Assembly: GCF_000422405.1 (NCBI RefSeq)
Contig: NZ_AULS01000005.1
Location: 1-64,000, forward strand
Origin: Microbacterium luticocti DSM 19459
GTDB lineage: Bacteria; Actinomycetota; Actinomycetes; Actinomycetales; Microbacteriaceae
Reading direction: 5' to 3'
DNA: 64,000 nucleotides
Shown: positions 1 to 64,000 of the stretch, in pieces
How the letters are laid out: each line of letters opens with the position of its first letter
Position numbering within the stretch: the stretch's first letter is position 1
Translations under genes and position numbers: made by a program
Notes under the pieces: generated by a model
Told to the model about the DNA's origin: nothing
Database searches by the model: none
The model's input: the letters and a program-made list of their open reading frames with translations, nothing else

Positions 1-283
1 CCTCGCGCAGGTGCCATCCGATCGTGAGTGGTCCCGCGTCCAGCCCCTCTGCCGTCAGCGACCGGCGCAACGCGATGACGCGTTCCCGAACCCGGTCGGT
101 GACCCGCTGCGGCGAGGACAGCGGTGCCCGGGACCGGGGTTCGACCGCGTCGATTCCACCTTCCCGGTAGCGGGCGAGGAGACGGTGGATATGGCGGCGC
201 GACATCTGGTAGGCGTCAGCGGCTTCGGTGACCGTCAGCTCCCGGGCAACGATCTTCAACACGACGACACGATGCTTCGACAT
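1..283 (-). mobile_element. IS481-type transposase, N-terminal part (cut by window edge)
   Basis: The minus strand reads from an ATG at 283 to the window edge without a stop (about 94 residues). It begins MSKHRVVVLKIVARELTVTE, followed by an AAxxYxxSRRHIHRLLARYR helix-turn-helix and an EPRSRAP linker. This is the usual N-terminus of IS481-family DDE transposases, which bind the element ends before the catalytic domain. The DDE domain would lie to the left of the window, so it cannot be said whether the element is intact. The gene points away from orn, and the likely IS end lies between them. Confidence 0.8.
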
Positions 284-291
284 GCCCCCGA

Positions 292-355
292 CTGTGACCT
301 ATGACCCGACTCACCAGCGACCCATCATCTGTGACCTATGTCGCGAACCCAGACA
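292..355. repeat. Probable terminal region of the IS481-type element
   Basis: Between the transposase start and orn there are two direct copies of CTGTGACCTATG, at 292-303 and 329-340. On the minus strand the outer end reads TGTCTGGGTTCGCGACATAG. IS481-family ends start with TGT, so I place the element boundary near 355. The repeated 12-mer may be a transposase-binding site (inference). The other end is outside the window. Confidence 0.6.
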
Positions 356-420
356 CTCCCGGGGGGGCTTTTCGGGTACGTCGGGCGCTCGCGCGCCGAG
401 GGGGTGTCCGGGTCCGTCAC

Positions 421-426
421 TAGGAT
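421..426 (+). promoter_or_regulatory. -10 element of orn (leaderless)
   Basis: TAGGAT ends 6 nt before the orn ATG at 433. No Shine-Dalgarno sequence fits between them, so transcription probably starts at or next to the ATG. No good -35 is visible. Confidence 0.55.
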
Positions 427-432
427 GAACGC

Positions 433-1059
433 ATGGTGGGATCATCCGAGAACGACCGGCTCGTCTGGATCGACTGCGAGATGACGGGCCTCGACCTCTC
501 GGTCGACGAACTCGTCGAGATCGCCGTGATCGTGACCGACTTCGACCTGCATCCGCTCGATGCGGGCCTGCAGCTGGTGATCCGTGCGGGCGAGGCCGCG
601 CTGGCCCACATGAACGACTTCGTCACCAAGATGCACACCCACTCGGGCCTGATCGATGAGATCCCGCACGGCATCCCCCTTGCCGAGGCCGAGGATCTCA
701 CCCTCGCCTACATCCGCCGGTTCGTGCCGGTGCAGGGCAAGGCGCCGTTGGCGGGCAACACCATCGGCACCGACCGGATGTTCCTGGCCAAGTACATGCC
801 ACAGGTGGACACCTGGCTGCACTACCGCAGCGTCGACGTGTCGAGCATCAAAGAACTCGCCCGACGCTGGTACCCGCGCGCGTACATCCACGCGCCGGCC
901 AAGGACGGCGGTCACCGGGCACTCGCCGACATCCGCGAATCCATCCGCGAACTCGCGTACTACCGCGACGCCGTGTTCGTGCCGACGCCGGGGCCGACCA
1001 GCGACGATGCGAAGGCCGTCGCGGCGGCCACCGTGTCGTCGTTCGCCCCGAAGGTGTGA
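433..1059 (+). CDS. orn: Oligoribonuclease
   Basis: 3'-to-5' exoribonuclease that degrades 2-5 nt RNAs to mononucleotides, the last step of mRNA decay (and of linear di-GMP breakdown in bacteria that use it). The 208-residue protein has the DEDDh catalytic set: D14 and E16 in WIDCEMTG, D114 in GTDRMFL, and H161 and D166 in HRALAD. Length is normal for the family, with a slightly extended C-terminus. The ATG at 433 follows a -10 box by 6 nt. tRNA-His lies 36 nt downstream on the same strand, a neighbourhood I recall from related actinobacteria. Confidence 0.97.
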   Translation: MVGSSENDRLVWIDCEMTGLDLSVDELVEIAVIVTDFDLHPLDAGLQLVIRAGEAALAHMNDFVTKMHTHSGLIDEIPHGIPLAEAEDLTLAYIRRFVPVQGKAPLAGNTIGTDRMFLAKYMPQVDTWLHYRSVDVSSIKELARRWYPRAYIHAPAKDGGHRALADIRESIRELAYYRDAVFVPTPGPTSDDAKAVAAATVSSFAPKV

Positions 1060-1095
1060 GAGAATCTTCTGGCTGCCTGCTTCGGTGGGCGCATG

Positions 1096-1171
1096 GTGGG
1101 TATAGCTCAGTTGGTAGAGCACCTGGTTGTGGTCCAGGGGGTCGCGGGTTCAAGTCCCGTTACTCACCCCA
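1096..1171 (+). tRNA. tRNA-His (GTG)
   Basis: A full cloverleaf can be folded. The acceptor GTGGGTA pairs with TACTCAC, the anticodon stem-loop is CCTGG-TTGTGGT-CCAGG with anticodon GTG, and the T arm contains GGTTCAA. The discriminator is C1168 and CCA is encoded at 1169-1171. G1095 just upstream can pair with C1168, the extra G-1 typical of tRNA-His. The DNA beyond the downstream terminator holds truncated genes, consistent with a tRNA-linked insertion hot spot. Confidence 0.96.
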
Positions 1172-1176
1172 GACAA

Positions 1177-1212
1177 CTTTGCCCCCGGTTTCGATCCGGG
1201 GCAAAGGTTTTT
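1177..1212 (+). terminator. Rho-independent terminator after tRNA-His
   Basis: CTTTGCCCCCGG and CCGGGGCAAAG form a stem of about 11 bp (one bulged C) around a TTTCGAT loop, followed by GGTTTTT. It lies directly behind the tRNA. Confidence 0.8.
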
Positions 1213-1281
1213 CGTGAGACGCCTGGTCGGGGTGGTTTCCCCCGGCGGCCCGCGATGGTGATGGATTCAACATCCAGCTGA

Positions 1282-1773
1282 CGGGCAGTCGCGCGCAAGC
1301 TTGCACCGTCCGCGATCGCGCTTCGGGCGGTCGCCACGGCGCCGCTCGCGACCGCCGGTCGCAACGGCAAGCCGATCATCAGTCATCCCCAGTGGCCGCT
1401 GATGGTGCAGGACGGACGCGAGCAAGACGTTCCCGACGCTCGGTTCATGGCCTCCGTTGCCCGCCGGGAAGAGAAGGGCTCCGACGTCAACGTCGCATCC
1501 CATCTCCTCATCGACGTGCTCACCGAGGTCGTGGCTGCCGCCGTCGTGATTTCCAACGACAGCGACCTGGCGTACCCCATTGCCTTCGCACGAGATCGAG
1601 TACCAGTCGGCCTCGTCAACCCCACCAGGGGCTATCGCGCGGGCAAGCTCGCCGGGAATCACACCGACGGCGTGGGCAACCACTGGTGGTACCAGATGCA
1701 ACCCTCCGACTGGTACGCACACCAGCTTCCGCCGACCATCGGCCCGCGCATCACCAAGCCCCCAGACTGGTAG
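1282..1773 (+). pseudogene. NYN (PIN-like) domain protein, 5'-truncated remnant
   Basis: An open frame of about 164 codons starts after an in-frame TGA at 1279-1281 and has no convincing start; the first ATG is 1402. It reads [13 protein letters not shown], then [15 protein letters not shown] and [12 protein letters not shown]. These match the second half of NYN-domain proteins, PIN-like nucleases whose acidic residues bind metal. The first half, with the first catalytic Asp, is missing, so the product is probably inactive. An internal start at 1402 would leave 123 residues. It lies just behind tRNA-His in a mosaic of other gene fragments. Confidence 0.6.
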
Positions 1774-1808
1774 TCGGCGCCGTGGCGCTGCTACACTGGA
1801 GACACACC

Positions 1809-1834
1809 ACCCGGCCCCTCTGGGGCCGGGTTTT
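1809..1834 (+). terminator. Rho-independent terminator
   Basis: CCCGGCCCC (1810-1818), loop TCT, GGGGCCGGG (1822-1830), then TTTT. A perfect 9-bp GC stem with a U tract, 36 nt behind the NYN remnant. Confidence 0.85.
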
Positions 1835-1913
1835 CTCGTCATAGCGCTTCTGCGGCTACTCACCTCGGTACATCTGAGTCACAAGCGGCGGCGTGACACA
1901 TGCGTCGCACCTG

Positions 1914-2020
1914 ATCCGGACACGAGCCAGAGTAAGCCTCGGAATGGTCAGCCCGAACGAGTTCGAGACTGCCGACTACGGGACCCTCGTCCGCGAGCCT
2001 CTCCCCACACAGAAGCGGCA
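1914..2020 (+). pseudogene. Possible IS3-family OrfB C-terminal fragment
   Basis: A short reading stretch gives RVSLGMVSPNEFETADY, which resembles the HSSLGxxSPxEFE tail that ends many IS3-type integrase-like transposases. Only about 35 residues are recognisable and nothing upstream continues the domain. The rest of 1835-2047 shows nothing else I can name. I treat this as a weak call: a relic if real. Confidence 0.3.
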
Positions 2021-2047
2021 GAGAACCTGCGGCGGTTCATCTTCAAC

Positions 2048-2350
2048 TCATGCGCTGGTCGAGGATGCTTCGACCAGGGCGCGGCGGATCGCCTTCCGAT
2101 CCACTCCCGTACTCTGCGCGATCGTCGGCATGGAGGCACTGCCCGGGTAGAGCTTCACGGACTCGGCCGCCTCACCGACTCCCAACTCCGGACGACGCCG
2201 TGACACCCGGTGGCGACTCAGGTGCGCCGACAGCGTGGCACCATGTGCGCTGTACCGCTCGACCGACTCGTTGACACCCGCTTCCGCGAGATAATCGTCC
2301 ACGAGACGATCGACCTCGGAGGTGGTGAGAAGAGTTTGAAGATCTTCCAT
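2048..2350 (-). CDS. Small double helix-turn-helix protein (recombinase-associated type)
   Basis: A 100-residue protein if started at the ATG at 2350 (MEDLQTLLTTSEVDRLV). It contains two HTH-like stretches: VNESVERYSAHGATLSAHLS near residue 27, and ASMPTIAQSTGVDRKAIRRALVEA at the C-terminus. I recall similar tandem HTH segments at the C-termini of serine recombinases or next to them in actinobacterial mobile elements. The frame is open upstream to 2491 and may be the scar of a longer gene. No catalytic recombinase domain is visible. It could act as a DNA-binding remnant or be non-functional. Confidence 0.45.
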   Translation of the reverse strand: MEDLQTLLTTSEVDRLVDDYLAEAGVNESVERYSAHGATLSAHLSRHRVSRRRPELGVGEAAESVKLYPGSASMPTIAQSTGVDRKAIRRALVEASSTSA

Positions 2351-2506
2351 CCTCAGCACCACGCCCCGAGAGTCCCGAATCGGGGCGGAGTCCCGCCGTT
2401 GAGGCACCCGGTAGACACCCCGCCTCCACAGGGTGACCAAGGTGTTTAGCCGTGGGGAGAAGTTGACGAACGTGCTATGAAGGGACCCCAAGTGAGGGAA
2501 CGGCCG

Positions 2507-2857
2507 ATGCTGCAGATGGATGCCACCAGCTTCGAGGCCCTCGTCGTCGACGAGTTGGACCGGCTGCCCGACGACATGGTGGACGGCCTGGACAATGTCG
2601 TGTTCGTCGTCGAGGACCGCCCCGAAGACGGCAGCCTCGACCTGTTCGGCCTCTACGACGGCTGGGCGTTGACGGAACGCGACCGCTACGGCGTCGGAGA
2701 GTTACCCGACCGCATCATCGTCTACCGCGAACCGCATCTGGCCGCCTGCGCCGACGAAGACGAACTGCGCGACGAAGTGCACACCACCCTTGTGCACGAG
2801 ATCGCGCACTTCTACGGCATCGACGACGACCGCCTGCACGAACTGGGGTGGGCATGA
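2507..2857 (+). CDS. Metallopeptidase family protein (minimal zincin type, DUF1025)
   Basis: A 116-residue protein with HEIAHFYGIDDDRLHELGW near its C-terminus: an HExxH zinc site followed by the conserved D..L..LGW of the zincin-like PF06262 family. The physiological substrate of these small proteins is not established. The ATG at 2507 is preferred over 2477 because GAGGGA at 2494-2499 sits 7 nt upstream. The stop overlaps the clpS start as ATGA. Coupling with clpS and DUF2017 hints at a role near Clp-dependent protein turnover (inference). Confidence 0.8.
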   Translation: MLQMDATSFEALVVDELDRLPDDMVDGLDNVVFVVEDRPEDGSLDLFGLYDGWALTERDRYGVGELPDRIIVYREPHLAACADEDELRDEVHTTLVHEIAHFYGIDDDRLHELGWA

Positions 2858-3153
2858 CCGCGCTCGCCGTGCCCGACACCCGCGAGGACGTCGACCTGCA
2901 CGACGCAGTCGATCCCGACCGGCCGTGGCAGACCGTGGTCTGGAACGACCCGGTCAACCTCATGAGCTACGTGGTGCGCGTGCTGCGCGAGTACTTCGGG
3001 TATTCGCAAGAGGTCGCCACCCGGCTCATGCTCGCCGTGCACCACGAAGGCCACGCGGTGGTCGCCACGGGGCCGCGAGAACAGATGGAGCTGCACGCAC
3101 AGGCCATGCACGACTACGGCCTGTGGGCCACGATCCGAAAGGCCCCGGCATGA
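2854..3153 (+). CDS. clpS: ATP-dependent Clp protease adaptor ClpS
   Basis: N-recognin adaptor that brings N-degron substrates to the Clp ATPase (ClpC/ClpA). The 99-residue product has the ClpS core: VVWNDPVNLMSYVV, the FGYSQEVATRLML helix and VHHEGHAVV, ending ARxM-type LHAQAMHDYG. The start ATG overlaps the stop of the upstream peptidase gene and its own stop overlaps the next start, so three proteins are translationally coupled. The acidic N-terminus is about 25 residues long. The clpP and clpX genes are about 24 kb away at 27226-29930; clpC is not in the window. Confidence 0.95.
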   Translation: MTALAVPDTREDVDLHDAVDPDRPWQTVVWNDPVNLMSYVVRVLREYFGYSQEVATRLMLAVHHEGHAVVATGPREQMELHAQAMHDYGLWATIRKAPA

Positions 3154-3650
3154 CCGCGCCGCGCACCGTCGTCCTCGAGATCACCGCGCTCGAGGCCGCA
3201 CACCTCGCCGACCTGGTGCGCCAGTTCCGCGATCTGTTGCACAGCAGCGAGGCGATGGATGCCACCACCCCGCGCGATCCCGCGGTGGCCCGGCTGGTAC
3301 CGGATGCGTACTCGGACGACCCCGAGGCATCCCGTCAGTTCCGCGACCTCACCGCAGCCGACCTGCTCGGTCGGCGTGATGAGGACGCGCAGGCGGTGCT
3401 GGCGGCCCTGCCGGACCATGACGCGCCCACCACCGAGGACGAGGCGCTGCAGACGCTGTCGATCGTGCTCGCACCCGACCGTCTCGACGCCTGGCTGCGC
3501 ACTCTGACCGCACTGCGGCTCGTGCTGGCCTCACGGCTGGGCATCCGCAGCGAGGCCGACCACGACGACGACGATCCGCGGTTCGGCATCTACGAATGGC
3601 TCGGGTACCGGCTGGAGGGCCTGGTGCAGGCCGCCGACGGCGCCCGGTAG
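3150..3650 (+). CDS. DUF2017 family protein
   Basis: A 166-residue, helix-rich, acidic protein with no signal peptide or membrane segment. The central ADLLGRRDEDAQAVLAAL and C-terminal YEWLGYRLEGLVQA segments match DUF2017, a family almost always found directly after clpS in actinobacteria. No function is established. Its ATG overlaps the clpS stop (ATGA), so it should be made in fixed ratio to ClpS. A role in adaptor-linked proteolysis is an inference from position only. Confidence 0.85.
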   Translation: MTAPRTVVLEITALEAAHLADLVRQFRDLLHSSEAMDATTPRDPAVARLVPDAYSDDPEASRQFRDLTAADLLGRRDEDAQAVLAALPDHDAPTTEDEALQTLSIVLAPDRLDAWLRTLTALRLVLASRLGIRSEADHDDDDPRFGIYEWLGYRLEGLVQAADGAR

Positions 3651-3698
3651 CCGGCCACGCGAACGCCCGCCGGGTCATCGGCGCAGCTGCGCAGCGAC

Positions 3699-3956
3699 TC
3701 AGCGGCTCAGCCTCAGGCAGTCCACGGCGTCGTCGATCGACCAGAACTCCCCGAGTTCGAGGAATCGGCGTGCCGCCGGCTGGTAGCGACGGGCCCGATA
3801 CCTCGTACCGTGCGGATCTGCGCGCGCGTCGACATGGCCGACGATGAGCCCGGCGGCGTCGAGCACCCGCCAGTGGTCGCAGCCGATCGGCACGAGACGC
3901 AGCGAGGCCTGCAAGCGCGGCCGCGTGCGCGGGGTGGGCGAGAGTGTGGTACGCAT
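3699..3956 (-). CDS. Hypothetical protein, 85 aa
   Basis: Small basic protein beginning MRTTLSPTPR, with GCDHWRVLDAAGLIVGHVDA in the middle and a C-terminal RRFLELGEFWSIDDAVDCL. I recognise no named domain. The start is well supported: AGGAGG lies about 7 nt upstream on the minus strand. The sequence pattern (short beta-strands, then a helix) resembles small stand-alone proteins common in Microbacteriaceae. It is convergent with the DUF2017 gene and divergent from ssb, leaving 228 bp at 3957-4184 for both promoters. Confidence 0.65.
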   Translation of the reverse strand: MRTTLSPTPRTRPRLQASLRLVPIGCDHWRVLDAAGLIVGHVDARADPHGTRYRARRYQPAARRFLELGEFWSIDDAVDCLRLSR

Positions 3957-4184
3957 GATGTCCTCCTGCTTCGAAGATAGATGCGACCTCCGACACTGCG
4001 CCGCCGCCTCCCCAACCGGCCGTGATCGGGCATTCCGGTCGATGTGTCCACAGATCGTGCGATCGGTCCCACGACGCGGGCGCGGGCGGGCACAGTGGGG
4101 AGTGCTCCGGTGCCCTGTCGGGCACGCGGGCACCGGAGCAGCCGGGGAAGGTCTCCGGCATCCCATGTCGGAAAGGACAGCGAG

Positions 4185-4733
4185 ATGAGCGACATGATCA
4201 CCATCACCGGCAACATCGCCACCGAACCGGAGCGACGTCTCACCGGCGGCGGCGTTCCCCTGACCACGTTCCGTGTGGCCAGCAGTCAGCGGTACTTCGA
4301 CCGCGACAAGAAGGAGTGGGTGGAATCCACCACCAACTGGTACCAGGTCTCCGTGTTCCGCACCCTCGGCGAGCACGCCGCCGCGTCGCTGCACAAGGGC
4401 GAGCGTGTCATCGTGACCGGCAAGCTCCGGCTGCGCGAGTGGCAGGCCGGCGAGAAGAAGGGCCTGAGCGTCGAGATCGACGCCGACGCGATCGGCCACG
4501 ACCTGCTCTGGGGGACCACCAGCTACACCCGAGCCGAGCGCACGCCGCAGTCGTGGCCGGTCCCGCAGACCTCGGATGCCACGGCCACCCCGACCGGCGA
4601 GGCACAGGCCTCGTCGTGGCCGACCTCGCAGCCGGTCAGCGACGACGGGTCGGCGTGGGCGCCTGCGCCCGGCACCGAGGCGGAACCGGCCGGTACCGAT
4701 CGGCAGGCCGACCTCGCCGATGCGCCGTTCTGA
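4185..4733 (+). CDS. ssb: Single-stranded DNA-binding protein
   Basis: Binds ssDNA during replication, repair and recombination. The 182-residue protein starts MSDMITITGNIATEPERRLT and has the OB-fold to about residue 110 (TNWYQVSVFRTLGEHAAASL, KGERVIVTGKLRLREW). A disordered Pro/Thr/Ser-rich tail follows, ending DLADAPF. The acidic tip ends in Pro-Phe like other SSBs but is less acidic than DDDIPF. There is no neighbouring rpsF/rpsR, so this is probably a stand-alone or secondary SSB (inference). GAAAGGA at 4171-4177 is the likely ribosome site. An imperfect GC hairpin follows the gene near 4743-4775. Confidence 0.9.
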   Translation: MSDMITITGNIATEPERRLTGGGVPLTTFRVASSQRYFDRDKKEWVESTTNWYQVSVFRTLGEHAAASLHKGERVIVTGKLRLREWQAGEKKGLSVEIDADAIGHDLLWGTTSYTRAERTPQSWPVPQTSDATATPTGEAQASSWPTSQPVSDDGSAWAPAPGTEAEPAGTDRQADLADAPF

Positions 4734-4815
4734 GAGCCACCCGCGCGCCCGCGCCCGAACGTGGGCGTGCGGGTGTGGCCGGCACCGGCGGACGTGCTCG
4801 GGCGGGGGTGCCGCC

Positions 4816-4821
4816 TAGACT
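4816..4821 (+). promoter_or_regulatory. -10 element (leaderless)
   Basis: TAGACT ends 6 nt before the ATG at 4828; there is no room for a Shine-Dalgarno sequence. Confidence 0.5.
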
Positions 4822-4827
4822 CGGGGC

Positions 4828-5349
4828 ATGCCCGGAACCCGTGTCGCGCCCCGACGCGTCGCCCGTCCGCGGGTGATCGCCGCGTCCACCGCCGCGTCCG
4901 TGCTCGCGCTCGCCCTCATGGTGACCGGGTGCTCGCCGACGACGCCGCACCCGACCGCTTCGACGTCGGGGCCCACCCACTCGGCGACCCCGCATCCCAC
5001 GCCGTCCGCGACGCCACGGCTTGTTCCGGACGGGACGGCGAAAGACAACCTTCCGTTGTTCCGCGCCGTCGTCGAGCACGTGTGGGCCGGCGCCGACAAG
5101 GTGAAGGGGCGTGCATATGTGGACGCGCTCGTGAAGGCGGGGTTCGACAAGAAGGCCATGCAGGTCACCGCAGACCTCTCCACGGTCGGCAACCCGGCCG
5201 AGAGCCTGCAGTTCTCGGTGCGATGGAAGGACGGTCAGTGCCTGGTCGGACAGGTCGGTCCTGACACCGGCACACCGGTCACCGCCGTGCTGCCGGGTCT
5301 TGCCGGCGGGGGATGCCTGCTCGGGAGGACACGGGTCATCGACTGGTGA
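4828..5349 (+). CDS. Putative lipoprotein
   Basis: 173 residues. After a basic N-terminus (RVAPRRVARPR) come a hydrophobic helix and the lipobox MVTGC at about residues 31-35, so the mature protein should be lipid-anchored on the outer face of the membrane. A Thr/Pro/Ser-rich spacer follows, then a small domain of about 100 residues (LFRAVVEHVWAGADKVKGRA, ESLQFSVRWKDGQCLVGQVG). I think this is the small DUF6993-type secreted domain of Microbacteriaceae, but the family name is uncertain and no function is known. The gene ends just before the tandem-repeat block. Confidence 0.7.
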   Translation: MPGTRVAPRRVARPRVIAASTAASVLALALMVTGCSPTTPHPTASTSGPTHSATPHPTPSATPRLVPDGTAKDNLPLFRAVVEHVWAGADKVKGRAYVDALVKAGFDKKAMQVTADLSTVGNPAESLQFSVRWKDGQCLVGQVGPDTGTPVTAVLPGLAGGGCLLGRTRVIDW

Positions 5350-5371
5350 CCGCGCCCCGCTCCGACCGGTG

Positions 5372-5542
5372 ACGACGACCGGCATCGACGACCTGTCACG
5401 ACGACCGGCATCGACGACCGGTGACGACGACCGGCATCGACGACCGGTGACACGACCGGCATCGACGACCGGTCACGACGACCGGCATCGGTGACCGGTG
5501 ACGACGACCGGCATCGACGACCGGTGACGACGACGATCGGTG
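5372..5542. repeat. Tandem array of 26-bp units
   Basis: Six units of about 26 bp, each built on ACGACGACCGGCATCG plus ACGACCGGTG or a close variant, followed by a 16-bp partial unit. Units 2, 3 and 6 are identical. Unit 4 has lost one base and units 1 and 5 carry substitutions. The period is not a multiple of three and no credible gene runs through it, so this is non-coding. It starts 22 nt after the lipoprotein stop. Confidence 0.9.
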
Positions 5543-5560
5543 AGGACGTCGCCGCACCCC

Positions 5561-5786
5561 GCCGTCGCCCCAGGCGGACCTCCTCCGGTCCGCACCCCCC
5601 GCCGCGGCCCTGCCGGGGCCGATGCGGCCGCTGCGCAGATCGCCCGGGCGGGTCTCCTCCGGTCCGCACCCCGCCGTCGCCCCAGGCGGGTCTCCTCCGG
5701 TCCGCACCCCGCGATCACCCCGGGCGGGTCTCCTCCGGTCCGTACCCCCCGCCGCGGCCCTGCCGGCGCCGATGCGGCCGCTGCGC
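5561..5786. repeat. Mosaic array of two 38-bp modules (A-B-A-A-A-B)
   Basis: Two different 38-bp modules alternate. Module A (core GGGTCTCCTCCGGTCCG) occurs at 5561-5598, 5637-5672 (36 bp), 5673-5710 and 5711-5748. Module B (core CTGCCGGGGCCGATGCGG) occurs at 5599-5636 and 5749-5786, the two copies differing at one base. With the 26-bp array it fills the 497-bp gap between the lipoprotein gene and ettA. No gene is credible here. Confidence 0.9.
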
Positions 5787-5796
5787 CGATGCCCGG

Positions 5797-5802
5797 TAGG
5801 CT
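5797..5802 (+). promoter_or_regulatory. -10 element of ettA
   Basis: TAGGCT immediately after the last repeat module. Transcription from here would give a 5' leader of about 40 nt containing GAAGGAG at 5827-5833. Confidence 0.45.
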
Positions 5803-5846
5803 GGGAGGCTGACCGACCAGGGCTCAGAAGGAGCGTGCGTATACCC

Positions 5847-7518
<1,672 letters not shown>

Positions 7519-7526
<8 letters not shown>

Positions 7527-8010
7527 GCCGCGCCGTCTGCACGTGCCCATCCCGCTGCGGTGGGGAGATCTCGACGCGTACAACCACGTCAACAACACGG
7601 CGATGCTCAAGCTGCTCGAAGAGGCGCGGGTGCGTGCGTTCTGGCAGCCGGAGCCGGGGGAGGACGCCCCCGACACCGCGGTGCTGAAAAGCGGCCCCGA
7701 CAGCGGCGTGCTCACCCTCATCGCCCGGCAAGAGATCGAGTACGTGGCACCGGTGCCCTACCAGCGGCATCCGCTCGACGTGCAGATGTGGTTCGGGTCG
7801 CTCGGCGGCTCGAGCATCGAGGTCTGTTACGAGGTGTGCTCGCCTCGCCAGACCGCCGGCGCCGCCGGTCAGCAGGTCTACGCGCGCTCGACGGCGGTGG
7901 TGGTGAAGGTGGATGCCACGACCGGCCGACCGCTGCGGCTGAGCGCCGCCGAACGGGACGCCTGGACGCCCTACCTGGGCGAGCCGATCGTGTACGCGCA
8001 CCGGCGCTGA
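7519..8010 (+). CDS. Acyl-CoA thioesterase, single hotdog (4HBT type)
   Basis: 163-residue protein with the 4-hydroxybenzoyl-CoA thioesterase-like signature LRWGDLDAYNHVNNTAMLKL: the Asp before the N-H-V-N-N turn is the usual catalytic acid. Such enzymes hydrolyse acyl-CoA thioesters to free acids; the substrate cannot be read from sequence. The GTG at 7519 overlaps the ettA stop by 8 nt, so it is probably co-transcribed. A second, unrelated-fold-arrangement thioesterase (TesB type) is encoded convergently just downstream, 12 nt away, giving two acyl-CoA hydrolases back to back. Confidence 0.88.
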
Positions 8011-8022
8011 CGTCGGCGGCGA

Positions 8023-8916
8023 TCAGCGCGGGTCGGGCACGCGCACCATGACCTCTTGCGCGACCGACGCCAGCAGCCGGCCGTCCCGCGCATAGATGCG
8101 GCCCTGGCCGAGGCCGCGGCCGGCGCGGGCACTGGGCGAGGATTGCACGTACAGCATCCACTCGTCGACCCGCCCGTCGCGGTGCCACCACATCGCGTGG
8201 TCGAGGCTGGCGACCTTCAGTCCGGGCGTGTTCCACGCGACGCCGTGTGCGCGCAGGATCGACTCCTGGATCGTCATGTCGGTCAGATACACCAGCGCCG
8301 CGCGGTGCACCGCCGGATCGTCGGGCAGGCGTCGGCGGGCACGCATCCACACCGCCTGGCACGGCGTCGCCGGCTCCTCGACCGACGTGTAGATCGGCGA
8401 GGGCACATGTCGCACGTCGACGGGACGCTCGGCGATCATCCGCCGGGTGTGCGGGTGGATGCCGGGCGCTTCGCCGTCATCGGAGGGCAGGTCCTCGGGG
8501 CCGGGTACGTCGTCGGGCATGGGTGCCTGGTGCTCGAGGCCTGCCGTCTCGTGCTCGAACGACGCGATCATCGAGAAGATCGGCACCCCGCCCTGGAAAC
8601 CCTGGGTGCGGCGGGTCGAGAACGACCGGCCATCGTGTATGCGGTCGACGGAATACGTGATCGGCTCACGGGCGTCGCCCGGTCGCAGGAAGTAGCCGTG
8701 CATCGAATGTGCCACCCGGTCGGGCTCGACCGTGCGCTGTGCGGCGACGATCGACTGGGCCAGCACCTGACCGCCGTACACCCGGCCGTGCGGCATCGGC
8801 TGTGAGACGCCCACGAAGATGTCCTCGGTGGTGCGCGCCCGCGAATCCGACAGGTCGAGCACCTCCAGCAGCGACGCGATCGGATCGGCGAGGTCGGCAG
8901 AGGCGGGGTCCGTCAC
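8023..8916 (-). CDS. tesB: Acyl-CoA thioesterase II (TesB type, double hotdog)
   Basis: 297-residue protein with two hotdog halves. The N-terminal half has GRVYGGQVLAQSIVAAQRTV, SMHGYFLRPGD and DGRSFSTRRTQGFQ. The C-terminal half has LDHAMWWHRDGRVDEWMLY and GRGLGQGRIYARDGRLLASV with the conserved Asp, Thr and Gln of TesB enzymes. It hydrolyses medium- and long-chain acyl-CoA. The start is the GTG at 8916, 7 nt after a TAAGCT -10 box on the minus strand. The divergent gene starts at 8936, only 19 bp away. Confidence 0.92.
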   Translation of the reverse strand: MTDPASADLADPIASLLEVLDLSDSRARTTEDIFVGVSQPMPHGRVYGGQVLAQSIVAAQRTVEPDRVAHSMHGYFLRPGDAREPITYSVDRIHDGRSFSTRRTQGFQGGVPIFSMIASFEHETAGLEHQAPMPDDVPGPEDLPSDDGEAPGIHPHTRRMIAERPVDVRHVPSPIYTSVEEPATPCQAVWMRARRRLPDDPAVHRAALVYLTDMTIQESILRAHGVAWNTPGLKVASLDHAMWWHRDGRVDEWMLYVQSSPSARAGRGLGQGRIYARDGRLLASVAQEVMVRVPDPR

Positions 8917-8922
8917 GTCGAC

Positions 8923-8929
8923 TAGCTTA
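8923..8929. promoter_or_regulatory. Overlapping divergent -10 elements
   Basis: Plus strand: TAGCTT at 8923-8928, 7 nt before the ATG at 8936. Minus strand: TAAGCT at 8929-8924, 7 nt before the GTG at 8916. The two boxes share five base pairs, so the two leaderless genes should compete for polymerase. Confidence 0.5.
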
Positions 8930-8935
8930 GAACCG

Positions 8936-9610
8936 ATGGCCGAGCGGCTCGTGTTCCCCGATGCGTACGCCGCGGCCGACCTGCTCACCTTCGCCGGTCG
9001 CGCCGCGCGCGCCGGCGACGGTGCCGTGCACCTGCATGCCGCCGGCGGCACCCTCGCGTGCACGGCCGCACCGCTGGTGCGGCAGGGGCTGCTGGATGCC
9101 ACCCCCACGGTGCTGGGCCTGCGGGCGCTGCCGATCGATCCCGAGCTGGAATGCGACCTGGTCGTCGAGGCGGTGCTGCTGCAGCCGGCCGCCGACGACC
9201 CGCGCTGCGTGCAACTGCCCGAGGTGGCGATCGAGCGCCCGCTGTGGGCGTCGGCGCCGGTGCCCCGCGCCGGGTGGCGCCCCGCCGGGGCACTGGATGC
9301 CGCGCGGCTGCGCGAACGCGCCCAGTGGGGCATGTCGGCGGTCGCGCACGCCCTGCCGCTGGAACCGGGGGAGCAGGTGGTGCAGGCGGTGCGCGGCCGG
9401 GTGTGGAGCGAACCCGACGACGATCTGGGCGGGTTGCCCCGCGGCGTCGCGTTCGCGGCCCTCACCCTGGGGTTCGTGGGCGAGGACGAGGAGGCGGCAC
9501 CGGTGCGCATCTGCGGGCGGTGGACCCGCATCTCGTTGCGGCGCGGCCACGTGCTGTGGCGCGGCCCCGCGCACACCGGCATGACCGCGGTGCGTGCCAC
9601 CGGTTCCTGA
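8936..9610 (+). CDS. Conserved hypothetical protein, 224 aa
   Basis: Soluble Ala/Arg/Leu-rich protein beginning MAERLVFPDAYAAADLL, with GDGAVHLHAAGGTLACTAAP, a middle LECDLVVEAVLLQP and a C-terminal WTRISLRRGHVLWRGP. No signal peptide, membrane helix or motif that I can name. The layout is consistent with a small alpha/beta domain. It is divergent from the TesB-type thioesterase with only 19 bp between start codons, and converges on the flavoprotein gene at 9633. No function is proposed. Confidence 0.7.
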   Translation: MAERLVFPDAYAAADLLTFAGRAARAGDGAVHLHAAGGTLACTAAPLVRQGLLDATPTVLGLRALPIDPELECDLVVEAVLLQPAADDPRCVQLPEVAIERPLWASAPVPRAGWRPAGALDAARLRERAQWGMSAVAHALPLEPGEQVVQAVRGRVWSEPDDDLGGLPRGVAFAALTLGFVGEDEEAAPVRICGRWTRISLRRGHVLWRGPAHTGMTAVRATGS

Positions 9611-9632
9611 CGCGTGCCGGTGGCGGGGGCCG

Positions 9633-11312
9633 TCAGAGCGCGGCGGCGGCCGCCCGGCCGGCGATGCGGCCTGAGAACAGGCATCCCCCCACGAACGTGC
9701 CCTCCAGCGCCCGGTACCCGTGCACGCCGCCCCCGCCGAACCCGGCCGCCTCGCCCGCGGCGTACAGCCCCGGCACCGGTGCACCGTCGGCGTCGAGCGC
9801 GCGTGACGACAGGTCGGTCTGGATGCCGCCCAGTGACTTGCGGGTGAGCACGTGCAGCTTCACGGCGATCAGCGGCCCGGCGTCCGGATCGAGGATGCGG
9901 TGCGGCGCCGCCGTGCGCACCAACCGGTCGCCGCGGTAGGCCCGCGCCGAACGCAGCATGGCGATCTGCGCATCCTTGGTGAACTCGTTGTCCATCTCGC
10001 GGTCACGGGCCTCGACCTCGGTGCGTACTCGTTCCGGATCGAGCGCGTCACCGCCGGGCAGCTCGCGCATCCCCGCGATGAGCGCGTCGAGGGTGGGCCG
10101 CACCACGAAGTCGGCGCCGTGGTCGAGAAACGCCTGCACCGGACCCGATGCGCCCTTGCCGAGACGGGACTTCAGGAGCAGCGGCACGTCCTTGCCGGTC
10201 AGGTCGGGGTTCTGCTCGCTGCCCGAGAGCGTGAACTCCTTCTCGACGATGCGCTGCGACAGCACGAACCAGGAATGGTCGTACCCGGTGCGTCGCAGGT
10301 GCACGAGCGTGCCGAGCGTGTCGAACCCCGGGAACAACGGCACCGGCAGGCGCCGGCCGGTGGCATCCAGCCACACCGACGACGGCCCCGGCAGGATCCG
10401 GATGCCGTGGCCCGGCCACACCGGGTCCCAGTTCTGGATGCCTTCGACGTAGTGCCACATCCGATCGCCGTTGATCAGGCGGGCGCCGGCTTCGGCGACC
10501 ACCGGCTGCATCGACCCGTCGACGTAGGCGGGCACGCCGGTCACCATCGAGTCGGGCGGCGTGCCGAGGCGCTCGGGCCACTGGCGGCGTACCAGGTCGT
10601 GGTTGCCGCCGATGCCACCCGACGCGACGATCGTGGCCCCGGCGGTGACGACGAACGACCCGACCGTCTCACGTGAGGTGGCCACGCCCCGGGCGGCGCC
10701 CGAGGGGGCCAGGATGTCGCCGGCCGCACCGGTGATCGTGCCGTCGTGGCTCGTCAGGTGCGTGACCCGGTGGCGGGGGAGGATCGTGACGCGACCGGAT
10801 GCCTCGGCCTGCTCCACGGCGGCCTGGAACGGTGCGACGATGCCCGGACCGGTGCCCCACGTGATGTGGAACCGGGGCACCGAATTGCCCGGGCCCGTCG
10901 CGGTGTAGCCGCCGCGCTCGGCCCAGCCCACCACCGGAAAGAACCCGACGCCCTTCTCGCGCAGCCAGGCCCGCTTCTCATGGTGGGCGAACTGCAGGTA
11001 CGCCTCGGCCCAGCGGCGCGGCCAGGCATCCTCGTCACGGTCGAACCCCGCGGTGGCGAACCAGTCCTGTCGGGCGAGCTCGAGCGAGTCGCGGATGCCG
11101 AACCGGCGCTGTTCGGGGGAGTCGACGAAGAACAACCCGCCGAACGACCACCACGCCTGCCCGCCGAGATTCGTGCGCGGCTCCTGATCGACGATGACCA
11201 CGTGCTTGCCGGCCGCGACCGCTTCGGACGCGGCGACCAGGCCCGCCAGGCCCCACCCGATCACGAGGAGGTCGGTACTGTGCGCAGAGCGGTGCACGGC
11301 ATCCGTGGTCAT
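9633..11312 (-). CDS. FAD-binding dehydrogenase (fumarate reductase/KstD-like flavoprotein)
   Basis: 559 residues. An N-terminal dinucleotide-binding motif (LLVIGWGLAGLVAASEAV, then VVIVDQE) and a C-terminal FAD segment (GLYAAGEAAGFGGGGVHGY) place it in the flavoprotein family of fumarate reductases and 3-ketosteroid dehydrogenases. The substrate is unknown; I see no heme-binding or signal sequence, so it is cytoplasmic. Translation is coupled to the upstream truncated hemoglobin: the stop of that gene and this ATG overlap as TGATG. It is the last gene of the mscS-globin-flavoprotein operon. Confidence 0.85.
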   Translation of the reverse strand: MTTDAVHRSAHSTDLLVIGWGLAGLVAASEAVAAGKHVVIVDQEPRTNLGGQAWWSFGGLFFVDSPEQRRFGIRDSLELARQDWFATAGFDRDEDAWPRRWAEAYLQFAHHEKRAWLREKGVGFFPVVGWAERGGYTATGPGNSVPRFHITWGTGPGIVAPFQAAVEQAEASGRVTILPRHRVTHLTSHDGTITGAAGDILAPSGAARGVATSRETVGSFVVTAGATIVASGGIGGNHDLVRRQWPERLGTPPDSMVTGVPAYVDGSMQPVVAEAGARLINGDRMWHYVEGIQNWDPVWPGHGIRILPGPSSVWLDATGRRLPVPLFPGFDTLGTLVHLRRTGYDHSWFVLSQRIVEKEFTLSGSEQNPDLTGKDVPLLLKSRLGKGASGPVQAFLDHGADFVVRPTLDALIAGMRELPGGDALDPERVRTEVEARDREMDNEFTKDAQIAMLRSARAYRGDRLVRTAAPHRILDPDAGPLIAVKLHVLTRKSLGGIQTDLSSRALDADGAPVPGLYAAGEAAGFGGGGVHGYRALEGTFVGGCLFSGRIAGRAAAAAL

Positions 11313-11731
11313 CACGTCTCCTTCGACGGCGGGGCAGGGGTCGGCTCGAACGTGTTCACCAGGGAGTGGGCGGCGCGTTGCAGGTAGTCCCACAGCGTCA
11401 CGTCGTGCAGCGGCGGCAGCCGCAGCTGATCGAGGGCCGCGCGCATGTGGCCGAGCCAGCGGTCGCGTGCGTCGGGGTTGACGTGGAAGGCGACGTGCCG
11501 CATCCGCAGTCGGGGATGCCCGCGTTCCTGGCTGTAGACCGAAGGGCCGCCCCAGTACTGCTCGAGGAACAGACACAGCCGCCGCTCGGCGCCGTCCATG
11601 TCGTGGGCCGGGTACATCGGGCGCAGCACCTCGTCGGTGGCCACACCCTGATAGAACAGGTGCACCAGCTTCGCGAAGGTGTCGTGGCCGCCGATCTCGT
11701 CGAAGAACGACAGGGGCGTGGCATCCGTCAT
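11312..11731 (-). CDS. glbO: Truncated hemoglobin, group II type
   Basis: 139 residues starting MTDATPLSFFDEIGGHDTFA. It has the 2-over-2 globin landmarks: FYQGVATDEVLRPMYP, the LFLEQYWGGPSVYS stretch with the group II Tyr-Trp-Gly-Gly-Pro region, and RMRHVAFHV with the proximal His. Such globins bind O2 or NO and are linked to redox chemistry and stress. The start overlaps the mscS stop (ATGA) and its own stop overlaps the flavoprotein start (TGATG). A functional pairing with the flavoprotein, for example as its oxidant or reductase partner, is an inference from coupling. Confidence 0.9.
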   Translation of the reverse strand: MTDATPLSFFDEIGGHDTFAKLVHLFYQGVATDEVLRPMYPAHDMDGAERRLCLFLEQYWGGPSVYSQERGHPRLRMRHVAFHVNPDARDRWLGHMRAALDQLRLPPLHDVTLWDYLQRAAHSLVNTFEPTPAPPSKET

Positions 11732-12813
11732 GACGTCGCCTTCGGGTCCGTCTCGCCGTCGCCGCCGCGCTTGCCCTTCTTCTTCGGCTTCCACACGACG
11801 TCGGCCTGCACCGGGTTCGGCTTGGTCTTGGGCGGGTGGGCACCGCGCACCCGCTGCGCCCCTTCGGCGCCTTCGAGCACGACCGACCCCAACCCCGACA
11901 GGTCGATGCCGGCCTCGTCCAGCCCCGAGCGCAACCGCAGGCGCAGCTCGGCCGCCACATCGTCCTTGGCGTGCGAGCGGGTCTTCAGCACGATCCGCAG
12001 CACCAGGGTCTCGCCGGCCACCGACTGCAGGCCCCACAGCTCGGGGTAGCCGGTGATCCGGGTGCGCCACTTCGCGTCCTTCGTGAGCGTGGTGGCGGCA
12101 TCCATCATCTGCTTCTCGACCGCCGCCACGTCGGCGTCGACGGGCACCGTCACGTCGACGATGACCCGCGACCAGCCCTTGGACATGTTGCCGATGCGGG
12201 TCACCTCACCGTTGCGCACATACCAGAGCGTGCCGTTGACGTCGCGCACGTGCGTGACGCGCACGCTCACGTATTCGACGACGCCGGTCGCCAGCCCCAG
12301 GTCGACCACGTCGCCGATGCCGATCTGGTCTTCGGCGACGATGAAGATGCCGTTGAGCACGTCTTTCACGATGTTCTGCGCACCGAAACCGAGGCCGGCG
12401 CCCAGCGCCGCGGTGAGCAGGGCGAACGAGCCCAGGATGCCGGGGAACAGCACGTTCACGATGAGGATGATCGCGATCACCCCGACGAGCACGTTCACCG
12501 CGTTGCTGAGGATCGTGCCAAGGGTGCGGGTGCGCTGCACGAGCCGTACCGACGCGAGCGGCGAGCGCTCCAGCGCCTGGGTGTCCTGCACCTGCGCCTT
12601 GTTCTTGGCGCCGTTGACGATGCGGGTCACGACGCGGCGTATGAGGATGCGCAGCAGCCACGCCACCACGACCGCGCCGACCACGATGCCGACCGCGCCG
12701 AGCAGGCGCCAGCCGGCCTCGATGACGAACGCGAGGATCTTCTCGAACTGCGTCGTCGCACCCGTGCCGGACGCGGCGGCCCAGGTCACCGGGGAGAAAA
12801 GGAGAGAGGCCAT
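11728..12813 (-). CDS. mscS: Small-conductance mechanosensitive ion channel (MscS family)
   Basis: 361-residue membrane protein that should open on membrane tension to release solutes. Helices: about 26-50 (LLGAVGIVVGAVVVAWLL), about 98-118 (VLVGVIAIILIVNVLFPGIL), and the pore helix FALLTAALGAGLGFGAQNIV with the Gly/Ala pattern of MscS TM3. The cytosolic beta domain follows (IGDVVDLGLATGVVEYVSVR). The tail is Lys/Arg-rich (KPKKKGKRGG). The ATG at 12813 lies 7 nt after TAGGAT. It is the first gene of a coupled operon with the hemoglobin and flavoprotein genes. Confidence 0.9.
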   Translation of the reverse strand: MASLLFSPVTWAAASGTGATTQFEKILAFVIEAGWRLLGAVGIVVGAVVVAWLLRILIRRVVTRIVNGAKNKAQVQDTQALERSPLASVRLVQRTRTLGTILSNAVNVLVGVIAIILIVNVLFPGILGSFALLTAALGAGLGFGAQNIVKDVLNGIFIVAEDQIGIGDVVDLGLATGVVEYVSVRVTHVRDVNGTLWYVRNGEVTRIGNMSKGWSRVIVDVTVPVDADVAAVEKQMMDAATTLTKDAKWRTRITGYPELWGLQSVAGETLVLRIVLKTRSHAKDDVAAELRLRLRSGLDEAGIDLSGLGSVVLEGAEGAQRVRGAHPPKTKPNPVQADVVWKPKKKGKRGGDGETDPKATS

Positions 12814-12820
12814 CGCCTCG

Positions 12821-12826
12821 ATCCTA
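12821..12826 (-). promoter_or_regulatory. -10 element of mscS (leaderless)
   Basis: Minus strand TAGGAT, 7 nt before the ATG at 12813. No Shine-Dalgarno sequence lies between. Confidence 0.5.
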
Positions 12827-12898
12827 ACGAGGGATGCCTTTCCGGCGGCTGAACGGACCGGTCCCTCCTGCGCACCACCGACCCACGGCCCGCGGGGA

Positions 12899-12968
12899 TG
12901 TCCCACAAGGTGCGGGATGTCTCACAAGGTGCGGGATGCGGCATCCCGAACCCGCGTCTTCTGAGACA
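12899..12968. repeat. Palindromic intergenic repeat, copy 1
   Basis: Contains three 18-bp units of the form TGTCNCANAANNTGCGGG: two direct (12899-12916 and 12918-12935) and one inverted (12951-12968). The second and third can pair into a long hairpin with a 15-nt loop. It lies 20 nt behind the stop of the response-regulator gene on the minus strand. There is no U tract. Confidence 0.85.
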
Positions 12969-12987
12969 CGGTGCGTGCGCGGCTCGG

Positions 12988-13638
12988 TCAGCGTGCCAGA
13001 CCCAGGCGGTGTGCCAGGATCACCAGGTGCACGCGGTCGCGGGCGCCGAGTTTGGCCAGCACACGGCCGACGTGGGTCTTCACGGTCGATTCGCTGAGGA
13101 ACAGTTCCGCCGCGATCTCGGCGTTGGAAAGCCCCCGGCCGATCGCCTCGAAGACGTCCCGTTCGCGGTCGGTGAGTTCGGCCGGCAGGTCGCCGGCGCG
13201 CTGGGCCGGGACCGTCGCGTATGCGTCGATCAGCAGCCGGGTGGCGCGCGGGGCGAGGATCGCGTCGCCGCGATGCACCGCCCGCACCGCTGCGACCAGG
13301 TCGTGCCGCGGCGCGTCCTTGAGCAGAAAACCGCTGGCCCCGGCATCCAGTGCCCCGAAGGCGTACTCGTCGAGATCGAACGTGGTCAGCACCAGCACGC
13401 GGGTCTGCGCCCGCGCGGCGACGATGCGCCGGGTGGCCTCGATGCCGTCCAGGCGCGGCATCCGGATGTCCATCAGCACCACGTCGAACTGCGCCTGCGC
13501 GCACGCCTGCACGGCTTCTTCGCCGTCGGCGGCCTCACCGACCACGACGATGTCGGGTTCGGCTTCGAGGATGAGTCGGAACCCGACGCGGATCAGCTGT
13601 TGGTCGTCGACGATGAGCACACGGATCGGTTCGGTCAT
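12988..13638 (-). CDS. Response regulator, NarL/LuxR family
   Basis: 216-residue two-component response regulator. The receiver domain (about 1-125) has D11/D12, the phospho-acceptor D57 in LMDIRMP and the LKD lysine in GFLLKDAPR. The C-terminal HTH reads LTDRERDVFEAIGRGLSNAE then LSESTVKTHVGRVLAKLGA. It is activated by the histidine kinase encoded just upstream; the kinase stop and this ATG overlap (ATGA). The obvious candidate target is the ABC transporter of the same operon, making an autoregulated efflux or sensing module (inference). Confidence 0.93.
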   Translation of the reverse strand: MTEPIRVLIVDDQQLIRVGFRLILEAEPDIVVVGEAADGEEAVQACAQAQFDVVLMDIRMPRLDGIEATRRIVAARAQTRVLVLTTFDLDEYAFGALDAGASGFLLKDAPRHDLVAAVRAVHRGDAILAPRATRLLIDAYATVPAQRAGDLPAELTDRERDVFEAIGRGLSNAEIAAELFLSESTVKTHVGRVLAKLGARDRVHLVILAHRLGLAR

Positions 13639-14939
13639 CTCGGCTCCGGGTCGGTGCTGGTCATGGGCAGGTGCGCGTGCAGCACCCAGCGCCCGTCGGC
13701 GGGGCCGCCGTGCAGCGTGCCGCCCAGGTGGGCCGCCCGTTCGGCCAGGCCGCGCAGACCGTAGCCCGGTGGGGCGGATGCCACGCGCAGGCCGTCGTTC
13801 TCGATCCGCACCGACACCCCCTCGGGCAGGTACGCGATCTGCACGGCGATGCGCGTGGCGCCGGGCGCGTGACGCATCGCGTTGGTCACACCCTCCTGCA
13901 CGATGCGCCCCACCGCGAACGCGACCGCGGCGGGCAGCTGCGGCGTACCGGTCACGGTGAGGGTGACCGGGAAGCCCGCCCGCTGCGCGGTGGCGACGAC
14001 CTCGTGCGGGTCGGCGACGGCTACAGGCGCGAGCGGGGTCGACGTCTCGTCGGTGCGCAAGACACCCAGCATGGCGCGCATCTCGCCGAGCGCCTGCCGC
14101 GCCGTGGCGGCCGCGGCATCCGTCGCCTCGCGGGCGCGAACGACATCGTCCGTCGCGCCCGCCCCCTCGGTGAGGGCGACGATGACGGTGAGTGAGTGGG
14201 CGACGATGTCGTGCATTTCGCGGGCGATACGTGCCCGCTCGGCGGCGGCGGCGAGCTCGGCCTGCTGGTCACGCTCGGCGACCAGCTGCCGGGACCGGTC
14301 GAGCACGGCGGCGATCCACCGCCGCCGGTTGCCGACGTTCACGCCCACGAGCGCACCCACCAGCACCGAGAACCCGGTGTTGACCATCGTGTTGATCGAC
14401 GCCGGCAACGCCGCCCCCGGATCGGTCATGGCGAGCACGACCAGGCTGATGCCGGTGACGGCCGCGGTGCCGGTGACCGCCGCGATCGTGCACCAGCGGG
14501 TGGACCGGTAGACCGCGAGGGCGTAGGTGCTGACCACGAGCAGCGGCACCGCGGCGCCGTGCGGCACGACGATCGCCGTCAGCTGCAGGGCGACCGACAG
14601 CACGAAGCCGACCAGCGGCGCGTGCCGCCGGAACAGCAACGCCGTGCAAGTGCCCAGCATCAGCACGACGATCCCGGCGACCACCCACGCCGGCGGGGAG
14701 GTCTGCGGGAGCGAGCCGACCGTCGTGCGCGCCGAGGCGAACCCGCCGAAGCTCAGGGCCGCGCTGACCAGCGCGATCAGCACGTCGCTGAGCACCGGAT
14801 GCCGGTCCCAGAACCGCCGGATCACGCCGGGCGGGCGCGGCAGCCGCAGCCCGGCGTCGTCGACGCGCGGGCTGCGGTCTGCGGTGGTGGGCACGGAACC
14901 GACCCTACGTGCGGTCGGCGGGGGTGCGATCTCGCTCAC
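13635..14939 (-). CDS. Sensor histidine kinase, HisKA_3 (NarX/DesK-like)
   Basis: 434 residues. The N-terminal half has about five membrane helices (from VLIALVSAALSFGGFAS through FSVLVGALVGVNVG) with very short outside loops, so it probably senses within the membrane. The dimerisation domain carries the phospho-acceptor His in REMHDIVAHSLTVIV. The ATPase part has EGVTNAMRHAP (N box) and GYGLRGLAERA (G box). The GTG start at 14939 overlaps the ABC permease stop (GTGA). Intramembrane kinases coupled to an ABC-2 transporter commonly respond to antibiotics or membrane stress; here that is inference. Confidence 0.92.
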   Translation of the reverse strand: MSEIAPPPTARRVGSVPTTADRSPRVDDAGLRLPRPPGVIRRFWDRHPVLSDVLIALVSAALSFGGFASARTTVGSLPQTSPPAWVVAGIVVLMLGTCTALLFRRHAPLVGFVLSVALQLTAIVVPHGAAVPLLVVSTYALAVYRSTRWCTIAAVTGTAAVTGISLVVLAMTDPGAALPASINTMVNTGFSVLVGALVGVNVGNRRRWIAAVLDRSRQLVAERDQQAELAAAAERARIAREMHDIVAHSLTVIVALTEGAGATDDVVRAREATDAAAATARQALGEMRAMLGVLRTDETSTPLAPVAVADPHEVVATAQRAGFPVTLTVTGTPQLPAAVAFAVGRIVQEGVTNAMRHAPGATRIAVQIAYLPEGVSVRIENDGLRVASAPPGYGLRGLAERAAHLGGTLHGGPADGRWVLHAHLPMTSTDPEPR

Positions 14940-15778
14940 GCATCGCGGGTGCGCAGCACGAGCCACGAGCCGACCAGGCCGGCGGCGACCCAGCCTCCGA
15001 GCGTGAGCAGGGCCACCGGAACGGTCATCATGCCGTGCTCGCCGGGGGTCGTGGTCAGCGCCTGCGCCGCGTTCATCGGCAGGTAAGCCGCAACCGTGTG
15101 CAGCCAGCTCCACGCCCCCTCGGAGGGGAACATCGACCCGACGATCGGCAGCACGAACAGCAGCCCGGCGGTCGCGGCGATGGCGCCGGGACCGTTGCGC
15201 AGGATGAAGCCGAACGACAGCCCCAGCACGGCGAACACTGCCATCGACAGGCATCCGTACAGCACGGGCAGCAGCAGGGTGCCCGGGTCGGTGACATCCA
15301 ACGGCGCCGCCTTCAGGATCGCGCACACCGGGATCAGCGCGAGCGCGAACACCACCAGGCTCACCACCGCCAGCAGGGCGGCGACGACGATCGTCTTGGC
15401 GGCCAGGACGACGCCGCGGCGCGGTTCGGCGGCGAGCGTGGAGCGGATCATGCCGGTGGAGTACTCGCCGGTGATCGCGATGGCGCCCAGCGAGCCGGCC
15501 AGCAGCATCGTGAACTGGATCGGCGCGATCACCGCCATCGGCACCGCGTGCGCGAGATCGGTCGCGCTGACACCCTGCTGCATCGACGCGGCGATCGAGG
15601 CGGCGATCAATGCCGACAGCGCGACCGAGAGCAGCGCGACCACGATGATCGACCACCAGGTGGATCGCAGAGTGAGCAGCTTGATGGTCTCGCTGCGCAG
15701 CACGCGGGCGAAACCGAGGCGGATGCCCTCGTCGGTGGTGCGGGCGCGAGCCGGGGCGGGGGAGGTGACGGTGGTCAT
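14936..15778 (-). CDS. ABC-2 type transporter permease
   Basis: 280 residues with six hydrophobic helices, the first at about 40-64 (SIIVVALLSVALSALIAASI) and the last at about 250-272 (VALLTLGGWVAAGLVGSWLV). The loop ITGEYSTGMIRSTLAAEPRR between helices 2 and 3 is the coupling element typical of ABC-2 permeases, where EYxxGTxR-like residues contact the ATPase. It is the membrane half of an exporter with the ATPase encoded upstream; both junctions are 4-nt overlaps. Substrate unknown. Confidence 0.9.
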   Translation of the reverse strand: MTTVTSPAPARARTTDEGIRLGFARVLRSETIKLLTLRSTWWSIIVVALLSVALSALIAASIAASMQQGVSATDLAHAVPMAVIAPIQFTMLLAGSLGAIAITGEYSTGMIRSTLAAEPRRGVVLAAKTIVVAALLAVVSLVVFALALIPVCAILKAAPLDVTDPGTLLLPVLYGCLSMAVFAVLGLSFGFILRNGPGAIAATAGLLFVLPIVGSMFPSEGAWSWLHTVAAYLPMNAAQALTTTPGEHGMMTVPVALLTLGGWVAAGLVGSWLVLRTRDA

Positions 15779-16686
15779 GCGATCTCCTTGGTGGCGTACT
15801 CGACGGACTGCTCGGTCAGGGCGAGGTAGGCGTCCTCGAGCGAGCCGGTCGTCGGGGTGAGTTCGTGCAGCGGGATGCCGCGGGCCGCGGCGAGATCGCC
15901 GATCCGGGCGGCGGGGCTGCCGGTGATCTCGGCGGTGTCGGGTCCGGTGGCGGTGAACTGCACGCCGGGGCCGGCGACCGCGGTGGCGAGGTCGGCGAGC
16001 CGGGGAGAGCGCACGCGCGTGGTGGCGACGGTCCACTGTTCCACCAGGTCGGCCAGCGCCGCATCGGCGAGCACCCGGCCGCGGCCGAGTACGATCACGT
16101 GGTCGGCGGTCTGGGCCATCTCGCTCATCAGGTGGCTCGACAGCAGTACGGTTCGGCCTTCGCCGGCGGCGTGGCGTACGAAGTGGCGCACCCAGCGCAC
16201 GCCCTCGGGGTCGAGGCCGTTGACCGGCTCGTCGAGGATGAGGGTCTGCGGGTCGCCCAGCAGCGCCGCGGCGATGCCCAGACGCTGTCCCATGCCCAGT
16301 GAGAACTTGCCGGCCCGTTTGCCGGCGACCGAGGTGATGCCGGTCAGCTCGATGACCTCGTCGACACGGCGCCGCGAGATGCCGTGCGTGGCGGCCATCG
16401 CGCGCAGGTGGCTGCGGGCGGTACGGCCGGTGTGCACGGCCTTCGCGTCCAGCAGCACCCCCACCTCGCGCAATGGAGCGCGCATCGAGACGTACCGGGC
16501 TCCGTTGACGGTGACGCTGCCGGCCGTGGGGCGGTCGAGCCCCACGATCATGCGCATCGTCGTGGACTTTCCGGCGCCGTTGGGGCCGAGGAATCCGGTC
16601 ACCTTCCCGGGCTGGACGGTGAACGACACATCGTCGACGGCGGTCTTGGACCCGAATCTCTTGGTCAGGCCTTCTGCGGTGATCAT
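15775..16686 (-). CDS. ABC transporter ATP-binding protein
   Basis: 303-residue ATPase of an ABC-2 exporter: Walker A GPNGAGKST, Q-loop region LREVGVLLDAKAVH, signature FSLGMGQRLGIA (in place of LSGGQ, normal for this subfamily), Walker B LILDEPVNGLDPEG and switch His in LLSSHLM. A C-terminal regulatory tail of about 85 residues ends SLEDAYLALTE, as in bacitracin/daunorubicin-type exporters. It is the first gene of the ABC-kinase-regulator operon. The ATG at 16686 lies 7 nt after TAGCGT. Confidence 0.92.
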   Translation of the reverse strand: MITAEGLTKRFGSKTAVDDVSFTVQPGKVTGFLGPNGAGKSTTMRMIVGLDRPTAGSVTVNGARYVSMRAPLREVGVLLDAKAVHTGRTARSHLRAMAATHGISRRRVDEVIELTGITSVAGKRAGKFSLGMGQRLGIAAALLGDPQTLILDEPVNGLDPEGVRWVRHFVRHAAGEGRTVLLSSHLMSEMAQTADHVIVLGRGRVLADAALADLVEQWTVATTRVRSPRLADLATAVAGPGVQFTATGPDTAEITGSPAARIGDLAAARGIPLHELTPTTGSLEDAYLALTEQSVEYATKEIA

Positions 16687-16693
16687 GCCCTCG

Positions 16694-16699
16694 ACGCTA
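16694..16699 (-). promoter_or_regulatory. -10 element of the ABC/two-component operon (leaderless)
   Basis: Minus strand TAGCGT, 7 nt before the ATG at 16686. It lies in the 332-bp gap 16687-17018, which otherwise holds only the palindromic repeat; no gene is credible there. Confidence 0.45.
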
Positions 16700-16892
16700 T
16701 CGGCCCTTCACCCGCGGGCACATCCGACCGCGGTACCGATTCCCGGTGGCATCCGTCATACCGGAGAGGTACTCGGTGCGCCGGGCCCGCACACGGATGC
16801 CTGGGTTCGGCACCCACTCCGGGCGGGCGGGCCTGGCGACCGCGGTCCACCGGCGAGCGTGTCTGGCAACGTGCGAGCTGGTGCGTCATGAA

Positions 16893-16974
16893 GCCGCACG
16901 TTGTGGGACACGCGCCGCAGGGATGTCTCACAAGATGCGGGATGCCAGGGGCAGAGCCCGCATCTTCTGTGACA
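16893..16974. repeat. Palindromic intergenic repeat, copy 2
   Basis: Units related to copy 1 at 12899-12968: inverted 16893-16910, direct 16924-16941 (TGTCTCACAAGATGCGGG), inverted 16957-16974. The last two form an almost perfect hairpin with a 15-nt loop. It lies 44 nt behind the pepN stop on the minus strand, so like copy 1 it follows the 3' end of an operon. Confidence 0.85.
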
Positions 16975-17018
16975 CATCCGGGCCGGCGGGCGCCGGCGAT
17001 GACCGTCGAGGCCCGCGG

Positions 17019-19568
17019 TCAGTCCTGCCGGTCGCGGGCCTGCACCGACAGCGCGCGCTCGGTGCCGGCGAGGTTTTCGGCCACGATGCGGCGCAGTGCC
17101 GCCGGTGCGTCCGCGTGCTCGGTCAGCCAGGCGCGCGTCGCGTCACGCAGGGCGGTGTTCGCCAGCGCCGCCGGGTACAGCCCGGTGATCAGGTAGTTAG
17201 CGATCTGGTAGGTGCGGTTCTGCCACACCGGCAGCAGCATGTCGAAGTACTGCGGCACGAACGCCTCGAGCAGCTGTGCACCGGCGGGGTGGACGAACCC
17301 GGCCGCAGCCGAGCGCACCACCGTGTTGGGCAGATCGTCGCGCGCGACCAGGCTGTCCCACGCGGCCTGCTTGGCCTCGGGTGTGGGCAGGGCCGCCTTG
17401 GCCTGGGCGGCGAACTCGCCGCCCTTGGCGGTGTTGTCGGCGGCGAGCGCCTCGTCGATGTCGGCGACGGTCACCTTGCCACCGGCGGCCAGCGAGACCA
17501 GCAGCTGCCACGACAGGTCGGTGTCGATCTGCAGACCCGGCAGCACAGTCTGCCCGTCGCGCAGCGCGCGCACCTGCTCCCACTGTCGGTCGTCGGCCGC
17601 GCCGGCGGCGAACGAGGTCACCAGCTGCAGTTGGCTGTCGCTGCCGGCCTCGGCCGCCTGCGCCAGCTCCCACAGCCGGTCGGCCACCCGCACCCGGGTC
17701 TGATCGCGGTGCTCGGGTGCGACGTACGCGGCCGCCGCCAGCAGCAGCTGGTTCAGCGTGGTGCGGATCGTGGTCGACTCGGTCTCGGCGCCGATGTTGC
17801 CCAGCACCAGGTCGACGTAGTCGCTGGGGGATGCCTCGGCGTCGCGCGTCTGGTCCCAGGCCGCGCCCCACACCAGGGAGCGGGCGAGCGGATCGGTGAT
17901 CTTGTCGAGGTGGGCCACCGCGGTGGCCAGCGACCGGTCGTCCAGGCGGATCTTCGCGTAGGCGAGGTCGTCGTCGTTGAGCAGCACGAGGTCGGGGCGC
18001 GCCATGCCCTTCAGCTCGGCCACGTCGGTGCGGTCGCCGTCCACGTCCAGCTCGATGTGGTGCACGCGCACCAGGGCGCCGTCCTGCAGGTTGTAGAAGC
18101 CGATGCCCAGCCGGTGCGGCCGGATCGTCGGGTAGTCGGCGGGGGCGGTCTGCACCACCGCGAACCGGGTGATGACGCCGTTCGCGTCGTTCTCGATCAG
18201 CGGGGTGAGGGTGTTCACCCCGGCCGTCTCGAGCCACTTGCGCGACCAGGCGCCCAGATCGCGCCCGCTGGTGGTCTCGAGTTCGGTCAGCAGGTCGGAA
18301 AGCTCGGTGTTGCCCCACGCGTTCTTGCGGAAGTACGCGGCGACACCGGCGAAGAAGGCGTCGATGCCGACCCAGGCGGTCAGCTGCTTGAGCACCGAGC
18401 CGCCCTTCGCGTAGGTGATCCCGTCGAAGTTGACCTGGACGTCCTCGAGGTCGGTGATCTCGGCCACCACCGGGTGGGTCGACGGCAGCTGGTCCTGACG
18501 GTACGCCCAGCTCTTCTCCATCGCGTTGAACGTGGTCCACGCCCCGGTCCACTCGGTGGCCTCGGCGGTGGCGATGGTCGACGCCCATTCGGCGAACGAC
18601 TCGTTCAGCCACAGGTCGTTCCACCACTTCATGGTGACCAGGTCACCGAACCACATGTGCGCCAGCTCGTGGAGGATCGTGACGACGCGGCGCTCCTTGA
18701 CCGCATCCGTCACCTTCGACCGGAACACGTAGGTCTCGGTGAAGGTGACCGCTCCCGCGTTCTCCATGGCGCCCGCGTTGAACTCGGGCACGAACAGCTG
18801 GTCGTACTTCTCGAACGGGTAGGGGCAGTCGAACTTCTGCTCGTAGTACGCGAACCCGGCGCGGGTGATGTCGAAGATGTAGTCCGCGTCCATGTGCTGC
18901 CACAGGCTCTTGCGCGCGTACACCCCGAGCGGGATCACCCGGCCCGAGGCGCTGGTCAGCTCAGAGAACGTCGCCTCGTACGGACCGGCGATCAGCGCGG
19001 TGATGTACGACGAGATGCGCTGCGTGCGCGGGAACGTCCATGTCGCCGTGCCGTCACCGGCCGGCACCGGCTCGGGGGTGGGCGCGTTCGAGACGACCTT
19101 CCACTGCGCCGGCGCGGTGACGGTGAACTGGAACGCGGCCTTCAGGTCGGGCTGCTCGAACACCGCGAACATGCGCCGCGAGTCGGGCACCTCGAACTGC
19201 GAGTAGAGGTACACCTCGCCGTCGACGGGGTCGACGAAGCGGTGCAGACCCTCGCCGGTGTTCGTGTACAGGCAGTCCGCGTCGACGACCAGTTCGTTCT
19301 GCGCGGCCAGGCCGTCAAGCGCGATGCGCGAGTCGGCGAACGCGACCGCCGGGTCGATGGCGCGCCCGTTCAACGTGATCGAACGCACCTCGCGGGCGAT
19401 CAGGTCGATGAACGTCGAGGCGCCCTCGGTCGCCGCGAACCGGACCGTGGTGGTGGACCCGAAGACCTCCGGACCCCTGGTCAGATCGAGGACGACGTCG
19501 TACTCCTGGGTGTCGACGACGGCACGGCGCTCAAGCGCCTCGATGCGGGTGAGGTTCTCTCCTGGCAC
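17019..19568 (-). CDS. pepN: Aminopeptidase N (M1 family)
   Basis: Zinc aminopeptidase removing N-terminal residues from peptides in the cytoplasm. 849 residues, typical of actinobacterial PepN. The exopeptidase motif GAMENAGAVTF and the zinc site HELAHMWFGD with the downstream Glu in LWLNESFAEW are both present, followed by a large helical ERAP-like C-terminal domain. The start is the GTG at 19568 (VPGENLTRIEALERRA), preceded by GGGAGA; longer upstream frames lack homology. It is divergent from rpiB across 150 bp. A palindromic repeat lies behind the stop. Confidence 0.95.
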   Translation of the reverse strand: MPGENLTRIEALERRAVVDTQEYDVVLDLTRGPEVFGSTTTVRFAATEGASTFIDLIAREVRSITLNGRAIDPAVAFADSRIALDGLAAQNELVVDADCLYTNTGEGLHRFVDPVDGEVYLYSQFEVPDSRRMFAVFEQPDLKAAFQFTVTAPAQWKVVSNAPTPEPVPAGDGTATWTFPRTQRISSYITALIAGPYEATFSELTSASGRVIPLGVYARKSLWQHMDADYIFDITRAGFAYYEQKFDCPYPFEKYDQLFVPEFNAGAMENAGAVTFTETYVFRSKVTDAVKERRVVTILHELAHMWFGDLVTMKWWNDLWLNESFAEWASTIATAEATEWTGAWTTFNAMEKSWAYRQDQLPSTHPVVAEITDLEDVQVNFDGITYAKGGSVLKQLTAWVGIDAFFAGVAAYFRKNAWGNTELSDLLTELETTSGRDLGAWSRKWLETAGVNTLTPLIENDANGVITRFAVVQTAPADYPTIRPHRLGIGFYNLQDGALVRVHHIELDVDGDRTDVAELKGMARPDLVLLNDDDLAYAKIRLDDRSLATAVAHLDKITDPLARSLVWGAAWDQTRDAEASPSDYVDLVLGNIGAETESTTIRTTLNQLLLAAAAYVAPEHRDQTRVRVADRLWELAQAAEAGSDSQLQLVTSFAAGAADDRQWEQVRALRDGQTVLPGLQIDTDLSWQLLVSLAAGGKVTVADIDEALAADNTAKGGEFAAQAKAALPTPEAKQAAWDSLVARDDLPNTVVRSAAAGFVHPAGAQLLEAFVPQYFDMLLPVWQNRTYQIANYLITGLYPAALANTALRDATRAWLTEHADAPAALRRIVAENLAGTERALSVQARDRQD

Positions 19569-19706
19569 TGCGATTCTCCCGTGGGTGTGGGGTGATGGAT
19601 GCCGTGCGCAACGCTGCTGGCGTCGGCGACAACCTCTCCAGCCTAAGCGGTTCGGGCGGCGCCGTTGTGCCCGGCGGCCGATCGGCCGGGCCAAGACCTG
19701 CGCCAA

Positions 19707-19712
19707 TAGGAT
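19707..19712 (+). promoter_or_regulatory. -10 element of rpiB (leaderless)
   Basis: TAGGAT ends 6 nt before the ATG at 19719. Confidence 0.5.
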
Positions 19713-19718
19713 TGGGGC

Positions 19719-20204
19719 ATGCGCATCCACATCGCGACCGACCACGCCGGCCTCGAGTTCTCCACCCGGCTGCAGCACCATCTGGGCGACCAGGGGCACG
19801 AGGTGATCGACCACGGTCCGGTGGAGTACGACGCGCTCGACGACTACCCGGCGTTCTGCATCCGCGCTGCGCAGGCGGTGATCCGCGATCAGGAGGCCGG
19901 CATCCCGACCCTCGGCGTCGTGTTCGGCGGGTCGGGCAACGGTGAGCAGATCGCCGCGAACAAGGTGCCCGGCATCCGTGCCGCACTCGTGTGGAGCATC
20001 GCGACGGCGGAGCTGGCCCGCGAGCACAACGACGCGAACGTGATCGCGATCGGGGCCCGGCAGCACACGTTCGACGAGGCCGCGTCGTTCATCGACCGTT
20101 TCATCGCCACCCCGTTCTCGGGCGAAGAGCGGCACGCACGCCGGATCGCCCAGATCCGGGCGTTCGAGCAGGACGGTTCGCTCGAGCCCGACCCGCGCGC
20201 CTGA
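19719..20204 (+). CDS. rpiB: Ribose-5-phosphate isomerase B
   Basis: Interconverts ribose 5-phosphate and ribulose 5-phosphate in the pentose phosphate pathway. 161 residues. IATDHAG at the N-terminus holds the phosphate- and substrate-binding Asp-His. GGSGNGEQIAANKVPGIRAAL carries Glu76, the position used as catalytic base by the mycobacterial-type enzyme in place of the Cys of E. coli RpiB. The stop overlaps the start of the next gene (TGATG). Confidence 0.94.
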   Translation: MRIHIATDHAGLEFSTRLQHHLGDQGHEVIDHGPVEYDALDDYPAFCIRAAQAVIRDQEAGIPTLGVVFGGSGNGEQIAANKVPGIRAALVWSIATAELAREHNDANVIAIGARQHTFDEAASFIDRFIATPFSGEERHARRIAQIRAFEQDGSLEPDPRA

Positions 20205-21205
20205 TGCCGGAGGGGCACTCGGTCCACCGCATCGCGCGGCAGTTCGACCGCAACGTCGTGGGACGCCAGGTGGCGGCATCCAGTCCCCAGGGCCGTTTCG
20301 CCGAGGGCGCCACGCTCATCTCGGGCCGTGAGGCGACCGCCGTGCAGGCGGTGGGCAAGCAGATGTTCCTCGCCTTCGACGACGAACTGTGGTTGCGCGT
20401 GCACCTGGGCCTGTACGGCGCGTGGGACTTCGCCGGCGAGATCCTCGTCGACCCCACGATCGCGGCGTCCAACGGCCGGATGGGGCAGACGAACCAGCGC
20501 GGCACGGTGCTCGAGGGCGATGCGGTGATGGATGCCGCGGGCGAGAACTCGCTGGCATCCATCGGCGCGCCGCGCCGCACCCGCGTGCATGTGCGCATGA
20601 GCGAGCAGACCAGCGGGCTGGCCGACGAGGACGGTCAGTGGCCGCCCCCGGTGATCGGGCAGGTACGGCTGCGGCTGCTGACCGAGATCACGTGCGCCGA
20701 CCTGCGCGGACCGACCGCGTGCGAACTGCAGACCCCCGACGAGATGGCGGCCACGGTCGCCCGGCTCGGCCCCGATCCGCTGGTGGGCGACCCCGACGAG
20801 GGCGAGGAGCGGTTCACGGCGGCGGTGCGGCGCCGGCAGACCCCGATCGGCCTGCTGCTGATGGATCAGGCGGTGGTCAGCGGCATCGGCAACGTGTACC
20901 GGGCCGAACTGCTGTTCCGTGCCCGGCAGAACCCGCACACGCCCGGGCGGGAGGTGCCCGAAGATGTGGTGCGCGGCATCTGGCGCGACTGGGTGCGGCT
21001 GTTGCGCATCGGCGTCGAGACCGGCCAGATGATGACGATGGACGGGCTGAGCCCCGACGAGTACCGCAAGGCGATGGCGCACCGCGACGACCGGCACTGG
21101 GTGTACCACCGGGCGGGCCTGCCGTGCCGCGTGTGCGGCACCGCGATCGTCGTGGAAGAGGCGGCGGCCCGCAAGCTGTACTGGTGTCCGCGCTGCCAGG
21201 CGTGA
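20204..21205 (+). CDS. Fpg/Nei-family DNA glycosylase/AP lyase
   Basis: Base-excision repair enzyme. 333 residues; after Met removal Pro2 is the catalytic nucleophile with Glu3 (MPEGHSVHR), and Lys52 in GKQMF is the conserved lysine. The helix-two-turn-helix is QAVVSGIGNVYRAELLF. The C-terminal zinc finger is CRVCGT with a later CPRC. The His-Ser-Val-His start and the length, somewhat above the usual 270-290, favour the actinobacterial Nei-like branch over classic MutM; the exact lesion range cannot be read. Translation is coupled to rpiB. Confidence 0.9.
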   Translation: MPEGHSVHRIARQFDRNVVGRQVAASSPQGRFAEGATLISGREATAVQAVGKQMFLAFDDELWLRVHLGLYGAWDFAGEILVDPTIAASNGRMGQTNQRGTVLEGDAVMDAAGENSLASIGAPRRTRVHVRMSEQTSGLADEDGQWPPPVIGQVRLRLLTEITCADLRGPTACELQTPDEMAATVARLGPDPLVGDPDEGEERFTAAVRRRQTPIGLLLMDQAVVSGIGNVYRAELLFRARQNPHTPGREVPEDVVRGIWRDWVRLLRIGVETGQMMTMDGLSPDEYRKAMAHRDDRHWVYHRAGLPCRVCGTAIVVEEAAARKLYWCPRCQA

Positions 21206-21213
21206 TGTGCATG

Positions 21214-21251
21214 CGACGAAGCCCCCGGCGTGGACGCCGGGGGCTTCGTCG
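21214..21251. terminator. Bidirectional terminator between the glycosylase gene and dps
   Basis: A perfect 17-bp inverted repeat (CGACGAAGCCCCCGGCG, loop TGGA, and its complement) between two convergent genes. The A/T content next to the stem is low, but symmetry and position support a shared terminator. Confidence 0.8.
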
Positions 21252-21265
21252 TGGCGCTGCGCGGA

Positions 21266-21751
21266 CTACGCGGCCAGGTGGGCGAAGAGGAACCAGCGGT
21301 CCTTCTCGATGCCCTCCTTGATGGTGATGACGATGTCTTGGCTCGTCAGGTCGATCTCGTCGAGCCCGTCGATCGCGGCCTGCACGTCGGCGATCACGGC
21401 ATCCATGTCGGCGATGATCGCGCGGATCATGTCCTCCCACGGGGTGAAACCGGCCGGCACCTGCGTGGCGGCGACCTTCTCGTCGATCGTCGCCAGCCGC
21501 GCGTCGATCGGCAGCCCCAGCGCGACGACCCGCTCGGCGGCGAGGTCGGCCCAGTCCTGGGCGTGTGCGACGACGGAGTCGAGAAGCTCGTGGATGGCGA
21601 TGAAGTTCGCCCCGCGCACGTTCCAGTGCGCCTGCTTGCCGTTGACCGCCAGGGCCTGCAATCCCAGTGCGACCGGGGTCAGGAACTGGGCGGAGCCGGC
21701 CGCGACGGTCGCGTCGACGGCAGCAGCCGGGGTGGTGTTGGTTTCGGTCAT
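21266..21751 (-). CDS. dps: Dps-family DNA-binding/ferritin-like protein
   Basis: 161 residues. Forms dodecamers that oxidise and store iron and can protect DNA under oxidative or starvation stress. The ferroxidase ligands lie in KQAHWNVRG (H42) and IAIHELLDSV (H54, D58), followed by DWADLAAERV. The short N-terminal tail (MTETNTTPAA) lacks lysines, so DNA binding may be weak. GGAGG sits 8 nt before the ATG. The promoter at 21792-21819 gives a leader of about 35 nt. Confidence 0.93.
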   Translation of the reverse strand: MTETNTTPAAAVDATVAAGSAQFLTPVALGLQALAVNGKQAHWNVRGANFIAIHELLDSVVAHAQDWADLAAERVVALGLPIDARLATIDEKVAATQVPAGFTPWEDMIRAIIADMDAVIADVQAAIDGLDEIDLTSQDIVITIKEGIEKDRWFLFAHLAA

Positions 21752-21791
21752 TCGATGGCCTCCGTTTCGTGATGGCGCCTCACTGACTCCA

Positions 21792-21819
21792 ACGTTACGG
21801 GGCGGTGTGAATTCCGCAA
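21792..21819 (-). promoter_or_regulatory. Promoter of dps
   Basis: Minus strand TTGCGG, 16 bp, TAACGT, reading toward dps. It is one of the few promoters in the window with both hexamers recognisable. Confidence 0.55.
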
Positions 21820-21879
21820 GCAAGCCAAGGCTCGGCTCACCGGCCGTGAGAAATGCCCGGCGTGCGGCTGCGGGTCGAC

Positions 21880-21885
21880 TACCGT
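21880..21885 (+). promoter_or_regulatory. -10 element of the acyltransferase gene (leaderless)
   Basis: TACCGT ends 6 nt before the GTG at 21892, which favours that start over the ATG at 21853. Confidence 0.4.
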
Positions 21886-21891
21886 CGAGGG

Positions 21892-24030
21892 GTGCCTTCC
21901 GCAGACCACGACCTCGGACCGCAGGACCTGAACGCCCCGGCGGGCCCGCGCGCCCGGCTGCGCCGCGACCGCTCGCCCGAGCACGCCGAACCGTCCCGGT
22001 TCATCCCGCACGTGCAGGGGCTGCGCGCCATCGCCGTGCTACTGGTGGTGCTCTACCACTTCTGGCCCGGGCGCCTTCCCGGCGGCTACGTCGGCGTCGA
22101 CGTGTTCTTCGTCATCTCGGGCTATCTGATCACCGCGCACCTGTGGCGTGAACTGTCGCTGACCGGTGGCATCCGGCTCGGCCAGTTCTGGGCGCGTCGG
22201 GCGCGGCGCCTGCTGCCGGCTTCGCTGCTGGTGCTGCTGTTCTGCGCGATCGCGGTGATGTCGCCGTACCTGATGCCCACCTCGGCGCTGCAGAACGAGG
22301 TGAAAGAGATCACCGCCGCGACGTTCTACGTCGAGAACTGGTACCTGGCGCTGAACTCCGCCGACTACCTGAACCACTCGGGCAGCCCGACCACGGTGCA
22401 GCACTACTGGTCGCTATCGCTCGAGGAGCAGTTCTACGTCATGTGGCCGCTGCTGATCCTGCTGGCGGCGTGGCTCGCGGTGCGCTGGCTGCGGCGTGGG
22501 CGGCGCGGTGCGGTGGTGGTGACGCTCGCGGTGGTGACCGTGGCATCCTTCGTCTTCTGCGTGGCGTTCACGCTCACCAACCCGGCGCCGGCCTACTTCG
22601 TCACGTTCGGGCGGATGTGGGAGTTCGGGCTCGGTGGCCTTGTCGCACTCATCCCCGCGCTGCAGGTGCGCGGGCGGGTGCTCAGCTTCGTGCTCGGCTG
22701 GGGCGGCATCATCGCGCTGGTCTGGACGGCGTTCCGGTTCGACGGGCAGACCCCGTTCCCCGGATATGCGGCCGCGCTGCCCGCGCTCGGGGTGGCCGCG
22801 ATCATCGCCGCGTCGAACACCGACCGGTGGTGGTACCCGACCCGGGTGTTGTCGTGGCGCCCCGCGCAGTTCACCGGTGACATCTCGTACTCGCTGTACC
22901 TGTGGCATTGGCCGCTGATCGTCATCGCGCCGTCGGTGCCGTTCTGGGGGCTGAGCATCTACCACCGTGTCGCCCTGCTGGTGATCTGCTTCGTGCTGGC
23001 GTGGCTGACCAAGCGGTTCGTCGAAGACCCGGTGCGCCGCTGGAAGGTGCTCACCACGCGCAAGGCGCGGGTGTCGCTGCTGTCGTCGCTGGCGGCGATG
23101 GTGCTCGTGGCCGGAACCGCCGGTGCCGCCTGGGCGGTGAACGCCCCCGCCTACCGTGAGGGGGTGCAGGCGATCCAGCAGGTGCGCGACAACCCGCCGG
23201 ACTGCTTCGGCGCGGCCGTCGTGCTCGATCCGTCGTGCGTGGGCACGACCTTCGGCGATACCGTGCTGCCGGCGCCGGGTTTCGCCGGGGCCGACAAACC
23301 CGACGACGACGGATGCTTCGTGCAGCTCAACGACGCCCGTCCGGTCGAGTGCACCTTCGGCTCGAAGGCCGACGGCGCGCCCAGTGTCGTGCTCATCGGC
23401 GACAGCCATGCGTACCAGCTGCTGCCGACGCTGCAGCGGATGGCCGAGCGCAACGGGTGGCGGCTGACCACGTTCTTCAAGGGCGCGTGCCCTTGGAGCA
23501 CGACGCCGCTGGCCACCCCGGGGGCGTTCGGCGACGCGTGCACGCAATGGCGGCACGCCGTGACGCAGCGGCTCGAGCATCTGCAGGCCGATGTGATCGT
23601 CACCGGGGCGTTGGCCACCACCCCGTTCGCGGCCGACGGGCACGCCTCGGCGCACGACGCCGCCGTGGCCGGATACCGCGACGCGTGGAAGCCGGAACTG
23701 GACCGTGGTGCCAAGATCATCGCCGTCGTCGACAATCCGGTGTGGGAGACCGACCCGAACAAGTGCCTGCGCACCCGCGCGCAGTCCAGCTGCACCGGTG
23801 CCCGTGCCGACGTGCTCGTCGCCGACGACCCGCTGAAGGCCGCGGCACAGGGCGTGGACGGGGTCACCCTGCTCGACTTCACCGACGCCTACTGCGACCA
23901 GACCACGTGCTTCCCGGTGGTGGGCGGCGCCGACCTGTATCGCGATCAGGACCACCTGACCGTGACGTGGGTCGACAGCCTGGCCCCCTGGTACGAGAAG
24001 GCGATCACCGGCGCGCTCGCCGCCCGCTGA
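21892..24030 (+). CDS. OafA/YrhL-type membrane acyltransferase with SGNH domain
   Basis: 712 residues in two parts. Residues about 40-400 are the acyltransferase-3 membrane domain with about 10 helices, starting RFIPHVQGLRAIAVLLVVLY then GYVGVDVFFVISGYLIT, with LSLEEQFYVMWPLL and YSLYLWHWPLIV. Residues about 450-710 are an extracytoplasmic SGNH hydrolase-like domain: GDSHAYQL gives the Ser, and RDQDHLT the Asp/His. Such proteins O-acetylate cell-wall or surface glycans. Substrate unknown. The GTG at 21892 is chosen from the -10 spacing; ATG 21853 would add 13 residues. Confidence 0.88.
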   Translation: MPSADHDLGPQDLNAPAGPRARLRRDRSPEHAEPSRFIPHVQGLRAIAVLLVVLYHFWPGRLPGGYVGVDVFFVISGYLITAHLWRELSLTGGIRLGQFWARRARRLLPASLLVLLFCAIAVMSPYLMPTSALQNEVKEITAATFYVENWYLALNSADYLNHSGSPTTVQHYWSLSLEEQFYVMWPLLILLAAWLAVRWLRRGRRGAVVVTLAVVTVASFVFCVAFTLTNPAPAYFVTFGRMWEFGLGGLVALIPALQVRGRVLSFVLGWGGIIALVWTAFRFDGQTPFPGYAAALPALGVAAIIAASNTDRWWYPTRVLSWRPAQFTGDISYSLYLWHWPLIVIAPSVPFWGLSIYHRVALLVICFVLAWLTKRFVEDPVRRWKVLTTRKARVSLLSSLAAMVLVAGTAGAAWAVNAPAYREGVQAIQQVRDNPPDCFGAAVVLDPSCVGTTFGDTVLPAPGFAGADKPDDDGCFVQLNDARPVECTFGSKADGAPSVVLIGDSHAYQLLPTLQRMAERNGWRLTTFFKGACPWSTTPLATPGAFGDACTQWRHAVTQRLEHLQADVIVTGALATTPFAADGHASAHDAAVAGYRDAWKPELDRGAKIIAVVDNPVWETDPNKCLRTRAQSSCTGARADVLVADDPLKAAAQGVDGVTLLDFTDAYCDQTTCFPVVGGADLYRDQDHLTVTWVDSLAPWYEKAITGALAAR

Positions 24031-24140
24031 GCGGGGGCCGTGCGGGGTAGGGGTGTGGGCCGGGTCCCGGTGCGGGCGCGGCTGTGGCCGGTGCAGCCCG
24101 GGGTGATCGCAACGCTCGGTGGGCGCGAGCCGCCCGGGGA

Positions 24141-24146
24141 TAGGGT
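24141..24146 (+). promoter_or_regulatory. -10 element (leaderless)
   Basis: TAGGGT ends 6 nt before the ATG at 24153. Confidence 0.5.
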
Positions 24147-24152
24147 CGACGC

Positions 24153-24692
24153 ATGACGATCGACTCCGCAGCATCCGTTCTCGCCCTCGGAACGAGCACC
24201 CCGCAGATCGACGACTCGGCGTTCGTGGCCGCCGGCGCCCGCGTGATCGGGGCGGTGCGCCTCGAAGCCGGCTCGAGCGTCTGGTACAACGCGGTCCTGA
24301 GAGCCGACGGCGACTCGATCACGGTCGGCGCCGGCAGCAACCTGCAAGACAACGTGTCGGTCCACGTCGACCACGGCTCACCCGTGGTCATCGGCCGTGA
24401 CGTCTCGGTCGGGCACAACGCCGTCGTCCATGGGTGCACCATCGGCGACGGCTCGCTCATCGGCATGGGCGCGGTGATCCTCAACGGCGCCAAGATCGGG
24501 GCGGGATGCCTCGTGGCCGGCGGTGCCGTCGTGCTCGAGGGTGCCGAGATCCCCGACGGGTCGTTGGTCGCGGGCGTGCCCGCGAAGGTGCGCCGCGAGT
24601 TGGACCCCGCCGAGCGCGAGCGGCTGCACGGCAACGCACGCATCTACCGCGACGAGCACGCCGTCGCGCACCGCGACGCCCGCCCGGCCTGA
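24153..24692 (+). CDS. Gamma-class carbonic anhydrase-like protein
   Basis: 179 residues of left-handed beta-helix hexapeptide repeats (YNAVLRADGDSITVGAGSNL, GRDVSVGHNAVVHGC). The zinc-binding His set of gamma-carbonic anhydrases is visible as VSVHVD, VGHNAVVHG; the Arg/Asp pair in LRADGD is also conserved. It may hydrate CO2 or serve another hexapeptide-fold role; family members called PaaY or YrdA-like look alike. Stand-alone gene, followed by tRNA-Gly on the opposite strand. Confidence 0.85.
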   Translation: MTIDSAASVLALGTSTPQIDDSAFVAAGARVIGAVRLEAGSSVWYNAVLRADGDSITVGAGSNLQDNVSVHVDHGSPVVIGRDVSVGHNAVVHGCTIGDGSLIGMGAVILNGAKIGAGCLVAGGAVVLEGAEIPDGSLVAGVPAKVRRELDPAERERLHGNARIYRDEHAVAHRDARPA

Positions 24693-24722
24693 CCTCGGCT
24701 GCACCGCCGTGCGTCGGAGTGA

Positions 24723-24796
24723 TGGAGGGGCGGACGGGAATCGAACCCGCGTAATCAGTTTGGAAGACTGAGGCTCTACCATTGAGCTACCGCCCC
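24723..24796 (-). tRNA. tRNA-Gly (TCC)
   Basis: The minus strand folds with acceptor GGGGCGG/CCGCCCC, D arm TAGCTCAATGGTAGAGC, anticodon loop CTTCCAA (TCC) on a TCAGT/ACTGA stem, and T arm GCGGG-TTCGATT-CCCGT. CCA is encoded. Reads GGA and probably GGG glycine codons. Confidence 0.95.
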
Positions 24797-24904
24797 GCGT
24801 GCGGAGCACCTCGGCAAGTGTACTGGATGACAGCATCCTGCCCGCGCGCGGTCTCACACCGGCGTCGGCTAGACTCGACCAGGCCGTTTCGGCGCCGCGC
24901 GCCC

Positions 24905-24978
24905 CGGGGCGTAGCTCAGCTTGGTAGAGCGCCCGCTTTGGGAGCGGGAGGCCGCAGGTTCAAATCCTGTCGCCCCGA
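24905..24978 (+). tRNA. tRNA-Pro (TGG)
   Basis: Acceptor CGGGGCG/CGCCCCG, anticodon stem CCCGC/GCGGG with loop TTTGGGA (TGG), T arm GCAGG-TTCAAAT-CCTGT, discriminator A. CCA is not encoded. TAGACT at 24870-24875 is a plausible -10. The trigger-factor gene starts 70 nt downstream. Confidence 0.95.
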
Positions 24979-25047
24979 CGCAACGGCCCCACAGACCCCG
25001 ACTTGAAGCCACGTCCGCGTGCGCGAACCAGAGGAGAACGAGAAGGC

Positions 25048-26523
25048 ATGGTCACGAGCACCGTCGAGAAGCTCAGCCCGACCCGCGTGAAGCTGCACAT
25101 CAGCGTCACGCCGGATGAGCTGCGGCCGAGCATCACGCACGCGTACGAGCACATCGCGCAGGACGTGCAGGTCCCCGGCTTCCGCAAGGGCAAGGTGCCC
25201 GCGCCCATCATCGACCAGCGCATCGGCCGCGGCGCCGTCATCGAGCACGCCGTCAACGAGGGTCTCGACGGCTTCTACCGCGAGGCGCTGACCGCGCACG
25301 AGGTGCGCACCGTCGGTCGGCCGAGCGCCGAGATCGTCGAGTGGCCGAACGAGAAGGACTTCTCGGGCGACCTCAAGGTCGACATCGAAGTCGACGTGCG
25401 GCCCGACTTCGACCTGCCCGCCTACGAAGGCACCACCATCACCGTCGACGAGGCCGAGACCGACGACGCCGCTGTGGACGCCGAGCTCGACCGCCTGCGC
25501 GGCCGCTTCGGCACCCTGGTGACGGTGGATCGTCCGGCCAAGACCGGCGACTTCGTCGAACTCGACCTGGTCGCCACCATCGACGGTGTCGAGATCGACC
25601 GCGCCGAGAGCGTCTCGTACGAGGTCGGCTCGGGCGAGCTGCTCGAGGGCATGGACGAGGCCGTCGACTCGCTCACCGCCGGCGAGGAGACCACGTTCCG
25701 CTCCACCCTGGTCGGCGGCGACCACGCAGGCGAAGAGGCCGAGGTGTCGGTCACGGTCAAGAGCGTCAAGGAGCGCGAGCTGCCCGAGGCGGACGACGAC
25801 TTCGCCCAGATCGCGAGCGAGTTCGACACCATCGCCGAACTGCGTGCCTCGCTCGCCGAGCGCGTCGGCCAGCAGGCCGTGTTCGCCCAGGGGACGGCGG
25901 CGCGTGACAAGCTCGTCGAAGAACTGCTCGCCCAGGCCGAGATCCCGGTGCCCGCCCAGCTCATCGAGGAGCAGGTGCACGAGCACCTCGAGCAGGAGGG
26001 CCGTCTGGAGGACGACGAACACCGTGCCGAGGTCACCGAGGCCAGCGAGAAGCAGTTCCGCACCCAGATGCTGCTCGACAAGATCGTCGAGGCCCACGAC
26101 GTGCAGGTGTCGCAGGACGAGCTGACCCAGTACATCGTGCAGTCGGCCGCGCAGTACGGCATGGCGCCGCAGGAGTTCGTCGAGGTGCTGCAGCAGAACG
26201 GCCAGCTGCCGGTCCTGGTCGGTGAGGTCGCCCGCAACAAGGCCCTGGCCATCGTGCTCGGCAAGGTCACCGTCGTCGACACGGCCGGCAACCCCGTCGA
26301 CCTGACCGGGTTCGTCGCCGAGGAGCAGGACGGGCAGACCGCCGAGGACGAGGTGGTCGAGGAAGCGGAGCAGATCGCGGATGCCGCGGCCGACGCCGAC
26401 GAGGTCATCGCGGCCGAAGAGAAGCCGAAGACGAAGGCAGCCGCGAAGAAGACCGCCGCCGACAAGCCCGCCGCGAAGAAGCCAGCAGCCAAGAAGGCGG
26501 CCCCGAAGAAGGACGCCGAGTAA
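25048..26523 (+). CDS. tig: Trigger factor (ribosome-associated chaperone, prolyl isomerase)
   Basis: 491 residues. The N-terminal ribosome-binding domain has the signature [10 protein letters not shown] near residue 50. A PPIase (FKBP-like) domain lies around 155-245 ([20 protein letters not shown]), then the helical chaperone domain. The tail from about 440 is acidic then Lys/Ala-rich ([17 protein letters not shown]), a histone H1-like extension seen in actinobacterial trigger factors. The ATG at 25048 follows AGGAG and AGAAGG. The tig-clpP-clpP-clpX neighbourhood is the usual one for protein quality control. Confidence 0.95.
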
Positions 26524-26531
26524 GAGCTCAC

Positions 26532-26563
26532 CGAGGGGCGGATGCTGCGGCATCCGCCCCTCG
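26532..26563 (+). terminator. Terminator-like hairpin after tig
   Basis: A 14-bp stem beginning CGAGGGGCGGATGC with loop TGCG, 9 nt behind the tig stop. No U tract, so it may stop transcription only partly or protect the 3' end. Confidence 0.6.
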
Positions 26564-26582
26564 TGCTCTGCACGGGAGGGAC

Positions 26583-27092
26583 ATGACCGAGACCACCGAC
26601 GACTGGCAGCGCCGCATCGACGCCGTGTGGGCGGATGACGCGCTCGACGACGACGACCGCGTCGCCGCGATCGACGCCCTTGCCGCCGAGCTGGGCGACG
26701 AGCATCCCGTCGCGCTGTTCGAACGGGCGGGAGCTCGCGACAGCGCCGGACGCGAGACCGAAGCCGAGCCGCTATATCGCGCCGCGCTGGGGGCCGGACT
26801 CGACCCCGGGCGGCGCACCCGCGCGGTGATCCAGCTGGCCAGCACGATCCGCAACCTCGGGCACCTCGATGAGGCGCTGGGGCTGCTGCGCGCCGAATAC
26901 GAGGCGACCCGCGGCGCCGACATGCAGGACGAGGCCGCCGCGTTCTACGCGCTCGCGCTCGTCTCGTCGGGCGACGCCGTGCGCGGCGCGTCCGTCGCGC
27001 TCACCGCGCTCGCACCCCACCTGAGCCGCTACACGCGGTCGGTCCGCGGCTATGCCGCGGAGCTGCTCGACCCCCGACCGCGCAACGAGTGA
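26583..27092 (+). CDS. Tetratricopeptide repeat protein
   Basis: 169 residues, all helical, with at least two TPR-like pairs: [20 protein letters not shown] then [14 protein letters not shown], and [20 protein letters not shown] then LLRAEYEAT. No signal peptide, so a cytoplasmic scaffold or small protein-protein interaction module. GGGAGGG lies directly upstream of the ATG. It sits between tig and the clpP pair on the same strand; whether it belongs functionally to either is unknown. Confidence 0.75.
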
Positions 27093-27190
27093 ACGGTCGC
27101 GTCGACGCCCGCGGGACCGCGGCGGCCGGCTGCGGCATCCGCCTGGCTATGCCGACGGCGAACAGGGGCGGGTCGCGCGATCCGCGCCGG

Positions 27191-27196
27191 TAGATT
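27191..27196 (+). promoter_or_regulatory. -10 element of the clpP pair
   Basis: TAGATT, 29 nt before the first clpP ATG, leaving room for AGGAG at 27216-27220. The -35 is weak. Confidence 0.4.
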
Positions 27197-27225
27197 CGAA
27201 GCACGCAACCGAATCAGGAGCACGA

Positions 27226-27810
27226 ATGGCTGAACCCCTTGTCGCGACCAGCGTCTTCGACAGGCTGCTGAAGGACCGCATCATCTGGCTGGGATCAGAG
27301 GTGCGCGACGACAACGCCAACGAGATCTGCGCGAAGATCCTCCTGCTCGCCGCAGAGGACTCCCAGAAGGACATCTACCTGTACATCAACTCGCCGGGCG
27401 GTTCGATCACCGCCGGGATGGCGATCTACGACACGATGCAGTTCGTGCCGAACGACATCGTCACCGTCGGCATCGGCATGGCCGCGTCGATGGGCCAGCT
27501 GCTGCTGACCAGCGGCACCAAGGGCAAGCGGTACATCACCCCCAACGCCCGCGTGCTGTTGCACCAGCCGCACGGCGGTTTCGGCGGCACCGCGAGCGAC
27601 ATCCAGACCCAGGCGCAGCTGATCCTCGACATGAAGAAGCGGCTCGCCGAGATCACCGCCGAACAGACCGGCAAGACCGTCGAGCAGATCAACGCCGACG
27701 GCGACCGCGACCGCTGGTTCTCGGCCGACGAGGCGCTGGAGTACGGCTTCGTCGACCACATCCGCGAGCACGCCGAAGACGTGCACGGCGGCGGCGGAAC
27801 CAACCAGTGA
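27226..27810 (+). CDS. clpP: ATP-dependent Clp protease proteolytic subunit (first of two)
   Basis: 194-residue serine peptidase forming the heptameric rings of the Clp protease. Catalytic triad S88 (GMAASMG), H113 (LLHQP) and D162 (DRDRWF). Actinobacteria usually combine two different ClpP rings into one active barrel capped by ClpX or ClpC. This copy has a short N-terminus and a Gly-rich C-terminus (HGGGGTNQ). The second clpP starts 20 nt after the stop, so the two are co-transcribed. ClpX follows at 28662. Confidence 0.95.
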
Positions 27811-27830
27811 GGCACGAAGGAGACATGCGC

Positions 27831-28505
27831 ATGAACACCCCCTCTTTCGGTCTTCCGACCGTGCCCCGCGGACTGCACACGCCGTCCAGCCGCTACATCC
27901 TGCCGCAGTTCGAGGAGCGCACCGCCTACGGCTACAAGCGCCAGGACCCGTACAACAAGCTGTTCGAGGACCGGGTCATCTTCCTCGGCGTGCAGGTCGA
28001 CGACGCGTCGGCCGACGACGTGATGGCGCAGCTGCTGGTGCTCGAGAGCCAGGACCCCGACCGCGACATCATCATGTACATCAACTCGCCCGGCGGCTCG
28101 TTCACGGCCATGACCGCGATCTACGACACCATGCAGTACGTGTCGCCGCAGATCCAGACGGTCGTGCTCGGCCAGGCCGCCTCGGCCGCCGCGGTGCTGC
28201 TGGCCGCCGGTGCGCCCGGCAAGCGGCTCGCGCTGCCGAACGCCCGCATCCTCATCCACCAGCCCGCCGTCGGCGAGGCCGGCCAGGGGCAGGCGTCCGA
28301 CATCGAGATCCAGGCGAACGAGATCATGCGCATGCGCACCTGGCTCGAAGAGACGCTCGCCAAGCACTCCAAGCGCACCCAGGAGCAGGTCAACAAGGAC
28401 ATCGACCGCGACAAGATCCTGTCGGCTCAGGATGCCGTCGAGTACGGCCTGGTCGACCAGGTGCTCACCACCCGCAAGCGCGGGCAGAACGCGATCACGG
28501 CGTAG
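27831..28505 (+). CDS. clpP: ATP-dependent Clp protease proteolytic subunit (second of two)
   Basis: 224 residues, with a longer N-terminus than the first copy ([20 protein letters not shown]) as in actinobacterial ClpP2. Catalytic Ser in [11 protein letters not shown], His in LIHQPAV, Asp in DIDRDKIL. The ATG at 27831 is preferred to 27825 because AAGGAG at 27817-27822 is 8 nt from it but only 2 nt from the other. It would pair with the upstream ClpP ring to form the mixed tetradecamer (known for the family). Confidence 0.95.
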
Positions 28506-28520
28506 TCGCACCGCGCCGAA

Positions 28521-28556
28521 AGAGCCCCGACATCCCGCCCCGGATGCCGGGGCTCT
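28521..28556 (+). terminator. Terminator-like hairpin after the clpP pair
   Basis: AGAGCCCCG pairs with CGGGGCTCT, with an inner ACATCC/GGATGC stem. Lies 15 nt behind the second clpP stop and separates it from clpX. Confidence 0.65.
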
Positions 28557-28610
28557 GCTGTGGGCGGAGCAGAACGCGTCGCAATGCGGACGGATGTCGG
28601 GGCCAGCGAT

Positions 28611-28616
28611 TAGGCT
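28611..28616 (+). promoter_or_regulatory. -10 element of clpX
   Basis: TAGGCT, with the clpX ATG 45 nt downstream preceded by GAGGAGG. It supports transcription of clpX separate from the clpP pair. Confidence 0.45.
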
Positions 28617-28661
28617 CGAACCACGCGGGCACACCTGCCCACGGCACACGAGGAGGGGCCC

Positions 28662-29930
28662 ATGGCACGCATCGGCGAGAGTGCTGACCTGTTCAAGTGC
28701 TCGTTCTGCGGAAAGAGCCAGAAGCAGGTGCAGCAGTTGATCGCCGGCCCCGGCGTGTACATCTGCGACGAATGCGTCGAACTGTGCAACGAGATCATCG
28801 AAGAGCGGATGGCCGAATCCGCCGACGGGACGGTCTCGGAGTTCGACCTGCCCAAGCCGCGCGAGATCTTCGCGTTCCTCGAGGAGTACGTGGTCGGGCA
28901 GGACGACGCCAAGCGTGCATTGTCGGTGGCGGTGTACAACCACTACAAGCGGGTGCGGGCGCACTCGACGATCCAGTCGGCCGAGCAGCGTGCCGAAGAG
29001 GTCGAGATCGCCAAGAGCAACATCCTGCTGCTCGGCCCCACCGGCTGTGGCAAGACGTACCTGGCGCAGACGCTCGCCAAGCGCCTGAACGTGCCGTTCG
29101 CGGTGGCGGATGCCACAGCCCTGACCGAGGCCGGGTATGTCGGCGAGGACGTCGAGAACATCCTGCTCAAGCTGCTGCAGGCCGCGGACTTCGACACCAA
29201 GCGGGCCGAGACCGGAATCATCTACATCGACGAGGTCGACAAGATCGCCCGCAAGGCCGAGAACCCGTCCATCACGCGCGACGTGTCGGGCGAGGGTGTG
29301 CAGCAGGCGCTGCTGAAGATCCTCGAGGGCACGGTCGCATCTGTGCCGCCGCAGGGCGGGCGCAAGCATCCGCACCAGGAGTTCATCCAGATCGACACGA
29401 CGAACGTGCTGTTCATCGTGGCCGGGGCCTTCGCCGGGCTCGAAGACATCATCTCGTCGCGGGTCGGCAAGCACGGCGTCGGGTTCGGAGCATCCCTGCA
29501 CCGCAAGGACGAAGACCTCAACCTGTTCACCGAGGTGCAGCCCGAAGACCTGCACAAGTTCGGCCTGATCCCCGAGTTCATCGGCCGCCTGCCGGTCGTG
29601 GCCTCGGTGTCACCGCTGGACCGCCACGCGCTGATGGAGATCCTCACCACGCCGAAGAACGCGCTGGTCAAGCAGTATCAGCGGATGTTCCAGCTCGACG
29701 ACGTCGAACTCGAGTTCGAGACGGATGCTCTCGAGTCGATCGCCGATCTCGCCGTCGCCCGCAAGACCGGCGCGCGCGGGCTGCGCGCGATCCTCGAGGA
29801 CGTGCTGGGCCCGATCATGTTCGAGATCCCGTCCACCCAGGACGTCGACAAGGTCATCGTCACCAGGGCCGCGGTCGAGGAGGGCGCGGCTCCCACCCTC
29901 GTGCTGCGTCAGAAGCGCAAGAGCGCCTGA
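28662..29930 (+). CDS. clpX: ATP-dependent Clp protease ATP-binding subunit ClpX
   Basis: 422-residue AAA+ unfoldase that feeds substrates to ClpP. The N-terminal zinc domain has C13, C16, C35 and C38. Walker A is GPTGCGKT, Walker [11 protein letters not shown], the pore loop GYVG, the RKH loop GRKHPHQE, the ClpP-docking segment around [10 protein letters not shown], and sensor 2 is in ARGLRAI. Length and order are canonical. It has its own -10 and ribosome site, and is followed 31 nt later by the Gly-rich membrane protein gene. Confidence 0.97.
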
Positions 29931-29961
29931 GCAGCCCCGTTCGATCCGACAGGGGAGCCGG

Positions 29962-30981
29962 ATGAACACCGACTCGGAGCAGAGCCCGCAGGAGCGTACG
30001 GCGCAACCGGAACGGCCGCCCCGCAGACGGTGGACGCGGCGGACGACGGTCTGGGTCTCGACGGGTGTGGTCGCGCTGCTGGTGGTGGCGGCGTCGATCG
30101 CGGTTCCGCTGGGCATCACTGCCGCCGACCGTGCGAACGCCGCGGACGCCGCCCGCGCCGACGCCCCGACGCTGTCGGCCGCAGCGGATGCGGCGCAGGC
30201 AGCCGCCGACAGACACGAGCGCGCGCAGAAGATCGCGACAGCCGCGCTGGCGGCCGCGCGGCCGGCGGCGAAGACCGTCTCGGCGCATGTCGCGGAGTTC
30301 GGCCAGGATGCGGCGGACCTGCTCGCCACCGCCGTCGCCGACGTCGAGAAGGTCGCCGCGGCCGGTTCGGACGAAACCGGGTCGGCCGAGGCCGTGGTCC
30401 GGCTCGACGGGCTCGGTGACGGGCCGATCGCTGCGACGCTGGAGCAGTACTACCTCGAGGCGGACGACCGGGCGGCCGCCCGACACGAAGTGGCCGACGA
30501 GGCGGCGCGACTGCGCGCCGCGGGCGAACGCCTCGATGAGGACGAGGCGCGCGTGCGGCTCGCCGTCGAGAACCTCGACGCGGCCGTGGCGGGTGCGGCG
30601 CAGTCCGGGGCCGTGCAGGGCCGCAAGACGCTCACGTCGCTGCCGCATGCGAGTGCGAAGACCCGCTCTGCGCTGACCAAGGCGCTCGGCAAGCTCGATG
30701 CCGTCGCCAAGGCGCCGTCGCCGCAATGGCAGGCGCGCACCGCGGACGATCCGCTCGCGGTCGCCGACGGCGCGTCCGCGCTGAACGGCTACGTCTCCGG
30801 AGTCGACGCGGCCCGCAGTTCGAACAAGGCCAACACCCCGCCCCCACCGACCACCGGCGGGGGCGGAAGCGGCGGCGGCGGAACCGGCGGCGGCGGAAGC
30901 GGCGGGGGCGGAAGCGGTGGCGGTGGCGGTGGCACGTGCTGGATCTGGGGACCCTACGGGTCCATCCCGTACCGGTGTTGA
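29962..30981 (+). CDS. Membrane-anchored helical protein with Gly-rich linker and Cys-flanked C-terminus
   Basis: 339 residues. An N-terminal basic stretch (RRRWTRRTT) precedes one membrane helix (VWVSTGVVALLVVAASIAVP), so most of the protein lies outside. Residues about 55-290 are Ala/Asp/Glu-rich and helical, probably coiled-coil. Then comes PPPPTTGGGGSGGGGTGGGG and more Gly/Ser, ending in CWIWGPYGSIPYRC. The last 14 residues start and end with Cys and could close a disulfide loop. I recognise no family. GGGGAG lies just before the ATG. Function unknown. Confidence 0.65.
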   Translation: MNTDSEQSPQERTAQPERPPRRRWTRRTTVWVSTGVVALLVVAASIAVPLGITAADRANAADAARADAPTLSAAADAAQAAADRHERAQKIATAALAAARPAAKTVSAHVAEFGQDAADLLATAVADVEKVAAAGSDETGSAEAVVRLDGLGDGPIAATLEQYYLEADDRAAARHEVADEAARLRAAGERLDEDEARVRLAVENLDAAVAGAAQSGAVQGRKTLTSLPHASAKTRSALTKALGKLDAVAKAPSPQWQARTADDPLAVADGASALNGYVSGVDAARSSNKANTPPPPTTGGGGSGGGGTGGGGSGGGGSGGGGGGTCWIWGPYGSIPYRC

Positions 30982-31011
30982 GCGGGCCGCGGGTGGTGCG
31001 ACGCAGACCCG

Positions 31012-31057
31012 CTCACCGTGTGGGCATGATCAGACTCACCGTGTGGGCATGATCAGA
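31012..31057. repeat. 23-bp tandem duplication at a gene end
   Basis: Two perfect copies (31012-31034 and 31035-31057) beginning CTCACCGTGTGGGCATGATC. The second copy contains the last codons and stop (LIMPTR) of the minus-strand GyrI-like gene; the first lies just behind it. Confidence 0.9.
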
Positions 31058-31527
31058 TCGGTGCGCAGCGGCACGGCGCCCGACCGCGGGTCGGTGACGT
31101 AGGACTCGATCCAGATACCGATCGGTTGCGCACCGGAGCCGGCGACCAGGGCACCCCAGGCGGCGCCGAGCCCGTCGTAGTCTCCGACGTACGTCGTGGC
31201 GACGGCCAGCCCTTCGGGCAGCGCGGACGCCTCCACGGTGAGACCGTCCACCTCGATCGGCTTGGACGGCGCCGAGACGACAGGGAATCCGAGTTCGAGG
31301 TCGAACGTCTGCGACGGATCGCCGCGGTAGACGGCCACCGGCGGCCCGGCAGGGGTCAATGTGCCCGCCGCGAACAGCGATCCCAGCGCGGTGAAACCGT
31401 GGTCGAACACCTCGTTTAACTGGGCGACCGTGATGCCGGTGCGGCGGATGACGGCCAGCGGAGCGGCGTCGAGGTCGAGGCGGACGATGCCGTCGAACGG
31501 CTCGGGGGGAAACACGGTCTCGGTCAC
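31036..31527 (-). CDS. GyrI-like/effector-binding domain protein
   Basis: 163 residues resembling the stand-alone effector-binding domain of MerR/AraC regulators (GyrI-like fold): IRRTGITVAQLNEVFDHGFT, the beta-strand GPPVAVYRGD, and the C-terminal PIGIWIESYVTDP with the conserved Glu and Tyr. No DNA-binding domain is attached. Such proteins bind small hydrophobic ligands or hydrolyse cyclic ones; the role here is unknown. The GTG at 31527 is the likely start. The stop lies within a 23-bp tandem duplication. Confidence 0.75.
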   Translation of the reverse strand: MTETVFPPEPFDGIVRLDLDAAPLAVIRRTGITVAQLNEVFDHGFTALGSLFAAGTLTPAGPPVAVYRGDPSQTFDLELGFPVVSAPSKPIEVDGLTVEASALPEGLAVATTYVGDYDGLGAAWGALVAGSGAQPIGIWIESYVTDPRSGAVPLRTDLIMPTR

Positions 31528-31600
31528 CCCTCGATCCTCGCAGGGCGCGGCATCCTCCGCCAGCCCGGCCCGCCGACGCCCGACCGGGGGATCCGCCCGA

Positions 31601-32245
31601 TCAGTCGGCCCGGACGGCCTCGGCGATGAGTACACGGTCGTCGGCGCGCACCCAGGTCGCGAGCCGGTCGATGCGCAGGCCGACGGGTGCGAAGAGCGAT
31701 TGCAGCCGGTCGGGCGTCGCGAACGACGCGTGGTCGCGCGGGAACGGCACGGCGGCAGGATGCTGGGCCGAAGAGTGCTCGGCATGGCTCTTGCCATGAT
31801 GCCCGCCGCTGACGAAGGTCGCCGTGACGACACGGCCTCCGGGCCGGAGCACGCGCGCCCATTCCGCGATCGCATGCTCGGGCTCGGCGAAAAGATGAAG
31901 GGCCGTGACACAGGTGACGAGATCGACCGAGGCATCGTCGAGCGGCAGAGTCGTGGCATCCGCCTCGATCCAGTCGAGGCGCGGCTCGGCGGTGCGGGCG
32001 ACGGCGAGCATGCCGGGGGAGATGTCGACGCCCGTGATGTGCAGACCGGGGCATCGGGCGAGCAGGGCTCGGGCGACGAGACCGGTGCCGGTCGCGGCAT
32101 CCACCACCGTCCCGTCATCCGGCACGCGCGCGAACCGTGCGACCGACATGGCGAGAGCGCGGTGCATGGCATTCTCGTCATAGTCGCCCGCGCGGGCATC
32201 GAACGCCTCGCGGATCGCGGCCAGCTGATCGAACCGGTCCGTCAT
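31601..32245 (-). CDS. Class I SAM-dependent methyltransferase (UbiE-like)
   Basis: 214 residues. Motif I is VVDAATGTGLVARALL, then ITGVDISPGMLAVAR (acidic residue binding the ribose), IEADATTLPLDDASVDLVTC and VLRPGGRVV. This is the methyltransferase-11 fold; methyl acceptor unknown. It is followed 16 nt upstream by the M3 peptidase gene on the same strand but the two need not be related in function. The frame has no membrane or signal segments. Confidence 0.88.
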   Translation of the reverse strand: MTDRFDQLAAIREAFDARAGDYDENAMHRALAMSVARFARVPDDGTVVDAATGTGLVARALLARCPGLHITGVDISPGMLAVARTAEPRLDWIEADATTLPLDDASVDLVTCVTALHLFAEPEHAIAEWARVLRPGGRVVTATFVSGGHHGKSHAEHSSAQHPAAVPFPRDHASFATPDRLQSLFAPVGLRIDRLATWVRADDRVLIAEAVRAD

Positions 32246-32261
32246 CCGAGCCTGCCTGCCC

Positions 32262-34319
32262 TCAGCCGTCCAGGCCGCGGCGCTTGAGCAGCGGGGCGAT
32301 GTCGGCGTCGCGGCCGCGGAAGTCGCGATAGGCCTCGAGCGGGTCCTTCGAGCCGCCCACGCCGAGCAGCTTCTCGCGGAAGCGGTCGCCGTTCTCGCGG
32401 GTGAGCCCGCCGTTCTCTTTGAACCACTCGACGGTGTCGGCGTCGAGCACTTCGCTCCAGATGTACGAGTAGTACCCGGCGCTGTAGCCGCCCGAGAACA
32501 CGTGCTGGAAGTACGTCGACGAATAGCGCGTCGGCACCGCCGGGTTGTCGAGTCCGATGTCGGCGAGGGCGGATGCCTCGAACCCGGCGACGTCGATCTC
32601 TTGCGCGGCCTGCTGTTCGGTCAACGTGTGCCACGCCTGGTCGAGCCATGCGGCCGCCAGGTACTCGCTGGTGGCGAAGCCCTGGTTGAACGTCTCTGAC
32701 GCCCGGAGCTTGTCGACCACATCGGCCGGCAGCGGCTCGCCGGTCTCGATGTGCCGGGCGTAGTTGTCCAGCACCTCGGGCCACAGCATCCACATCTCGT
32801 TGACTTGGCTGGGGAACTCGACGAAGTCGCGGAACACCTCGGTGCCGGCGAAGTGCGGGTAGGTGACCGTCGCGAACAGCCCGTGCAGCGCGTGTCCGAA
32901 CTCGTGGAACAGCGTGCTCACCTCGTCGAAGCTAAGCAGGGTGGGCTGCCCTGGTGCGGGCTTGGACACGTTGAGGTTGTTGACCACCACGGCCTTCGTG
33001 CCGCGCAGTGCCGACTGGTCGACGATCGAGTTCATCCAGGCGCCGCCGCGCTTCGTGTCGCGCGTGTACAGGTCGAGGATGTACAGGCCCTGCGCCGAGC
33101 CATCGGCGTTGTGCACCTCGAACACCCGTGCGTCGGGGTGGTAGGCCTGCAGGTCGTCGCGTTCGGTGAACGTGACGCCGTACAGCCGCGTCGCCGCGAA
33201 GAAGACGCCGTCGCGCAGCACGCGCTCGGCCTCGAACCAGGGGCGCAGCGCGGCGGTGTCGATCGCATACTCGGCCTGGCGCACCTTTTCGGTGTAGAAC
33301 GCCCAATCGTGCGCGGCGAGCTCGAACCGGTCGCCGGACTCGTCGATCATCGCCTGCAGCGCGGCCTGCTCGCGGCGAGCATTGCGCGCGGCGGGCGCGG
33401 CGAGTCGGTGCAGCAGGTCGCGCACCGCCTGCGGGTTGCCGGCGGTCTCATCGGCGGTCACATACGCCGCGTGCGAGTCGTAGCCGAGCAGCGCGGCGCG
33501 CTCCGCCCGCAACCGCACGATCTGGCGCAGCACGTCACGGTTGTCGTTCGCGTTGCCGCGCGAGCCCCGCGCCCGCGACGCGTCCATGATCCGCCGCCGG
33601 GCGTCGCGATCGTGCATACCGGCGAGGTAGGGGTGCCCGGTGAACAGGGGGAGCGTGACCAGGTACGCGCCGTCCAGACCGCGCTCGGCCGCGGCCTGCG
33701 CCGCCGCCGACAGCTCGCCGTCGGTCAGGCCCGCCAGATCGTCGGCGTCGCGGAACAGCACGGCAAGGTCGTTGGTGTCGGCCAGCAGGTTCTTGTCGAA
33801 CGTCGTGGTCAGGGTCGATAGCTGGGTGTTCAGCGCGGTGACCTCGGCCTTGGCGGCGTCGTCCAGCCCCGCGCCGGCGTGTGTCATCTCGCGGTACCAG
33901 CGCTGCACCAGGTAGTGCTCCTCCGGCGCCAGGTCGAGGTCGTCCAGCCGGTCGTGCAGGCTCTTGATGCGCGCGTAGAGCCGGCCGTCGAGCTGGATCG
34001 CGTCCTGGTGCGCGGCCATCAGCGGGGCGAGCTGCTCTTCGATCTGCTGGATCTTCTCGGTCGCATCGGCGGATGACACCGTGTAGAACGCCGTCGCGAC
34101 GTCGTGCAGCAGGCGGCCCGAGTTCTCCAGCGGCACCATGGTGTTCTCGAACGTCGGCGTCGAGCGCACCCGCGTGATCGCGGCGATCTCCTGCAGGTGT
34201 TCGTCGAACGCGACCTCGAACGCCGGCAGATAGTGTTCCGGGCGGATCTGCGCGTACGGCGGAAGGCCGTACGGGAGGGTGCTGGGGGACAGAAGAGGGT
34301 TGGCCGAGGCATCCGTCAT
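32262..34319 (-). CDS. dcp: M3-family peptidyl-dipeptidase (Dcp type)
   Basis: 685-residue zinc peptidase that cuts dipeptides from C-termini of peptides. The N-terminal helical half is about 1-400. The catalytic motif TLFHEFGHALHGL (HExxH) and the downstream Glu in FVEFPSQVNEMWM complete the zinc site. The C-terminal YSAGYYSYIWSEVLD is conserved in Dcp/OpdA. It works with PepN in clearing Clp-generated peptides (general inference). The ATG at 34319 lies 6 nt after TACGCT; the promoter region overlaps the 14-bp operator repeats of the divergent regulator. Confidence 0.93.
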   Translation of the reverse strand: MTDASANPLLSPSTLPYGLPPYAQIRPEHYLPAFEVAFDEHLQEIAAITRVRSTPTFENTMVPLENSGRLLHDVATAFYTVSSADATEKIQQIEEQLAPLMAAHQDAIQLDGRLYARIKSLHDRLDDLDLAPEEHYLVQRWYREMTHAGAGLDDAAKAEVTALNTQLSTLTTTFDKNLLADTNDLAVLFRDADDLAGLTDGELSAAAQAAAERGLDGAYLVTLPLFTGHPYLAGMHDRDARRRIMDASRARGSRGNANDNRDVLRQIVRLRAERAALLGYDSHAAYVTADETAGNPQAVRDLLHRLAAPAARNARREQAALQAMIDESGDRFELAAHDWAFYTEKVRQAEYAIDTAALRPWFEAERVLRDGVFFAATRLYGVTFTERDDLQAYHPDARVFEVHNADGSAQGLYILDLYTRDTKRGGAWMNSIVDQSALRGTKAVVVNNLNVSKPAPGQPTLLSFDEVSTLFHEFGHALHGLFATVTYPHFAGTEVFRDFVEFPSQVNEMWMLWPEVLDNYARHIETGEPLPADVVDKLRASETFNQGFATSEYLAAAWLDQAWHTLTEQQAAQEIDVAGFEASALADIGLDNPAVPTRYSSTYFQHVFSGGYSAGYYSYIWSEVLDADTVEWFKENGGLTRENGDRFREKLLGVGGSKDPLEAYRDFRGRDADIAPLLKRRGLDG

Positions 34320-34325
34320 GGACCC

Positions 34326-34331
34326 AGCGTA
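34326..34331 (-). promoter_or_regulatory. -10 element of dcp (leaderless)
   Basis: Minus strand TACGCT, 6 nt before the ATG at 34319. TTTGCG, 16 bp upstream, falls within the first 14-bp operator unit and could be the -35. Confidence 0.45.
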
Positions 34332-34346
34332 ACGGAGCCGGCGCGA

Positions 34347-34408
34347 TCGCAAAGAACCACTTGCAAAGAAACACTTGCAAAAGATCATTCGCAAAGGTAT
34401 CTTTGCAG
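34347..34408. repeat. Iterated 14-bp operator (four units plus a partial)
   Basis: Units at 34347-34360, 34361-34374, 34375-34388 and 34389-34402, each T[T/C]GCAAA followed by seven variable bases, then TTGCAG at 34403-34408. The 14-bp period is exact. The array covers the promoter of the ArsR-type regulator and reaches the dcp promoter. Confidence 0.8.
34375..34403 (+). promoter_or_regulatory. Promoter of the ArsR-type regulator (leaderless)
   Basis: TTGCAA (34375-34380), 17 bp, TATCTT (34398-34403), then 7 nt to the ATG at 34411. Both hexamers are embedded in the repeated operator, so a bound repressor would block polymerase directly. Confidence 0.7.
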
Positions 34409-34410
34409 AC

Positions 34411-35019
34411 ATGGACGAGAACACCCAGTCTCAGACGCCTGGCGGTGCGCGCAAGCCGCGGCTCATCGACGGCGGTGCGCTGCGCGCCCTGGCTCACCCG
34501 CTGCGCGTGCAGATCTACGACATCCTGTCGCAGTACGGGCCGCAGACCGCCAGCAGCCTGGCCGCCATGACGGGGGAGTCCACCGGGGCCACCAGCTACC
34601 ACCTGCGTGCGCTCGCCAAGCACGACCTGATCCGCGAGGTCGACGGCCGCGGCACCGCCCGGGAGCGGTGGTGGGAGCGGCCCCAGGGGTCGGTCACCTT
34701 CGGCAGCCCCGAGGGGCTGAAGACCCCGGCGGGTCGTGCCGCCACTCAGGTGGTGCTGACCGAGTTCCTCAACCGCCGACACCAGCAACTGCTGCACTAC
34801 GTGGCCGAAGGGCTGCGCAAGCCGGATGATCCCGACGAGACCGGCATGATCACCACCGCGACCGCCCGATTGACCGCGGACCAGATGGCCGACCTGACCG
34901 CGCGGCTCACCGTCATCATCGACGAGTTCGTCGACAAGTACCGCGACCAGCCCGGTGACGGTCTGCGCACCGTGACCATCCGCGCCGACGTCTTCGCTCT
35001 TCCCGAGGAGGGACACTGA
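34411..35019 (+). CDS. ArsR-type winged-helix transcriptional regulator
   Basis: 202 residues. The N-terminal winged helix (about 20-85) reads ALRALAHPLRVQIYDILSQY, then TASSLAAMTGESTGATSYHL and LAKHDLIREVDGRGTARE. The C-terminal 100 residues are helical (LTADQMADLTARLTVIIDEF) and may dimerise or sense. No metal-binding Cys cluster is seen, so it is not a classic metal sensor. The promoter is buried in a 14-bp repeated operator, implying autoregulation and possibly control of the divergent dcp. The small gene at 35021 follows by 1 nt. Confidence 0.88.
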   Translation: MDENTQSQTPGGARKPRLIDGGALRALAHPLRVQIYDILSQYGPQTASSLAAMTGESTGATSYHLRALAKHDLIREVDGRGTARERWWERPQGSVTFGSPEGLKTPAGRAATQVVLTEFLNRRHQQLLHYVAEGLRKPDDPDETGMITTATARLTADQMADLTARLTVIIDEFVDKYRDQPGDGLRTVTIRADVFALPEEGH

Positions 35020-35020
35020 C

Positions 35021-35224
35021 ATGACCGCCATGACCACCCGTGCCATCCGCACGCCCGACCTGACACCGCTGGAACGGATGCTGTTGACCTCGGCACGCGC
35101 GCTCGAGTGCGCGGTGCGGCGACGGATGGCGCGACGCCAGGCCGCGGCATCCACCGGCTTCGACCCGGTCGAGCAGCGCCGGGCCCACGCCGTCGACGCC
35201 TACCGGCGGCTGCACCTGCGGTGA
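35021..35224 (+). CDS. Small basic protein, 67 aa
   Basis: Arg-rich, helical small protein: LTPLERMLLTSARALECAVR, then RRRMARRQAAAS and a C-terminal RRAHAVDAYRRLHLR. No family recognised. The ATG lies 1 nt after the stop of the ArsR-type regulator and GAGGAGG is 10 nt upstream, so it is co-transcribed and translated with it. It could be a partner of the regulator or a small membrane-surface protein; neither can be shown from the sequence. Confidence 0.6.
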   Translation: MTAMTTRAIRTPDLTPLERMLLTSARALECAVRRRMARRQAAASTGFDPVEQRRAHAVDAYRRLHLR

Positions 35225-35279
35225 GCGCACCGGTGCTCCGGCGCAACGCAGGCCGCACCGTCGGCCCGCCGATCGCGGT

Positions 35280-35522
35280 CTAGCCGAACTCGTCCTCGTC
35301 GTCGTGGCGCACGACGACCTGCCCGGTGTGGTCGAGGGTCACGATGACGCCGAGATCGAGTTCGGCCACGGGCCGGCCCTCGAGCCAGGTGAGCGTCCAG
35401 CGTGCGACGCCCTGTTCGTCGGGCGGCAGGTCGACCTCGACGGCGCGCAGCTGCGCGACGAACTCGGGCGAAAGCTGTGCCGGCGGTTCAGCTCCCGCGG
35501 CCCACCGTGTGCCCAGCTGCAT
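35280..35522 (-). CDS. Hypothetical protein, 80 aa
   Basis: Small acidic protein starting MQLGTRWAAGAEPPAQLSPE, with a beta-rich middle (RWTLTWLEGRPVAELDLGVI) and an acidic tail ending DDEDEFG. No named domain. The ATG follows the valS stop by one base on the minus strand, so it is probably the last gene of a valS transcript and read by coupled re-initiation. Function unknown; small proteins of this kind occur behind valS in relatives as far as I recall. Confidence 0.6.
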   Translation of the reverse strand: MQLGTRWAAGAEPPAQLSPEFVAQLRAVEVDLPPDEQGVARWTLTWLEGRPVAELDLGVIVTLDHTGQVVVRHDDEDEFG

Positions 35523-35523
35523 G

Positions 35524-38100
35524 TCAGGCCTCCGGCGCCGCGAGCTCGATGTCCGACACGGTGAGTTCGTCCGCCTCGGCGTACGTGATCTCGGCGATGC
35601 GACCGACAGCCTTGAGGTCGCCTTCTGCCAGACGGATCGCGGCGACCACGTCGGCGGGGCCGGCGATCGTCACGTGCGAGACCGGCGTCTTCTGGGATGC
35701 CTTGGCCTCGGTCTTGGCGCGGCGGATGCCCACCAGCGCGGCGCTCACGGCCGACAGCACCTGCGTGTCGCCGGCGATATCCAGCGGCTCGGGCCAGTTC
35801 GCCCGGTGCACCGACCCCTGCTCGAACCACGACCACGCCTCTTCGGTCGCGAACGCGAGCACCGGGGCGAGCAGCCGCAGCAGCGTCGAGAGCGCCAGGC
35901 GCAGGGCGAGAGCCGCCGAGGCCTGACCCACGTCGCCGCGGTCGTATGCGCGCTCCTTCACCAGCTCGAGGTAGTCGTCGCAGAACGTCCAGAAGAACGC
36001 TTCGGTGACCTCGAGAGCCCGCGCGTGGTCATACTGCTCGTAGGCGGTGGTCGCCTCGCGGATCACACGGTCCAGCATGGTCAGCATCGAGGCATCCAGC
36101 GCATGCGTCACCTCGGCGCCCTCGGGAACCGGGAACGACAGCACGAACTTCGCGGCGTTGAGCACCTTGATCGCCAGCCGACGGCCGATCTTCACCTGCG
36201 TCGGGTTCTGCGGATCGAAGGCGGCGTCGGCGCCGAGCCGGCTGGATGCCGCCCAGTACCGCACCGCGTCGGTGCCGTGCTGGTCGAGGATGTCGGCCGG
36301 GGTGACGACGTTGCCCTTGGACTTGGACATCTTCTTGCGGTCGGGGTCGACGATGAAGCCCGAGATCGCGGCATCCGTCCACGGCGCACGGCCGTCTTCG
36401 AGCGCACTGCGCACCATCGTCGAGAACAGCCAGGTGCGGATGATGTCCTGCCCCTGCGGGCGCACGTCGAACGGTGCGACCAGGTTCCACAGTTCGTCGT
36501 CGCGCTGCCATCCGCCGGCCAGCTGCGGCGTCAGCGACGAGGTCGCCCAGGTGTCGAGGATGTCTTTCTCGGCCTCGAACCCACCGGGCATGCCGCGCTG
36601 GTCTTCGGTGTAGCCGGGCGGCACGTCGGTGGTGGGGTCGACGGGCAGGCTCGCCGGGTCGGGCGTGAGCACGCGGTCGTGGTCGATCTCGCCGTTCTCG
36701 TCGATCGCGTACCAGATCGGGAACGGCACGCCGAAGAACCGCTGCCGTGACACCAGCCAGTCGCCGGTGAGCCCGTTGGTCCAGTTCTCGTAGCGCACGC
36801 GCATGAAGTCCGGGTGCCACGACATGCTCTGGCCGAGTGCGATGAGCGTGGCGCGCAGCTGTTCGTCGCGGGCGCCGTTGCGCAGGTACCACTGCCGGGT
36901 CGACACGATCTCGAGTGGCCGGTCGCCCTTCTCGTAGAACTTCACGGCGTGGCTGAACGGCGTCGACACCGCGTGCAGGTCGCCGGATGCTTCGAGCAGC
37001 TCGACGATCTGTTTGCGGGCGCTGAACACGGTCTTGCCGGCCAGCTGTGCGTATGCGGCGCGGCCGGCCTCGCCGGTGATCGCCTCGGGGGCTTCTGCGA
37101 TGACCCGGCCGTCCTTGCCCAGCACGGTGCGGTTGGGCAGGTCGAGTTCGCGCCACCACACGATGTCGGTCACGTCGCCGAACGTGCAGATCATCGCGAT
37201 TCCCGAGCCCTTGTCGGGCTGGGCGAGGGGGTGTGCGAGCACCGGCACCTCGACGTCGAACAGCGGCGTGCGCACCGTGGTGCCGAACAGCGGCCGGTAC
37301 CGTTCGTCGTCGGGGTGGGCGACCAGGGCCACGCACGCGGGCAGCAGCTCGGGCCGCGTGGTCTCGATGAGCACGTCACCGGCGCCGTCGGTGCGGTGGA
37401 AGGCCACCCGGTGGAATGCGGCCTGCTGCTCGCGGTCCTCGAGTTCGGCCTGGGCGATGGCCGAGCGGAAGTCGATGTCCCACAGCGTGGGGGCCAGGGC
37501 CTGGTAGGCCTCGCCGCGCTGCAGGTTGCGCAGGAATGCCAGCTGGCTGACGCGGATGGTGTCGTCCGAGATGGTGCGGTAGGTCTGCGTCCAGTCCACC
37601 GACAGACCGAGCTGACGGAACAGGGCCTCGAAATGCTTCTCGTCTTCGAGGGTGAGCGTCTCGCACAGCTCGATGAAGTTGCGACGACTGATCGGCACCT
37701 GGTCGGCGGGCTTCAGGCTCTTGGCATCGCCGTGGAACGGCGGCTCGAAGTCGGCGTCGTACGGCAGCGACGGATCGCAGCGCACGCCGTAGTAGTTCTG
37801 CACGCGGCGTTCGGTCGGCAGGCCGTTGTCGTCCCAGCCCATCGGGTAGAAGACGGTCTTGCCGCGCATCCGCTCGAAGCGCGCCTTCAGATCGGTGTGT
37901 GTGAACGAGAACACGTGACCGATGTGCAGGCTGCCCGACGCCGTCGGAGGGGGAGTGTCGATCGAGTACACGCCCGGGCGGCCGCCGGCCTTGGCGGCGT
38001 CGCGGTCGAACAGGTACGTCCCCTGCTCGCGCCAGACGGCATCCCACTTCTGCTCGAGACCCTCGAGTGCGGGCTTGTCGGGAATGCGGGCATCGGCCAT
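35524..38100 (-). CDS. valS: Valyl-tRNA synthetase
   Basis: Charges tRNA-Val. 858-residue class Ia synthetase: HIGH signature H59-IGH in SGSLHIGHVFS, editing (CP1) domain with HRTDGAGDVLIETTRPELLP, KMSKS signature in RKKMSKSKGNVVTP, then the anticodon-binding and coiled-coil parts. The C-terminus shows the helical tRNA-binding arm typical of ValS. The ATG at 38100 follows GGAG at about 10 nt; TATATC at 38117-38122 is a possible -10. The 237-bp gap upstream to 38337 holds nothing else I can identify. Confidence 0.97.
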   Translation of the reverse strand: MADARIPDKPALEGLEQKWDAVWREQGTYLFDRDAAKAGGRPGVYSIDTPPPTASGSLHIGHVFSFTHTDLKARFERMRGKTVFYPMGWDDNGLPTERRVQNYYGVRCDPSLPYDADFEPPFHGDAKSLKPADQVPISRRNFIELCETLTLEDEKHFEALFRQLGLSVDWTQTYRTISDDTIRVSQLAFLRNLQRGEAYQALAPTLWDIDFRSAIAQAELEDREQQAAFHRVAFHRTDGAGDVLIETTRPELLPACVALVAHPDDERYRPLFGTTVRTPLFDVEVPVLAHPLAQPDKGSGIAMICTFGDVTDIVWWRELDLPNRTVLGKDGRVIAEAPEAITGEAGRAAYAQLAGKTVFSARKQIVELLEASGDLHAVSTPFSHAVKFYEKGDRPLEIVSTRQWYLRNGARDEQLRATLIALGQSMSWHPDFMRVRYENWTNGLTGDWLVSRQRFFGVPFPIWYAIDENGEIDHDRVLTPDPASLPVDPTTDVPPGYTEDQRGMPGGFEAEKDILDTWATSSLTPQLAGGWQRDDELWNLVAPFDVRPQGQDIIRTWLFSTMVRSALEDGRAPWTDAAISGFIVDPDRKKMSKSKGNVVTPADILDQHGTDAVRYWAASSRLGADAAFDPQNPTQVKIGRRLAIKVLNAAKFVLSFPVPEGAEVTHALDASMLTMLDRVIREATTAYEQYDHARALEVTEAFFWTFCDDYLELVKERAYDRGDVGQASAALALRLALSTLLRLLAPVLAFATEEAWSWFEQGSVHRANWPEPLDIAGDTQVLSAVSAALVGIRRAKTEAKASQKTPVSHVTIAGPADVVAAIRLAEGDLKAVGRIAEITYAEADELTVSDIELAAPEA

Positions 38101-38337
38101 CGGGGTCTCCTCGAGCGATATAGGCGGCACTGTGTGAGCGTGCCTGAGTGTGGGATGCCCGGCCATCCTACCGGACGACGTTTCACCTCACCCGAGACCC
38201 CGGGGGCGTCACCCGAGCTTCCCATTGTCCTGCGTACGGATTGCGCAGCGCTTGCCACGACGCAGAAGCACCCCCGGTGTTGTGGGGCGTGTACGCAACG
38301 TGAATGAAGATTGCCGGCTCGACGGGCGGTAGTGGGC

Positions 38338-39177
38338 TCAGGCCCGCCGGCGGCGGGCCAGTGCGGTGACGGCGAGAGCGACCGCGATCAGGGCGAGCGC
38401 CGCCGCGATGATGCCGATCAGGGCGGGGGCGGGCAGCACGGTCGGCGACGTCGTCTGTGCGGTCGCGGGCGGCGTCGGATCCGATGACGTCCCCGGCGAT
38501 ATCGCGGCCGGTGAGGGTGTCGCCATGGCTGACCCGGGGGTGGATGCCCGGGCGGACGCGCTCGGACGCGCCGATGCCACCGGTGTCGCCGCTGCCGGGT
38601 GTGACGTCGCCGGCGCGTGCTTCGCGGGTGCGGGCTTCGCGGGGGCGGGCTTCGCGGGAGCCGGCTTGGGCTTCGGCTTCGCCGGGGCCGGCTTGGGTTT
38701 CGGCTTGGCCGCCGCCGGGGCGGCGGAGTATGTCCCGAACACCTGCACGCCCCAGGTGTGGCCGCCGACGACGACCCAGCCGACGCCGATGTCGGTGTAG
38801 CCGCCGAGGATGTTCGCGCGGTGCCCGGGCGAGGCCATCCAGGCCGCCTCCATCGCCTGCGGGGTGGGTTGGCCGTTCGCGACGTTCTCGCCCAGTGCGC
38901 GCCACCCCGTGGGCACCTGCCCGCTCAGGTTCGGGTTGTGCGACATCGTGGCGGTGTCGGCCATGTGCTGCGCCCAGCGCTGGGCGACCGCATCCAACGC
39001 GGTGCTCTCACGCAGGGCCGGGAACCCCTGGGCGGCTCGGTCGCGGTTCACCAGCGACACGATCGTCGACGCCGTCGACGCGGATGCCGGGGTCGCAACA
39101 CCGGCGAGGGTGATCGTCGTTGCCGCCAGTGCCAGCACGGCCGCGGCGGCGACGCGTCGCAGGAGGGCGACCCTCAT
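38338..39177 (-). CDS. Secreted, membrane-anchored CAP-domain protein
   Basis: 279 residues. Signal peptide about 1-34 (VAAAAVLALAATTITLAGVA, then ASA). The CAP/SCP domain (about 38-155) has VNRDRAAQGFPAL, MADTATMSHN with its conserved His, GENVANG and HRANILGGYTDIGVG. Then a Lys-Pro-Ala repeat segment (KPKPKPAPAKPKPKPAPAKP), a Ser/Thr-rich spacer and a C-terminal helix ending ARRRRA. LPAPA before the helix could be a degenerate sortase signal. Function in the wall is unknown. The start overlaps the MFS gene stop (ATGA). Confidence 0.85.
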   Translation of the reverse strand: MRVALLRRVAAAAVLALAATTITLAGVATPASASTASTIVSLVNRDRAAQGFPALRESTALDAVAQRWAQHMADTATMSHNPNLSGQVPTGWRALGENVANGQPTPQAMEAAWMASPGHRANILGGYTDIGVGWVVVGGHTWGVQVFGTYSAAPAAAKPKPKPAPAKPKPKPAPAKPAPAKPAPAKHAPATSHPAAATPVASARPSASARASTPGSAMATPSPAAISPGTSSDPTPPATAQTTSPTVLPAPALIGIIAAALALIAVALAVTALARRRRA

Positions 39178-40508
39178 GCGGCACCGGCCGAGGACGACTC
39201 CACCTCGACGTCGTCGTCGTGCCCGGGCTGCGGCATCCGTCGCCATGCCGCCCACGCGGCGACGAGCGTGACCGCCGACATCACGGCCAGGATGACTCCG
39301 GGATGCCACCAGGCGTAACCGGTGGACTCGCCGAGAGCGACGGTCAGCAGCGGCACGAACCCGCTCACCGTCGCCGCGATCGCGTACGAGAACGACAGGG
39401 CCGAATAGCGGAAGTGGTCGGGGAACAGATCGTTCATCAGGCCACCCAGCGCCGCCCACGACATGGTCGGCAGAATGCCTCCGATGATCATCGTGCCCAC
39501 CAGGATCGGGAAGGTCGCGAACTGCAGCATCCAGTACATCGGGAACGTGATCAGCAGCGTGCCGACCGCACCCCACAGCACGACCGGTGCGGATCCGATC
39601 CGGCGGGCCCACGCGCCGAACAGCGGGATCGTCACGAACTGCAGCAGCGCGCCCACGGTGGTGGCCACCAACAGGTCCTGGAAGCTGAAGCCGAGGTGCG
39701 CGACGCCGTAGTTCACCGTGTACGTGTTCATCAGCGAATACGAACCGATGCCCAGCAGCGCCGCGCCCGTGGCGATGAGCAGAGCGGCGGGCCGCTGCGC
39801 GAACATCGTGGCCACCGGCATACGGTCGCGCCGGTGTTCGGTCACGACCCGACGGAACACGGGCGTCTCGGAGATCGACCAGCGCAGATACAGCGAGACG
39901 GCCAGCAGCGGCAACGCGAGCAGGAACGGGATGCGCCAGCCCCACGCCGCGAGCTGGTCGGCGGGCATGATCGCGGCCATCACGATGAACACCGCGGCCG
40001 ACAGCGTGGAGCCGACGGGGGAGCCCAGCTGCGGGATGGCGGCGTAGAACGCGCGCGACAGGCGGCCGGAATGCTCGGTGGCCAGCAGGATCGATCCGCC
40101 CCACTCGCCGCCCAGTGACAGCCCCTGCACGACGCGCAGCACCACCAGCAGCACGGCGCCGAGCCATCCGGTCTGGTGATACGTCGGCAGCAGGCCGATC
40201 AGGCCGGTCGCCACGCCCATGATGCCGACCGTCCACAGCAGCGTGGCGCGGCGGCCGAGGCGATCGCCCATGTGCCCGAACAGCGCCGCACCCAGCGGCC
40301 GCACCACGAACGCCACCGCGATCGTCGAGAACGACGCCAGTGTCGCCCCGAACGGGCCGAGCGGATCGAAGAACAGCGGCCCGATGAAGTACGCCGAAAA
40401 GTAGGCGAACACATAGAAGTCGAAGGACTCGAGCGAGGTGCCGACCATGGAGGCCCACGCGACGCGGCGGGTGGGGACGGATGCTGCGGGCAGAACGGTC
40501 ACGGGCAT
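39174..40508 (-). CDS. MFS transporter, metabolite:H+ symporter (MHS) type
   Basis: 444 residues with 12 predicted helices. The MHS pattern is visible: [20 protein letters not shown] at the N-terminus, [15 protein letters not shown] between helices 2 and 3, and [14 protein letters not shown] in helix 5. Members import organic acids or osmolytes such as citrate, ketoglutarate, shikimate, proline or betaine; the substrate here cannot be told. ATG 40508 is preferred, with AGGA 4 nt upstream, because the longer frame runs into the ileS promoter. Coupled to the CAP gene. Confidence 0.88.
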
Positions 40509-40596
40509 CCATCCTGGCACGAGTCCGGCCCAGTTGGACGCGATCCAGTAATCCTGGTTCGTGCCCGGCGCGTCGCGCGGGATGCCCTGGCCCGCG

Positions 40597-40602
40597 TAGA
40601 AT
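40597..40602 (+). promoter_or_regulatory. -10 element of the ileS transcript
   Basis: TAGAAT, about 25 nt upstream of the Ile specifier codon of the T-box leader; the transcript should start near 40609. Confidence 0.55.
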
Positions 40603-40608
40603 GTCGGC

Positions 40609-40819
40609 ACAGGCATCGATCCGGCCATCACCGGGGAGCCCTCGGAAGAACAGCGCCCGCCGCCCGCCGCGGATGGCGCCCAGTAGAACCGAGCGGGGCA
40701 GGCCCGTCACAGCCGCTGTGAGAGTGGGGCGCGTGCGCCCACGCGGGGTGGTACCGCGGTCCGGTGTCCGAAGCACAGGGTCGTCCCGGCGGATCCGGAA
40801 CGAGACCTGCGAGACGCCC
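40609..40819 (+). promoter_or_regulatory. T-box leader (tRNA-Ile sensing) of ileS
   Basis: The leader has the parts of a T-box: an Ile codon ATC at 40627-40629 in a short stem I, the conserved CCGGGGAGCC and GGAAGAA at 40631-40650, the AGTAGAA box at 40682-40688, and the T-box sequence GGGTGGTACCGCGG at 40746-40759 whose TGGT can pair with ACCA of uncharged tRNA-Ile. Stem I lacks the long distal part, as in the ultrashort actinobacterial ileS T-boxes, which are known to act on translation. No U-run terminator precedes the ATG, in keeping with that. It fills the gap 40509-40819. Confidence 0.92.
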
Positions 40820-43800
40820 ATGACCTACCCCCGCGAATCCGCCTTCGGCCCCGCCGCCGCGCCTGTTCCGAGCCCCCGCTTTGCCGACATCGAGCGTGAG
40901 ACGCTCGCGTTCTGGCAGCGCGACGACACCTTCCGCGCCTCCATCGCGCAGCGCGAGGGCGCCGAGGAATGGGTGTTCTACGATGGCCCCCCGTTCGCGA
41001 ACGGGCTGCCCCACTACGGGCACCTGCTCACCGGGTACGCCAAGGACGTGTTCCCCCGGTTCCAGACCATGCGCGGCAAGAAGGTCGACCGCGTGTTCGG
41101 CTGGGACACGCACGGTCTGCCCGCCGAGCTCGAGGCGATGAAACAGCTCGGCATCACCGAAAAGGACCAGATCGAGCAGATGGGCATCGCGACCTTCAAC
41201 GCGAAGGCCCGGTCCTCGGTGCTCGAGTACACCCGCGAGTGGCAGGACTACGTCACCCGCCAAGCCCGTTGGGTCGACTTCGATCGCGGCTACAAGACCC
41301 TCGATGTCTCGTACATGGAGTCGGTGCTCTGGGCGTTCAAAACCCTCTACGACAAGGGCCTCGCCTATGAGGGATACCGGGTGCTGCCGTACTGCTGGCG
41401 CGACGAGACCCCGCTTTCCAACCACGAGCTGCGCATGGACGACGACGTCTACAAGATGCGCCAGGACCCGTCCGTCACCGTCACCTTCCCGCTGGTCGGC
41501 GAGAAGGCCGAGGCCCTGGGTCTTCACGGCGTGCGCGCCCTCGCCTGGACCACCACCCCATGGACGCTGCCCACCAACCTCGCGCTCGCCGTCGGTGGTG
41601 ACATCCGCTACGTGGTCGTGCCCGCCGGGCCTGCCGGTGCGCGCGACGGCGGCGACCACCGTTACCTGCTGGCCGCCGATCTGCTCGCTAACCACGCCAA
41701 GGACCTCGGATACGACAGCCCGGATGCCGCGGCATCCGCCGTCGTGACGACCGTGACCGGCGCGGACCTGGCCGGGATCGGCTACCAGCCGTTGTTCGAC
41801 TACTACGCCGACACCGACGCGTACGGCACGCAGAACGCCTGGCGCATCCTCGTCGACGACTACGTCACCACCACCGACGGCACCGGCATCGTCCACCAGG
41901 CCCCGGCCTACGGTGAGGACGACCAGCGCGTGTGCGAGGCCCACGGCATCCCGGTCGTCGTCAGCCTCGACGACGGCGGCCGCTTCCTGCCGCAGGTGAC
42001 GGATGTCGCGGGGCAGCTGTGGATGGATGCGAACCGCCCGCTCATCCGGATGCTGCAGGCGAACGGCCGCCTGCTGCGCGAGCAGAGCTACGAGCACTCG
42101 TATCCGCACTGCTGGCGCTGCCGCAACCCGCTCATCTACCGTGCGGTGTCGAGTTGGTTCGTGCGGGTCACCGAGATCAAAGACCGCATGCTGGCGAACA
42201 ACGAGCAGATCACCTGGGTGCCTGCCGGCGTCAAGCACGGCCAGTTCGGCAAGTGGCTCGAGGGCGCCCGCGACTGGTCGGTGAGCCGCAACCGGTACTG
42301 GGGCTCGCCCATCCCGGTCTGGCGCAGCGACGACCCTGCCCACCCGCGCATCGACGTGTACGGCTCGCTCGACGAGCTCGAGCGTGACTTCGGCACGCTG
42401 CCGCGGAATCCTGACGGCGAGGTCGACCTGCACCGCCCGTACATCGACGAGCTCACCCGGCCGAACCCCGACGACCCCACCGGCCGCAGCACGATGCGGC
42501 GCATCGAGGACGTGTTCGACGTGTGGTTCGACTCCGGCTCGATGCCGTACGCGCAGGTGCACTACCCGTTCGAGAACCAGGAGTGGTTCGACACGCACGC
42601 GCCCGCCGACTTCATCGTGGAGTACATCGGGCAGACCCGCGGCTGGTTCTACGTCATGCACGTGCTGTCGACGGCGCTGTTCGACCGCCCCGCATTCACC
42701 GGCGTCAGCTGCCACGGCATCGTGCTCGGCAGTGACGGGCAGAAGATGTCGAAGTCGCTGCGCAACTACCCGGACGTCAGCGAGGTCTTCGACCGCGACG
42801 GCTCCGACGCGATGCGCTGGTTCTTGATGTCGAGCTCGGTGCTGCGCGGCGGCAACCTCGTCGTCACCGAAGAAGGCATCCGCGCGGGCGTGCGCGAGTT
42901 CCTGCTGCCGCTGTGGAACGCGTGGTACTTCTTCGCCACCTATGCCAACGCGTGCGGGTACGAGGCGAGGTGGCGCACCGACTCCACGGACGTGCTCGAC
43001 CGGTACATCCTGTCGCTGACCGGGCGGTTGGTCACCGACGTGGCCGCCGACCTCGAAGGTCTGGACTCCACGACCGCCACCGAGCGGCTGCGCGACTTCG
43101 CCGAGGCGCTCACCAACTGGTACATCCGGCGCTCCCGCGACCGCTTCTGGACCGGGGTGGATGCCGCCGACCCCCGCACCACCGAGGCGTTCGACACCCT
43201 CTACACCGTGCTCGAGACGCTGTGCCGGGTGGCCGCTCCGCTGATCCCGCTCGTCGCCGAGCGTGTGTGGCAGGGACTGACCGGCGGCCGCAGCGTGCAC
43301 CTGACCGACTGGCCAGATGCCGGCGCGTTCGGCGAGGCAGCCGCCATCCGTGCCGCGATGGACGCGGTGCGCGAGATCTCGAGCGTGGGCAATGCGCTGC
43401 GCAAGAAGGCGGGTCGCCGGGTGCGCCTGCCACTGGCCGAGCTGACGGTCGTGACGACGGATGCTGCGGCCCTGGCGGCATACGAAGACATCCTGCGCGA
43501 TGAGCTCAACGTCAAGGCCGTGCGCCTGGTCGAGCTGGGCGAGACGACCGCGGCCGAGTACGGCATCACCCACCGGCTCAGTGTGAACGCACGCGCGGCC
43601 GGCCCCCGCCTGGGCACGCAGGTACAGCAGGTCATCCGGGCCGCGAAGGCCGGGGACTGGTCCGAGCGCGACGGGGCCGTCACCGCCGGGGGCGTGGCGC
43701 TCGAGCCCGGGGAGTACGACCTGGTGCTCGAGACCACCGGGCGGCCCGACGGCGAGGCGCTCGCGCTGCTGCCGCGCGGCGGGTTCGTGCTGCTCGACAC

Positions 43801-44197
43801 CCAGACCACGCCCGAGTTGGAGGCCGAGGGCCTGGCCCGCGACGTCATCCGTGCCGTGCAGGACACCCGCAAGGCGGCCGGGTTCGACGTCAGCGACCGC
43901 ATCCGCCTCGAGCTGCTGTTCGGCGCCGCCGCCGACGGCGACGCGGTGGCCGCCGCGTTCGAACTCGCCGACGTCGCCGGCGAGACGCTCGCGCTCTCAC
44001 ACGCGCTGAAGGTCGTGGGTCGCGACGTGCAGCTCGCCGAAGACATCGCCGAACTGCCCGACAGCTGGGCGGGCGAGGTACGCCAGGGCGTGCTGTTCGA
44101 CCACGACCCCGACAAGATCGCATCGTTCGCCGCCGGCGCCTACGCCAACACCGGGCCGTTCTGGGTCGCCGTCACGAAGGTCGAGGCATCCGCATGA
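40820..44197 (+). CDS. ileS: Isoleucyl-tRNA synthetase, long (IleS2-like) form
   Basis: Charges tRNA-Ile. 1125 residues, longer than the roughly 930-residue E. coli type. The class Ia signature is PHYGHLL (65-68 HYGH), followed by the editing domain ([15 protein letters not shown]) and KMSKS in [16 protein letters not shown], the length and the long C-terminal domain place it with the eukaryote-like IleS2 group, which in other bacteria is often insensitive to mupirocin (family knowledge, not shown here). Expression is gated by the T-box leader. The stop overlaps folC (ATGA). Confidence 0.96.
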
Positions 44198-45591
44198 GCA
44201 AAAAACGCCACCCGAGCGATCGGGAACGCGCCGACGCGGTCTACGCCGAACTGCTGACCCGGCAGGGCGAGCGGTGGGTGCAGCCCCGTGTCGAGCGCAC
44301 CCGGCGGGTGCTCGAGCTGCTCGACGACCCGCAGCGGACCTACCGCGTCGTGCACATCACCGGTACCAACGGCAAGACCTCGACGGCTCGCATGATCGAG
44401 AGCCTGGTGCGCGCGCACGGCCTGCGCACCGGCCTGTTCACCAGCCCGCACCTGGAGCGGTTCACCGAGCGGATCATGATCGACGGCAGCCCGGCCGACG
44501 ACGCAGCGGTCGCCGACGCCTGGGACGAGGTCGAACCGTTCGTCGGCATCGTCGACGCCGAGCTGACCGCCGCCGGCGATGCGCCGCTGACGTTCTTCGA
44601 GATCCTGACGGTGCTGGCGTTCGTGGTGGCCGCCGACGCGCCGGTCGACGTGCTCGTGCTCGAGGTGGGCATGGGCGGGTCATGGGACTCGACCAACACC
44701 GCCGACGGGGATGTCGCGGTGTTCACCCCGATCGACATGGACCACGCCGACCGGCTCGGCGACACGATCGAGGCGATCGCGGTGGTCAAATCGGGCATCA
44801 TCAAGGACGGCGCCGCCGTGGTCTCGGCTGCCCAGCGTCCCGAGGTCGATGCGGTGCTGCGCGACGCGGCGGCCGCGCACGGGGCGAGCATCGCGTTCGA
44901 GGGGCAGGACTTCGCCCTCGTCGAACAGCGCCTGGCGGTGGGAGGCCAGCAGATCACCGTGCGCGGGCTGGGCGGTGTCTACGAAAACGAGTACCTGCCG
45001 CTGTACGGCGAGCACCAGGGCTTCAACGCCGCCCTGGCGATCGCGGCGGTGGAGTCACTGATCGGCGAGACGAGCGACCCGATCCCGGCGGGGATCGTCG
45101 CCGAGGGGCTGGCCGAGGCGACCTCGCCCGGTCGCCTGCAGTTGGTGGGCACCGCCCCGACGGTGCTGGTGGATGCCGCACACAACCCGCACGGTATGCA
45201 CGCGCTGGTCGCGGCGCTGCGCACGGCGTTCGACTTCGACGAGTGGGGGTTCGTGTTCGGCGTGTTCGCCGACAAGGACGCCGCAGGGATCGTCGCCGAG
45301 TTCGCCCCGATCGCCGCGCACGTGTTCGCCACCGCACCCGAGTCCGACCGCGCGCTCGACGCGGATGCGGTCGCCGACCTGGTCGAGGCATCCGGTGTAC
45401 CGGTCACCGTGCACACCGATCTGACCGCCGCCGCGGACGCGGCACGCGAGTGGGCGGCGGAATCGGAGCGTCGCGCCGTCGTGATCGCCGGGTCGATCGT
45501 GCTGGCCGGCCAGGCGGTGACCCTGGCCGCCGGGCAGGACTGGGCCCACCGGCGGGGCGGCTCGCCCGGCGGTGCCGGGAGCGCCTCGTGA
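44194..45591 (+). CDS. folC: Dihydrofolate synthase/folylpolyglutamate synthase
   Basis: Adds glutamate to dihydropteroate and folates. 465 residues, Mur-ligase fold: P-loop [25 protein letters not shown], the metal/substrate region [14 protein letters not shown] and the C-terminal domain with [10 protein letters not shown]. Length is normal. It is coupled to ileS by a 4-nt overlap and to the DUF4233 gene by GTGA, so its translation depends on ribosomes passing the T-box-controlled ileS message. Confidence 0.95.
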
Positions 45592-45992
45592 GCGGGGTCG
45601 CACATCAGCGGCGGCGACGCGGGGCGGCGGAGTCGCTCGGCCAGATCGTGCTGGTGTTCGAGTCGGTCATCGTCTTTCTCGCCGGGCTCGTCGTCTTCGG
45701 GCTGAAGGCGCTCGCGCCTGCCGGCCTTCCGGACTGGTGGGGCATCGTCGGCGGTGCGGTCGTCGCCGTGCTGATGATCGCCGTCAGCGGCCTGCTGCGG
45801 CACCGGTGGGGGATCGTGCTCGGCTGGGTGCTGCAGGTCGTCGTCGCGCTGGCGGCCTTCCTCGTCCCGGCGATCCTGCTGGTGGCGCTGGTTTTCGGCG
45901 GCATGTGGGCGTATGCCACCATCAAGGGGGCGTCGCTGGACCGGCGCAATGCGCGACTGCAAGCAGAACACGACCGTGCGAATGGAGAATGA
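45588..45992 (+). CDS. DUF4233 family membrane protein
   Basis: 134 residues with four hydrophobic helices: LVFESVIVFLAGLVVFGLKA, WGIVGGAVVAVLMIAVSGLL, WGIVLGWVLQVVVALAAFLV and AILLVALVFGGMWAYATIKG. The N-terminus is basic and cytoplasmic. DUF4233 proteins lie between folC and ndk in many actinobacteria; the function is not known. The GTG at 45588 overlaps the folC stop. ndk starts 1 nt after the stop. Confidence 0.85.
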   Translation: MSGVAHQRRRRGAAESLGQIVLVFESVIVFLAGLVVFGLKALAPAGLPDWWGIVGGAVVAVLMIAVSGLLRHRWGIVLGWVLQVVVALAAFLVPAILLVALVFGGMWAYATIKGASLDRRNARLQAEHDRANGE

Positions 45993-45993
45993 C

Positions 45994-46410
45994 ATGGCCA
46001 CCGAAGAGACCCTCGTCCTCGTCAAGCCCGACGGAGTGGCGCGCGGCCTGACCGGGACGATCCTGGCCCGCATCGAGGCGAAGGGGTATTCCCTGGTCGA
46101 CCTGCGCCTGGTCGAGCCCGACCGGCAGCGGCTGGAGGATCACTACGCCGAGCACGCCGGCAAGCCGTTCTACGAGCCGCTGCTGGAGTTCATGATGTCG
46201 GGTCCGTCGGTCGCGATCCGGCTGGCGGGGGAGCGGGTGATCGAGGGGTTCCGCTCGCTGGCCGGCACCACCGACCCGACGACCGCCGCGCCCGGCACGA
46301 TCCGCGGCGACCTCGGTCGGGACTGGGGTCTTCCCGTGCAGCAGAACCTCGTGCACGGCTCCGACAGCCCCGAGTCCGCGGCGCGCGAACTGGCGATCTG
46401 GTTCGGTTGA
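45994..46410 (+). CDS. ndk: Nucleoside diphosphate kinase
   Basis: Transfers phosphate from ATP to NDPs through a phospho-His. 138 residues: LVLVKPDGVARGL at the N-terminus, GPSVAIRLAGE, and the active His121 in NLVHGSDSPESA. Canonical length. GGAGAA lies 4-5 nt before the ATG, and the gene is 1 nt behind the DUF4233 stop, the last gene of the ileS operon. It converges on the VKOR-like gene with only 10 bp between the stops. Confidence 0.97.
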   Translation: MATEETLVLVKPDGVARGLTGTILARIEAKGYSLVDLRLVEPDRQRLEDHYAEHAGKPFYEPLLEFMMSGPSVAIRLAGERVIEGFRSLAGTTDPTTAAPGTIRGDLGRDWGLPVQQNLVHGSDSPESAARELAIWFG

Positions 46411-46420
46411 GCCGGGCGCG

Positions 46421-47053
46421 TCACGCCCAGCCGAGGGTGACGCGGATCGTCTGCCAGATGTTCGGGATGGCGTTCAGCCGCACCTGGGCGAGCAGGATGA
46501 CGACGCCGTAGGCGATGATCGTCATGAGCGGCACCCAGCCCATCAGCTGCTCGGCGACGTGCCGCGCACGCGTGCCCAGGGGCACCTGCCCCGAGCGCAG
46601 CAGGTGCACCGTCACGGCGAAGAACGACGGGATCGTCACCGCCCAGGTGACCATGCACCACGGGCACAACGTGTGCAGCTGGAAGATGGACTGGTAGATC
46701 AGCCAGCCGACGAACGAGATCGCGAACGCGAAGCCCGCCCAGAACAGCCACCAGAACCAGCGCGCGAACCGGGCGCCGGCCAGGATGGCCGCCCCGACGA
46801 CGATCGGTGCGACCCAGCAGGCGACGCCGAGGATCGGGTTGGCGAATCCGAACACGCTGCCCTGCCACGACTCGATGTTCTTTCCGCACTGCACCAGCAC
46901 GCTGAAGTCGCATGACGCGCTCTGATCCGGGTGCTCGAGCAGGAAGATCTTCTCGACGGTGAGTTGGAACGCCGCCCACCAACCGATGACGCCGGCGATG
47001 ATGAGCCACACGGCGAGGCCGGTCGGACGGGTGTGCGTCTGTGTCTGCGGCAT
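46421..47053 (-). CDS. Vitamin K epoxide reductase (VKOR) family protein
   Basis: 210-residue membrane protein with four or five helices. The VKOR cysteines are present: a loop pair in CDFSVLVQCGKN and the active-site CPWC in LHTLCPWCMVTWAV. In actinobacteria VKOR re-oxidises the DsbA-like oxidases that make disulfides in exported proteins, passing electrons to quinone (family knowledge). No DsbA-like partner is in the window. The ATG at 47053 lies 7 nt after CATAAT, so it is probably leaderless. It is divergent from the rne promoter. Confidence 0.9.
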   Translation of the reverse strand: MPQTQTHTRPTGLAVWLIIAGVIGWWAAFQLTVEKIFLLEHPDQSASCDFSVLVQCGKNIESWQGSVFGFANPILGVACWVAPIVVGAAILAGARFARWFWWLFWAGFAFAISFVGWLIYQSIFQLHTLCPWCMVTWAVTIPSFFAVTVHLLRSGQVPLGTRARHVAEQLMGWVPLMTIIAYGVVILLAQVRLNAIPNIWQTIRVTLGWA

Positions 47054-47060
47054 GCGTCGG

Positions 47061-47066
47061 ATTATG
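47061..47066 (-). promoter_or_regulatory. -10 element of the VKOR-like gene (leaderless)
   Basis: Minus strand CATAAT, 7 nt before the ATG at 47053. Confidence 0.45.
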
Positions 47067-47117
47067 GCACCGCCCGCTATGGTGTGCGGCGCTTCGCGCA
47101 AACCGTGTCGGAGGTGC

Positions 47118-47123
47118 GATAAT
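47118..47123 (+). promoter_or_regulatory. Possible -10 element of the RNase E/G gene
   Basis: GATAAT, reading right. If used, it gives a 5' leader of about 180 nt before the GTG at 47312. A 35-codon frame (47122-47229) overlaps it but is not convincing as a gene. Confidence 0.35.
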
Positions 47124-47311
47124 GACACGAAGGTGCATTCGCGGCCGCGCTGCGAGACGCATCGCCGAAGACTTCGGGCGCCAGGCGCCCAGCGCAGTCA
47201 GTGCCGAGAGCCTGCTGCAGACCGAGTGAGTTCGCGGCCCCGTCCACACGGGACGGCGTCGCACGAGATTTCGCCGGGTGACGCGCGGTGTCACCCGCAG
47301 GGAGTACGCCG

Positions 47312-49894
47312 GTGACGGTCGATGAGAACAACGAGACCCTTGACAGCGCGACGGAACCGGAGGCGCCCCTGGCGCTGACCGGCGCCGACGCCGAGCAGGC
47401 CGCCGTGCCGACGACGGATGCCGCGGCCCCGGCCGCCGGCACGTCCGACACGGCCGCGGGCGAGGCGGATGCTGTGCCGGAGGTTGCGGAGCCCGCGGGC
47501 GAGGAGCCTGCGGCGGTGGAGCCCGAGGCTGTCGCGGCGGCGGCCGAGGAGCCTGCGGCGGTGGAGGTCGAGGAGCCTGCGGCGGTGGAGCCCGTGGCGA
47601 CCGAGCCGACTGCGGCCGAGGCGACCGAGCCGGAGCCGACCGAAGTGGCCGAGCCCGAGGCGGCTCTGCCCGCGGCGGTGACGGCCGAGGCGACCGAGCC
47701 GGAGGCGGCGACCACGGGTACCGATTCGGCCGCGACTGAGGGCGCCGATTCGGAGGCGACCGAGGGCGACGAGCCGGAGGCATCCGAACCCGTGGTGGCC
47801 GAGCCGGATGCGGCGAGCGAGTCGGAGACGGGCGAGGACGCCGAACCGGCCGGCGAGGGCGCGGCGGCCGAGCCGGAGGCATCCGAACCCGAGATCCCCA
47901 CCGCGGTGAGCCTGGGATTGCTGCCGGAGGAATTCGTCTCGTCCGTCAGCACGCAGTTGCACTTCTACGCACCCGAGATCACCCTGCTGCCGGCGCTGCC
48001 GGCGTCCGCACCGGCCGCCGAGGGCGGCTCGCGGCGCCGCAACCGCCGCCGGGGCGGCGAGGGACGCGACGACGACCAGCACGAGCGCACCGTCGAGATC
48101 ATCACCGAGCCGCAGCGCATCAAGGGCTCGACCCGCCTCGAGGCCAAGAAGCAGCGTCGTCGCGACGGGCGCGAGGCCGGTCGCCGGCGCGCGGTGGTCA
48201 CCGAGGCCGAGTTCCTCGCCCGCCGCGAATCGGTCGACCGCGAGATGATCGTGCGCTCGAAGAACGGTCGCATCCAGATCGCCGTGCTCGAAGACAAGGT
48301 GCTCGCCGAGCACTATGTGGCCCGCAGCCAGGATGCCTCGCTCATCGGCAACGTCTACCTCGGCCGCGTGCAGAACGTGCTGCCGAGCATGGAGGCCGCA
48401 TTCGTCGACATCGGCCGGGGCCGCAACGCAGTGCTGTATTCGGGTGAGGTGGATTGGGACGCCGTCGAGACCGGCAACCAGCCCCGCCGCATCGAGCTGG
48501 CGCTGAAGACCGGCGACAAGGTGCTGGTGCAGGTCACCAAGGACCCGGTGGGTCACAAGGGCGCCCGCCTCACCAGCCAGATCTCGTTGCCGGGCCGGTA
48601 CCTGGTGTACGTGCCCGGCGGGGCCATGAACGGCATCTCGCGCAAGCTCCCCGACACCGAGCGGGCGCGGCTCAAGCGCATCCTCAAAGAGGTGCTGCCC
48701 GAATCGTCGGGTGTGATCGTGCGCACCGCCGCCGAAGGCGCCACCGAAGAGCAGCTCACCCGCGACGTGCAGCGCCTGACCAGCCAGTGGGAGCACATCA
48801 ACACGGTCGTCGAGACCACGCAGGCCCCGGCGCTGCTGCACTCCGAGCCCGACCTGCTCGTCAAGATCGTGCGCGACGTGTTCAACGAGGACTTCTCGAA
48901 GATGCTCATCCAGGGCGAGGACGCGCAGCGCACCATCGAGGGCTACCTGCAGGCGGTCGCCCCCGACCTGCTCGAGCGCGTCGAGCGCTACGAGGGCGAC
49001 GGCGACCCGTTCGACGAGTTCCGCATCACCGAGCAGATCGAGAAGGCCCTCGACCGCAAGGTGTGGCTGCCCTCAGGCGGCTCGTTGGTCATCGACCGCA
49101 CCGAGGCGATGACGGTCATCGACGTGAACACCGGCAAGTTCGTCGGCACCGGCGGCAACCTCGAAGAGACCGTCACCAAGAACAACCTCGAGGCCGCCGA
49201 AGAGATCGTGCGTCAGCTGCGACTGCGCGACATCGGCGGCATCATCGTGGTCGACTTCATCGACATGGTGCTCGAGTCCAACCGCGACCTGGTGCTGCGC
49301 CGGCTGGTCGAGTGCCTGAGCCGTGACCGCACCAAGCACCAGGTCGCCGAGGTCACCTCGCTCGGGCTCGTGCAGATGACCCGCAAGAAGATCGGTCTGG
49401 GCCTGGTCGAGACCTTCAGCGAGCCCTGCGAGGTCTGCGCCGGCCGCGGCATCATCGTGCACCACGACCCGGTCATCAAGCATCGCTCGTCGGGCGGCGG
49501 TTCGCGCCGGTCGCGGCCCGCCGTGCCCACGGCGACCCCGGCAGGCGGCGCCCACGTGATCACCGAGGGTGCGAAATCCGCACTCGCGCAGATCGTGGCA
49601 TCCACCATCCACCACGAGCCCGGTGACGAGCAGCCGGCCGCACCCGCTCCGGCGCCCGACGCGACCGAGCCGGCGCCCAAGCGCAAGAAGCGCAAAGAGC
49701 GCAAAGAGAGAGACAAGGACCGCTCCGGCGAGCCCAAGACCGAACGCGACCTGCTGCTCGACTCGGTGCTGAACGCCCTGCCCGAGCCCAAGGCGCCCGG
49801 TCAGGGGCGCTCGCGCCGGCGGGTGACCACGGCCGCGCTCACCGGCACGCCCGTCTCGACGGCGCCGGTGTCGACCGACCCGGCGGGCGACTGA
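47312..49894 (+). CDS. rne: Ribonuclease E/G family endoribonuclease
   Basis: Main endonuclease of mRNA decay and rRNA/tRNA processing. 860 residues. The first 200 or so are a disordered Glu/Ala/Pro/Thr region of near repeats (ATEPEA-like), then a basic patch (RRRNRRRGG). The S1 domain and catalytic core follow: GNVYLGRVQNVLPSMEAAFV, the catalytic Asp residues in VIDVNTGKFVG and IVVDFIDM, and the Zn-link CEVCAGRG. A charged tail ends it. AGGGAG lies 7 nt before the GTG at 47312. The disordered arms probably scaffold degradosome partners (inference). Confidence 0.93.
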   Translation: MTVDENNETLDSATEPEAPLALTGADAEQAAVPTTDAAAPAAGTSDTAAGEADAVPEVAEPAGEEPAAVEPEAVAAAAEEPAAVEVEEPAAVEPVATEPTAAEATEPEPTEVAEPEAALPAAVTAEATEPEAATTGTDSAATEGADSEATEGDEPEASEPVVAEPDAASESETGEDAEPAGEGAAAEPEASEPEIPTAVSLGLLPEEFVSSVSTQLHFYAPEITLLPALPASAPAAEGGSRRRNRRRGGEGRDDDQHERTVEIITEPQRIKGSTRLEAKKQRRRDGREAGRRRAVVTEAEFLARRESVDREMIVRSKNGRIQIAVLEDKVLAEHYVARSQDASLIGNVYLGRVQNVLPSMEAAFVDIGRGRNAVLYSGEVDWDAVETGNQPRRIELALKTGDKVLVQVTKDPVGHKGARLTSQISLPGRYLVYVPGGAMNGISRKLPDTERARLKRILKEVLPESSGVIVRTAAEGATEEQLTRDVQRLTSQWEHINTVVETTQAPALLHSEPDLLVKIVRDVFNEDFSKMLIQGEDAQRTIEGYLQAVAPDLLERVERYEGDGDPFDEFRITEQIEKALDRKVWLPSGGSLVIDRTEAMTVIDVNTGKFVGTGGNLEETVTKNNLEAAEEIVRQLRLRDIGGIIVVDFIDMVLESNRDLVLRRLVECLSRDRTKHQVAEVTSLGLVQMTRKKIGLGLVETFSEPCEVCAGRGIIVHHDPVIKHRSSGGGSRRSRPAVPTATPAGGAHVITEGAKSALAQIVASTIHHEPGDEQPAAPAPAPDATEPAPKRKKRKERKERDKDRSGEPKTERDLLLDSVLNALPEPKAPGQGRSRRRVTTAALTGTPVSTAPVSTDPAGD

Positions 49895-49898
49895 AAGG

Positions 49899-50165
49899 TC
49901 AGCGCCGGTCGCGGGCGCGCACGCGCAGCCCCGAGGCGATCAACCGCCGCACCAGTTCGTGTCCGTCGACCGGTTCGGCGCCGGCGGCCACCAGGCGGGC
50001 GTGCATGTCGGCGGGCACGTCATAGTGGTCGCGGTCGAACGCGCGGGGCGGGATGCCGTTGGCCCGGGCGAACGCGTGCAGTTCGTGAAGTGACGTGTCG
50101 GTGACCAGGTGCGACCACAGCCGGCCGTGCGCGGGCCAGCGAGGATCGTCGATCAGGATGGCCAC
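49899..50165 (-). CDS. DUF4031 family protein
   Basis: 88 residues beginning VAILIDDPRWPAHGRLWSHL, with DRDHYDVP and a C-terminal basic end. This is DUF4031, small proteins of unknown role in actinobacteria with conserved Asp, His and Tyr residues that look like an active or metal site. The start is the GTG at 50165, 6 nt after TAGGAT. It is convergent with the RNase E/G gene and divergent from rplU. Confidence 0.75.
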   Translation of the reverse strand: MAILIDDPRWPAHGRLWSHLVTDTSLHELHAFARANGIPPRAFDRDHYDVPADMHARLVAAGAEPVDGHELVRRLIASGLRVRARDRR

Positions 50166-50171
50166 GGCACG

Positions 50172-50177
50172 ATCCTA
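50172..50177 (-). promoter_or_regulatory. -10 element of the DUF4031 gene (leaderless)
   Basis: Minus strand TAGGAT, 6 nt before the GTG at 50165. Confidence 0.5.
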
Positions 50178-50199
50178 GGCGCGACACAGCGCCGGTGTT

Positions 50200-50227
50200 T
50201 TGCCGGGCGCCCGGTATCCGGTAAAGT
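50200..50227 (+). promoter_or_regulatory. Promoter of rplU-rpmA
   Basis: TTGCCG, 16 bp, TAAAGT. Close to consensus and the strongest-looking housekeeping promoter in the window. The transcript should start near 50234. Confidence 0.65.
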
Positions 50228-50233
50228 AGACCC

Positions 50234-50371
50234 CTGGTGCAACCGGTCGCGGCGCCGTCCCGACGCGTGACGCCGGCCAGTGAGGCCGCGGGCACCAAGA
50301 CTTCAACTCTTCCAGAGCAGAGTCTCGCAAGACAACCGGAGCCGTGCGCTCCCAGACGAAACAGGTGTGAA
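50234..50371 (+). promoter_or_regulatory. Long 5' leader of rplU
   Basis: About 138 nt of untranslated leader between the promoter and the rplU start. Ribosomal-protein leaders often hold autoregulatory RNA. I see short A/C-rich stretches and no U-run terminator; a defined L21-binding fold cannot be shown by eye. Confidence 0.4.
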
Positions 50372-50680
50372 GTGGTTTACGCAGTTGTGCGCGCCGGCGG
50401 CCGGCAGGAGAAGGTCGAGGTCGGCACGGTCGTCGTGCTCGACCGTCAGCAGGCGAAGGTCGGCGAGACCGTCGAGCTTCCCGCCGTGCTGCTGGTCGAC
50501 GGCAGCACCGTCACCAGCGACGCCGACAAGCTCGCCAAGGTGACCGTGACCGCCGAAGTGCTCGGCGAGGAGCGCGGCCCGAAGATCGTGATCCAGAAGT
50601 TCAAGAACAAGACCGGCTACAAGAAGCGCCAGGGCCACCGCCAGGACCTCACGCGCGTCAAGGTCACCGGCATCAAGTAG
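50372..50680 (+). CDS. rplU: 50S ribosomal protein L21
   Basis: 102 residues, [20 protein letters not shown] at the N-terminus and the L21 signature [16 protein letters not shown] at the C-terminus. It binds 23S rRNA in the large subunit. The GTG at 50372 is chosen because the family starts with VYAVV and AGGTG lies just upstream. rpmA follows by 19 nt; obgE comes after a hairpin. This rplU-rpmA-obgE-proB order is widely conserved. Confidence 0.95.
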
Positions 50681-50699
50681 GCCAGGGAGAGACGCAGAG

Positions 50700-53387
<2,688 letters not shown>

Positions 53388-53451
53388 AGCCGGCCTGCCC
53401 GGCGCACCGTCACAGGGGCCCTGCCACCGGTCCGGCGGCACGGCCGCCGGA

Positions 53452-53457
53452 TAGACT
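53452..53457 (+). promoter_or_regulatory. -10 element of proA (leaderless)
   Basis: TAGACT ends 6 nt before the ATG at 53464, so proA can be transcribed apart from obgE-proB. Confidence 0.5.
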
Positions 53458-53463
53458 GACCGG

Positions 53464-54723
53464 ATGACGCAGCCTGCCGCCACCGCCCACGACCGCATGG
53501 TGCAGGCGCAGCAGGCCGCCCGCACGCTGGGATTGCTGGGCGACGCGGCGAAACGTGACGCGCTGCTGGCCGTGGCGACGGCGATCGAACGGTCCGTGGC
53601 ATCCGTCCTCGCCGCCAACGAACGCGACCTGCATCACGGCAGGGAGGCCGGACTGTCCGAGGCGCTGCAAGACCGGCTGCGGCTCGACGAGGCACGCGTG
53701 GCGGCCCTGGCGGCGGCCGTGCGTGAGATCGCCGCCCTGCCCGACCCGGTCGGGCGCGTGCTCGATGAGCGCACGCTCGACAACGGTGTGCGGCTGCAGA
53801 AGGTGTCGGTGCCGTTCGGTGTCGTCGGCGTGATCTACGAGGCGCGACCCAACGTCACCGTCGACATCACCGCCCTGGCGCTGCGCAGCGGCAACGCGGT
53901 GGTGCTGCGCGGCGGCAGTGCGGCGTTGCAGACGAACGCGGTGCTCGTCGAGGTGATGCGCGACGCCCTTGCCGGAGCGGGTGTCGACCCGCAGGCGGTG
54001 CAGACCCTCGACGAGTTCGGTCGCGACGGTGCTCGCGAGCTCATGCACGCCCGGGGCCTCGTCGACGTGCTCGTGCCGCGCGGCAGTGCGCAGCTGATCG
54101 AGACGGTGGTGACCGAATCCACCGTGCCGGTCATCGAGACCGGTGCCGGTGTGGTGCACATCGTGCTCGACGAGAGCGCGCCGCTGGAGTGGGCGCGCGA
54201 CATCGTCGTCAACGCCAAGGCGCAGCGGCCCAGTGTGTGCAATGCGGTCGAGACGGTGCTCGTGCACCGGGATGCCGCGCCCCGGCTGGTCGGCCCCGTC
54301 GTGGCCGCGCTGGCGCACGCCGGCGTGACCGTGCACGGCGACGCCGAGGTGGCATCCCTCGCACCCGGTGTGGTGCCGGCCGGCGACGAGGACTGGGCCA
54401 CCGAACACCTGAGCCTCGACCTGTCGATGCGCGTGGTCGACGACCTCGACGAGGCGCTCGAGCACATCCGCCGCTACTCGACCGGCCACACCGAGTCGAT
54501 CATCACGACCGACGAGCGCAACGCCGAACGGTTTCTCGCCGAGGTCGACTCGGCCGTGGTGATGGCCAACGCGTCGACGCGGTTCACCGACGGCGGTGAG
54601 TTCGGCTTCGGGGCCGAGGTGGGCATCTCGACCCAGAAGCTGCACGCCCGCGGACCCATGGGGCTCGCCGAGCTGACCAGCACGAAGTGGCTCGCGCGCG
54701 GTGCCGGGCAGATCCGGGCGTGA
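53464..54723 (+). CDS. proA: Glutamate-5-semialdehyde dehydrogenase (gamma-glutamyl phosphate reductase)
   Basis: Second step of proline synthesis, NADPH-dependent reduction of glutamyl phosphate. 419 residues, ALDH-like fold: VPFGVVGVIYEARPNVTVD, the catalytic Cys in RPSVCNAVETVLV, and the C-terminal FGAEVGISTQKLHARGPMG signature. Canonical length. It follows proB at 76 bp and should act directly on the proB product. Confidence 0.96.
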   Translation: MTQPAATAHDRMVQAQQAARTLGLLGDAAKRDALLAVATAIERSVASVLAANERDLHHGREAGLSEALQDRLRLDEARVAALAAAVREIAALPDPVGRVLDERTLDNGVRLQKVSVPFGVVGVIYEARPNVTVDITALALRSGNAVVLRGGSAALQTNAVLVEVMRDALAGAGVDPQAVQTLDEFGRDGARELMHARGLVDVLVPRGSAQLIETVVTESTVPVIETGAGVVHIVLDESAPLEWARDIVVNAKAQRPSVCNAVETVLVHRDAAPRLVGPVVAALAHAGVTVHGDAEVASLAPGVVPAGDEDWATEHLSLDLSMRVVDDLDEALEHIRRYSTGHTESIITTDERNAERFLAEVDSAVVMANASTRFTDGGEFGFGAEVGISTQKLHARGPMGLAELTSTKWLARGAGQIRA

Positions 54724-54803
54724 CGGCCTAGACTTGGGGCAGGCGCGCCGCGCCGCCGATGTCGTGTGAGCCGCCGCGCTCACCTGCCGTGAACGGAGTA
54801 CCG

Positions 54804-55028
54804 ATGACCCTCGCCCCGCTGATCGCCTTCGCCGCCGAAGAGGCCGAGCACTCGGGCAACATCATGCTCGAGACGATCTGGTACCCGATCGTGGCGATCG
54901 TGGTGTTCACCTTCCTCGCGCTGGTCACGCTGTCGTACCGCAACGTGGCCAACCGCCACGCGTCGAAGGCCGAGGCGTACGCGAAGGAGCACGCCACCGA
55001 CGTGCAGCGGACGGGGCACGGCCACTAG
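54804..55028 (+). CDS. Small single-helix membrane protein, 74 aa
   Basis: One membrane helix ([21 protein letters not shown]) after a short N-terminus with acidic residues ([10 protein letters not shown]), then a basic/His-rich tail ([14 protein letters not shown], ending GHGH). No family name that I can assign; small proteins of this form lie before nadD in relatives as far as I recall. GGAG lies 5 nt before the ATG, and TAGACT at 54729-54734 is a possible -10. nadD starts 10 nt after the stop. Confidence 0.7.
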
Positions 55029-55038
55029 GGCCCACCGC

Positions 55039-55635
55039 ATGACGGCGACGCGAGCGCCCCGCGTCGGGGTGATGGGCGGCACATTCGACCCGATCCACCA
55101 TGGACACCTCGTCGCGGCGTCCGAGGTCGCCCAGTCGTTCGGGCTGGACGAGGTGGTGTTCGTGCCGACCGGGCAACCGTGGCAGAAACACGACGTCACC
55201 ACGAGCGAACACCGGTATCTGATGACGGTGATCGCCACAGCATCCAACCCCGACTTCACGGTGAGCCGCGTCGACATCGACCGGGACGGCCCGACCTATA
55301 CGATCGACACACTGCGCGACCTGAAGGCGGAGCGGCCCGACGCCGAGTTCTTCTTCATCACCGGGGCCGACGCCGTGGCGCAAATTCTCAGTTGGAGGGA
55401 CCATGATGAACTGTGGGGTCTCGCCCACTTCGTCGCGGTCTCCAGGCCCGGACATGTCCTGAACACGGACGGCCTCCCGAGCGACGGCGTCACCCAGCTC
55501 GAGATCCCCGCACTGGCGATCTCTTCGACAGACTGTCGGAAGCGCGTGCGCGCGGGCCACCCGGTGTGGTACCTCGTGCCCGACGGGGTCGTCCAATACA
55601 TCGCGAAGCATCATCTCTACCGGAGCAAGGCATGA
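55039..55635 (+). CDS. nadD: Nicotinate-nucleotide adenylyltransferase
   Basis: Converts nicotinate mononucleotide and ATP to deamido-NAD. 198 residues: [18 protein letters not shown] (nucleotide-binding HxGH), [10 protein letters not shown], and the C-terminal [10 protein letters not shown], a variant of ISST-x-IR with Cys for Ile. Normal length. The stop overlaps the next start (ATGA); the nadD-membrane protein-rsfS order is conserved in the group. Confidence 0.95.
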
Positions 55636-56927
55636 GCACACCCGACCAGCCGAGCACTCCGCCGCTGACACGCCGGCAGCTGCGGGAGCTGCGCAACACC
55701 GGGGCGACCCCGGTCATCGTCACCCCGTCGCCCGCCGTCGACGACGCCGAACCGGCGACGCCCGACGCCGCATCCGAGCAGCCCACCGCGGCCGAGGCCG
55801 GCGGGTCCACGCCTGCGCCCGCCGCACCGTTGCCGCGCCCGGCGAAGCCCGTCGACGTGCACACCGCGCCGGTGCCCGATGCCGCGGTCGACCTCGGAGC
55901 CGCCCCGCTCACGCGACGACAGGCCCGGGCGCAGGAGCGCATCCGCACCGCATCCGTGCCGGTGATCGGCCCCGACCACCTGGCCGCGCCCGCGGGGGAG
56001 AAGGCAGCGCCGGCCGACGAAGACTCAGCGTCGGCGCAGCAGGATGTCGCCGCCGACACTTCGGTTCCGGTCGAGCAGGATGCCGCAGCGCGCACCGAGA
56101 CACCGGTCGACGCCGCGAAGGCCGAGAAGGCCGAGAGCGAAGCGATCGAGGACGAGACAGCCGAGAACGACGCGGTCGTCGTCGACGCCGAGGTCGTCTC
56201 GGAGCCGGTCGAGCCCGCTACCAGAGCCGGCAGTGAGCCGGAGTCGTCCGACGATGCGTCGACGCCGTTCGCGCCCACCCCGGCCGCGCCCTTCGCGGGC
56301 GAGCCGGTGATCGCATCGGTGCCGGGGGTGGCTGAGGATGCCGCCGGGCTTGCGCCCGAGCCGGCGCAGGATCGCCCGATCGCGGTGGCCGCGGCATCCG
56401 TCGCCGCCGATGCGCCGGCCGACAAGCCTGTGCTGAACCCGATGTTCGGTGCCGGGCTGCTGGCGGGTGAGGCCGCCAAGCCTGAGCCGGTGCCGTCGTT
56501 CGAGCAGCTGCTGGGCCGTGACACCGACACGACCGGCTCGGTGACCGCGCCGAGCGCGCTGATCGTGTCGCACACGTCGGCCGCGCCGCTGGTCGCACCG
56601 ATCGCCGGTACCGGCGAGGTGCTGGTCACCGGCACGTTCGCCCTGCCCGAGGGGTTGGGTTCGACCGGTCAGGTGCCCGGCACCGCCGACGGCAAAGAGA
56701 TCGATGCGGTGCTGGTCGACGGTGAACTGCCCGCGCACTCGTCACCGACGCCGATCGCGGCCAGTGCGGCGGTGAGCACCATCAAGACCAGCGAGGACAT
56801 CATTCAGCCGCCGACACCTGAGAAGGGCGGCAAGCTCATGCTGACCCTGGCGATCACGGCCGGGGTGCTGGCACTGGCGCTGGTGGGCGTGCTCGTGTAT
56901 GCGCTGGTGACCGGGGTCATCTCATGA
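55632..56927 (+). CDS. Long disordered, C-terminally anchored protein with twin LTRRQ motifs
   Basis: 431 residues. Residues 1-395 are Ala/Pro/Glu/Asp/Thr-rich and look disordered. PLTRRQ occurs twice, at 11-16 ([11 protein letters not shown]) and 92-97 ([14 protein letters not shown]), each continuing into a short basic helix. One membrane helix lies at the C-terminus ([20 protein letters not shown]), so the long part is probably cytoplasmic. No enzymatic domain. Related proteins sit between nadD and rsfS in Microbacteriaceae. Both ends overlap neighbours by 4 nt. Function unknown. Confidence 0.75.
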
Positions 56928-57301
56928 CGGCGACGCCGCAGGGTCTGCGGATGCTCGAGGTCGCGGCCCGGGCGGCGCAGGCCAAGGGCGGTGAAGACCT
57001 GGTGGCGCTCGACGTGTCCGAGCCGCTGCCGCTGGTGGACGTGTTCCTGCTGGTGTCGGGCCGCAGTGAGCGAAACGTCGCCGCGATCGCCGACGAGGTC
57101 GAAGAGAAGCTGCTCGAGGCCGGCTACAAGCGGCTGCGGCGCGAGGGTCGTCGCGAGGCGCGTTGGGTGCTGCTGGATTTCGGTGACCTCGTGGTGCACG
57201 TCTTCCACGAGCAGGAGCGGGTGTTCTACGGCCTCGAACGGCTGTGGAAGGACTGCCCGACGCTGCCGGTCCCCGAGATCGCCCCGGCGTCGGCGCCGTG
57301 A
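56924..57301 (+). CDS. rsfS: Ribosome silencing factor RsfS
   Basis: Binds L14 and blocks subunit joining when nutrients are short. 125 residues with the DUF143/Iojap core: ALDVSEPLPLVDVFLLVSGR, RREGRREARWVLLDFGDLVV and HVFHEQERVFYGLERLWKD. The ATG overlaps the previous stop. nadD-rsfS linkage is general in bacteria. It is the last gene before tRNA-Ala. Confidence 0.95.
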   Translation: MTATPQGLRMLEVAARAAQAKGGEDLVALDVSEPLPLVDVFLLVSGRSERNVAAIADEVEEKLLEAGYKRLRREGRREARWVLLDFGDLVVHVFHEQERVFYGLERLWKDCPTLPVPEIAPASAP

Positions 57302-57375
57302 CCGCTCGATTTCGTGGCCGGTGCGGAATGTAGTAATCTGAACGGGTTGTTCCGGAGTGATCCGGAGCCCGATCC

Positions 57376-57448
57376 GGGCCTGTGGCGCAGCTGGTAGCGC
57401 ACCTGCATGGCATGCAGGGGGTCAGGGGTTCGAGTCCCCTCAGGTCCA
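57376..57448 (+). tRNA. tRNA-Ala (GGC)
   Basis: Acceptor GGGCCTG/CAGGTCC with one G-U pair, D arm TGGCGCAGCTGGTAGCGCA, anticodon stem CCTGC/GCAGG with loop ATGGCAT (GGC), T arm GGGG-TTCGAGT-CCCC, discriminator A. CCA is not fully encoded. The next 1.4 kb is a degraded accessory segment, so this tRNA is a plausible integration site. Confidence 0.95.
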
Positions 57449-57454
57449 CCGAAG

Positions 57455-57479
57455 AAACCCCCGTCTTATCGGGGGTTTT
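57455..57479 (+). terminator. Rho-independent terminator after tRNA-Ala
   Basis: AAACCCCCG, loop TCTTAT, CGGGGGTTTT. Confidence 0.85.
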
Positions 57480-57671
57480 CTGCATCTCAGGACGGCCTGG
57501 ATGTCACGGAATCCGGGCAATTTCGGGCCCCCGTTGCCCGCATTCGCATGTGATGCCTCCGAACGCGTGTCTCTCGTCGCCGCATCTCGCGCGGGGCGGC
57601 GGGTGGTCTGGAGCGGTGCCGCAGGACCGCCCGTGCTGCACCGGGAGACTCGGACCGCGCATAGAGAGTGC

Positions 57672-57806
57672 ATGACCACTCCCATACCGACCGACCTGGC
57701 GACCGTGCCGCTCCTGCTGACCACCGACGAAGCTGCGGCCCTGCTGCGCATCGCTCCCAAGACGCTGCGCAACTGGGTGTCGAGCGGGCATGAGCTCGGC
57801 CTCTAT
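57672..57806 (+). pseudogene. Excisionase-like HTH gene remnant
   Basis: From the ATG at 57672 the frame reads VPLLLTTDEAAALLRIAPKT and LRNWVSSG, the N-terminal MerR-type helix-turn-helix of small excisionase or AlpA-like proteins. The expected continuation (PYVKVGRxVRYRRxDLDAWL) is missing: after residue 40 or so the frame runs into sequence that belongs to an opposite-strand gene. The break lies between about 57783 and 57806. The 190 bp between tRNA-Ala and this start hold nothing else I recognise. Confidence 0.55.
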
Positions 57807-57875
57807 GGCTTTCGAGGCGGTGCGCATGGAGGCGATCAGGTCCGCGTGACGGTCTGCGGTGAAACGGATGGCCAC
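57783..57875 (-). pseudogene. N-terminal remnant of a small hypothetical gene
   Basis: Starting at a GTG at 57875, 3 nt after the stop of the 157-aa gene, the minus strand reads VAIRFTADRHADLIASMRTA and then AIEAELMPA before it merges with the antisense of the HTH remnant. The frame stays open to 57504 but that part is only the shadow of the other remnant. Probably the third gene of the island's small minus-strand operon, cut by the same rearrangement. Confidence 0.35.
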
Positions 57876-57878
57876 GGC

Positions 57879-58352
57879 TCAGACCACGTCGGTGTGCACG
57901 CGCAGGGCGTAGTGGTCGGTCAGGGTCTCGTGGTGGTAGTAGTCAACGAAGATGTCGCCGGCTTCGGTGGCGTCATACACCTCGTCTGGGTAGACGTAGG
58001 TGACGGCCTCCCCGTCATTGAAGTGGATGGGGATGGTCGGTTCGTCGTCGCGCGGACCACCGCGCCCGAGAGTGTAGAGCCGCACCTTGCCGTCGTCGCC
58101 CAGTTTGCGCCACTCGACGGTCATCGCCTCAGCCGTTCCCGCAGCCTGCAAGAACACCGTTGGCGACCACGACGTACCCGCTTGATCCGGGAAGATACCC
58201 TCCGGCACGCGCGCGAAGGTCATCCAGGAGCGGTGGGCGGAGCCGATTTTCAACACGATGTTACGCAGAGTGCCCTCATATCCGAGCACTCCGTCCCCAA
58301 GTGTGGTCACCGACCCGTCCGAGTCGAAGTAGACGAAGTCGCGGTAAACCAT
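57879..58352 (-). CDS. Hypothetical protein, 157 aa (accessory island)
   Basis: MVYRDFVYFDSDGSVTTLGD, then SWMTFARVPEGIFPDQAGTS and a C-terminal half rich in Asp/Tyr/His (GDIFVDYYHHETLTDHYAL). Soluble, acidic, no domain I can name. The ATG at 58352 has AGGAAGG 7 nt upstream. Base usage is somewhat less GC-rich than the flanking core genes. It starts 13 nt behind the truncated Fic gene, where the catalytic half of Fic should be, so the gene may have been joined here by a deletion. Confidence 0.55.
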   Translation of the reverse strand: MVYRDFVYFDSDGSVTTLGDGVLGYEGTLRNIVLKIGSAHRSWMTFARVPEGIFPDQAGTSWSPTVFLQAAGTAEAMTVEWRKLGDDGKVRLYTLGRGGPRDDEPTIPIHFNDGEAVTYVYPDEVYDATEAGDIFVDYYHHETLTDHYALRVHTDVV

Positions 58353-58365
58353 CACGAGACCTTCC

Positions 58366-58662
58366 TCAGAATGACACTGGTGAGACCGGCACGAAGTACT
58401 CGCCGCCCTCGATGTTCTTGCGGATGTCCACGGTGCGCAGTTCCCCGGCCCAGCCGTAGATTGCCTCGAACAGGGTGCGATGGATCGCTCGGAGTTCGGT
58501 CAGATCGCGGGTTGGCTTCGGCAGACGCGCCCGCAGCCGCACCTCGCGGATCGGCACGAGGTCGGCTTCGATGGCGTCGAGTTCGGCCTGCGTCCGCGCA
58601 CCGACGAGGTTCTTGAGGATGCCGGTAGCCGGATCGACGTAGGGGTCGACGACCTCACTCAA
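58366..58662 (-). pseudogene. Fic-family toxin, truncated before the catalytic motif
   Basis: 98 residues starting at a TTG at 58662. VGARTQAELDAIEADLVPIR and the helix LRAIHRTLFEAIYGWAGELR, then DIRKNIEGGEYFVPVS, are the first half of a Fic (AMP-transferase) domain. The reading frame stops before the HPFxxGNGR loop that binds ATP and carries the catalytic His, so the product should be inactive. It overlaps the upstream VbhA-like antitoxin gene by 8 nt. A shorter partner-binding function cannot be excluded. Confidence 0.75.
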
Positions 58663-58849
58663 TCCCGTACCGGGATCGGACGCGGGCCTCGAGCTGGTCG
58701 AGGTCGATCTCGCCCGCGACGTAGTCGGCGGTGTCGGCCCGGGTCGCCTCGGTCATCGGGAGCCCTTCCATCTCGCCGCTGTGGATCGCGGCGGTGACCG
58801 CCTTCTCGCGCTCGGCGCGCTCGGCCGCGGTGATCGTCGTCAGCGACAT
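58655..58849 (-). CDS. VbhA-like Fic antitoxin
   Basis: 64 residues. The inhibitory helix motif [S/T]xxxE[G/N] of class I Fic antitoxins is present as SGEMEG near residues 24-29 (AAIHSGEMEGLPMT), followed by VAGEIDLDQLEARVRSRYGI. In intact pairs the Glu blocks the ATP site of the Fic toxin. The downstream fic is truncated here, so the antitoxin has no active local target. The ATG at 58849 is preceded by GGGAGG. Confidence 0.75.
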   Translation of the reverse strand: MSLTTITAAERAEREKAVTAAIHSGEMEGLPMTEATRADTADYVAGEIDLDQLEARVRSRYGIE

Positions 58850-59016
58850 GGCGGGCCTCCCGGGGTCTCGATGGTGTCCTCCATTCTACCGGCGGAGCCC
58901 CGACATCGGCGGTTCGGATCAGTGCGTTCACTCCTTGGACGGGCCCGCAGGTGGGCGCAGAGATCGCCGACCATGACTGACGCCACGTCGGCGACCTGCG
59001 GCGGAGCCGACGAGGA

Positions 59017-59661
59017 TCACTGCGCGTAGCTGCGCAACTCCGGCCCCGGGTGCAGCACGCCGTTGACGATCGAGCGGATCGCGAACTCGCTGGCTTCGCC
59101 GAGTTCGACGGCCGTCGGGTCGAGCAGCCACTGCAGCTGCAGACCGTCCATGACGGCGAGGATGCTGGCGGCCGCGGCATCCACTCGTTGCGGCTCGGCG
59201 ACACCTGCGCGCGCGCACAGCACGGCGAAGGCATCGGCGACTTCGCGTCGCAGCGTGACGTACCGCTGCTCGAAGAACTCGCGCGCGGGGTGGTCGTCGG
59301 TCACCGATTCGGCGGAGAGGACCGTGTACACCTGCACGATGCCGGGCCGTCGTGCGTTCGCGAACGCGGTGCGTACAAGGTGCAGGAACAGTTCGGGGCC
59401 GTCGGGAATGTGCTTCTCTTCGAGATCCGCCACGTCGCTGGCGTCGCGATAGGAGAGCACCTCGAGCAGCAGATTCTGCTTCGAGCCGAAGTGGTGCAGC
59501 ACACCGGCGTGCGTCATGCCCACCTGCTCGGCGATGTCGGTGAGGGTGCCGTTGGTCGAGCCCTTCGCTCCGAAGGTCTCGATCGCGGCCTTCAGGATCT
59601 CCGTGCGCTTGCGCTCGGTTTCGGGGCGCGACCGCGCCCCATGACCATGCGAACCGGACAT
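59017..59661 (-). CDS. TetR/AcrR-family transcriptional regulator
   Basis: 214 residues. N-terminal HTH: RTEILKAAIETFGAKGSTNG then TLTDIAEQVGMTHAGVLHHF. The C-terminal ligand domain is helical (FLHLVRTAFANARRPGIVQV, AASILAVMDGLQLQWLLDPT). GGAGG lies just before the ATG at 59661. It is divergent from the peptide transporter across 127 bp containing two TTACT/AGTAA palindromes, so it most likely represses both promoters until a ligand, perhaps the imported compound, is bound (inference). Confidence 0.92.
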   Translation of the reverse strand: MSGSHGHGARSRPETERKRTEILKAAIETFGAKGSTNGTLTDIAEQVGMTHAGVLHHFGSKQNLLLEVLSYRDASDVADLEEKHIPDGPELFLHLVRTAFANARRPGIVQVYTVLSAESVTDDHPAREFFEQRYVTLRREVADAFAVLCARAGVAEPQRVDAAAASILAVMDGLQLQWLLDPTAVELGEASEFAIRSIVNGVLHPGPELRSYAQ

Positions 59662-59697
59662 GCGGCCTCCTTCCGAAGTCGGACTTGACCTTCCAAC

Positions 59698-59742
59698 TTA
59701 CTATCCAGTAACCTCCCATCTAACTTACTGGCGAGAAAGTAA
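59698..59742. promoter_or_regulatory. Two TetR-type operators
   Basis: TTACT-ATCC-AGTAA at 59698-59711 and ACTTACT-8 bp-AGTAAGT at 59723-59744 (core TTACT/AGTAA 59725-59742). They share the half-site but differ in spacing (4 and 8 bp). Both lie between the divergent tetR and transporter genes. Confidence 0.65.
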
Positions 59743-59788
59743 GTACACAGCGGGGCAGCGGTTCGCCCCACACGACGAAGGAGAAGCA

Positions 59789-61450
59789 ATGAGGCTCAGA
59801 CTCGCTCTTGCGGCGACGGGTATCGTCGCGGCACTCGCGTTGGCCGGCTGTTCCGGCGGAGGCGGGAGCGACAACACGTCACCCGAGCAGGGCGCGGCGC
59901 TCACGATCGCGAAGCCCGACGGCGCGATCACGACAGAGTCGAACAACCCGTTCATCAGCAACGCGTCCGCGATGACCCTCGGGTATGCGAACGCGATCTA
60001 CGAACCCCTGGCGATGGTCAACCTGGTGGGCAGCGACACCGACATCACCCCGTGGCTCGCCGAGAAGATCGACTGGAACGACACCTACACCGAGCTGACC
60101 GTGACCCCGCGCTCCGGCGTGAAGTGGAGCGACGGCCAGGACTTCACGGCGGACGACATCGCCTATACGTTCCAGCTGCTGAAGGACAAGCCCGAGCTCG
60201 ACCTGACCGCGCTGGGGATCAAGAGTGTCACGGAGGGCGACGGCACCGTCACCATCGCGTTCGAGAACCCGATGTACGTGAAGCAGGACAAGGTCCTGCA
60301 CAAGTTCATCGTCCCCAAGCACATCTGGGAGAAGGTCGCCGACCCGACGACCGAGACCAACAAGGACCCGGTGGGAACCGGCCCCTACGTGCTCTCGAAG
60401 TTCACCACGCAGAGCGTCGAGCTCACCGCCCGCGATGACTACTGGGGCGGCAAGCTCGCCGTGCCGACGCTGTACTACGTCTCGTACAACGACAACACGG
60501 CACTGACCACGGCCCTCGCCAGCGGCGACGCCGACTGGGCGCAGGCGTTCATCCCGAACGTGCAGTCCGCGTTCATCGACAAGGACCCCGACCACAACGT
60601 CTACTGGGCGGCCGCGGGTCTGGGCATCGACGCGATGTTCGTGAACACGCAGACCAAGCCGTTCGACGACGTGGCGTTCCGCAAGGCCGTCAACATGGTC
60701 ATGGACCGCGAGAAGCACGCCTCGATCGCCCGTGAGGGTGGCGTGCCCGTGCTCGACTCGGTGACGGCTCTGCCGAGCCCCGCCGGCGACAGCTGGATCT
60801 CACCCGAGTTCCAGGGCAAGAAGCTCACGGTCGATGTCGACGGCGCCAAGAAGGTGCTCACCGACGCCGGGTACACCTGGAAGAACGGCAAGCTCGTCGA
60901 CCCCGACGGCGACACGGTGACCTTCGAGCTGAAGGTGCCGCAGGGGTGGAACGACTACGTGACGGGCATCAGCCTGATCTCGGACTCGGTGAAGGCCCTG
61001 GGCGTCGACGCGAGCGTGCAGACGCCCGACGCCGACAGCTGGCTCGACGCCATCGCCAAGGGCGACTTGCAGGCGATCCTGCACTGGACCGACACCGGCA
61101 TGACCCCGTACGACCTGTACTCGGACATCATGGACGGTCGTTTCCTCAAGCCCAAGGGCGAAGTGGCCAACTACAACTTCGGCCGCTACGACAACAAGGA
61201 GGCCACGGCGGCACTGCAGGAGTTCGCCACGGCGACCGATGATGCCACCCGCAAGGCGGCGCTCGAGAAGGTGCAGAAGATCTTCGTCGAGGACGTGCCC
61301 GGCATGGCCGTGGGCACCCGGCCGTTCATCGGTCAGTACAACACCCGCAACTATGTGGGCTGGCCCGGCCCGGACGACCCGTACATCTCGCCCGACCCGA
61401 CTCAGCCCACCGCGGCGCTGATCCTCACGAAGCTGAAGCCGGCGTCCTGA
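59789..61450 (+). CDS. Peptide ABC transporter substrate-binding lipoprotein
   Basis: 553 residues. Signal peptide and lipobox LALAGCSGGGG (Cys21). Family 5 solute-binding fold: AIYEPLAMVNLVGSDTDITP, WSDGQDFTADDIAYTFQLLK, GTGPYVLSKF and AFRKAVNMVMDREKHASIA. It captures oligopeptides or related solutes outside the membrane. AAGGAGAA lies about 5 nt before the ATG. First gene of the operon; a strong hairpin follows the stop. Confidence 0.94.
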   Translation: MRLRLALAATGIVAALALAGCSGGGGSDNTSPEQGAALTIAKPDGAITTESNNPFISNASAMTLGYANAIYEPLAMVNLVGSDTDITPWLAEKIDWNDTYTELTVTPRSGVKWSDGQDFTADDIAYTFQLLKDKPELDLTALGIKSVTEGDGTVTIAFENPMYVKQDKVLHKFIVPKHIWEKVADPTTETNKDPVGTGPYVLSKFTTQSVELTARDDYWGGKLAVPTLYYVSYNDNTALTTALASGDADWAQAFIPNVQSAFIDKDPDHNVYWAAAGLGIDAMFVNTQTKPFDDVAFRKAVNMVMDREKHASIAREGGVPVLDSVTALPSPAGDSWISPEFQGKKLTVDVDGAKKVLTDAGYTWKNGKLVDPDGDTVTFELKVPQGWNDYVTGISLISDSVKALGVDASVQTPDADSWLDAIAKGDLQAILHWTDTGMTPYDLYSDIMDGRFLKPKGEVANYNFGRYDNKEATAALQEFATATDDATRKAALEKVQKIFVEDVPGMAVGTRPFIGQYNTRNYVGWPGPDDPYISPDPTQPTAALILTKLKPAS

Positions 61451-61459
61451 CACCCCAGC

Positions 61460-61493
61460 ACGTGGAGGGCGGGTACGAGCCCGCCCTCCACGT
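61460..61493 (+). terminator. Strong intra-operon hairpin
   Basis: A perfect 14-bp stem (ACGTGGAGGGCGGG, loop TACGAG) 9 nt behind the binding-protein stop, with no U tract. It may act as a partial terminator or an mRNA 3' stabiliser, which would give more binding protein than ATPase. Confidence 0.7.
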
Positions 61494-61512
61494 CGAGCCC
61501 GAAAGACCCCCT

Positions 61513-62379
61513 GTGAACGACGCTCTGACCGACGCCCCTCTCCTGACGGTGTCCGGCTACTCCATCGTCTACGACGTGGAACCCCCGGTGCAGGCCGTGC
61601 GGGATGTCACCCTGACCCTGCACCGCGGCGAGATCCTCGGCCTGGCCGGCGAATCCGGCAGCGGCAAGACGACCCTCGCCTACGGCATCCAACGCCTTCT
61701 GCGCCCGCCCGCCGTGATCACCGCCGGGAGCGTCGTCTTCCACGACGAGGACGGCACGCACGTCGACATCAACGCGCTCGACGTGAAGGCGCTGCAGCGG
61801 TTCCGCTGGGACAAGGTGTCGATGGTCTTCCAAGGCGCCATGAACGCACTGAACCCGGTCGCCGACATCGGGAGCCAGCTCGAGGACGTCTTCACGGTGC
61901 ACCGCCCGGGTATGCGCCGCCGCGAGCGGAAGGCCGCGATCGCCGAGCTGCTCGACCTCGTCGGCGTGGGGAGCGAGCGTGCGCGCTCATACGCCCACGA
62001 ACTGTCGGGTGGGATGCGGCAGCGCGTCATGATCGCGATGGCGCTGGCCCTGCGCCCCCAGCTGATGGTGATGGATGAACCCACGACCGCGCTCGACGTG
62101 CTCGTGCAGCGCGAGATCCTGCAGAAGATCTCTGAGCTGCGTCATCAGTTCGGCTTCTCCGTGATCTTCATCACCCACGACCTTCCCCTGCTGCTGGAGA
62201 TCTCCGACCGCATCGCGGTCATGAAAGACGGCGCGATCGTCGAACTCGCGACCGCCGAAGATCTCTACCGCAGCCCGCAGCATCCCTACACCCGGCGCCT
62301 GCTCTCGTCGTTCCCTAGCCTCACCGGGGCACGCGGAGCCTACGCCGGCCGCACCGGCTCGAGCCAGGAGAACGCATGA
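61513..62379 (+). CDS. Peptide ABC transporter ATP-binding protein (DppD-like)
   Basis: 288 residues. Walker A GESGSGKTT, Q loop VFQGAMNALNPV, signature HELSGGMRQRVMIA, Walker B LMVMDEPTTALD and switch His in FITHDLPLL. The C-terminal YRSPQHPYTRRLLSSFP is the oligopeptide-transporter ATPase tail. The GTG at 61513 is chosen because an ATG at 61462 would lie inside the hairpin stem. The stop overlaps the next start (ATGA). Confidence 0.93.
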   Translation: MNDALTDAPLLTVSGYSIVYDVEPPVQAVRDVTLTLHRGEILGLAGESGSGKTTLAYGIQRLLRPPAVITAGSVVFHDEDGTHVDINALDVKALQRFRWDKVSMVFQGAMNALNPVADIGSQLEDVFTVHRPGMRRRERKAAIAELLDLVGVGSERARSYAHELSGGMRQRVMIAMALALRPQLMVMDEPTTALDVLVQREILQKISELRHQFGFSVIFITHDLPLLLEISDRIAVMKDGAIVELATAEDLYRSPQHPYTRRLLSSFPSLTGARGAYAGRTGSSQENA

Positions 62380-63176
62380 CCACCCTCGAGTTCTCGCACA
62401 TCACCAAGAAGTACCGCGTTCGCGGATCAGGAGAAATGCTCGCGCTCGACGACGTCAGCTTCACGCTGAGCTCCGAGCAGACCATCGCGCTGGTCGGCCA
62501 GAGCGGAAGCGGCAAGTCGACGATCGCGAAGATCCTCACCCAGCTCGAACAGCCCACCAGTGGCGAGGTCCTTCTCGACGGCACGCCGATCCCGCGCCGC
62601 GGCAAAGGACTGCGCCGTTACCGGCAGCAGTTGCGCATGGTCTTCCAGGATCCGTTCGCGTCCCTGAACCCCGCCCGCACCATCCGCTACCACGTCCAGC
62701 GGCCGCTCGAACTCGATCGCATCGTGCCCGCGCGCGAGGTCGAAGCCGAGGTGGTGCGTCTGCTCGAGCGTGTGCAGCTCGACGCCGACGCCGTCATCGA
62801 CCGACGACCGCACGAACTGTCGGGCGGCCAGCGTCAGCGCGTCGCCATCGCGCGTGCCCTCGCTTCGCGGCCCGCGCTGCTGGTCGCCGACGAGCCCGTG
62901 TCGATGCTCGACGTGTCGTTGCGGCTGGGCGTGCTGACGCTGCTGGCCGATCTGCAGCGCGAGTCGGGCCTCGGTGTGCTCTACATCACCCACGACCTGG
63001 CCACGGCGCGTCACTTCAGCGACGAGATCATGGTGCTGCACCACGGCCACGTGGTCGAACGAGGACCGTCCGACGACGTGATCCTCAACCCCCGGCATCC
63101 CTACACCCGTGCGCTGCGCGACGCCTCACCCGATCCGCACGCGCTGTTCGGCGCCGCCCAGGAGGGCCGCTCATGA
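62376..63176 (+). CDS. Peptide ABC transporter ATP-binding protein (DppF-like)
   Basis: 266 residues. Walker A GQSGSGKST, Q loop MVFQDPFASLNPARTI, signature HELSGGQRQRVAIA, Walker B LLVADEPVSMLD, switch His in YITHDLATA, and the C-terminal NPRHPYTRALRDASP. With the preceding ATPase it forms the heterodimeric motor of a Dpp/Opp importer. Both junctions are 4-nt overlaps. Confidence 0.93.
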   Translation: MTTLEFSHITKKYRVRGSGEMLALDDVSFTLSSEQTIALVGQSGSGKSTIAKILTQLEQPTSGEVLLDGTPIPRRGKGLRRYRQQLRMVFQDPFASLNPARTIRYHVQRPLELDRIVPAREVEAEVVRLLERVQLDADAVIDRRPHELSGGQRQRVAIARALASRPALLVADEPVSMLDVSLRLGVLTLLADLQRESGLGVLYITHDLATARHFSDEIMVLHHGHVVERGPSDDVILNPRHPYTRALRDASPDPHALFGAAQEGRS

Positions 63177-64000
63177 GATTCTTCCTTCGCCGCGCGGTCT
63201 TCTACCTGTTCACGGCGTGGGCCGCCATCACGATCAACTTCTTCCTGCCGCGCATGATGAAAGGCGACCCGGTCAGCGCCTTCATCGCGTCGAACCAGGG
63301 ACGTATCAGTCCCGAGGCCATCGACTCCCTGAAGATCCTCTTCGGTCTCGACAACCACATGTCGCTCTGGCAGCAATACGTCCAGTACTGGGGGCTGCTG
63401 CTGCACGGCGACCTCGGCCGCTCGTTCTCGCGCGGCCTCGCCCCGGTGACCGACGTCATCGGCGCCGCGTTGCCGTGGACGGTCGGCCTCGTGGGGCTGG
63501 CCACGATCATCTCGTTCGTGCTGGGCACGGCGTTCGGCGCGATCATCGGGTGGCGCCGGGGCAGCAAGGCCGACCTCGCAGTTCCCTTCGCGACCTTCTT
63601 CTCGACGGTGCCGTACTTCTGGATGGGACTCATCGCGATCGCGGTGTTCTCATCGACGCTCGGATGGTTCCCGGCATCCCACGCGTACGGAAAGGGGAGC
63701 GACCCGGGGTTCACGTTCTCGTTCATCGGCGATGTCATCGCGCACGGAACGCTGCCCGCTCTCACCATCGTCATCTCGTCACTGGGCGGCTGGATCCTCG
63801 GCATGCGCAACATGATGATCACGGTGCTCGACGAAGACTTCGTCACCGTGGCGCAGGCCAAGGGGCTTCCGCGCGGGCAGGTGCTCTGGCGCTATGCCGC
63901 ACGCAACGCGATGCTGCCCCAGCTGTCGAGCTTCGCACTGTCGCTCGGGTTCATCGTGAGCGGCACGATCGTGATGGAGCTCGTGTTCTCCTACCCCGGC
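63173..64000 (+). CDS. Peptide ABC transporter permease (DppB-like), runs off the window
   Basis: Open from the ATG at 63173 to the window end (276 codons), so incomplete. Helices: FYLFTAWAAITINFFLP at the N-terminus, WTVGLVGLATIISFVLGTAF, FATFFSTVPYFWMGLIAIAV and TLPALTIVISSLGGWILGMR. The cytoplasmic coupling loop is DFVTVAQAKGLPRGQVLWRY (the EAA-like motif contacting the ATPases). The start overlaps the preceding stop. The second permease gene should follow to the right. Confidence 0.93.
   Translation, partial: MRFFLRRAVFYLFTAWAAITINFFLPRMMKGDPVSAFIASNQGRISPEAIDSLKILFGLDNHMSLWQQYVQYWGLLLHGDLGRSFSRGLAPVTDVIGAALPWTVGLVGLATIISFVLGTAFGAIIGWRRGSKADLAVPFATFFSTVPYFWMGLIAIAVFSSTLGWFPASHAYGKGSDPGFTFSFIGDVIAHGTLPALTIVISSLGGWILGMRNMMITVLDEDFVTVAQAKGLPRGQVLWRYAARNAMLPQLSSFALSLGFIVSGTIVMELVFSYPG

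Follow-up and report, generated by a model that had tools for sequence, protein, structure and literature searches.

ArsR-type repressors usually act on operators that are single palindromes, and an operator consensus of theirs is of the TGAA-N6-TTCA type. In the available parts of the respective reports, CodY dimers are described as binding cooperatively to overlapping sites of 15 nt that overlap by 6 nt, with longer chains suggested and an overlapping-dimer model mentioned for Fur (PMC10415144), and the small winged-helix repressor TubR is described as occupying the iterated direct repeats of tubC in a filament that wraps DNA (PMC5016525). By analogy, the nearest studied protein that we encountered appears to be LugJ of Staphylococcus lugdunensis, which the available text presents as a dimeric repressor of divergent export genes, modelled on 4G6Q, that gives a second shifted band, is released by lugdunin and has one AT-rich 26-bp palindrome as its operator (PMC11980582).

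Here, we analyzed an array of 14-bp steps in front of an ArsR-like regulator gene of Microbacterium luticocti DSM 19459; the window is the whole stretch of 64,000 nucleotides that was examined (contig NZ_AULS01000005.1, positions 1 to 64,000). Its sequence most likely reflects side-by-side packing of several regulator molecules over their own promoter, a pattern that seems to be common to many relatives. No description of the array was found in the open-access PMC literature searched (titles and abstract starts), a scope that most subscription journals fall outside.

The array, its promoters and the adjacent regulator

The array occupies the intergenic region between the start codon of dcp (34319, minus strand) and that of the regulator gene (34411, plus strand). 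The divergent neighbour dcp (32262..34319, minus strand) encodes a peptidase of family M3, peptidyl-dipeptidase Dcp-like, and the regulator gene (34411..35019, plus strand) encodes a protein of 202 aa with an N-terminal HTH_20/ArsR winged helix followed by C-terminal helices. A first-pass annotation had described 14-bp units of the TYGCAAA type with a fifth partial unit, and these were confirmed by the exact coordinates, by self-comparison and by a random model. The units TCGCAAA (34347), TTGCAAA (34361), TTGCAAA (34375), TCGCAAA (34389) and the partial TTGCAGA (34403) follow one another at exact 14-bp steps. When the 70-bp stretch is compared with itself over lags 5 to 39, identity reaches 0.64 for lag 14 and 0.57 for lag 28, and the remaining lags give 0.11-0.38. 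The longest chain of units spaced by 14 bp is four, versus a maximum of two (9 cases) in 200,000 random 91-bp stretches drawn from a first-order model built on the same 91-bp intergenic region.

The motif T[TC]GCAAA occurs four times on the plus strand and never on the minus strand of the 64-kb window, and all four occurrences lie in the array. Across the entire 3.1-Mb genome, TGCAAA-N8-TGCAAA with at most one mismatch has four matches, all of them in the array, with no control matches; the search for such repeats elsewhere that had been recommended as a check thus finds the two-unit word confined to this locus. The inverted form, TGCAAA-N6-TTTGCA with at most one mismatch, is likewise found only in the array, and its backwards control matches once per strand.

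The constant element of the array is the TGCA centre of each unit. Core 1 (34348..34351) has the CGCA form and marks the gene-distal end of the lattice, approximately at the expected -35 of dcp; core 2 (34362..34365) and core 3 (34376..34379) are TGCA, and core 4 (34390..34393) is again CGCA. Core 5 (TGCA, 34404..34407), the partial unit of the annotation, is a core in the opposite orientation (CTTTGCA), and the array therefore reads >>>><. Adjacent cores delimit four overlapping palindromes as putative dimer sites, namely P1 on cores 1 and 2 (34348..34365), P2 (34362..34379), P3 (34376..34393) and the gene-proximal P4 (CGCAAAGGTATCTTTGCA, 34390..34407), of which P2, P3 and P4 match the palindrome at one mismatch.

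The predicted -35 of the regulator, TTGCAA (34375..34380, plus strand), lies in core 3, and the predicted -10, TATCTT (34398..34403, plus strand), overlaps P4 after a spacer of 17 bp, both located as the annotation had claimed. Relatives carry a -10-like hexamer at the same distance from the core: the best hexamer lies 17 bp from the core's TTGCAA in 66 of 67 orthologue loci (TATCTT in 39), a score taken only 16-18 bp from the core, which assumes a -35 inside it and makes the spacing of 17 the actual result. Given these positions, P3 and P4 together would cover both predicted elements. The regulator start codon follows 7 bases past the predicted -10, so its transcript is probably leaderless. 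On the minus strand, TACGCT (34326..34331) is a candidate -10 of dcp. A -10-like motif for dcp was present upstream of the first core in all 44 dcp-linked loci scored (a loose pattern with three alternatives), and in 25 of the 44, a count made without L066 and L067, it begins 33-37 bp from the first core. Control of dcp by the array is therefore plausible where the two genes are divergent.

The regulator scores above the cut-offs of HTH_20 (PF12840; 38.6 bits, cut-off 27) and HTH_5 (32.5, cut-off 22) and below that of NCBIfam HTH_metalloreg (38 of 55 bits). Its 202 residues include no cysteine, so that a cysteine-based metal site is absent, other ligands still being possible; on these two grounds, a metallosensor reading is unsupported. 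The predicted structure (mean pLDDT 90.2, pTM 0.82) has as its top full-length fold match 4g6q, Kfla_6221 of Kribbella flavida (Z 12.6, rmsd 4.0, 169 aligned residues). CadC came second (Z 12.1, 76 residues) and is tied with 4g6q on Z alone; the structures of CadC, CzrA, SmtB and ArsR align to the winged helix of the regulator. By sequence, the family profile matches NolR, NmtR and others. TubR and CodY are not named among the best 50 structure matches listed, too short a list to exclude either. PADLOC gave only Csa3-like winged-helix matches, which we took as the common fold. Several regulators from the genome search (L232, L234, L240 and L260) have one in-frame TGA in the matched stretch, possibly a true stop ahead of a low-scoring tail.

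Conservation of the array and turnover of its neighbours

Of 148 related genomes searched with the protein, 109 gave a match, and we read the best 70 loci at one per genome; 62 belong to the genus, counting that of the window, and 8 do not. Cores were present in 67 of these 70 loci, and the 330 pairs of cores no more than 60 bp apart are without exception separated by 14, 28, 42 or 56 bp; the orthologues are related, and these counts do not represent independent events. Three loci of one genus outside that of the window (L069, L070 and L073) have no such cores. The number of cores ranges from 2 to 7 in the loci seen, some loci having only 2-3. The word TTGCAAA-N7-TTGCAAA has 61 matches in 41 of 87 genus genomes (own included), all of them upstream of the orthologue, at 18-112 bp from its aligned start. 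Versions with N6 or N8, corresponding to steps of 13 and 15 bp, are absent from all 87 genus genomes, and the backwards control word occurs with N7 in one genome (G022), with N6 in two (G048 and G057) and with N8 in none.

A scan of the genome collection for a pattern of three cores found at least 117 stretches. Among the matches listed, 103 of 117 have a regulator-family protein starting no more than 200 bp away, and the array-bearing loci beside family members include Streptomyces, Nocardia, Micromonospora, Kribbella and Arthrobacter as well as Brevibacterium, Agromyces, Demequina and Rhizobium. Two further stretches have a family member farther off (316 and 1,436 bp), and 12 of those listed have none in the fetched DNA; by eye, several of the 12 are tandem repeats or AT-rich palindromes. 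Among the stretches whose fetched DNA contains no family member, three (L141, L155 and L212, with sources including Shewanella and a Pirellulaceae bin) are 14-bp tandem repeats of TTGCAAA-like units.

The existence of such repeats is what could be said for a non-functional tandem repeat produced by slippage. At the loci of the family, however, the bases between the cores vary while core and spacing are kept (67/70), the cores stand in both orientations, and the 13- and 15-bp versions are missing from the genus. We rejected slippage, since the spacers differ at an invariant spacing, and regard its probability as negligible.

The array was retained in all 46 examined loci that have the dcp-regulator pair, and the loss of the repeats beside a kept pair, which the first-pass annotation had named as evidence against its reading, was thus not seen. 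In the other 24 of the 70 loci, 16 of them within the genus, no dcp was found in the upstream DNA fetched, and the lattice is nevertheless present in 21 of the 24. The array therefore travels with the regulator and belongs to it, not to dcp, and we rejected a dcp-specific operator as the main function. In a change to the reading of the annotation, dcp is not an essential partner. In one genus group (L045-L050, L056 and L058-L064), the array is kept and the regulator lies downstream of a kbl-like gene, presumably for glycine C-acetyltransferase to judge from its sequence, rather than opposite dcp.

Downstream neighbours vary as well. An MFS transporter gene lies 3' of the regulator in 26 of the 70 orthologue loci (tblastn), and the species of the window has no MFS gene in the 1,497 bp 3' of the regulator. 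Opposite-strand genes follow the regulator there (35019-35280), where the 26 related loci have the transporter. With two MFS seeds, a downstream MFS gene was detected in 19 of the 103 scan loci listed, 16 of the 103 having less than 600 bp left downstream. Pfam searches on 10 neighbouring ORFs from 20 picked scan loci returned MFS for three, nothing for three, and one each of epoxide hydrolase, alpha/beta hydrolase, penicillin amidase and a PAS protein. An MFS transporter as a general partner was rejected, the partners varying between loci. From these neighbours (MFS exporters, hydrolases and a peptidase), our guess is that the ligand would be a small organic molecule or a peptide.

ArsR-like genes are common, with 25 PF12840 matches in the genome of the window, 14 of them above the cut-off, so that another protein might bind the array and the regulator be merely a hitch-hiking neighbour. 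This we consider very improbable: the array adjoins the regulator family across numerous genera of actinobacteria as well as in Rhizobium (among the matches listed), stays with the regulator as other neighbours change, and has a period that tracks the recognition helix of the regulator (see below). The proposal of the annotation that the array is an operator of the adjacent ArsR-like regulator is supported, as far as association goes, by this co-occurrence of motif and family and by the 46 pair loci; binding itself stays a prediction.

Position of the predicted dimers on the lattice

The two ends of an array indicate where a dimer would sit, since a dimer centred on a core should keep both halves of an end core, and one placed between cores should keep mainly the inward halves. 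At position 4 of the end cores in 62 of the 70 orthologue loci (those with fewer than three strict cores were left out), the inward base is kept in 118 of 124 cases and the outward base in 34 of 124. Outside the genus, the inward base is kept in 51/54 and the outward base in 19/54 for 27 loci, a set from which L237 and L239 (window, same genus) were left out; without the five loci common to the 70-locus set, 22 remain, with 42/44 and 17/44, respectively. The outward halves are thus not fully random (17/44 compared to 11 expected at one in four). In the scan set, this test is biased, the pattern having required the inner halves, and we relied on the protein-first sets. The inward conservation suggests a binding unit that likely spans two cores, TGCAAAG-N4-CTTTGCA, with neighbouring units sharing TGCA. 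The single repressor site per unit that the annotation had assumed is probably incorrect in favour of a palindrome across two units.

A different placement would put one dimer on each pseudo-palindromic 8-bp core, with both recognition helices in one major groove and packing every 14 bp, in the style of TubR, FadR and CodY. Single-groove binding by paired helices is described for these three proteins in the available part of one report (PMC10415144). The information in the cores peaks at the TGCA centre, although the cores were picked largely by TGCA, and the changed cores of relatives stay near-palindromic (TTTCGAAA, TTGCGCAA, TTGTACAA and TGTGCACA). Such a dimer should nevertheless need both halves of every core, our own yardstick for this arrangement, whereas the outer half of the end cores is far less kept than the inner one, and we consider it rather unlikely.

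The gaps between cores differ in the quality of their palindromes. With GCAAAG and CTTTGC as halves, perfect palindromes number 31 among the 67 proximal gaps and, at successively greater distance from the gene, 14 among 62, 1 among 38 and 0 among 5. The proximal gap resembles TGCAAAG-N4-CTTTGCA, an inverted repeat of the ArsR type with half-sites approximately one turn apart. This concentration of perfect palindromes suggests one strong predicted site on the promoter, with weaker sites further upstream. It would also fit an operator restricted to the gene-proximal palindrome, with the upstream units being auxiliary half-sites or remnants under weak selection, as would the loci with only two or three cores. 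However, the upstream cores are strictly phased at 14 bp in 67/67 loci with cores, and the gene-distal GCAAAG half is as well kept in the upstream gaps (mean 5.74-5.80 of 6) as in the proximal one (5.51), which makes a proximal-only operator quite improbable in our view.

Some features are explained less completely by overlapping palindromes. The middle cores are asymmetric (CTTGCAAAG), so one side of the upstream palindromes is a poor match and these sites may be unbound; the overlapping-palindrome model accounts for this asymmetry only in part. Odd core numbers (3 and 5) are compatible with N-1 dimers and also with other models.

On balance, the array is probably the autorepressor operator of the regulator, occupied by a chain of overlapping dimers. 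Binding, dimer formation, cooperativity, repression and a ligand, all of which we infer, would combine as follows. A regulator homodimer would bind an 18-bp palindrome over two adjacent cores, with approximately one helical turn between its half-sites; each palindrome would share a 4-bp TGCA core with the next, allowing one dimer every 14 bp. At 10.5 bp per turn, 14 bp correspond to 480 degrees, which would turn each dimer by approximately 120 degrees from the previous one and bring every third into phase. The annotation had pointed to such rotated neighbours, and a 14-bp period, not being a whole number of helical turns, does imply the rotation. The arrangement had also been called unusual for ArsR-type dimers; this holds for the overlap of the palindromes, but each palindrome on its own, CAAA-N6-TTTG, is ordinary. 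Occupancy would probably begin at the gene-proximal palindrome, which lies on the -10 and is the best in relatives; cooperative filling of the weaker upstream palindromes would then cover the -35 and extend in the direction of dcp. The bound chain would block the regulator promoter and, where dcp is divergent, probably the dcp promoter as well; a ligand would release it.

The family-wide period and comparison with known systems

To avoid selection by motif, we searched 296 genomes of the phylum with an alignment (A1) that combines the window protein with 49 members found beside arrays. The search gave 62 matches from 43 genomes, and we read 60 distinct loci, L277 being left out as a duplicate of L261. 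At least two TTTGCAAA-like cores occur in 26 of the 60. Among the other 34, with none or one such core, lag 14 was the best in 15.7 compared to 2 expected, where the best lag was taken between 8 and 24, ties were shared and the expectation assumes equal lags. As a control, we took 19 further HTH_20-like loci from the genome that contains the window, cut at a different place than the family loci for lack of defined start codons; here lag 14 was the best in 1.0, and lags 9, 21 and 12 lead. By eye, the cores of the relatives differ yet are near-palindromic, including TTTGCGAA besides the four changed cores named above. The loci L257, L258, L262, L263, L268, L269 and L272-L274 carry the cores TTTCGAAA, TTTGCGAA, TTGCGCAA and TTGTACAA at approximately 14-bp steps. 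The 14-bp period despite differing cores suggests that the period is a trait of the family and the core a trait of the subfamily, as seems to be the case from these sequences.

In 100 distinct family loci, the best lag is 13 or 14 in about 62 and neither in about 38; as in the 34-locus analysis, duplicates and any stretch shorter than 100 bp were omitted. The lag follows classes of the recognition helix, which were drawn after part of the data had been seen: lag 13 is the best in 11.5 of 14 loci whose helix starts with x[TS]N[TS]G, and of the 33 loci of the xE class, 19.5 have their best lag at 14 and 2.5 at 13. Six newly added loci of the TN class (L294, L301, L302, L303, L305 and L308) show 13 bp in five, the exception being L308. 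TN-type helices, TGTGCACA-like cores and 13-bp steps occur together at L253, L261, L264, L265, L294, L301-L303 and L305. We tentatively propose, as a possibility somewhat short of even, that across this large repressor family the recognition helix would determine which near-palindromic core is used and at which step (14 bp for xE, 13 bp for x[TS]N[TS]G), and that dimers would polymerise on overlapping palindromes as a screw of approximately 120 or 86 degrees per dimer, spreading from the promoter over a length set by the number of cores.

If true, the DNA sites of a large and little-studied repressor family could be read from sequence, with core type and step predicting the binding regulator and core number predicting the dimers assembled. 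It would also represent a new geometry of cooperative repression by ArsR-like proteins, and the loci, with steps of 13 and 14 bp and 2 to 7 cores, would form a natural series for the effect of helical phase and chain length on the response.

Among known systems, the regulator shares with ArsR/SmtB proteins a winged helix above the HTH_20 and HTH_5 cut-offs, and its predicted site CAAA-N6-TTTG has the half-site distance of TGAA-N6-TTCA. It differs by its long C-terminal part, the lack of cysteine and a score below the metalloregulator cut-off, and its operator would be a chain of overlapping palindromes rather than one. Kfla_6221 (4g6q), whose function is not known, is matched over the full-length fold, and LugJ is likened to the regulator through its 4g6q model; in contrast, the LugJ operator, as given in the available part of the report, is without a TGCA lattice. 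Phr of Pyrococcus furiosus (2p4w; Z 11.1, 76 residues) and PH1932 (1uly and 2cwe; for 2cwe, Z 10.8, 134 residues) also combine a winged helix with a C-terminal part at a similar chain length, but are archaeal. TubR is likewise a winged-helix regulator with iterated sites, but it is a plasmid partition protein that places both helices in one major groove, whereas the end cores here favour sites between cores. The likeness to CodY and Fur lies in a conserved fixed step with a shared half-site region, found here as 14-bp steps (67/70) and conserved inner halves. These two belong to other protein families, and a step of 14 (or 13) bp with a shared 4-bp core contrasts with a 9-nt step, as does the single site cluster in the window's genome with a global regulon. 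Both the protein domain and overlapping-dimer operators are already known; a 14/13-bp lattice of an ArsR-like regulator that is tied to the recognition helix appears to be new.
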